IMG/VR virus record: IMGVR_UViG_3300006641_000227
Coordinates: 1-21,054 of that record
DNA from: a virus
Direction: 5' to 3' (one strand)
DNA length: 21,054 nt
Of this stretch, positions 1 to 21,054 are shown piece by piece. Position 1 is the first letter of the stretch; every line of letters begins with the position of its first letter. A program made the position numbers and the translations under genes. The notes below the pieces were generated by a model, which made no database searches, had not been told where the DNA came from, and saw nothing but the letters and a program-made list of their open reading frames with translations.

Positions 1-1
1 A

Positions 2-556
2 AGCAACCTCTACTTCGACGGAACAAATTGGAAATACAGAAACTCGAACGCGGAGGGTGCCTACTACCTGCAAGCGACAGGCACTCATCAATGGGCAACC
101 GCACCCAATTCTGGAGTCAGTGGAGCTGGAACTAATGCGACGCTCACCGAACGCCTCCGCATCGCAGCTGATGGAACGGCGACGTTCTCAGGCCCGATCT
201 CGATGGGGTCTGGACACCAGATCCGCGCCACCGACGGCACCACGTCCGCACCAGGCATCTCGTTCTCCTCGGACCAGAACACCGGCCTCATGTCGGCCGC
301 CGCGGACACGATGGCCGTCGTCACCAACGGCACCGAGCGCGCACGCGTCGATGGCAACGGCAACGTCGTAGTCGGCACGGCCGCCCTGGCCACCAACGCG
401 ACCAACGGGTTCCTGTACATCCCGTCATGCGCGGGCACGCCCACCGGCAACCCGACGGCCTACACGGGCCGCGTGCCTTTGGTCTGGGACAGTACTAACA
501 ACATTTTGTATGTCCGTTCCGGCGGAAGCTGGAGACAGGCCATCCCCGCAGTGTAA
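2..556 (+). CDS. Tail fibre-like protein, C-terminal part (5' truncated)
   Basis: The reading frame is open from base 2 to the TAA at 554-556, so about 184 codons of a longer gene are present and the true start lies outside the window. The visible part begins NLYFDGTNWKYRNSNAEGAY, then has repeated short beta-type units (LRIAADGTATFSG; ARVDGNGNVVVG) and ends with VWDSTNNILYVRSGGSWR. Such Gly/Asn/Thr-rich units and a terminal 'W/YV..GG.W' segment are common in phage tail-fibre and appendage proteins that form trimeric beta structures and contact the host. No chaperone-like or peptidase domain is visible at the C terminus. The fibre assignment rests on composition and repeat style, not on a specific family. 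Confidence 0.75.
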   Translation, partial: SNLYFDGTNWKYRNSNAEGAYYLQATGTHQWATAPNSGVSGAGTNATLTERLRIAADGTATFSGPISMGSGHQIRATDGTTSAPGISFSSDQNTGLMSAAADTMAVVTNGTERARVDGNGNVVVGTAALATNATNGFLYIPSCAGTPTGNPTAYTGRVPLVWDSTNNILYVRSGGSWRQAIPAV

Positions 557-573
557 CCTAAACAAGCACCAAC

Positions 574-903
574 ATGATCACCTGGAAGATCGAACAGATG
601 TGGGTCAAGCCTGCGGAAGGCGACCTCAACAACGTAGTCGTGACGGCCGCGTGGCGCTGCACAGGCACCCAAGAGGCAGACGGCAAATCCTACAGCGGCA
701 CGTGCTACGGCACTGCCTCATTCACCGCCCCCGACCCTGCGGACTTCACCCCGTTCCCGGACCTCACCGAAGAGCAGGTGTTGGCTTGGGTCTGGGCTGC
801 CGGCATCGACAAGGACGCGACTGAGGCGTCGGTCGACCAGCAGATTGCCAGCGCCATCAACCCGCCCATCGTGGTGCCTCCCCTGCCCTGGGACGTCGCT
901 TGA
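574..903 (+). CDS. Small phage protein, DUF7936-like
   Basis: A 109-residue protein starting MITWKIEQMWVKPAEGDLNN. The N-terminal half, with 'W.I..M.V.P..G..N.VV.AAWRCTG', followed by an acidic stretch (LTEEQVLAWVWAAGIDKDAT) and a Pro-rich end, matches my memory of the DUF7936 family, a small protein frequent in marine and freshwater phages and of unknown function. It starts 17 bases after the fibre stop. The start context has no clear Shine-Dalgarno sequence (AAGCACCAACATG), but ATG at 574 is the only sensible start because the conserved block begins there. Its place directly after a fibre gene suggests a virion accessory protein. Family assignment is moderate; the coding call is strong. Confidence 0.8.
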   Translation: MITWKIEQMWVKPAEGDLNNVVVTAAWRCTGTQEADGKSYSGTCYGTASFTAPDPADFTPFPDLTEEQVLAWVWAAGIDKDATEASVDQQIASAINPPIVVPPLPWDVA

Positions 904-959
904 TTTTCTGACTCGCTTCACTTGAACACGTGGGCAAGTCAGCTACACCAGAACCCGAC

Positions 960-1151
960 ATGATCAACGTCGACATCATCAAGGCCGAGCGCGAGGCCGT
1001 CATCCAGAACATCGCTGCCCTGGAGCAGAACATCGGCAAGCTGCAGCAGGAAATCCAACAACAGACCCAGAACCTGATCGCCTCGAAGGGCGCGGTTCTC
1101 GCCTTCGACCGTCTGCTCGAGCAGGCTTCAAAGGCTGAAGGCGCTGCCTGA
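960..1151 (+). CDS. Short coiled-coil protein, function unknown
   Basis: A 63-residue protein from ATG 960 to TGA 1149-1151. The frame is also open upstream to a GTG at 930, but the ATG is preferred because the helical sequence starts there (MINVDIIKAEREAVIQNIAA) and the 10 extra residues look like leader sequence. Residues 5-58 are one continuous amphipathic helix rich in Gln, Glu and Ala with heptad spacing of Ile/Leu (IAALEQNIGKLQQEIQQQTQ), so a coiled coil is likely. No enzymatic motif is present. Small coiled-coil proteins at this position may be virion assembly factors or spanin/chaperone-like accessories; none of these can be supported specifically. A terminator follows at 1177-1234. 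Confidence 0.75.
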   Translation: MINVDIIKAEREAVIQNIAALEQNIGKLQQEIQQQTQNLIASKGAVLAFDRLLEQASKAEGAA

Positions 1152-1176
1152 TTTTGGGGAGTGCCGAGTTCCAACC

Positions 1177-1234
1177 ACCCCGACCCCACTCTGTCTTGGC
1201 CGAGCATAGGCGGCCCTGATGGGGTGGGGTTTTT
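1177..1234 (+). terminator. Probable rho-independent terminator after the fibre block
   Basis: An 11-bp G/C-rich stem pairs bases 1177-1188 with 1220-1230, with one bulged G at 1182. A nested hairpin (GGCCG 1198-1202 with CGGCC 1211-1215) closes the loop, and the stem runs directly into T1230-T1234. The loop is longer than in a textbook terminator, so confidence is moderate. It separates the fibre-end genes from the terminase. Confidence 0.5.
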
Positions 1235-1352
1235 GATTCAAAAACACCTTGAACCGGCACGCACATTCACTAACCCCTTTTCACCCCCTCGGCGGGTTTC
1301 TTGCATGGTCCCGCCCCGCCCGTGAGCGGATAGTAGAGGGGGCCGTTTTCCC
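1235..1352 (+). other. Intergenic leader upstream of terminase
   Basis: This gap between the terminator and the terminase start holds no open frame I would call a gene. TTGAAC at 1249-1254 resembles a -35 box, but no good -10 lies at the right distance, so I do not call a promoter. A purine-rich AGAGGGGG about ten bases before ATG 1353 may serve as a weak ribosome-binding site. Confidence 0.4.
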
Positions 1353-2915
1353 ATGAGTGAGACGAAGGCACCGGCGGACTGGTATCGGCCAGGGAAGAGT
1401 GTCTCGGAGTTCCACCAGAGCCGCTGCCGAATCCGCGTCCTGATCGGCGGCCGTGGTTCGGGCAAAACGACCGGCGTCGCCGTGGAGACGGTGCTCAAGC
1501 ACTGCTGGCAGAACGCTGGGGCCCGCGTCTACATCCTCCGCAAGACCGCCCAGGCCAACCAGGACACCACCCTCGAGACGTTCGAGCTGGTCTTCGGCAA
1601 TTCCGGAACCGCCTTCCTGGACACGGGCCTGAGCCTGTTCAAGAAGATCGAGGGCGGCCGTCAATTCCGGATCCCCAGCCAAAAGGCTGTCGAGTTGTTC
1701 AACTCGTACATGAAGATGAACCCTCGAGCCTCCAAGGCCGAGATTGAGCGGTGGCTGGACACGGTGGGCAACAAGTACTGCTCCTGGCTCCTGTTCTCAG
1801 GTGTGCCCACCAGCTCCCACAGGGCCACTCGCTTCCGCGGTTTCGAGGCCAGTCTCATCGTCCTCATCGAGGCCGACCAGTTCGACAAGGAGGACGTCGA
1901 CCTGGCACTGGCGTGTCTCCGGTGGAAAGGCGCCGACCCCAAGGACTGCGACGACCGCGGCTTCTTGAGGGAGCAGGGCCTGATCCTCGACACCAACCCT
2001 CCGTCGCCCCGCCACTGGATTGCCAAGTGGGAGGAGGAAGCGGCGACCTACGTCGACAAGACCGTCATCCGGTTCTGGCACATCGAGACCGAAGAGAACC
2101 GGTCCAACCTGCCGCCCAACTACATCGAGGACCTCGCCCGGCAGTACGCCAAGAACCCGCCGATGTACAAGCGGATGCTCTTGGGCCAGTACGCTGAAGC
2201 CTTTGACGGCAACCCCGTCCTGTGGTCCTTCAGCCAGGAGCACGTCTACAAGGACCTGCCCTTTCCGAAAGGCGCCTACCTCGTCGTGGGGTGGGACTTC
2301 GGCGCTTCCGCGAATGCCTGCGTCTTCAGCGCCTACTGGGAAGAAAACGGGCAAGAATACCTCTGGGACGTCTATGAGTACTTCAAGGAACAGACCGACA
2401 CCGAAGAACAATGCCGACAGGTCCAGAAGATCCTCGATGAAGTCTTTCCGTGGCACCAGGACCGGGCGTTCTGTGCGGGAGTTCTCCACTACTGCGACCC
2501 GGCGGGAGTCCAAAGGCGCGACACGGGACAAAGCCTCGCCGTTCTCTCGTCGTTTGGCTTCTATCCGGGCTTCCGCCGCAGCGGCCTTCAAGAGTCCCTC
2601 GCCCTCTACAACCGCCTCCTCGAGACCCGGGACACGGCAAATCGCCTCGTCTATCGGATCGACTCAAAAAACTGTCCCATGCTCTACGCAGCTTCGGTTG
2701 GCGGCTACCGCTACCCTGGCCAGGGGGAGCCAGGATACGGAGGGGACGAGCCGCTGAAGGGCCCCAAGGGCGGCAACTACGACCACATCGCGGACGCCTC
2801 ACGGTACGCCAAGACCAACGTCCTGCGCCTCCTGAAGGTCGGCGAGGACCCCAAGGACCCCACCGGCAAGCTGAGCATGGTGGCCAAGCCCAATCGCCCG
2901 CGCCGCTGGCGTTGA
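1353..2915 (+). CDS. terL: Terminase large subunit (ATPase and nuclease)
   Basis: This 520-residue protein is the DNA-packaging motor that cuts concatemeric phage DNA and pumps it into the prohead at the portal. The ATPase half shows Walker A GGRGSGKTT (32-40), a degenerate Walker B SLIVLIEADQ (167-176; catalytic Glu probably E173) and the coupling motif DTNPPS (213-218) followed by HW. The nuclease half has the RNase H-like acidic residues: D315 in VVGWDFG, D382 in HYCDPAG and the C-terminal NYDHIADASRY (475-485, D477/D481). Length and domain order are normal for a podovirus-type TerL. No small terminase gene is recognisable in the window; it may lie outside or be one of the unknown small genes. 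Confidence 0.97.
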   Translation: MSETKAPADWYRPGKSVSEFHQSRCRIRVLIGGRGSGKTTGVAVETVLKHCWQNAGARVYILRKTAQANQDTTLETFELVFGNSGTAFLDTGLSLFKKIEGGRQFRIPSQKAVELFNSYMKMNPRASKAEIERWLDTVGNKYCSWLLFSGVPTSSHRATRFRGFEASLIVLIEADQFDKEDVDLALACLRWKGADPKDCDDRGFLREQGLILDTNPPSPRHWIAKWEEEAATYVDKTVIRFWHIETEENRSNLPPNYIEDLARQYAKNPPMYKRMLLGQYAEAFDGNPVLWSFSQEHVYKDLPFPKGAYLVVGWDFGASANACVFSAYWEENGQEYLWDVYEYFKEQTDTEEQCRQVQKILDEVFPWHQDRAFCAGVLHYCDPAGVQRRDTGQSLAVLSSFGFYPGFRRSGLQESLALYNRLLETRDTANRLVYRIDSKNCPMLYAASVGGYRYPGQGEPGYGGDEPLKGPKGGNYDHIADASRYAKTNVLRLLKVGEDPKDPTGKLSMVAKPNRPRRWR

Positions 2916-2949
2916 CGTCGCCTTGGAAACGTGGCCACATAGCCTGAGC

Positions 2950-2955
2950 AGGAGG
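2950..2955 (+). promoter_or_regulatory. Shine-Dalgarno deciding the start at 2962
   Basis: AGGAGG lies six bases before ATG 2962. It selects this ATG over a TTG at 2923 that would add 13 residues in the same frame. Confidence 0.7.
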
Positions 2956-2961
2956 AAACAC

Positions 2962-3312
2962 ATGGACCCGATTCAATCCGCCGAGAACAAGAACATGCCC
3001 ACCAAGGCATCACCCACCGTTGACCTGACCGAGAGCCAACGGGACGCCTTGTTCGGTCCGGGCGGCTGTGTTCCTGGCGAGATGTACGAGCTCAAGCTCA
3101 AGGCGGGCGAGCTCGGTGACGCAGGCTCCCAGACGTTCGAGATCGTGGAGACGGAGTCCGAGTACGAAGAGGCGCCGGCCGAAGACATGGCCGCCGAGGA
3201 GGACTCCAGCCCGGACGACGAGGTGTCCATGCTGGGCTACGACCGCAAGAAGATGGTGTCCAAGCGCGGCAAGCAGTCTGCCAAGCTGGATATGAAGGAT
3301 CTCGAGTACTAA
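2962..3312 (+). CDS. Acidic small protein between terminase and portal
   Basis: A 116-residue protein from ATG 2962, chosen because an AGGAGG site sits just upstream. It has an N-terminal half with a short globular-looking segment (VDLTESQRDALF, then GEMYELKLKAGELGD), a central very acidic stretch (residues about 57-90, rich in Glu and Asp) and a basic C terminus (YDRKKMVSKRGKQSAKLDMK). I recognise no family. The sharp change from acidic to basic charge is typical of small head-assembly or DNA-contacting phage proteins, but that is only analogy. It sits 46 bases after terL and 18 bases before the next gene, inside the packaging/portal block. Confidence 0.85.
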   Translation: MDPIQSAENKNMPTKASPTVDLTESQRDALFGPGGCVPGEMYELKLKAGELGDAGSQTFEIVETESEYEEAPAEDMAAEEDSSPDDEVSMLGYDRKKMVSKRGKQSAKLDMKDLEY

Positions 3313-3330
3313 CCCCTCTCGTTCACTGCC

Positions 3331-3660
3331 ATGGCAATGCTCAACTATCTCGGCGCGAACCCGCAGCCCGGACTGTCGATGCCGGCCGGTATGCCCGGCT
3401 CGGGCGCTCCTTCTGATCCCCTGGCCTCTCCGATGGGCGGAGGCATGCCGCCTGCCCCCGCGGGCCCGGCTCCGATGCCTGCTTTTGGCGGCATGGGCAT
3501 GCCTGGCGTCGGCATGATGGACGCTGCGGGCAAAGCCTACGAGGCGGTGACCCAGGAGGACGGCACGGTGCTCTTGCACATCAAGAACCCCGACGGTTCC
3601 CGCGGCCCTGCTGTCAAGATCGTCCAGGTCGGCTCGAAGACCGTGAAGCCTGCGATGTAA
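3331..3660 (+). CDS. Met/Pro/Gly-rich small protein upstream of portal
   Basis: A 109-residue protein ending three bases before the portal ATG. Residues 1-65 are of low complexity, dominated by Pro, Gly, Ala and Met (12 methionines in the whole protein; segments such as GMPGSGAP and FGGMGMPGVGMM). The last 45 residues look folded, with a beta-like block AYEAVTQEDGTVLLHIKNPD followed by VKIVQVGSKTV. An ATG at 3337 is an equally possible start. There is no Shine-Dalgarno sequence. The function is unknown; the position suggests a head or packaging accessory role. The third-base G/C preference matches neighbouring genes, which supports the coding call. Confidence 0.8.
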   Translation: MAMLNYLGANPQPGLSMPAGMPGSGAPSDPLASPMGGGMPPAPAGPAPMPAFGGMGMPGVGMMDAAGKAYEAVTQEDGTVLLHIKNPDGSRGPAVKIVQVGSKTVKPAM

Positions 3661-3663
3661 GTC

Positions 3664-5742
3664 ATGGACAGGGCTCTCGCTGCCAAGCTCAAGGACAAGT
3701 CGTACCACGACCGGCTGTGCAAGCTGGTTCGTGAGTACGCCGAACTGGGCTTTCGCAACGTCGAGTACTGGGCCCCGGAGTGGGACACGGCGCATGACCT
3801 GATCATGTGCTACGCCCCGCTGACCAAGACCGACTACGAGAAGCTCGAGAAGGGCCACCCCAAGCGATTCGTCCTGCCGATGACGGCGACCCAGGTGACC
3901 ACGATGGCCACCTACATCGCCCAGATCCTCTACGGCGATTCCGCACCGCACAAGGTCGAGCCCCGCGGCCCTGAAGACGAGATCCCGGCCGAGCACATCA
4001 ACACGATGCTCCGCTGGAACGCGGAGCAGCAGCCCACCTACCTGTTGGGCCATCTGTTCGTCCAGGACGTCCTGACGTTCAACCGCGGCATCTTCTACAA
4101 CAGCTGGTCCCCCATCCAGAAGCCGGAGACGGTCGAGGTGGAGGTCGAGGTCCCGGGCGAAGTCGGCGACGACGGACAGCCCGTCAAGTACCTCTCGCAG
4201 CGGCGCCGGATGAAGACCATCGGCGGCTTCTGCAAGTCGGAGTTGGTGTCACCTTACGATTGGATCGCCGACCCCTCGGCGGCCCTGTGGAAGGCCCAGG
4301 AGGGCCGTTTCATGGGCCACCGGTTCAAGCTGCAGTGGACCGAGCTCCTGCGCCGTTCGCGCCTGCCTGTCGACCACCCGGCCTACGTCCGGCCCGAGGC
4401 TGTCGAGGCCCTCAAAAAGAAGAACCGGCCCAACAGCAACCTTCCCCCTTCCCTGACCGGCCACGGCAGCGTGACGGGCACCCGTCCCGACCAGGCGATG
4501 TCCCGGTCGTTCTACGAGCGCCAACGCATCACTGGGCCTCTCGTCGCGGAGACCGCCAACCACGCAGATCCAGGCACCGTCGAGTGCGTTGAGATGTGGG
4601 TGAAGCTGGTCCCCGCCGACCAAGGGATCCACGACGGCGAGGACCTCACGGTCTTCCAGTTCATCCTCGCCAACGGAGACACCCTTCTCAGCGCGGTTGA
4701 GTCGACCTACGACCACGGGATGTTCCCCTACTCGTACGCCGAGGGCCGACCGACCGCCCACTACCAGTTTGGCCCGTCCTGGGCGTTCATGCTCAAGGGC
4801 CTTCAGGACCATGTCGACTATCTAAAGAACCGCCACCAGGAGGCTCTCCAGCGCACCGTCGGCAATGTCTTCGTCGCCAACCCCCACTACGTCGACCTCG
4901 AGGACTTCCTCAACCCGGAGAAAGAGGGCCTTCTCATCCCTCTGAAGCCGTCGGCAGTCGGCCAAAAGATCAGCGACGTCATCCAGCAGGTGCCGATCAA
5001 GGACCTGACCGAAGGCTTCAACGCGGAGATGCAGGGGTTCGTCCAGTACTCGGAGAACGTCACCGGGGCGAACAACTACATGCAGGGCGTGACGGAAGCG
5101 GGTGGCACGGCCACCGAGTTTGCCGGCACCCAGCAGATGGCGGCCGGGCGCATGTCGAGTGTGGCCCGCCTCATCAGCGTCCAGGCCATCGTTCCGCAGA
5201 CCAAGCAGTTCGTCTCGATGTTCCAGCAGTTCCTCGAGGACACGCAGAAGGTGCGGTACGTCGCCGACCCCTTCAGCAGCCCGACGCAGCTCCTGAACGT
5301 CAACGTCCTGGAGATCAGCCGCGACACGGTCCAGGGCGAATTCGACTTTGTCCCCCACGACGGCTCACTGCCGACGGGAGACGCCAAGAAGGTGGCCGGC
5401 ATCGCTCGCCTCCTGCAGGTGGCTGCCGGCTTCCCTCAGGTGTTCGCCCCGGCGCCTGGCAACATCGATCCCCGAGCCCTCATCATCGCCGGCGCAAAGG
5501 CGTCCGGCATCAACGACCTCGAGCGGTTCTACTATGATCCCGCCTCGTTCCCGTCCGCTGTTGCGGGCCAGGTCGGAGCGCAGATGCCAGGCATGGTGCC
5601 CACGGTCGAGCCGCCGCTTCCGCTGCAGCCGCCGGGAGGCGCCCCTCCGGGACCCGCGCCCGCCATGCCGGGACTGCCCGACGTCGGCCCTCCGTCCATC
5701 GAGCCTTTGGCAGCGACGCAGCCTCGTCCTGAGAGCATCTGA
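3664..5742 (+). CDS. Portal protein
   Basis: A 692-residue protein that by size, position and pattern is the portal, the dodecameric ring at one head vertex through which TerL pumps DNA and onto which the adaptor docks. The N-terminal half carries portal-like blocks (YWAPEWDTAHDLI, VLPMTATQVTTMATYIAQIL, LGHLFVQDVLTFNRGIFYN). The long-helix region around 470-530 (GVTEAGGTATEFAGTQQMAA onward, then SVQAIVPQTKQFVSMFQQFL) matches the stem and crown helices of podovirus portals. Residues about 641-692 form a Pro/Gly/Ala-rich tail that probably lies at the flexible C terminus facing the head interior. The gene is followed after 17 bases by the small gene at 5760. The exact portal family is not certain. 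Confidence 0.92.
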   Translation: MDRALAAKLKDKSYHDRLCKLVREYAELGFRNVEYWAPEWDTAHDLIMCYAPLTKTDYEKLEKGHPKRFVLPMTATQVTTMATYIAQILYGDSAPHKVEPRGPEDEIPAEHINTMLRWNAEQQPTYLLGHLFVQDVLTFNRGIFYNSWSPIQKPETVEVEVEVPGEVGDDGQPVKYLSQRRRMKTIGGFCKSELVSPYDWIADPSAALWKAQEGRFMGHRFKLQWTELLRRSRLPVDHPAYVRPEAVEALKKKNRPNSNLPPSLTGHGSVTGTRPDQAMSRSFYERQRITGPLVAETANHADPGTVECVEMWVKLVPADQGIHDGEDLTVFQFILANGDTLLSAVESTYDHGMFPYSYAEGRPTAHYQFGPSWAFMLKGLQDHVDYLKNRHQEALQRTVGNVFVANPHYVDLEDFLNPEKEGLLIPLKPSAVGQKISDVIQQVPIKDLTEGFNAEMQGFVQYSENVTGANNYMQGVTEAGGTATEFAGTQQMAAGRMSSVARLISVQAIVPQTKQFVSMFQQFLEDTQKVRYVADPFSSPTQLLNVNVLEISRDTVQGEFDFVPHDGSLPTGDAKKVAGIARLLQVAAGFPQVFAPAPGNIDPRALIIAGAKASGINDLERFYYDPASFPSAVAGQVGAQMPGMVPTVEPPLPLQPPGGAPPGPAPAMPGLPDVGPPSIEPLAATQPRPESI

Positions 5743-5759
5743 GGCTTCCCTTGTCCTGC

Positions 5760-6017
5760 ATGGAGTCTCTGGTAAGCCTGTCGACCGAAGAACGAAACTG
5801 GGCTCGTCAAGAGTTGCCCGGCAGCCGTTCCCAAAGGGTTCTACACAACTTCCTGATCCAGCGGATCGAGGAGTACCGGAACCGTCTGGAGACAGCGCCG
5901 ACGGGTGACATCGTCGCCCTACAGGCAGCCATCCGTGAGTGCCGCGCCTTCCTGGGCGAGCTCCACGCGCACGACCCAGAGCAGATCAAGCGAATGTATG
6001 AACACCAGCCAGATTGA
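5760..6017 (+). CDS. Small helical protein between portal and scaffold
   Basis: An 85-residue protein from ATG 5760 (the frame extends three codons upstream to a TTG at 5751, less likely). It is predicted all-helical, with two amphipathic segments: ERNWARQELPGSRSQRVLHN followed by FLIQRIEEYRNRLETA, and IVALQAAIRECRAFLGELHA. I recognise no family. Its last 20 bases overlap the start of the scaffold gene, so translation of the two may be coupled. In many podoviruses a small protein sits here and is linked to head assembly; nothing in the sequence proves that here. Confidence 0.82.
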   Translation: MESLVSLSTEERNWARQELPGSRSQRVLHNFLIQRIEEYRNRLETAPTGDIVALQAAIRECRAFLGELHAHDPEQIKRMYEHQPD

Positions 6018-7173
6018 GCCCTCCACTACTGAGGCGGGCCTGACCACCATCGAGCAAGCGAATGCTCAGGCGTCGGCAGCACTGTCGACCCCCACGATCT
6101 CGGCCAAGGATGCTCTTGGTCTGGATGAGTCGCCCCGCGAATCCCTCCAGCGCGAGCAGGAGAAGGTGAACGCGCAGGCGCCGCAGGAGAAGATGCAGCG
6201 GGATGAAAACGGGCGTTTCATCAACCCGTCCAAACCGAAGAAGGACAAGGCTCCCAAGATCGAAGCTCCCGCTCCGGCCGCCGCGGCTACACCAGCCCCG
6301 GTCGAGGAGCCAAAGCCTGCAGAACCCGCCAAGCCTGCCGAGCCGGCCAAGGTCAAGATTGGCGACAAGGAGTACACCGTCGAGGAGCTCGGAAAGCTCC
6401 TGGCCGAGCGCGAGAAGCCCCAGCCGGTAGCCCAGGCGCCCGACCCCGCACCGGCCCCGGTGAAGGAGCCGACTCCGGAAGAGATTGCCAAGTTCGAGGC
6501 GGACTTCATCAATCAGCTCGCGTCGAACATCGCCGACGCCAATCTGTCCGAGGAGGGTCTCGAGAAGATTTTGGTCGGAGGCAAGGATGGCGTAGCGGCC
6601 CTGCAGAACGTGCTCAAGGGCGTCGCTGCTCGTTCAGTCCTCGAGGCCCGCAAGAGCATCTACGCCGAGCTCAACCCGGTCATGCAACAGCTTGCCCAGC
6701 AGGTCAGCCCGCTGGTGCAGAGCAACCAAATGCTCGAACGCCACGCTACTGAGGCCGCGTTCCTGTCCAAGTACCCTGAGTACTCTGGAGAGCACCTTGA
6801 GACGGCTCGCTACGTCGCCGAGCAGCTCATGGCCCAGTATCCGCAGCAGGTGGCCCGCATGGATCGCGGCCAGTTCGTCGAAGAAGTCAATCGGCAGGCG
6901 GACCGCATTCTGTCCACCGAGTTCAAGCGATGGAACCCCAACGCCCAGGGCACCTGGCGTGATTGGACCAAGGCTCAAAAAGCGCCAGCTGCACCCGCTC
7001 CCACCCCTGCGGCAGCGCCGGCGCCCGCTCCAGCAGCTCCCACCGCGCCTTCTCCGTCCCCGGCTGCATCCCCCAAGCCAGCCGTCAAACCACCGGCTGC
7101 AAACAGCCCGGGGGCGGTTACTGGAGCCCCCAAGGACTGGCAGAAGGGCGTAGCAAGCTCGCTGCTTAGTTGA
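5998..7173 (+). CDS. Head scaffolding protein
   Basis: A 391-residue protein, probably the scaffold around which capsid protein assembles before DNA entry. It starts at ATG 5998, inside the previous gene; upstream codons in this frame are out-of-phase shadow of that gene. Order: acidic/Gln-rich helical N terminus (MNTSQIEPSTTEAGLTTIEQ), a Pro/Ala/Glu/Lys linker (about 85-115), a small conserved block KIGDKEYTVEELGKLLAERE that is common in phage scaffolds, a long helical core (about 160-320), then a Pro/Ala linker (about 328-373) and a short end KDWQKGVASSLLS. Its place immediately before the major capsid gene and this composition are typical. The last residues may contact the capsid. A strong terminator follows. 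Confidence 0.88.
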   Translation: MNTSQIEPSTTEAGLTTIEQANAQASAALSTPTISAKDALGLDESPRESLQREQEKVNAQAPQEKMQRDENGRFINPSKPKKDKAPKIEAPAPAAAATPAPVEEPKPAEPAKPAEPAKVKIGDKEYTVEELGKLLAEREKPQPVAQAPDPAPAPVKEPTPEEIAKFEADFINQLASNIADANLSEEGLEKILVGGKDGVAALQNVLKGVAARSVLEARKSIYAELNPVMQQLAQQVSPLVQSNQMLERHATEAAFLSKYPEYSGEHLETARYVAEQLMAQYPQQVARMDRGQFVEEVNRQADRILSTEFKRWNPNAQGTWRDWTKAQKAPAAPAPTPAAAPAPAPAAPTAPSPSPAASPKPAVKPPAANSPGAVTGAPKDWQKGVASSLLS

Positions 7174-7197
7174 TTTAGGGGACAAACAATCAAAGAG

Positions 7198-7229
7198 GGC
7201 CTCCAACCTATTGAGGTTGGGGGCCTTTT
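7198..7229 (+). terminator. Strong rho-independent terminator after scaffold
   Basis: A 12-bp stem pairs 7198-7209 (GGCCTCCAACCT) with 7214-7225 (AGGTTGGGGGCC), with one T-G wobble and an ATTG loop, and is followed by TTTT at 7226-7229. It ends the packaging/head block and separates it from the capsid gene. Confidence 0.9.
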
Positions 7230-7238
7230 CCGTGTAAT
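7211..7238 (+). promoter_or_regulatory. Candidate sigma70-like promoter for the capsid cassette
   Basis: TTGAGG (7211-7216) and TGTAAT (7233-7238) are separated by 16 bases and resemble -35 and -10 boxes. The -35 part overlaps the terminator stem. A start near 7245 would give the capsid mRNA a leader of about 65 bases that contains the interleaved palindrome at 7267-7288. This is a pattern match only; a phage or divergent host sigma factor could use different boxes. Confidence 0.25.
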
Positions 7239-7266
7239 CGTCCTCTCAGTTAGGTTGTTGGGGCGA

Positions 7267-7288
7267 GTGTCCTGACACCTACGTGTCA
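7267..7288 (+). promoter_or_regulatory. Interleaved palindrome in the capsid gene leader
   Basis: The 22-base element reads GTGTC-CT-GACAC-CTAC-GTGTCA. The middle GACAC can pair with either the left GTGTC (two-base spacer) or, as TGACAC/GTGTCA (7273-7278 with 7283-7288), with the right arm across a CTAC loop. It lies 23 bases before the capsid ATG. As RNA only the second hairpin has a normal loop; as DNA the three half-sites could bind a dimeric protein. The role is unknown. Confidence 0.5.
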
Positions 7289-7311
7289 AACAACAACCAA
7301 AAGGACATACA

Positions 7312-8562
7312 ATGCCAGCTGTAAGTGGTTTGCTGTCCCTCGGCTCCCAGATTGCGGGCGGCACGGGGTACAACAGCGACGAGTGGGTGAGCGAGTTCCA
7401 GGACACAATCCTGGTGCGTAACTCGCGGGGTCTCAATGCCGGGACCTCTCTGTTCGGTCTGATGAGCAAGCTCAAGAACGAGCCCTCTGAGACCCTTGAG
7501 TTCAAGTGGTTCGAGCGCGATCCGGTGACCCGGACCGTGTACGCCGATGGTGCTGCCCTCGTCGGCGCCACCTCGATCGTTGTCGATGACGGCCAGTCTA
7601 GCCCTGGCCCGATTGGTGGCATCGTCCAGGTCGGCACGATCCTCCGCAGCTCCTCTGGTGAGCTCATCCGCGTGACTGCGTTCACCAACAACGCCGCTGA
7701 CACCACCCTCACGGTGGAGCGCGGATTTGGTAGCAGCACTGCCGTGGCCCTCACCGACAACGAGGCTCTCGTCGTCGTGACCCTCGGTCAGGGTGAAGGT
7801 GCTTCGCCGGTTTCGGCCGTCTACGAGGCTCCCACCACGCTGACGAACTACATCCAGACGTTCAACAGCGCGGTGAACATCACCAACGCGTTCAAGGCGT
7901 CCAAGCTCCGCACCGACATCGAGGGACCCCTCCGCGAGCGTCGTGTCCAGGCCCTGGAGCGCATTGCCCGCGACATCGAGCTCGCCTACTTCTTCGGTCG
8001 TAAGGCGTTCTCGACCTCGAGCATCAACGGTTCCGGCCGGGCCTACTACACCGGTGGCATCGTCGCTTCCGTCGACGCCATCGGCGCTTCGCCTGAGCAG
8101 AAGCTCAATGGTCAGGGCGGCACTGGTGTCAGCCTCGCGACCTTCAACAGCTGGTTGAGCTCGTTCCTCACCCTCGGCTCTGACGCCAAGCTGGCGTTCT
8201 GCGGCCCGAAGGCGTACAGCGCGATCTCCAACTACGCGAACAGCGGTTCCAACGGATTCCGCATCACCTCGCAGGAGACCGTGTTCGGCATGAACATCAC
8301 CACCATCAACACGCCGTTCGGTGAGTTGAGCCTGGCGATGCATCCGCTGTTCAAGGAGATCGGCACCTACAACGACTGGATGGTCGTGGTCGATTTGGCC
8401 CTCATCGTCCAGAAGGTCATGGAGCCGCTCTTCCTCGAGCCCAACATCCAGACGCCCGGTAGCGACGCCTACCAGGAGCAGTTCCGCGCCAAGTACGGTC
8501 TGAAGCTCAAGTTCGCGCAGGCGTTTGCCTACGCGTACGGCCTGCAGAAGATCACCACCTAA
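7312..8562 (+). CDS. Major capsid protein, SU10-like
   Basis: A 416-residue protein, the main shell subunit of the HK97-fold type. It starts at ATG 7312 with AAAAGGA about five bases upstream. The N terminus (SDEWVSEFQDTILVRNSRGL) is followed by a beta-rich segment (about 78-160, with ATSIVVDDG and VGTILRSSSGELIRVTAF). Next comes a hallmark block of the SU10/DUF5309 capsid family: TLTNYIQTFNSAVNITNAF, then RERRVQALERIARDIELAYF. The C-terminal half includes LAMHPLFKEIGTYNDWMVVV and ends in LKLKFAQAFAYAYGLQKITT. Position after the scaffold agrees. No cleavage site or protease domain is evident, so maturation proteolysis is not indicated by this gene. Confidence 0.94.
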   Translation: MPAVSGLLSLGSQIAGGTGYNSDEWVSEFQDTILVRNSRGLNAGTSLFGLMSKLKNEPSETLEFKWFERDPVTRTVYADGAALVGATSIVVDDGQSSPGPIGGIVQVGTILRSSSGELIRVTAFTNNAADTTLTVERGFGSSTAVALTDNEALVVVTLGQGEGASPVSAVYEAPTTLTNYIQTFNSAVNITNAFKASKLRTDIEGPLRERRVQALERIARDIELAYFFGRKAFSTSSINGSGRAYYTGGIVASVDAIGASPEQKLNGQGGTGVSLATFNSWLSSFLTLGSDAKLAFCGPKAYSAISNYANSGSNGFRITSQETVFGMNITTINTPFGELSLAMHPLFKEIGTYNDWMVVVDLALIVQKVMEPLFLEPNIQTPGSDAYQEQFRAKYGLKLKFAQAFAYAYGLQKITT

Positions 8563-8573
8563 TCAACACGGCT

Positions 8574-8579
8574 GAGGAG
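8574..8579 (+). promoter_or_regulatory. Shine-Dalgarno favouring the GTG start at 8588
   Basis: GAGGAG ends eight bases before GTG 8588. The ATG at 8606 has only AAGG twelve bases upstream, so the GTG is the better start. Confidence 0.55.
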
Positions 8580-8587
8580 CACTGAAA

Positions 8588-8875
8588 GTGAAGGCTCTTA
8601 CTACAATGAGTAAGACAGAGGCACTTGAGGTGTCTCCTCAGCCCGTGATAGCGCCCGAGTCGACCGCGAAAGTCCGTTTCGTCAAGACCATGAGCCCCGA
8701 TGACCCGGTGGTTCTTGGTCCGGATCTACCAACCGTTGTATTCCACGTTCCGGTGAATAACCTGACCGGAGATCGGTGTTCATACGGTTGGTTTGAGACG
8801 GATGACGCGATCATCATCGAGGCGCTGCGAAAGGTGAAGGTCGAGAGACCGTACCTGTACGTGTTCGAGCAATAA
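8588..8875 (+). CDS. Small protein after capsid, function unknown
   Basis: A 95-residue protein with a GTG start supported by GAGGAG upstream; starting at ATG 8606 instead would give 89 residues. After a short disordered start (TEALEVSPQPVIAPES) it has beta-type segments (AKVRFVKTMSPDDPVVLGPD, then TVVFHVPVNNLTGD) and ends with IIIEALRKVKVERPYLYVFE. I recognise no family. Placement directly after the major capsid gene, in the same terminator-bounded cassette, is where capsid decoration or head-completion proteins are often encoded, but the sequence does not decide this. Confidence 0.85.
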   Translation: MKALTTMSKTEALEVSPQPVIAPESTAKVRFVKTMSPDDPVVLGPDLPTVVFHVPVNNLTGDRCSYGWFETDDAIIIEALRKVKVERPYLYVFEQ

Positions 8876-8901
8876 CAACCTAACCCGAAAGGAAAACCAT
8901 T

Positions 8902-9051
8902 ATGGCCAAGGCCAAGTACGATCAGAAAAGCGGTACCGTGAGCGTGACGGAGTACGTCAAGATCCACGGTGGGGTCCCCGAGAAGAAGTCCGTTGAGGCT
9001 ATCGACAAGGAGAACACCCCGAAGAAGTACGCTGACGCTGTCGGCAAGTAA
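8902..9051 (+). CDS. 49-residue lysine-rich protein in the capsid cassette
   Basis: An ATG at 8902, with AAAGGA ten bases upstream, opens a 49-codon frame ending at TAA 9049-9051. It reads MAKAKYDQKSGTVSVTEYVK, then IHGGVPEKKSVEAIDKENTP and KKYADAVGK. About one residue in five is Lys, balanced by Glu and Asp, and there is no hydrophobic segment. The clear ribosome-binding site, the spacing of 26 bases after the previous stop and the terminator that follows make it a credible gene despite its length. I recognise no family. It could be a small head or decoration peptide; this is inference from position. Confidence 0.75.
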   Translation: MAKAKYDQKSGTVSVTEYVKIHGGVPEKKSVEAIDKENTPKKYADAVGK

Positions 9052-9074
9052 TTGCCGGAGGTGGGGAGTGACAG

Positions 9075-9110
9075 GCCGTGCTGGCGGAAACGCTGGCACG
9101 GCTTTTTCCT
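9075..9110 (+). terminator. Strong terminator after the capsid cassette
   Basis: A 12-bp stem pairs 9075-9086 (GCCGTGCTGGCG) with 9091-9102 (CGCTGGCACGGC), with two G-T wobbles, across a GAAA tetraloop (9087-9090), followed by TTTTT at 9103-9107. The frame of the next gene is open through this structure, but its real start is at 9159. Confidence 0.92.
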
Positions 9111-9158
9111 TTAGCTGGGGGACGGTCCGAGTACAGTCCGACGCCATGGGAGGACGAG

Positions 9159-9836
9159 ATGACCTTCGCTGAACTCAAACTGATGCTTTCGCAGGACGTG
9201 AACCGGTCCGACAAGGAAACCCTCTGGTATCCTATCTGGATCAATCGCGCCCTCCGGAAGATTCAGTCCGACGAGACGTTCTCGTTCATGCGGAACCGGT
9301 CGGACGTCGTCATCGCCCAGGGCACGTCTTCCATCGCCCTCCCTGCCCGGTTCAAGCAACTGACCGCCGAGCAGTACCCGGTCACGGTCATCGACCCGAC
9401 CATGGGCACGGGGCCCCTGGCTGAGCTGCCCTGCGAGGTCACCAGCCGCGAGGACATGATCTCCTACCGGGCGTCTACGTACGTCCCGAGCCGTCCGGCC
9501 AACGTCCGCGGCCGCCTGAGCGGCCTGCCCGTCTGGATTGAGAACACCGCGGCGGGCTGGACGCTCAACATCATCGACACGGCGGCCGAGGCCCTGACGT
9601 TCCGGGTCTCGCACTTCGCTTTCCTGGCCGACCTCGCCGCCGACTCGGACAGCAACTATCTCACGACCAACTACCCCGAGCTGGTCGAGAACAAGATCAA
9701 GGCGATCGCGTTTGCGGCGATTAACGACCCAATCGCCGCACAATTTGAGGCGATGGCAGCGCGGCTGTTGTCTGACGCGGTGCTGGACGACCGGCGCCGC
9801 ACGTATCGCGGCCGGGCACTCAGGATGGGAGGATGA
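9159..9836 (+). CDS. Head-tail adaptor protein, SU10-adaptor-like
   Basis: A 225-residue protein that probably binds the portal ring and joins head to tail. The start at ATG 9159 is chosen because GGGAGG lies five bases upstream; the longer frame from 9078 would begin inside the terminator stem. The N-terminal helix block (MTFAELKLMLSQDVNRSDKE, then WINRALRKIQSDETFSFMRN) matches the pattern of connector adaptors in SU10/phiEco32-like phages. A central beta part (SIALPARFKQLTAEQYPVTV; TLNIIDTAAEALTFRV) follows, and the end is helical (NKIKAIAFAAINDPIAAQFE). Its place between the capsid cassette and the tail genes agrees. The family call is by pattern, not search. Confidence 0.78.
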   Translation: MTFAELKLMLSQDVNRSDKETLWYPIWINRALRKIQSDETFSFMRNRSDVVIAQGTSSIALPARFKQLTAEQYPVTVIDPTMGTGPLAELPCEVTSREDMISYRASTYVPSRPANVRGRLSGLPVWIENTAAGWTLNIIDTAAEALTFRVSHFAFLADLAADSDSNYLTTNYPELVENKIKAIAFAAINDPIAAQFEAMAARLLSDAVLDDRRRTYRGRALRMGG

Positions 9837-9839
9837 TCT

Positions 9840-10787
9840 ATGGCAGGCTACCTTGGAGCAGACTTTGACGCGAACCAGCCGGAAAACAGCGACAGCGTGA
9901 AGTTCGGCGCGGAGTGGATCCGCGACCTGAAACGACGCGTGAAGCTGTTCGGCTCCACGCTGTTCAACCTCGAGACCGGTCAGCTGCGCGACAGCGTGGT
10001 GCGGCACGCGTCCCTCGCGGACATGCCGGGCCTGGTGGCGGGCACTTACAATCGGGTCAAGGTCAACTCGAAGGGCCTGGTCTACGAGGGGGCGTCGAGC
10101 TCCGAGCAGCAGACCGCCAACCTCTACACCGCCCTGTTCCAGGCCAACGGCGCCTACGCGGTTGAGCGCAAGGACGCCGTCGCTCTCACGGGCGGAGGCG
10201 GAGCTGTCGATGCGATCTACAAAGGGTCGTTCGACTACGACGGCACCAGCGGTAGCGTCACCCCGCCCTACGACACTGCCTACGCAGTCCGGGGCCAGTA
10301 CGTCGAGTTCGTCTGGTCCCCGCCGTCGGGCGTGCGCCGCGTCAAGGCCACCATCATCGGCGGCGGTGGCGGAGCCTACGTCGGCGCCAGCAACTGGTTT
10401 GGCGGTGGCGGCGGTGAAGCGGCCGAGGCCATCTTCAACCTCGACGGGTCCGGGGTGCAGGCGCTGACCCTAATCGTCGGCAAAGTCGGTCAGAACGACT
10501 CGCCCGGCAGCCCGACGTCCTACGGCGACGGCCTCCCCTCTCGCGTCCGGCTCAGTTCGGCCGTGTACGTCGACGCCGCGGGCGGCAGCAAGGCAACCAG
10601 CTCGGCGGGCGGCGGTGTTGCCACGGGAGCGGCTGCCGGCAGTCTGCTGGTTATCCGATCTGCAGGCACCGCGGGCGCACAGAGCGTCAACGGTCAGTCG
10701 GGCAGCAGCTTCAACAAGTACGGGCGCGGCTCGTCCTCGGGCAGTGTGCTCGGCGACGGCGTCGTGATCCTCGAGTGGCTCCAATGA
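9840..10787 (+). CDS. Glycine-rich tail protein, tandem copy 1
   Basis: A 315-residue protein, probably a tail appendage or fibre. It starts three bases after the adaptor stop with GGGAGG upstream. The N-terminal part (1-110) is a virion-anchor candidate shared with the next gene: GADFDANQPENSDSVKFGAE, then WIRDLKRRVKLFGSTLFNLE and YNRVKVNSKGLVYEG. A boundary segment VEFVWSPPSGVRRVKATIIG leads into a Gly/Ala/Ser-rich region (about 174-300, with GGGGGAYVG and WFGGGGGEA) and the end GDGVVILEWLQ. The 'W..P.GV..V...IIGGGGG' pattern is that of glycine-rich domains found in phage tail and adhesin proteins, where packed glycine helices present exposed binding loops. Host recognition is a likely role, by inference. 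Confidence 0.8.
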   Translation: MAGYLGADFDANQPENSDSVKFGAEWIRDLKRRVKLFGSTLFNLETGQLRDSVVRHASLADMPGLVAGTYNRVKVNSKGLVYEGASSSEQQTANLYTALFQANGAYAVERKDAVALTGGGGAVDAIYKGSFDYDGTSGSVTPPYDTAYAVRGQYVEFVWSPPSGVRRVKATIIGGGGGAYVGASNWFGGGGGEAAEAIFNLDGSGVQALTLIVGKVGQNDSPGSPTSYGDGLPSRVRLSSAVYVDAAGGSKATSSAGGGVATGAAAGSLLVIRSAGTAGAQSVNGQSGSSFNKYGRGSSSGSVLGDGVVILEWLQ

Positions 10788-10790
10788 CCT

Positions 10791-11615
10791 ATGGCCAAGC
10801 TCGGCGCAGACTTCAACGCTTCGAGCCCGACGGAGGCTGACTTCGTTCGGCACCCGTCGAAGCCCAACCTCACCACCGAGATTCGGTTCATCCGCTCTCG
10901 GCTCAAGGCGTTCTTTGACCCGCTGTTCCAGCTGGAGAACGGCGACTTCAAGGACAACGTCATCCCCCAGGCGGCCATCGTCGACCACCCCGACAAGCCC
11001 AGCAGCAACGGGCTGCAGTACACGTCGGTCACCGTCGACAAGCGCGGGTTTGTCATCGACGGGTCGACGGACCAGCTGCTGACGCTGCCGCGGCACTTCC
11101 GTGCGTTTTTTTCGTCCCAGGGCGCTTTCATCGAGGCACCAGATGGTGTCGGCACCAACCCGGCGTCGACGCTGACCCCGTGGCCCGACAACCGCATCCC
11201 CTGGGAGACGCAGTACCGCTCGTTGCCGCAAGTGTACCCCTACAAGTTCATCGTGCCGGCCGGAGTGCGTCGCCTAAGCGTTTCCTTGTTCGGTGGCGGG
11301 TGGAAGTTCGGGAGTGCTGCGATCGCCCCAGAGCAGCCCAAGCACCTGTTTGTCAACGCGGCCGTCACGCCTGGAAACAAGTTCGACGTGTGGGTCGGCG
11401 GCAGCGACAGCCCGTCCGTCCTGGCCCGCATGGAGGCCGAGTCGTTCTGCACGACCGAAGGCTACATCAAGAATCTGTCGAGCCCGACCGCGGGCTATCC
11501 GGACGCCGGGATCGCCCGGAATCCGCCGGCCATCTACCGCCCGTACGGGGACAACGGCGCTTCCGCCAATCAGCTGGGCACGCCTGGCTGCGTAATCATC
11601 GAATGGTATGCGTAG
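10791..11615 (+). CDS. Tail protein, tandem copy 2 (glycine core lost)
   Basis: A 274-residue paralogue of the preceding gene. Shared features in order: MAxLGADF(D/N)A at the start, a helix with IR.RLK.F..PLFQLE.GDFKD, VTVDKRGFVIDG against VKVNSKGLVYEG, then PAGVRRLSVSLFGGGW (156-171) against PSGVRRVKATIIGGGG, and the end GCVIIEWYA against GVVILEWLQ. Between the last two blocks the long glycine region of copy 1 is replaced by an ordinary beta-type sequence (VNAAVTPGNKFDVWVGGSDS). The start lies three bases after the previous stop with no clear ribosome site, so translation is probably coupled. A related but differently specific tail appendage is the likely role. Confidence 0.8.
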   Translation: MAKLGADFNASSPTEADFVRHPSKPNLTTEIRFIRSRLKAFFDPLFQLENGDFKDNVIPQAAIVDHPDKPSSNGLQYTSVTVDKRGFVIDGSTDQLLTLPRHFRAFFSSQGAFIEAPDGVGTNPASTLTPWPDNRIPWETQYRSLPQVYPYKFIVPAGVRRLSVSLFGGGWKFGSAAIAPEQPKHLFVNAAVTPGNKFDVWVGGSDSPSVLARMEAESFCTTEGYIKNLSSPTAGYPDAGIARNPPAIYRPYGDNGASANQLGTPGCVIIEWYA

Positions 11616-13743
11616 GACGAACTCGATTGAGATCAAGGTCAACGCCCCGTCCAAGGGCCTCCAGACCCGTCTCCCGCCCGACCTCCAGGACGACGGCAAG
11701 TCCCAGTACCTGACGGTCGCTGAGAACGTCCGCGCCGAGCGTGGCGAGCTCAAGGCGGCGCCAGGCTACGAGCGCGTCCACCTCCCCAACGAGCAGCTCG
11801 ACGGTCAGGTCAACCTGATCCACCAGCCCAACCTCACGTCGTCCGACGCGGAGATCCAGAACCAGCCGGTGGTTGGGACAGAGGGCAGTCTGTACTCGAT
11901 GGCCAAGCGCGCCCGGACGCTTGTCTGCCCGGCGGACTGCACGTTGAGGTTCGCGGCCGTTTCGGACAGCGGGCGCGTCGACGGAGCGGCGGCAGATGTC
12001 GGCAAGCTCGTCCGGGGCTGGGGCCCTGAGCTCGTAGTCCACGCCGGCGACCTCGCCTACAGTGCGGGCGGGACAGCAGCGGACGACGACAAGTACGAGA
12101 CCCAGGTGGCCAAGCATTACTACTGGGCGATCGGCGGGTACCGCGGCCAGTACGGAACGGGGCCCGACATCAACGGGTTCTTCCCGGCCCTGGGCAACCA
12201 CGACTACACCGACGGGCCTTTGTCGCGGTTCCTGACCTTCTTTAACCTGCCGAACAACGAGCGATGGTACACGATCAAGCGGGGCCCCGTTCAGTTCTTC
12301 TTCATCGATTCGTACGGCTACGGCCCGTCCGCCCCCGGGCCTGGCGGGAACAACATTGGTGGCACGGGGGCGGCAGCCGGAGTCGGATCGGCTGACTTGT
12401 CCTCGACGGGCCCCCAGGGCCAATGGCTCCAGGCTCAGTTGGCGGCATCCGACTGCCCGTGGCGCATCGTGGTTTTCCACCACTCGCCGCAGACCAGCGA
12501 GTCGGGCTACTACCCCGGCTACGAAGTGATGAACTGGCCGTTCGCCCAGTGGGGCGCCGACCTGCTCATCACGGGCCACGCGCACGTCTACGAGCGCATC
12601 CTTCGCGCTGACGGGATCCCTCAGCTGACCATCGGGCTCGGCGGTCAATCCGTCCGCAACTTCGTCGCGACGCCGCTCCCGCAGTCCCAGTTCCGGTACA
12701 ACGGCGACTACGGAGCCCTCCTCGTCGATGTCAGCAGCACCAGCCTGACGACCAAATTCTACAGCCGGGCAGGTACCCTCATCGACACGATGACGCGGAC
12801 GACGGCTCGCCCGCTCAGTGTCTGCTACACCGGCACCATCTCCAAGCAGGCGACTCAGCTCGAAGTCATCCCGCCGACTCTGTCCCTGCCCCAGGACGTC
12901 CCGTTCCCGCTGACGGCCACGGCCAAGTTCAACGACGGCACCGCCCTCAACGTCACGGCGGGGTCCAGCTGGACCTCGTCCAACACGTCTATCGCAACCG
13001 TCGATTCGTCCGGCGTCGTCACCGGATTTTCCACGGGCGTCTCGACCGTAACCGCCAACTACCAGGGCTTCACGGACACCTGCGTGGTCACTGTCTTGCC
13101 CGACTGCGCCGACGAGAAGCACGACATTGCCTTGGTGCTGGACCGGTCGGGGTCCATGGCATGGATGAACCCTCCGCAGGGCACCCGAGTCGACCGCCTC
13201 AAAATCGCGGCCAACCTGTTCCTAGACTCTCTCAAGGAAGGTGACGAGGTCGCCACGGTGTCCTTTGCCAGTGAGGTGAAGCTCCACCATGGACTGACCT
13301 CCGACTACAGCCAGTCACAGACGGCCATCAATTCGCTCAGTGCGTTTGGCGGGACGGCCATCCCGGAGGCTGTCGCTACGGCGCGGGAGGAGCTGCTCAA
13401 GAACGGACGGACGGGAGTCAGAAAACTCATCGTCTTGTTCACCGACGGCCTGGCGAACATCTCTCCCTTCTGCAACTACGACGTCGATTGCGCCATGGCG
13501 GCGGCGACCGTCGAGTTCAACGGCGCCAAGGACAACGGCATCACTTGCATCGTGGTAGCCCTGGACGTGGCGATCTACGGACTGAACTACGAGGACATCA
13601 TCCGCGGGTGGCCCACCTGCCCCTCGCTCTACTACTCGGTCGTCGACACGGGTGACCTGGGCCCGGTGTTTGTCGTTCTTCGCAACAACGTGTGCGTCAA
13701 CCCGTGCTCGTCGGGGTCGGGCATCGGTCTGGGTCTGATTTGA
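11608..13743 (+). CDS. Multi-domain virion protein: metallophosphatase, BIG2 and vWA
   Basis: 711 residues. Residues 1-105 look like the start of a phage connector or tail protein (PSKGLQTRLPPDL; AENVRAERGELKAAPGYERV; VNLIHQPNLTSSDAEIQNQP). Residues about 112-400 are a purple-acid-phosphatase-like metallophosphatase: D120 (VSDSG), GDLAY (147-151), GNHD (196-199), HH (291-292) and GHAHVYER (323-330) preserve the metal ligands. Residues about 417-497 are a BIG2 Ig-like domain (WTSSNTSIATVDSSGVVTGF). Residues about 505-690 are a von Willebrand A domain with MIDAS DRSGS (512-516), T583 and TDG (612-614). There are 12 cysteines and no signal peptide or membrane helix. Its first eight bases overlap the previous gene. 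Probably a virion enzyme/adhesin; the substrate is unknown. Confidence 0.9.
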   Translation: MRRTNSIEIKVNAPSKGLQTRLPPDLQDDGKSQYLTVAENVRAERGELKAAPGYERVHLPNEQLDGQVNLIHQPNLTSSDAEIQNQPVVGTEGSLYSMAKRARTLVCPADCTLRFAAVSDSGRVDGAAADVGKLVRGWGPELVVHAGDLAYSAGGTAADDDKYETQVAKHYYWAIGGYRGQYGTGPDINGFFPALGNHDYTDGPLSRFLTFFNLPNNERWYTIKRGPVQFFFIDSYGYGPSAPGPGGNNIGGTGAAAGVGSADLSSTGPQGQWLQAQLAASDCPWRIVVFHHSPQTSESGYYPGYEVMNWPFAQWGADLLITGHAHVYERILRADGIPQLTIGLGGQSVRNFVATPLPQSQFRYNGDYGALLVDVSSTSLTTKFYSRAGTLIDTMTRTTARPLSVCYTGTISKQATQLEVIPPTLSLPQDVPFPLTATAKFNDGTALNVTAGSSWTSSNTSIATVDSSGVVTGFSTGVSTVTANYQGFTDTCVVTVLPDCADEKHDIALVLDRSGSMAWMNPPQGTRVDRLKIAANLFLDSLKEGDEVATVSFASEVKLHHGLTSDYSQSQTAINSLSAFGGTAIPEAVATAREELLKNGRTGVRKLIVLFTDGLANISPFCNYDVDCAMAAATVEFNGAKDNGITCIVVALDVAIYGLNYEDIIRGWPTCPSLYYSVVDTGDLGPVFVVLRNNVCVNPCSSGSGIGLGLI

Positions 13744-14492
13744 TGAAGATCGTCTACAGCCACTGGTCTCGGCAGCCGCTGACCGCAGACAAACGGATCA
13801 TCCTCGCGCTCTCGGTTCTTCTGGCCAGGCGCCACTATCAGCAGATCGAGATGGTCACTGATGATGCGGGGGCCTCCTTATTCCGAAAGATGGGGCTGGA
13901 GTTCAGCAAGGTCAGCCTGTCGATGAATGATTTTCGGGCCGACAAAGAAGCCTGGGCGGCTGGCAAAATCCACGCGTACGCCCTGCAGGAAGAGCCGTTC
14001 GTCCACATCGATCACGACGTCTTCCTGTTCGAGCCCCTGCCCGAGTGGTGGACGTCGGCGCCCGTGGGCGCCCAGGACGACGAGCCGCGCTACCGCTACG
14101 ACGAGTCGCTGACCAAGGTCCACCCGCCCCACCGAAACCTGGTCGCCTTGCCGGACTACAACTGGCACGCCTACAACACGGGCATTTTTGGGGGCCACGA
14201 CCTGGACTTCATCCGGGGCTACGCCAACGAGGCGTTGAAGCTCATTCACGACCACCCGTGCTTCCACTGGTGGGCGATGCCTGTCTACGAGCAGGCGTTC
14301 CTGTCGAAGTACGCGCACGACAGAAAAAGGGAGGTCACGTTGCTGCTGAAGGACCACGACGAGGCCGAGGACCTGGGCTACTGCCACCTCATGGAGTGCA
14401 AAAACCGCCCCAACTGCGTGTCCCGGGTGTACATGCGCCTGCAAAGTGAGGACCGGGACCTGTACCGGAGGGCGATCCTTGCCGGCGACTGA
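13743..14492 (+). CDS. Glycosyltransferase-like protein, DUF6734
   Basis: A 249-residue protein starting at ATG 13743, whose A is the last base of the previous TGA, so translation is coupled. The order of motifs matches the DUF6734 family as I know it: MKIVYSHWSRQP at the start, LALSVLLARRHYQQIEMVTD, then KEAWAAGKIHAYALQEEPFV. Next come an acidic DHD (D90-H91-D92) in HIDHDVFLFEPLP and NTGIFGGHDLDFI (145-157). The DxD-like triplet and 'N.GIFGG' block resemble GT8-type nucleotide-sugar glycosyltransferases, so transfer of a sugar to a virion or host molecule is plausible but unproven for the family. It is embedded in tail genes, an uncommon position for such an enzyme. Near-complete length. Confidence 0.82.
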   Translation: MKIVYSHWSRQPLTADKRIILALSVLLARRHYQQIEMVTDDAGASLFRKMGLEFSKVSLSMNDFRADKEAWAAGKIHAYALQEEPFVHIDHDVFLFEPLPEWWTSAPVGAQDDEPRYRYDESLTKVHPPHRNLVALPDYNWHAYNTGIFGGHDLDFIRGYANEALKLIHDHPCFHWWAMPVYEQAFLSKYAHDRKREVTLLLKDHDEAEDLGYCHLMECKNRPNCVSRVYMRLQSEDRDLYRRAILAGD

Positions 14493-14514
14493 CCAGGTCG
14501 GTAGCGTGACCCAG

Positions 14515-14524
14515 AAGGAGGACC
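14515..14524 (+). promoter_or_regulatory. Strong ribosome-binding site of the nozzle gene
   Basis: AAGGAGGACC stands directly before TATGG. The same 15 bases, AAGGAGGACCTATGG, recur at 18530-18544 before an internal virion protein, which suggests both genes are translated at a high level. Confidence 0.8.
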
Positions 14525-14525
14525 T

Positions 14526-16670
14526 ATGGCTTTGCAGTTCGCTGGCATCCTGAAGAAAATCTACTCGGGCGCTGACACCGCACGCGCTCGACGCTGGGTG
14601 GCTGCGGACTACATCGACCGCGTCCTTTTTGCGTCACCGTCGGTAGCTCCCCTATTTTGGCCAGGTTCCGGGAGCGCACGCCCGATTCCGGGCCTCCCCG
14701 ATTCTGACGGGTACGATGGGGTCGAGGTGTTCGACAACCACGTCCTGCTTTGGAGGGAGTCGACCCTCAAGTGGAGCGACCGGAACGATTTTGGCCTCTG
14801 GATCCCTGTCGCAATCACCGCGGCAGCCGGGTCGGCGGTCCTCGAGTCGGACCTCGTCCTGACCGCGACAGGCACGACCACCACGGCAGCGTATTTGACC
14901 GAATTGGCGGGTGAGTTTGTGTCAGGTCAGTTCGTCCGGATGGTCAGCTACGAGACCGACCCGACGGCGATCCTGTACGACTACTTCCGAGTCCGTCAGG
15001 TCGCTCTGGAATCCATCCAGAGCATCACGAGCATCAAGCGGCCCCAGACCGCGGCGGCCGGCGCCAAGACCCGGATCTACCTGGACCGGTACAACTCCTG
15101 GATCGACTGGACAACCGGCGCCCGGCTCAAGATCAACGGGGTCTCGACCCAGCTTAAGATCACGGACCGGTCCCGGAACGCCAACTACGACTTCCCGACG
15201 TCGGGTATCAGCCCCGTCGTGCCGGAGATTGGCGGCAAGCTGGTCATGCCGTTCGCCCGCGTGAACGCCGAGATGCAGGCCAGCGACACGGTGTCTGTCG
15301 GCCCGTCGGCGGACCCCGGCCAGGATCTCTACGAAATCACTGACCCGCCCTCCTATTCGGTGACCATGCGACGGCTCGGGATCGGCGACAAGGCGTCGGG
15401 TACGCTGTGGCCCAGCGGCACCATCGTCAGCTTCCAGAATTGGGTGGAGGTCGAGAACGTCGGATCGAGCGACGTTGCGATCCCCGGAGAAGCCACCGTT
15501 TCCGTCCTGGATAGCCTCATTCTCGAGCCCCTGGGATTCACTGGTGGCACGGCGCCGGGAGCGAAAATCCCCGCTGGCACCGCGGTCGAAACGATCAATG
15601 CCAATGCGTCGGGCGAAGTGCTCAACGTCGGATCTACGATCAACGGAGACATCTTCGGATGCGTCACCCTGGCGGAGTACTGCTACATCCTGAAGAAACG
15701 GTCCATCCAGAGCATGCAGAGCGTCGGGCCGGCGTCCGGGACGTTCTTCATCCGGCCTGAGATCCTCGACGAGGGGCCCATCGGCAGGTACGCGTGGTGC
15801 CGTGCCGGCGACCGTGAGATCGCCCTGATTGGGAACAAGGGGATGTACCTCTACGGAGGCGGCCAGAACCTGCGTCCCTTCGCGATCCAGCATTGGGAAG
15901 ACTTCCGCGACGAGGTGGACTGGGCCCGGGCAGACGAGATCGTTGCCCACCATCACCGGCGCGACAACGAGGTGTGGTTCGTCTACCCGACCAAGCTGGG
16001 CGAGACCAAGTGTTTCGTCTTCAACTACGTCGAGAACAGCGTCGTGCTGGACCGCTACCCCTCGCAGCTGAACGGCATCACTGCCCTGGGCCGCGTCGAC
16101 TGGGAGTTGGCCCCCACCTGGGAGTCGTTGGATGTTACCGAGCGGTGCAATGGAGCGGCCAAACGGTGGTACGAGTACGTCGATGAGCCCGAACGGGAAT
16201 ACACCGTGATGGCGGCGGGCGGCGACACGGGGAACAAGATCCTGGGTGAGGATCCCAACGAGGAGTACCCGCGCCTGCTGGTCCACGGCCGCGTCTGGTC
16301 ACGTTCGTCGAACGACGACTGCAACCCGACGGCCATCGCCAGCCTCGCCGAGACGCCAGACTTCGATTTCGGCGACCCCACGCTCTGGAAGTACGTCGAC
16401 ACGGTGTTTGTTATCCTTAACGGGAAGCAAAACGTGCCCGAAGGGGCTGTTTTGACGGTCACCGTGGGGGCTCGGGACAACCTCAACAGTCCCATCCGGT
16501 GGTCTGAGCCCCAGGAACTGTCGATCACAGAGGCTGGGTCCGGCCCGACCAAGATCAACGCGACGGTCAGCGGGCGGTACCTGCGCCTTCGGTTCGCGTC
16601 GGAGGCGGTGGGGGCCAATTGGGGTATCACAGCGTACCACATCACGGCCCGCCGCGGAGGAACCTACTGA
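14526..16670 (+). CDS. Nozzle-like tail protein
   Basis: A 714-residue protein with a very strong ribosome-binding site. It is beta-rich throughout. The region YCYILKKRSIQSMQSVGPAS (about 387-406), followed by FFIRPEILDEGPIGRYAWCR, IALIGNKGMYLYGGG and NEVWFVYPTKLGETKCFVFN, is the repeated 'hostile-strand' pattern of the beta-propeller in podovirus nozzle proteins, which close the tail tube below the adaptor. The C-terminal part (about 590-714) holds another beta domain (VDTVFVILNGKQNVPEGAVL; YLRLRFASEAVGANWGITAY). It is the largest complete gene together with the vWA protein. The alternative is a large tail-wall or stabilisation protein of another type. The end overlaps the next start by one base. 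Confidence 0.75.
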   Translation: MALQFAGILKKIYSGADTARARRWVAADYIDRVLFASPSVAPLFWPGSGSARPIPGLPDSDGYDGVEVFDNHVLLWRESTLKWSDRNDFGLWIPVAITAAAGSAVLESDLVLTATGTTTTAAYLTELAGEFVSGQFVRMVSYETDPTAILYDYFRVRQVALESIQSITSIKRPQTAAAGAKTRIYLDRYNSWIDWTTGARLKINGVSTQLKITDRSRNANYDFPTSGISPVVPEIGGKLVMPFARVNAEMQASDTVSVGPSADPGQDLYEITDPPSYSVTMRRLGIGDKASGTLWPSGTIVSFQNWVEVENVGSSDVAIPGEATVSVLDSLILEPLGFTGGTAPGAKIPAGTAVETINANASGEVLNVGSTINGDIFGCVTLAEYCYILKKRSIQSMQSVGPASGTFFIRPEILDEGPIGRYAWCRAGDREIALIGNKGMYLYGGGQNLRPFAIQHWEDFRDEVDWARADEIVAHHHRRDNEVWFVYPTKLGETKCFVFNYVENSVVLDRYPSQLNGITALGRVDWELAPTWESLDVTERCNGAAKRWYEYVDEPEREYTVMAAGGDTGNKILGEDPNEEYPRLLVHGRVWSRSSNDDCNPTAIASLAETPDFDFGDPTLWKYVDTVFVILNGKQNVPEGAVLTVTVGARDNLNSPIRWSEPQELSITEAGSGPTKINATVSGRYLRLRFASEAVGANWGITAYHITARRGGTY

Positions 16671-16873
16671 TGCCCACCCTCATCTCGATCACCAAAAGTG
16701 TCGGCACTTCCGTAGTGGCACCGACAATTCGTTGGCCCTCGTCCTCCCGTTTGTCAGAAGACGAGAAGACTGCGATCGCGGCATACACTCGGGAGGTCGA
16801 ACAGACCGTCCGGAACCTGGCTGAGTGCGTCCGCGAGCTGCAGCAGAAACTCGACGGAAAGACGGTCGGATGA
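16670..16873 (+). CDS. Short coiled-coil protein after the nozzle gene
   Basis: A 67-residue protein starting at ATG 16670, which shares its A with the nozzle TGA; GGAGG lies nine bases upstream inside the nozzle gene. The N terminus (MPTLISITKSVGTSVVAPTI) is beta-like or disordered. Residues 29-62 form one amphipathic helix (DEKTAIAAYTREVEQTVRNL, then ECVRELQQKLDG), probably a coiled coil. I recognise no family. Its TGA overlaps the next ATG in an ATGA junction, so three genes in a row are translationally coupled. Confidence 0.8.
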   Translation: MPTLISITKSVGTSVVAPTIRWPSSSRLSEDEKTAIAAYTREVEQTVRNLAECVRELQQKLDGKTVG

Positions 16874-17307
16874 TCCCCGAAGAAGCGAAGCGGAAGGCTG
16901 AGTTGGACGGCATGTTCGCCGACATCAGCCTCGGCAACCCTGACGCCGTCCATGTGTGCTGGGCGGTCTTCCAGTTCAGTCACGTGTTGGACGACTTGTT
17001 CGATCGCGACGTGACCCTGCCTGTCGAGACAGTCGGCCTTGCGCTCCTCACCTTCACGGAAGCCGTTGCCGCCAACCCCTTCTTCCAGGCCAACCGCGAC
17101 ATTCTCCTGGGCAGCATGAGAGTCTCGACGGTGGAGTGGATCGACTCGGAAAACTGGAGGAAGCGGGAGGACATCCGCGAGAGGGTGGCGGCCGAGGTGC
17201 TCAAGAGCCAGTACCAGAACTTTTTCTACACAGTTGCGGGTTTGTGTGGAGGTATCGGGCACATGCAGGCGATGTCGGCGAAGTACCGCGAGTACCAGTG
17301 GGATTGA
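16870..17307 (+). CDS. Helical phage protein with a DDLFD motif
   Basis: A 145-residue protein from ATG 16870 in a 4-base ATGA overlap with the previous gene. It is predicted all-helical. A pattern I associate with a family of uncharacterised podovirus proteins is present: CWAVFQFSHVLDDLFDRD (DD at 41-42, D45, D47), then LLTFTEAVAANPFFQANRDI, SMRVSTVEWIDSENWRKRED and a C-terminal FFYTVAGLCGGIGHMQAMSA with the ending KYREYQWD. The DDxxD box recalls isoprenoid synthases, but the protein is far too short and has only one such box. The function is unknown; the location suggests a virion or assembly role. Confidence 0.82.
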   Translation: MIPEEAKRKAELDGMFADISLGNPDAVHVCWAVFQFSHVLDDLFDRDVTLPVETVGLALLTFTEAVAANPFFQANRDILLGSMRVSTVEWIDSENWRKREDIRERVAAEVLKSQYQNFFYTVAGLCGGIGHMQAMSAKYREYQWD

Positions 17308-17363
17308 CGCTGGACGATCTTGGCCTCCCGGTCTTAGGGTCGGACTAAGGAGAGGAACACAAA

Positions 17364-17768
17364 ATGCCCCGCAACTTCATGGTCAGGCCCGCCCCCGTCG
17401 CGGCCCCCTCGACGCCGCCGGAGCCGCCCAAGGCTTTTGGCAATCCTACTCCGTTGGGTGGAACTCGGGCACCTGCCCCCGCAAGTAGCCCCACACCGGC
17501 CCCCGCAAGTAGCCCGGCTCCGGCCTCCTCGCAACCGTCTGCTGTTCCGCAGCCCCGGTTTTACGGCGGGGCGCCTGCCGCAGCTCCTGTAGACACAGTC
17601 GCCAAAACGTCGACCGGGTTCGCGTCTACAGCTGCCAGGACCAACAATCCGATGGGGTACAAGACCAACACTGGCACCTACGTCACCAGCCAGCCGTGGA
17701 CAATTGGGCCGGCGCAGTCGAACTACATTCTGAGTCCGTGGCGGCCGGCAGTGCAGGCCCGGAGCTAA
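17364..17768 (+). CDS. Pro/Ala/Ser-rich protein with internal repeats
   Basis: A 134-residue protein with a good ribosome site (AAGGAGAGG before ATG 17364). Residues 1-75 are rich in Pro, Ala and Ser, with an eight-residue repeat, PAPASSPT/PAPASSPA/PAPASSQP, encoded by a 24-base direct repeat. The C-terminal half is different: Asn/Thr/Tyr-rich (TNNPMGYKTNTGTYVTSQPW) and ending NYILSPWRPAVQARS. I recognise no family. It may be a flexible virion protein; it opens the block of internal proteins. The repeat can expand or contract between related phages. Confidence 0.8.
   Translation: MPRNFMVRPAPVAAPSTPPEPPKAFGNPTPLGGTRAPAPASSPTPAPASSPAPASSQPSAVPQPRFYGGAPAAAPVDTVAKTSTGFASTAARTNNPMGYKTNTGTYVTSQPWTIGPAQSNYILSPWRPAVQARS
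17475..17515 (+). repeat. 24-base in-frame direct repeat (coding)
   Basis: GCCCCCGCAAGTAGCCC occurs at 17475-17491 and again at 17499-17515, a period of 24 bases that encodes the PAPASSP unit. A degenerate third copy follows from 17523 (GCCTCCTCGCA). The exact match between the first two copies suggests recent duplication. Confidence 0.85.
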
Positions 17769-17787
17769 CACCTAACCAATCACGAAC

Positions 17788-18531
17788 ATGGGCTTCTACG
17801 GAGGACAAGAGACGGTCGACCCAAAGACAGCGGATCCGCTGTTTGGGCCAGAGGCGAAAAAGGTACGCACGGAGGTTTTTAACGCGCTTCCGACTGTAGG
17901 AGCGCGTGCCCAGGCGGGCGCCGAGCGTGCTTCCCAGGCCGCCACCCAGGCTTCAGGCGCGTATGCCCCGGTCATGGACTACGGGCGAAGCGTCCTGGCG
18001 GGCAATTACCTCAACGCATCCCCAGCCCTTCAGCGGTCTATCGCGTCCACCCGCGCTGCCGGCGACATGGCCGCTCAAGCCCAACAGGCCGAAGCGCGGG
18101 CCAACCTTGCCAACCAGCAGGCGGCGACGCGGGCTCAGTTCGGGCGGTCCGGCCAGACTTTTGGCACGGCCAACCAGCTCGCCCAGACGGGCAACACAGC
18201 CGGCCTCGAGGCTTCGCTCGGCCGCAGTGAGGCTGCTCGACTCGCCCAACAAAAGGCGACGGAGGACCAGACGTACGCGGAAAACTACGGTCGGGAGCGC
18301 ATGTTCCAACAGCAGGCCCCCGGCATGGTCAACATGGCTGCCACTCAACCGGTGCAGCTGCTTCAGTCGGTGCCAGGCATCGAGTACTCGGCCCTGGGCC
18401 CGGCCGTGGACATCACGCGGGGCCTGAGCGCCGGCCAGGCGTCGTCGGCTTCGTATTACAAACCCGGTGTCGGCGACTACACTTTGCAGGGCCTTGGGGC
18501 TCTCGGTGCGGCAGGTGGTGCAGGATTCTAA
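17788..18531 (+). CDS. Probable internal virion protein, Ala/Gln-rich
   Basis: A 247-residue protein whose start lacks a clear ribosome site (CCAATCACGAACATG). After an N-terminal segment (GGQETVDPKTADPLFGPEAK) it is an Ala/Gln-rich helical protein (residues 35-180; AQQAEARANLANQQAATRAQ followed by FGRSGQTFGTANQLA), then has a Gly/Ala-rich C terminus (YTLQGLGALGAAGGAGF). Proteins of this type in podoviruses are packed in the head and ejected with DNA, or form part of the inner core. That role is inferred from composition and the run of similar genes downstream. No catalytic motif is visible. Confidence 0.8.
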   Translation: MGFYGGQETVDPKTADPLFGPEAKKVRTEVFNALPTVGARAQAGAERASQAATQASGAYAPVMDYGRSVLAGNYLNASPALQRSIASTRAAGDMAAQAQQAEARANLANQQAATRAQFGRSGQTFGTANQLAQTGNTAGLEASLGRSEAARLAQQKATEDQTYAENYGRERMFQQQAPGMVNMAATQPVQLLQSVPGIEYSALGPAVDITRGLSAGQASSASYYKPGVGDYTLQGLGALGAAGGAGF

Positions 18532-18540
18532 GGAGGACCT
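18530..18540 (+). promoter_or_regulatory. Ribosome-binding site, identical to that at 14515
   Basis: AAGGAGGACCT precedes ATG 18541 and overlaps the stop codon of the previous gene (TAA 18529-18531). The 15-base start region is identical to that of the nozzle gene. Confidence 0.8.
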
Positions 18541-19821
18541 ATGGGCGACTGGACTTCAGGATTCGACTCGTTCCAACGGGGCATGGCCCTGCTCGGCGAA
18601 GGCCGTTACCGCCGCAAGCGGGAGGACATGGAGAAGGATCAGATGGACCTCGAGCGGCAACGCTACGAGCAGAACAAGAAGCTGACCGACGCCCAGATCC
18701 AGGCCATGGAGCGCCGCATCAACCGTCCGGCTGTGACCAGCCCCGGCGAGGACTTTGAGGCGGTCAAGGTCGAGCAGGATGAGTTCGGCAACCCGGTCAC
18801 GACCTACGGCAAGAAGCCCAAGGTGTTCAACCCGGAGACGGACGTGACGACGATGCCTGACGGCACCCGCGTTTTCCGCAACCCCAACACGGGCAACCTG
18901 GATGTTGTGAAGCCCGATGCGATGACGCAGTTCCTGAAGAACATGGGGCCACAAGTCCAGCCCCCGTCGACTCCTGCTGCCGCAGCGACACCGTCAGAAT
19001 GGCGTCCGCCCCTTCGGCTTCCTGGTCCTGCCGTCCAGCCCCCAGCCGCCGCACCCTCAGCCACTACATCGGCACAGCCAGCCCTCCGCCTTTCTGGTAT
19101 TGGGCCGAGCGGACCGACCTTCGATGTCGTGACCCCGGTGGAGGAGCCCACAATCGTCGAGCGGACCCTGCCCGACGGCAGCAAGCAGAAGTTCCTGCGT
19201 TCAGTCGACCCCAAGTCCGGCAAGGTCGACCTCAACCCGTACAACATACCCGGCGGTCAGATGTCCAGCGACACCGAGAAGGAGCTGAACGTAACTCTGA
19301 TGGCCATGGACAACCTGCCGGCGATTCGTCGGGCGGTGACAAAAGCAGGCGATGAGGGCGGTCCAATCGCCTCCATGGTCTCGGCTCCGTACGAGTTCTT
19401 CGCCGGGCCTCGCGAGGACAACCGGGCCTTCCAGCGTCTTGAAGCAGAGTCTCTCGTCCCTCTGGCCAAAGGTATTTTGGGAGAGACGGGCGCCCTGTCG
19501 GACACCGAGCAGAAACGGTACAAGGGTCTGCTGCCGACCTTCTCAGACACACAAGTTGCCCGAGACGAGAAGTACGCCGAATTGAAGCGGCTCCTCGTAG
19601 ACTCCGCTCAGAACCGCATCTTGCTGATGAAGGCCAAGGGGCAAGACACCGCGGCGATTGAGAAGGAGTTCGCCAACAAGATGGCCGTCATCGACGCGGT
19701 CGAGCAGGGCGCACCGACGTTTCAGACAGAGGCCCAAGTCGACAACGCGGCCAAGCTCGGAAAGCTGAAGCCTGGGATGCCGGTAGTCGTGAAAGGACGC
19801 GTAGCGGTCTGGAACCCTTAA
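18541..19821 (+). CDS. Probable internal (ejection) virion protein
   Basis: A 426-residue protein. Order: an N-terminal charged coiled coil (about 20-62, GRYRRKREDMEKDQMDLERQ), a beta-like segment with FGNPVTTYGKKPKV and TMPDGTRVFRNPNTGNL, and a Pro/Ala linker (about 140-185). A helical C-terminal domain (about 240-400) follows, with SMVSAPYEFFAGP, LVPLAKGILGETGALSDTEQ, then LLPTFSDTQVARDEKYAELK. The 'GETGALSDTE...LLP...D' block recurs in internal/ejection proteins of podoviruses as I know them. The end PGMPVVVKGRVAVWNP is a short SH3-like beta unit seen at the ends of such proteins. Ejection is inferred; no lysozyme or transglycosylase motif is present. Confidence 0.82.
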   Translation: MGDWTSGFDSFQRGMALLGEGRYRRKREDMEKDQMDLERQRYEQNKKLTDAQIQAMERRINRPAVTSPGEDFEAVKVEQDEFGNPVTTYGKKPKVFNPETDVTTMPDGTRVFRNPNTGNLDVVKPDAMTQFLKNMGPQVQPPSTPAAAATPSEWRPPLRLPGPAVQPPAAAPSATTSAQPALRLSGIGPSGPTFDVVTPVEEPTIVERTLPDGSKQKFLRSVDPKSGKVDLNPYNIPGGQMSSDTEKELNVTLMAMDNLPAIRRAVTKAGDEGGPIASMVSAPYEFFAGPREDNRAFQRLEAESLVPLAKGILGETGALSDTEQKRYKGLLPTFSDTQVARDEKYAELKRLLVDSAQNRILLMKAKGQDTAAIEKEFANKMAVIDAVEQGAPTFQTEAQVDNAAKLGKLKPGMPVVVKGRVAVWNP

Positions 19822-19825
19822 TTGT

Positions 19826-21054
19826 ATGCCCCTGACCTATCTCGACGACGCGGTCGAAAAGCCCAAAACGCAGTCGAAGCCAAAGTCGGGTCTGACCTAC
19901 CTCGACGAGGCAGGTTCCGCGCTGAAGCCGTCCGCCGCCCTGGAGCCGTCGCCTGACCAGCTCAACGAGGCGTTTTCGTCGAACACGTTGGAGGACATCA
20001 CGCCGGACCAGGCGCTGAACATCGCCAGGGTCCGCGACGAATCGCGTACGGACCCGATGGCGCTGGCGCAGGGGTTTGGTGAGGGCGTCGTCGGCCTGGC
20101 TGAACAGGGCGTTGGAGCGGGCAAAGAGTGGATGAAGTACGTCGCCAACAACCCGGCGATGTTCGTGAATCCTTTTGGGATCTCAGGCGCAGTCGCTCGG
20201 CCAGATGTCCTCAAGGCCGGCGCTGAGGCAGCCCTGCGAGGCTCTGCGGATCTCGGACAAATCGGACAGGACGTTGTCCAGTCGACCGTTTTGGACCCAC
20301 TGCGGGTCGTCAAGCGCGCTGCCGACAAGGAAGGGTGGGTGAACACGGTCGGGCGGCTAGTTGCCGCCGCGCCGGTGCTGAACCAGCAAAACCCCCTCTC
20401 CAGCCCGACCCTCCGTCTGGCGTCGGTTTTCCCTCAGGAGAGCGCCGAAGTGATGCGGGAGTCGCTCCTGCGTGACCGCGGCACGCTGCAGGAACGCCAA
20501 AAACTGGCTGAAGGTGACCGATCGTTGACTCAGGAAGTGGCCACGGCCCTTGCTTCGGTCGTGGGAGCGTCACCTGAGACTGCCCAGGCTGTTGGCCAGG
20601 CGGTACGGCCGCCCCCGGAGCTCGCCCAGTCCACTGATTTTGCGTCGCAGTTCGCTGACCCTGCCTTCCTGGCCTCGCCCGCCATCAGAGCGGGCTCGCG
20701 TTTGGCTGGGATGGTCCGCCCGACGGCCAAAAAAGCCGCGACTACCGTTGCCCGAGAGGTAGCCGTCCAGGCCATGTCACAGCCCCCAGTTATCGGAGGT
20801 CCGACAGCCGACATGCTGGGCCAACAATTCGCTCAAGAAGCGGCTAAATTTGCCGACAGGCCGCCAGGAATGGCCCAAAGGGGCGTCCAGGAGGCCGGAG
20901 AGGCTGCAGAAACGGCGGGTCAGGCGGTTGGACGCGGAGCGGAAGCTGTTCAGAACTTTGCGGAACGGTACGAAACCCCGCTCAAGCTGGCTTCCGGCGC
21001 TCTGGGGCTCGTTAAAGGCCTTCCTGGTGCCTTTGTCGGCGCCCAGGTGCCCGG
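19826..21054 (+). CDS. Large internal virion protein, 3' truncated
   Basis: A frame from ATG 19826 stays open to the end of the window, giving 409 codons of a longer gene. No ribosome site is obvious; the start lies four bases after the previous stop. The N terminus holds a near-repeat, PLTYLDDAVEKP and GLTYLDEAGSAL. The rest is helical and Ala/Gly/Gln-rich with glycine-zipper-like stretches that could insert into membrane (QGFGEGVVGLAEQGVGAG; PLKLASGALGLVKGLPGAFV). This resembles the large ejection proteins that form a channel across the cell envelope during infection. No peptidoglycan hydrolase motif appears in the visible part, though one could lie in the missing portion. Confidence 0.85.
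   Translation, partial: MPLTYLDDAVEKPKTQSKPKSGLTYLDEAGSALKPSAALEPSPDQLNEAFSSNTLEDITPDQALNIARVRDESRTDPMALAQGFGEGVVGLAEQGVGAGKEWMKYVANNPAMFVNPFGISGAVARPDVLKAGAEAALRGSADLGQIGQDVVQSTVLDPLRVVKRAADKEGWVNTVGRLVAAAPVLNQQNPLSSPTLRLASVFPQESAEVMRESLLRDRGTLQERQKLAEGDRSLTQEVATALASVVGASPETAQAVGQAVRPPPELAQSTDFASQFADPAFLASPAIRAGSRLAGMVRPTAKKAATTVAREVAVQAMSQPPVIGGPTADMLGQQFAQEAAKFADRPPGMAQRGVQEAGEAAETAGQAVGRGAEAVQNFAERYETPLKLASGALGLVKGLPGAFVGAQVP

Follow-up and report, generated by a model that had tools for sequence, protein, structure and literature searches.

In short-tailed phages, the tail nozzle serves as a conduit and a fibre-docking ring, and it is a single chain in the solved structures compared here. 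In the Kuravirus SU10, the nozzle protein gp17 (PDB 7z47, 7z4f, 7z4b) combines a platform, a seven-bladed propeller, and inserted nozzle domains, in the order N-terminal platform, blade 1, blade 2, nozzle-domain insertion, blades 3–7, and C-terminal platform (PMC9509320). The nozzle hexamer of SU10-type tails is seated on the adaptor, and blade 1 carries the loop at which the short tail fibres dock (PMC9509320). The closest solved relative of the nozzle described below, in both sequence and fold, is the Pa223/Clew-1/LUZ24-type nozzle (PDB 9nwi chain Y; phrog_3287), an undecorated single chain of 513 aa in Pa223. Two further protein families are relevant. Purple acid phosphatases from plants, mammals, and bacteria (PDB 1kbp, 1ute, 6git) have a common fold and the motifs GDxxY, GNHD, and GHxHxYER, while LapA-type and pilin adhesins (PDB 9no5, 7b7p) carry von Willebrand A (vWA) domains with a metal-ion-dependent adhesion site (MIDAS) on surface-displayed proteins. 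A phage-encoded phosphatase of the same type, the purple-acid-phosphatase-like gp26 of the Microbacterium siphovirus Rowlf, has been reported with no assigned role (PMC12352085).

The window analyzed here spans an entire IMG/VR virus record (21,054 bases), a metagenomic contig that represents a fragment of an SU10-related short-tailed phage genome. Its portal, capsid, and adaptor match SU10 Pfam models, the adaptor being homologous to that of SU10, and the gene at 11608-13743 sits within this structural module:

1353-2915: terminase
3664-5742: portal (Pfam SU10_portal)
7312-8562: capsid (Pfam SU10_MCP)
9078-9836, + strand: adaptor protein (Pfam SU10_adaptor, E 2e-10)
9840-10787 and 10791-11615: two fibre-like genes
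11608-13743, + strand: decorated anchor gene (chain A), 711 aa, an uninterrupted ATG frame
11608-11919, + strand: nozzle N-terminal fragment (the ‘anchor’), residues 1-104, assigned by anchor profile search and alignment
11935-12807, + strand: purple-acid-phosphatase-like metallophosphatase, residues ~110-400 (Pfam, PDB matches by sequence and fold, motifs)
12847-13098, + strand: BIG2 Ig-like domain, residues ~414-497 (Pfam Big_2, beta structure with high pLDDT)
13111-13698, + strand: vWA domain with complete MIDAS, residues ~502-697 (Pfam VWA_2/VWA, fold, MIDAS)
13699-13743, + strand: C-terminal tail CSSGSG(I/V)G..LI and stop codon, read from the sequence
13743-14492, + strand: DUF6734 gene (Pfam DUF6734, E 4e-37), between both nozzle halves
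14515-14521, + strand: AAGGAGG (Shine-Dalgarno), 4 nt upstream of the core ATG
14526-16670, + strand: nozzle core gene (chain B), 714 aa (phrog_3287 virion protein, E 2e-25)

The two adjacent fibre-like genes have related N-terminal halves and differing C-ends, which suggests two fibre types with a common docking end.

The initial annotation had described the 711-aa protein as a connector- or tail-like N-terminus of about 105 residues joined in one frame to a metallophosphatase, a BIG2, and a vWA domain. The uninterrupted frame and its three domains are borne out by Pfam, an AlphaFold2 model, and PDB matches. Pfam places Metallophos at residues 113-328 (E 2e-14), VWA_2 at 508-614 (E 9e-19), and VWA at 506-652, all above the curated cut-offs, and Big_2 at 416-485 (E 5e-6; 26.8 bits versus a gathering cut-off of 22.8). 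The model has a pLDDT of mostly 70–90 across the three domains and below 50 for residues 1-109, and a fold search of the PDB matched it to vWA domains and to mammalian purple acid phosphatases. Specifically, Foldseek pairs the phosphatase domain with 1ute and 1qhw (probability 1.00, E ~3e-8), and the vWA domain aligns with other vWA domains at VIA-align Z-scores of ~20-22, so that structure prediction, proposed at the outset as a check, returned both folds along with confident beta structure for BIG2. Tested against the purple acid phosphatase motif set (DxG, GDxxY, GNH(D/E), H, GHxH), the window protein matches throughout with DSG, GDLAY, GNHD, HH, and GHAHVYER. The metal-ligand residues are D120, D148, Y151 (the tyrosine ligand), N197, H291/H292 (motif IV), H324, and H326. 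Similarly, the MIDAS of the vWA domain is complete (DRSGS 512-516, T583, D613). None of the PADLOC anti-phage defence profiles matched. The window phosphatase has the motifs and fold of purple acid phosphatases; unlike those listed above, it shares one chain with a phage nozzle fragment, a BIG2 domain, and a vWA domain. Likewise, the vWA domain differs from the LapA-type and pilin domains in being borne by a phage tail protein. The available description of Rowlf gp26, from which the likeness is taken, mentions no nozzle fusion, BIG2, or vWA (PMC12352085).

The whole architecture recurs in the same order and at full length in six other IMG/VR contigs (L002-L006 and L060), which answers the initial proposal to look for it in viral metagenomes. 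Full-length identity to the window protein is 57-61% for L002, L003, and L004-L006 and 44% for L060; a more distant full-length relative, L012, has 32-33% identity, and L028 is a partial relative at a contig end. Since the window is a metagenomic contig, an assembly chimera or a gene broken in one genome might be suspected. However, full-length proteins of the same architecture, with 44-61% identity to that of the window, come from several metagenome data sets, which rules out an assembly join and leaves this explanation a vanishingly small probability. Relatives carrying the domains as separate genes, which would have pointed to such a join, were looked for and not found. The domain order is neither chance nor an assembly artifact because it is present in several independently assembled contigs. 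The C-terminal tail is kept in L002, L003, and L004, and not in L060.

Conservation is uneven along the protein. Identity to the window in L060, L002, and L003, respectively, is 51%, 71%, and 73% for the anchor; 53%, 68%, and 63% for the phosphatase; 30%, 51%, and 46% for BIG2; and 34%, 47%, and 45% for vWA. Within the arm, conservation is thus highest in the phosphatase (53-68%, versus 30-51% for BIG2 and 34-47% for vWA), which is more constrained than the distal domains, and the divergence of vWA outside its metal site is what we would expect if its ligand varies. The phosphatase motifs and the MIDAS are all kept in L002-L006 and L060, and the MIDAS is retained in every complete orthologue, L012 included. 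In L012 (13506-16049), all five phosphatase motifs are lost (VGNTA, GNAIA, GYGE, VLYNCP, and SASPTYEE stand in their place), and the phosphatase domain region and fold are kept, together with the DxSxS, T, and D of the MIDAS. The L012 domain is, judging from these substitutions, a natural pseudo-enzyme, so catalysis is not essential everywhere. This relative, together with the other split nozzles discussed below whose arms have no recognized enzyme, would fit an arm that is purely structural or ligand-binding, with a phosphatase that is non-catalytic in the virion. We regard that reading as unlikely, because neither the window nor L002-L006 or L060 has lost any metal-ligand motif, and no other part of their arm is as well conserved as the phosphatase.

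The N-terminal residues identify the protein to which this arm is attached. A profile built from the anchors of the window, L002, L003, and L060 alone was run (E <= 0.01) against the 12,849 ORFs of all fetched loci, and its only matches were N-termini, either in nozzle genes or in anchor genes lying upstream of a nozzle core. Two homologues, L079 and L090, have undecorated single chains of 804 and 817 aa, respectively, in which residues 1-93 are matched by the anchor profile and, with no insert between, everything from residue 103 or 110, respectively, to the end by the core profile. Along the same lines, L008, L009, L010, L014, and L016 each have one gene of 868-1019 aa encoding the same ~60 N-terminal residues, an insert, and then a homologue of the core. 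Given the single-chain homologues and the anchor profile matches, residues 1-104 and the 714-aa ORF at 14526-16670 are, by homology, two parts of one nozzle chain. The initial reading of a connector or tail protein was therefore correct in its likeness to a virion tail protein; the segment is a fragment of a nozzle of the P22 gp10/SU10 gp17 family rather than a connector or a whole tail protein.

The core matches phrog_3287 over positions 208-523 of 524 (E 2e-25) and comprises the later propeller blades, the inserted nozzle region, and the C-terminal platform. Its fold was approached through the modelled single-chain relative L008, whose core has the Pa223, VP1, SU10, and P22 nozzles as top PDB matches. 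Residues 293-869 of the L008 model align with residues 52-511 of the Pa223 chain at Z 28.9; the SU10 nozzle gives Z ~25-26, P22 gp10 Z 24.9, and the crAss001 muzzle was also matched. The model of this relative thus predicts the propeller and platform fold of the nozzle family. In L043, the core contains HYDIN/ASH-type Ig domains, apparently where SU10 has its nozzle domains.

By alignment, residues ~1-57 of the anchor would form the N-terminal platform part and residues ~66-104 the first strands of propeller blade 1, which places the chain break directly after the GTxxxLYSM strand, where blade 1 of SU10 is still being built. How the anchor packs in the nozzle is read from sequence alignment because the anchor is of low confidence in the models of both the window protein and L008. 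The N-end of the Pa223/Clew-1 nozzle aligns weakly with the anchor. A PDB-wide sequence search with the anchor profile alone matched no solved nozzle; it gave a weak match to 8vb0 (E 0.002), a short decoration protein. The anchor probably folds only within the nozzle completed by the 14526-16670 product.

SU10 gp17 is one chain without an enzyme or vWA domain, whereas the window encodes two chains; at blade 1, where the short tail fibres of SU10 dock, the window chain is split and carries the arm. A different solution is seen in the LamG nozzles, for which we found no published description. In L008 and L009, Pfam identifies the insert as LamG-type, lectin-like, and L014 and L016 have a similar insert region. 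These proteins have the same anchor and core and place their appendage at the same platform/blade-1 junction, as an insert in one continuous chain, where the window has a chain break with phosphatase-BIG2-vWA.

In the window, the nozzle is not one continuous chain: the N-terminal platform and blade-1 segment is present, but on a separate gene, and the two genes have their own starts with a stop codon and the DUF6734 gene between them. The start of 11608-13743 overlaps the stop of the preceding fibre-like gene (10791-11615), and its stop overlaps the DUF6734 ATG at 13743 (TGATG); the GTG listed at 13692 is unlikely to be the DUF6734 start. L002-L006 have a similar DUF6734 gene at this location, as apparently does L060, judging from the position of its gene and the start of the sequence. 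In L012, no DUF6734 gene lies between the anchor and core genes, and the core starts 4 nt after the anchor gene stop; in L017, the anchor stop and core start overlap. Rfam searches of the window, L043, L012, and L017 found no intron. A frameshift, intron, or intein joining the halves was considered and rejected, given the conserved tail in close orthologues, the DUF6734 gene that comes next, the strong Shine-Dalgarno sequence that the core has of its own, and the Rfam result. The two chains look separately translated from one operon. In a tree of capsid and portal, which has long branches, split and fused nozzle forms interleave.

The same anchor bears other arms elsewhere. In L017, it is followed by PKD and a propeller-like region, and in L053, by two PKD domains and DUF5122 propeller repeats, in each case before the core. 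L081 and L083-L086 have the same split with short arms of no recognized fold. L043 (5801-10853) and L088/L089 (L088 17255-22536) look like a LamG-bearing nozzle interrupted in or near LamG by other ORFs. L038 (6329-9572) has a 132-aa bare anchor gene and a 417-aa anchor-PKD gene before a single 529-aa core, and in contig 3300032561_000025 (L044, L097), the anchor gene lies ~15.6 kb from the core. Methyltransferase and glycosyltransferase-25 genes precede the core in this last contig.

This range of arms bears on a phosphatase that has no place in the virion and, for instance, scavenges phosphate in the infected cell, its gene lying by chance among tail genes. Such an accessory enzyme is highly improbable: a conserved nozzle fragment forms the start of the protein, the gene overlaps its neighbors in the tail operon, and in other phages unrelated arms are attached to this fragment. 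Another possibility is that the anchor is only a docking tag, with a self-sufficient core and an anchor protein that uses the old platform contacts to bind the adaptor/portal side as a separate accessory spike. This arrangement is supported by L038, where a single core is accompanied by two anchor-bearing genes, and by the ~15.6 kb separation in 3300032561_000025. Complementation of one chain by the other, however, better fits both the retention of blade-1 strands besides the platform strands and a core start point that is identical in several split lineages, and we consider a mere tag quite unlikely.

We favor, as a probable reading, a nozzle built from two polypeptides, in which chain A (11608-13743) brings the displayed enzyme and adhesin arm and chain B (14526-16670) the rest. 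Chain A would contribute the strands of the N-terminal platform together with those that begin blade 1, then leave the nozzle where the chain normally continues, displaying the phosphatase, the BIG2 spacer, and the vWA domain outside the tail; chain B would provide the remaining nozzle, the two chains completing each other non-covalently. By analogy with SU10, the product may be a hexameric ring on the adaptor, with up to six decorated subunits round the tail and the arms on its outer side near blade 1, close to the docking place of the SU10 short fibres. Strict one-to-one pairing of the chains may not hold, given the two anchor genes and one core of L038. Going by the domain families, vWA may bind a cell-surface ligand via its MIDAS metal, and the phosphatase may hydrolyze phosphate ester or diester bonds in a polymer of the envelope or capsule. 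An N-terminus that anchors an enzyme and an adhesin to the tail, as initially proposed, agrees with a tail-protein fragment and intact metal sites; adhesion and host contact would follow from the domain families.

Neither the 711-aa protein nor the 714-aa core matched any of 50,697 records of isolated phages (E 1e-5), and a genome scan for a host with the orthologue alignment gave no match. The only host hint is one match in a portal scan, to the Verrucomicrobiales MAG contig L053 (JAISCS010000021.1). No further match came from searches across its order and phylum, so L053 may represent a co-binned phage.

Neither the domains nor the nozzle family is new. The open-licence literature searched yielded no split nozzle and no nozzle with a phosphatase or vWA domain, nor any virion protein with this domain order, as the initial annotation had supposed, so the split and the order are both new to that literature. 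A two-chain display platform, in which the N-terminal chain acts as a cassette and its arm can be exchanged with the core untouched, is conceivable and, in our tentative view, has slightly less than an even chance of being correct; viruses of the L038 type could then mix decorated and bare anchors in one ring. For annotation, when a nozzle gene looks truncated, a similar short or odd gene upstream of it becomes recognizable as the missing part. If the two-polypeptide nozzle is correct, a phage tail would carry a metal enzyme along with an integrin-like vWA domain, and the completion of the propeller by a second chain would illustrate how host-contact modules can be exchanged on a conserved tail core.

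Follow-up and report, generated by a model that had tools for sequence, protein, structure and literature searches.

Introduction

Purple acid phosphatases (PAPs), whose color comes from Tyr-Fe(III), are known from plants, bacteria and mammals, and the secreted PAPs of plants scavenge phosphate. The Pur_ac_phosph_N domain marks the large plant and bacterial PAPs, not the small mammalian type, and the active site includes a catalytic-type His that is not a metal ligand. The PAPs of kidney bean, wheat (a phytase) and mammals (TRAP), represented by the structures 2qfp, 6git, 1ute and 2bq8, share with the viral protein described here the fold, the D/D/Y/N/H/H/H ligands and the catalytic-type His; the viral protein differs from them in that it lacks the FN3-like N-terminal domain, is fused to a tail nozzle segment, an Ig-like (Big_2) domain and a vWA domain, and is only 15–23% identical to them in structural alignments. 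In Plasmodium GAP50 (3tgh), the same fold serves as a eukaryotic membrane anchor.

Phage tails commonly bear enzymes that cleave sugars or peptidoglycan. Phosphoesterases also occur there, namely the tail-borne glycerophosphodiester phosphodiesterases (GDPD) of enterococcal phages (PMC10194240) and of the Ld17 baseplate, which belong to a different protein family and act on Gram-positive teichoic acid. In addition, PAP-like genes of unknown function are present in some Microbacterium phages of clusters EG and EK and absent in others (e.g., Rowlf gp26, cluster EK1; PMC12352085, PMC13014141), but no tail anchor has been reported for them, unlike the protein considered here. An earlier note on the present DNA had called a tail-borne phosphatase unusual, and in view of these examples the remark holds for the PAP fold rather than for phosphoesterases in general: in the open-licence literature searched, we found no description of a nozzle or adaptor-position protein bearing a PAP-type domain, whether intact or inactive, and thus no PAP-type phosphatase built into an injection nozzle, unlike the sugar- and peptidoglycan-cutting tail enzymes.

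The closest described tail structure is the nozzle of phage SU10 (Kuravirus), gp17, a hexamer below the adaptor with four Ig-like domains that are inserted in its propeller and swing out at injection (PMC9509320).

The Window and Its Gene Neighborhood

The window, a virus record of 21,054 bases from an uncultivated phage, encodes SU10-type portal, capsid and adaptor proteins recognized by Pfam, and its adaptor–fibers–nozzle order is the gp11–gp12/16–gp17 order of SU10 (PMC9509320). Both nozzles carry extra domains; however, that of the window is split in two genes, with a PAP–Ig–vWA cargo on the N-terminal piece (Table 1), and no direct match of window proteins to the SU10 nozzle was found.

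Table 1. Features of the window discussed in the text
Feature	Position	Strand	Basis or remark
SU10-type head–tail adaptor protein (context)	9078–9836	+	Pfam SU10_adaptor, E 2e-10
Two paralogous fiber-like proteins	9840–11615 (9840–10787, 10791–11615)	+	downstream of adaptor, upstream of PAP gene
711-aa protein: nozzle N-segment, PAP-type metallophosphatase, Ig-like (Big_2), vWA	11608–13743	+	ORF, Pfam
Anchor, residues 1–105: tail nozzle N-terminal segment	11608–11922	+	homology to undivided nozzles
PAP-type metallophosphatase domain, residues 109–402	11932–12813	+	Pfam, PDB profile search, model
Motif I, SDSG, metal ligand D120	11962–11973	+	
Motif II, GDLAY, ligands D148 and Y151	12046–12060	+	
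Motif III, GNHD, ligand N197 and catalytic-type H198	12193–12204	+	
Motif IV, ligand H291 (within HHSP)	12478–12480	+	
Motif V, GHAHVYER, ligands H324 and H326	12574–12597	+	
Big_2 bacterial Ig-like domain, residues 416–485	12853–13062	+	Pfam, E 5e-6
vWA domain, residues 502–697	13111–13698	+	Pfam VWA_2, E 9e-19
DUF6734 protein	13743–14492	+	Pfam, E 3e-37
Nozzle body (beta-propeller part), complements anchor	14526–16670	+	PHROG 3287, E 2e-25

The start of the 711-residue protein at the ATG at 11608, from which residues are numbered, is supported by comparison. Relatives of the window phage were found in IMG/VR by means of capsid, portal and domain alignments: L002–L006 encode the whole protein at the same genome position (57–61% identity), and full-length homologs occur in L079 (44%) and L012 (33%). 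As a single query, the 711-residue protein retrieved no relative from IMG/VR, nor did tblastn match it to GenBank phages. With the PAP domain alone, the closest tblastn matches were unannotated faecal contigs and no Microbacterium phage was matched, while a search with a bacterial PAP relative added only gp352 of Bacillus phage G. Antisense ORFs over the PAP gene (e.g., 11596–13122, minus strand) were dismissed as mechanical, the conservation belonging to the plus-strand protein.

Upstream, the first fiber-like protein matches Gly_rich_2 (Pfam) and a tail-fiber PHROG, cross-matches between the two products establish their paralogy, and the adjacent pair is also found in L002–L006. Downstream, the DUF6734 gene and the PAP gene share one base, where the start codon of the former meets the stop codon of the latter. 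The DUF6734 product had no PDB match in the profile search and no paper in the literature search; by inference it is glycosyltransferase-like, as its HIDxDVFLF motif, invariant in alignment A15, resembles the glycosyltransferase DxD. In the phage of L024, a Pfam glycosyltransferase-2 gene (L081:1960-4215) occupies this slot, L012, in which the PAP site is lost, has neither gene, and several glycosyltransferase-like genes, judged by eye, adjoin the tail PAP genes in L091:2344-9864 and L092:9306-12579; the pairing of PAP and glycosyltransferase genes recurs across these phages.

The Anchor as a Nozzle Segment

Residues 1–59/61 of the anchor align to residues 1–63/65 of undivided nozzles in L008, L010, L014 and L016, with 43–46% identity and E values of 1e-11 to 1e-16 (alignment A14). 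Each of these nozzles is one ORF of 868–1010 aa, and its C-terminal part matches the window's nozzle body, whose profile in turn matches two nozzle chains of known structure, 8zkm (E 1.5e-4) and 8zkk (E 5.7e-4). The beta-propeller body is absent from the 711-residue polypeptide and encoded by the separate gene, and the protein, as read from these alignments, is a nozzle segment with cargo rather than a complete nozzle.

What follows the segment varies. L008:11323-13938 has a LamG-like domain (Pfam) between the N-segment and the nozzle body of one undivided ORF, and L014:13144-16176 has an insert that is similar to a LamG-like domain, judged by sequence. In L017 (13964-15514) and L066 a gene of its own encodes the segment with a PKD domain, to which L017 adds a long C-terminal part. 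Since the same segment heads undivided nozzles and bears varied inserts, it belongs to the nozzle and forms a slot for exchangeable cargo. Anchor residues 59–106 have no match after the LamG insert in L008 and L010 and are only hinted at in L014 and L016, which places the insertion point only approximately. Modeled without the nozzle body, the anchor is predicted with very low confidence (pLDDT 26–39), which fits a piece that may need the nozzle body as its partner. Its profile also weakly matches gp44, a decoration protein of 62 residues (8vb0_H, E 4.5e-4).

The homology of the anchor, together with the nearby nozzle body gene and the shared gene order, supports the tail location that had been proposed for this protein, and the PAP domain is probably a nozzle-borne appendage of a SU10-like podovirus. 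We regard it as very unlikely that the protein is instead kept out of the virion and released at lysis as an enzyme that scavenges phosphate or blocks superinfection. Scavenging is the role of the secreted plant PAPs, and phage P1312 has a metallophosphatase with a signal peptide that was suggested to prevent superinfection (PMC4569894). However, the first 105 residues of the window protein are nozzle sequence, and their MRRTNSIEIKVNAPSKG is, by eye, unlike a signal peptide; moreover, the PAP gene overlaps the upstream fiber gene and sits between fiber and nozzle genes, and other phages have the domain as part of a different structural-module protein.

The PAP-Type Site and Predicted Fold

All eight active-site residues are present in the window protein: the seven PAP ligands D120, D148, Y151, N197, H291, H324 and H326, distributed over five motifs, and the catalytic-type H198. 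Their motifs start at nt 11962 (D120), 12046 (D148/Y151), 12193 (N197/H198), 12478 (H291/H292) and 12574 (H324/H326), and the residues are just where the earlier note had placed them within 11938–12600, an interval inside the ORF 11608–13743 (+). That note had counted H292 among the ligands of a complete set, and in this detail it needs correction: L024 has Ser and L092 has Lys at position 292, and because 291 stays His there, H291 is the motif IV ligand. The textbook form of metallophosphatase motif I is GDxG, whereas the window protein has SDSG.

The Pfam Metallophos family matches the domain with an E value of 2.1e-14, and the family profile, searched against the PDB, drew matches only to PAPs or PAP-like proteins, those with E ≤ 1e-3 all being PAPs (for example wheat, 2e-12; kidney bean, 5e-9; human, 2e-7). 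The modeling suggested in the earlier note agrees with its assignment to the PAP type: the AlphaFold2 model, with pLDDT mostly 60–95 in the PAP core and low-confidence loops, aligns to pig PAP 1ute with Z 24.1 and 3.3 Å over 253 residues, and the best 50 structural matches listed for it include no metallophosphatases other than PAPs and GAP50. The identities PhoD (PF09423) and YfcE (TIGR00040) were rejected, as their matches fall below the cut-off and PAPs fit better. Pfam finds no Pur_ac_phosph_N domain in the window protein, unlike the bacterial relatives L026 and L028, which have one; therefore we speak of a PAP-type domain and not of a plant-type PAP.

At the other end of the protein, the vWA domain, modeled with Z of about 23 to the vWA of ANTXR2, has an intact MIDAS when aligned with its relatives (D512-S514-S516, T583, D613). 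The MIDAS is kept in all copies but L024 (L040:1-1953), where the PAP site is kept and Glu replaces the first Asp; this gene, split by contig ends that overlap by 46 bases, is whole across the join. L012 is the reverse case, with the MIDAS intact and the PAP site lost.

Conservation of the Site

Among nozzle-type copies, the window, L002/L004, L003, L079 and L024 retain the full set of eight, such that no ligand is lost in five of the six lineages, down to 41% identity. The same holds for L089, L094 and L097, whose domain is part of a fusion with a different tail protein, for L091, L101 and L096, which have no such fusion, and for the bacterial PAP L028, while Tyr alone is missing in L092, L098, L099, L116 and the bacterial L026. 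In L089, L091 and L094, which have 28–35% identity elsewhere in the domain, retention of all eight residues has a P of 6e-5 to 3e-4 per sequence if identities are placed at random across the domain, values that are indicative because the sequences are related.

The dN values between L002 and L003 are 0.085 (anchor), 0.116 (PAP), 0.267 (Big_2) and 0.263 (vWA), a rough comparison given that dS is near saturation. Retention of the site by a domain that changes half as fast as its vWA neighbor points to catalysis, and the contrast between slow PAP and anchor and fast Big_2 and vWA is as expected of a constant catalytic part joined to a faster-changing binding tip. That the PAP domain is a relic, in decay within the window's phage family, could be argued from two inactive homologs, described below; yet no residue is lost in the window copy or its closest relatives, and pN (0.11) is far below pS (0.72) for L002 versus L003. 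A relic is accordingly disfavored, and we give it hardly any credence.

A Second Fusion Context and Copies That Lost the Site

Scans with the PAP alignment revealed copies in a second context. In L089, L092 and L094, PAP is C-terminal to another module, which takes up the first ~250 residues of the protein, and the fusion gene directly follows a presumed capsid gene and a small gene; a like fusion protein is found in L097, L098, L099, L103/L104 and L116, and L117 has the domain on a different N-terminal part. The fusion partner is a probable head–tail adaptor by position, its match to SU10 adaptors being weak (hhalign probability 40–45%, 36 columns). These arrangements show, at the level of the predicted proteins, that fusion of PAP to tail proteins has happened repeatedly.

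Each context includes copies that have lost all eight residues. The nozzle-type L012 has N,N,A,Y,G,Y,A,P in their place, though its domain is still predicted to have the PAP fold (pTM 0.84, Z 27 to human PAP 2bq8), with GAP50, a PAP fold used as an anchor and hence a parallel to this dead copy, among its best structural matches; the window copy differs from GAP50 in retaining the site. The adaptor-position L103/L104 have N,N,G,S,V,N,D,G. In the tree, L012 pairs with the intact L024 (92/78) inside the nozzle group (86/91), and L104 is placed, with weak support, among adaptor-position copies in another part; because the fusion partners also differ, the losses are most simply independent. Catalysis, judged by these losses, is not essential to the PAP module. 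Selection retains the site in most relatives, in line with the earlier argument from kept ligands to catalysis; retention is not a general rule, as homologs with lost ligands, the counterevidence proposed in the note, exist in two lineages, for the module and not for the window copy.

Such losses also bear on the view that the domain is a receptor-binding or spacer module, whose kept metal site binds host phosphate or stabilizes the fold with no need for turnover. The dead copies in both contexts, the PAP-fold anchor GAP50 and vWA and Ig neighbors typical of adhesion speak for it. On the other side, H198, which is of catalytic type, is kept wherever the ligands are kept, and the loss of Tyr alone in four adaptor-position copies fits a working hydrolase with relaxed metal preference. 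For the window protein we consider pure binding rather unlikely. A broader reading, which we put forward tentatively as a possibility, is that the PAP fold is a general tail module, grafted onto a nozzle segment or an adaptor-position protein, that recognizes host-surface phosphate and for which catalysis is optional.

Proposed Function and Outlook

We lean toward the view, as the reasonably probable one, that the 711-residue protein is a virion component, the nozzle N-segment of a SU10-like podovirus, carrying a PAP domain that cleaves host-envelope phosphate, an Ig-like spacer and a vWA domain. On the model of SU10 gp17, the nozzle would bear a ring of six copies, with the cargo positioned below the adaptor as it is in SU10. 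The vWA domain, fast-changing and with its MIDAS kept in all copies but one, is likely the host-binding tip and would grip a ligand on the host surface. Constraint on the PAP domain comes close to that on the anchor, and this domain most likely hydrolyzes a host-surface phosphate ester: it would hold two metals through its seven ligands, with H198 in the acid–base position, and remove or cleave phosphate in the host envelope or a surface glycan, during attachment or nozzle extension. Candidate substrates may include LPS or glycan phosphate, phospholipid, extracellular nucleotides and teichoic acid.

On balance, the window phage most likely has a virion-borne phosphoesterase that acts on host-surface phosphate, and its fold would serve some relatives in a noncatalytic role. 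Intact and dead PAP domains, paired by nature on two different tail proteins, offer a clean test of whether catalysis is needed or binding is enough. If the broader reading of the fold as a general tail module is true, some PAP copies would cut, while others, in which the whole metal site has been lost at least twice, would merely hold.
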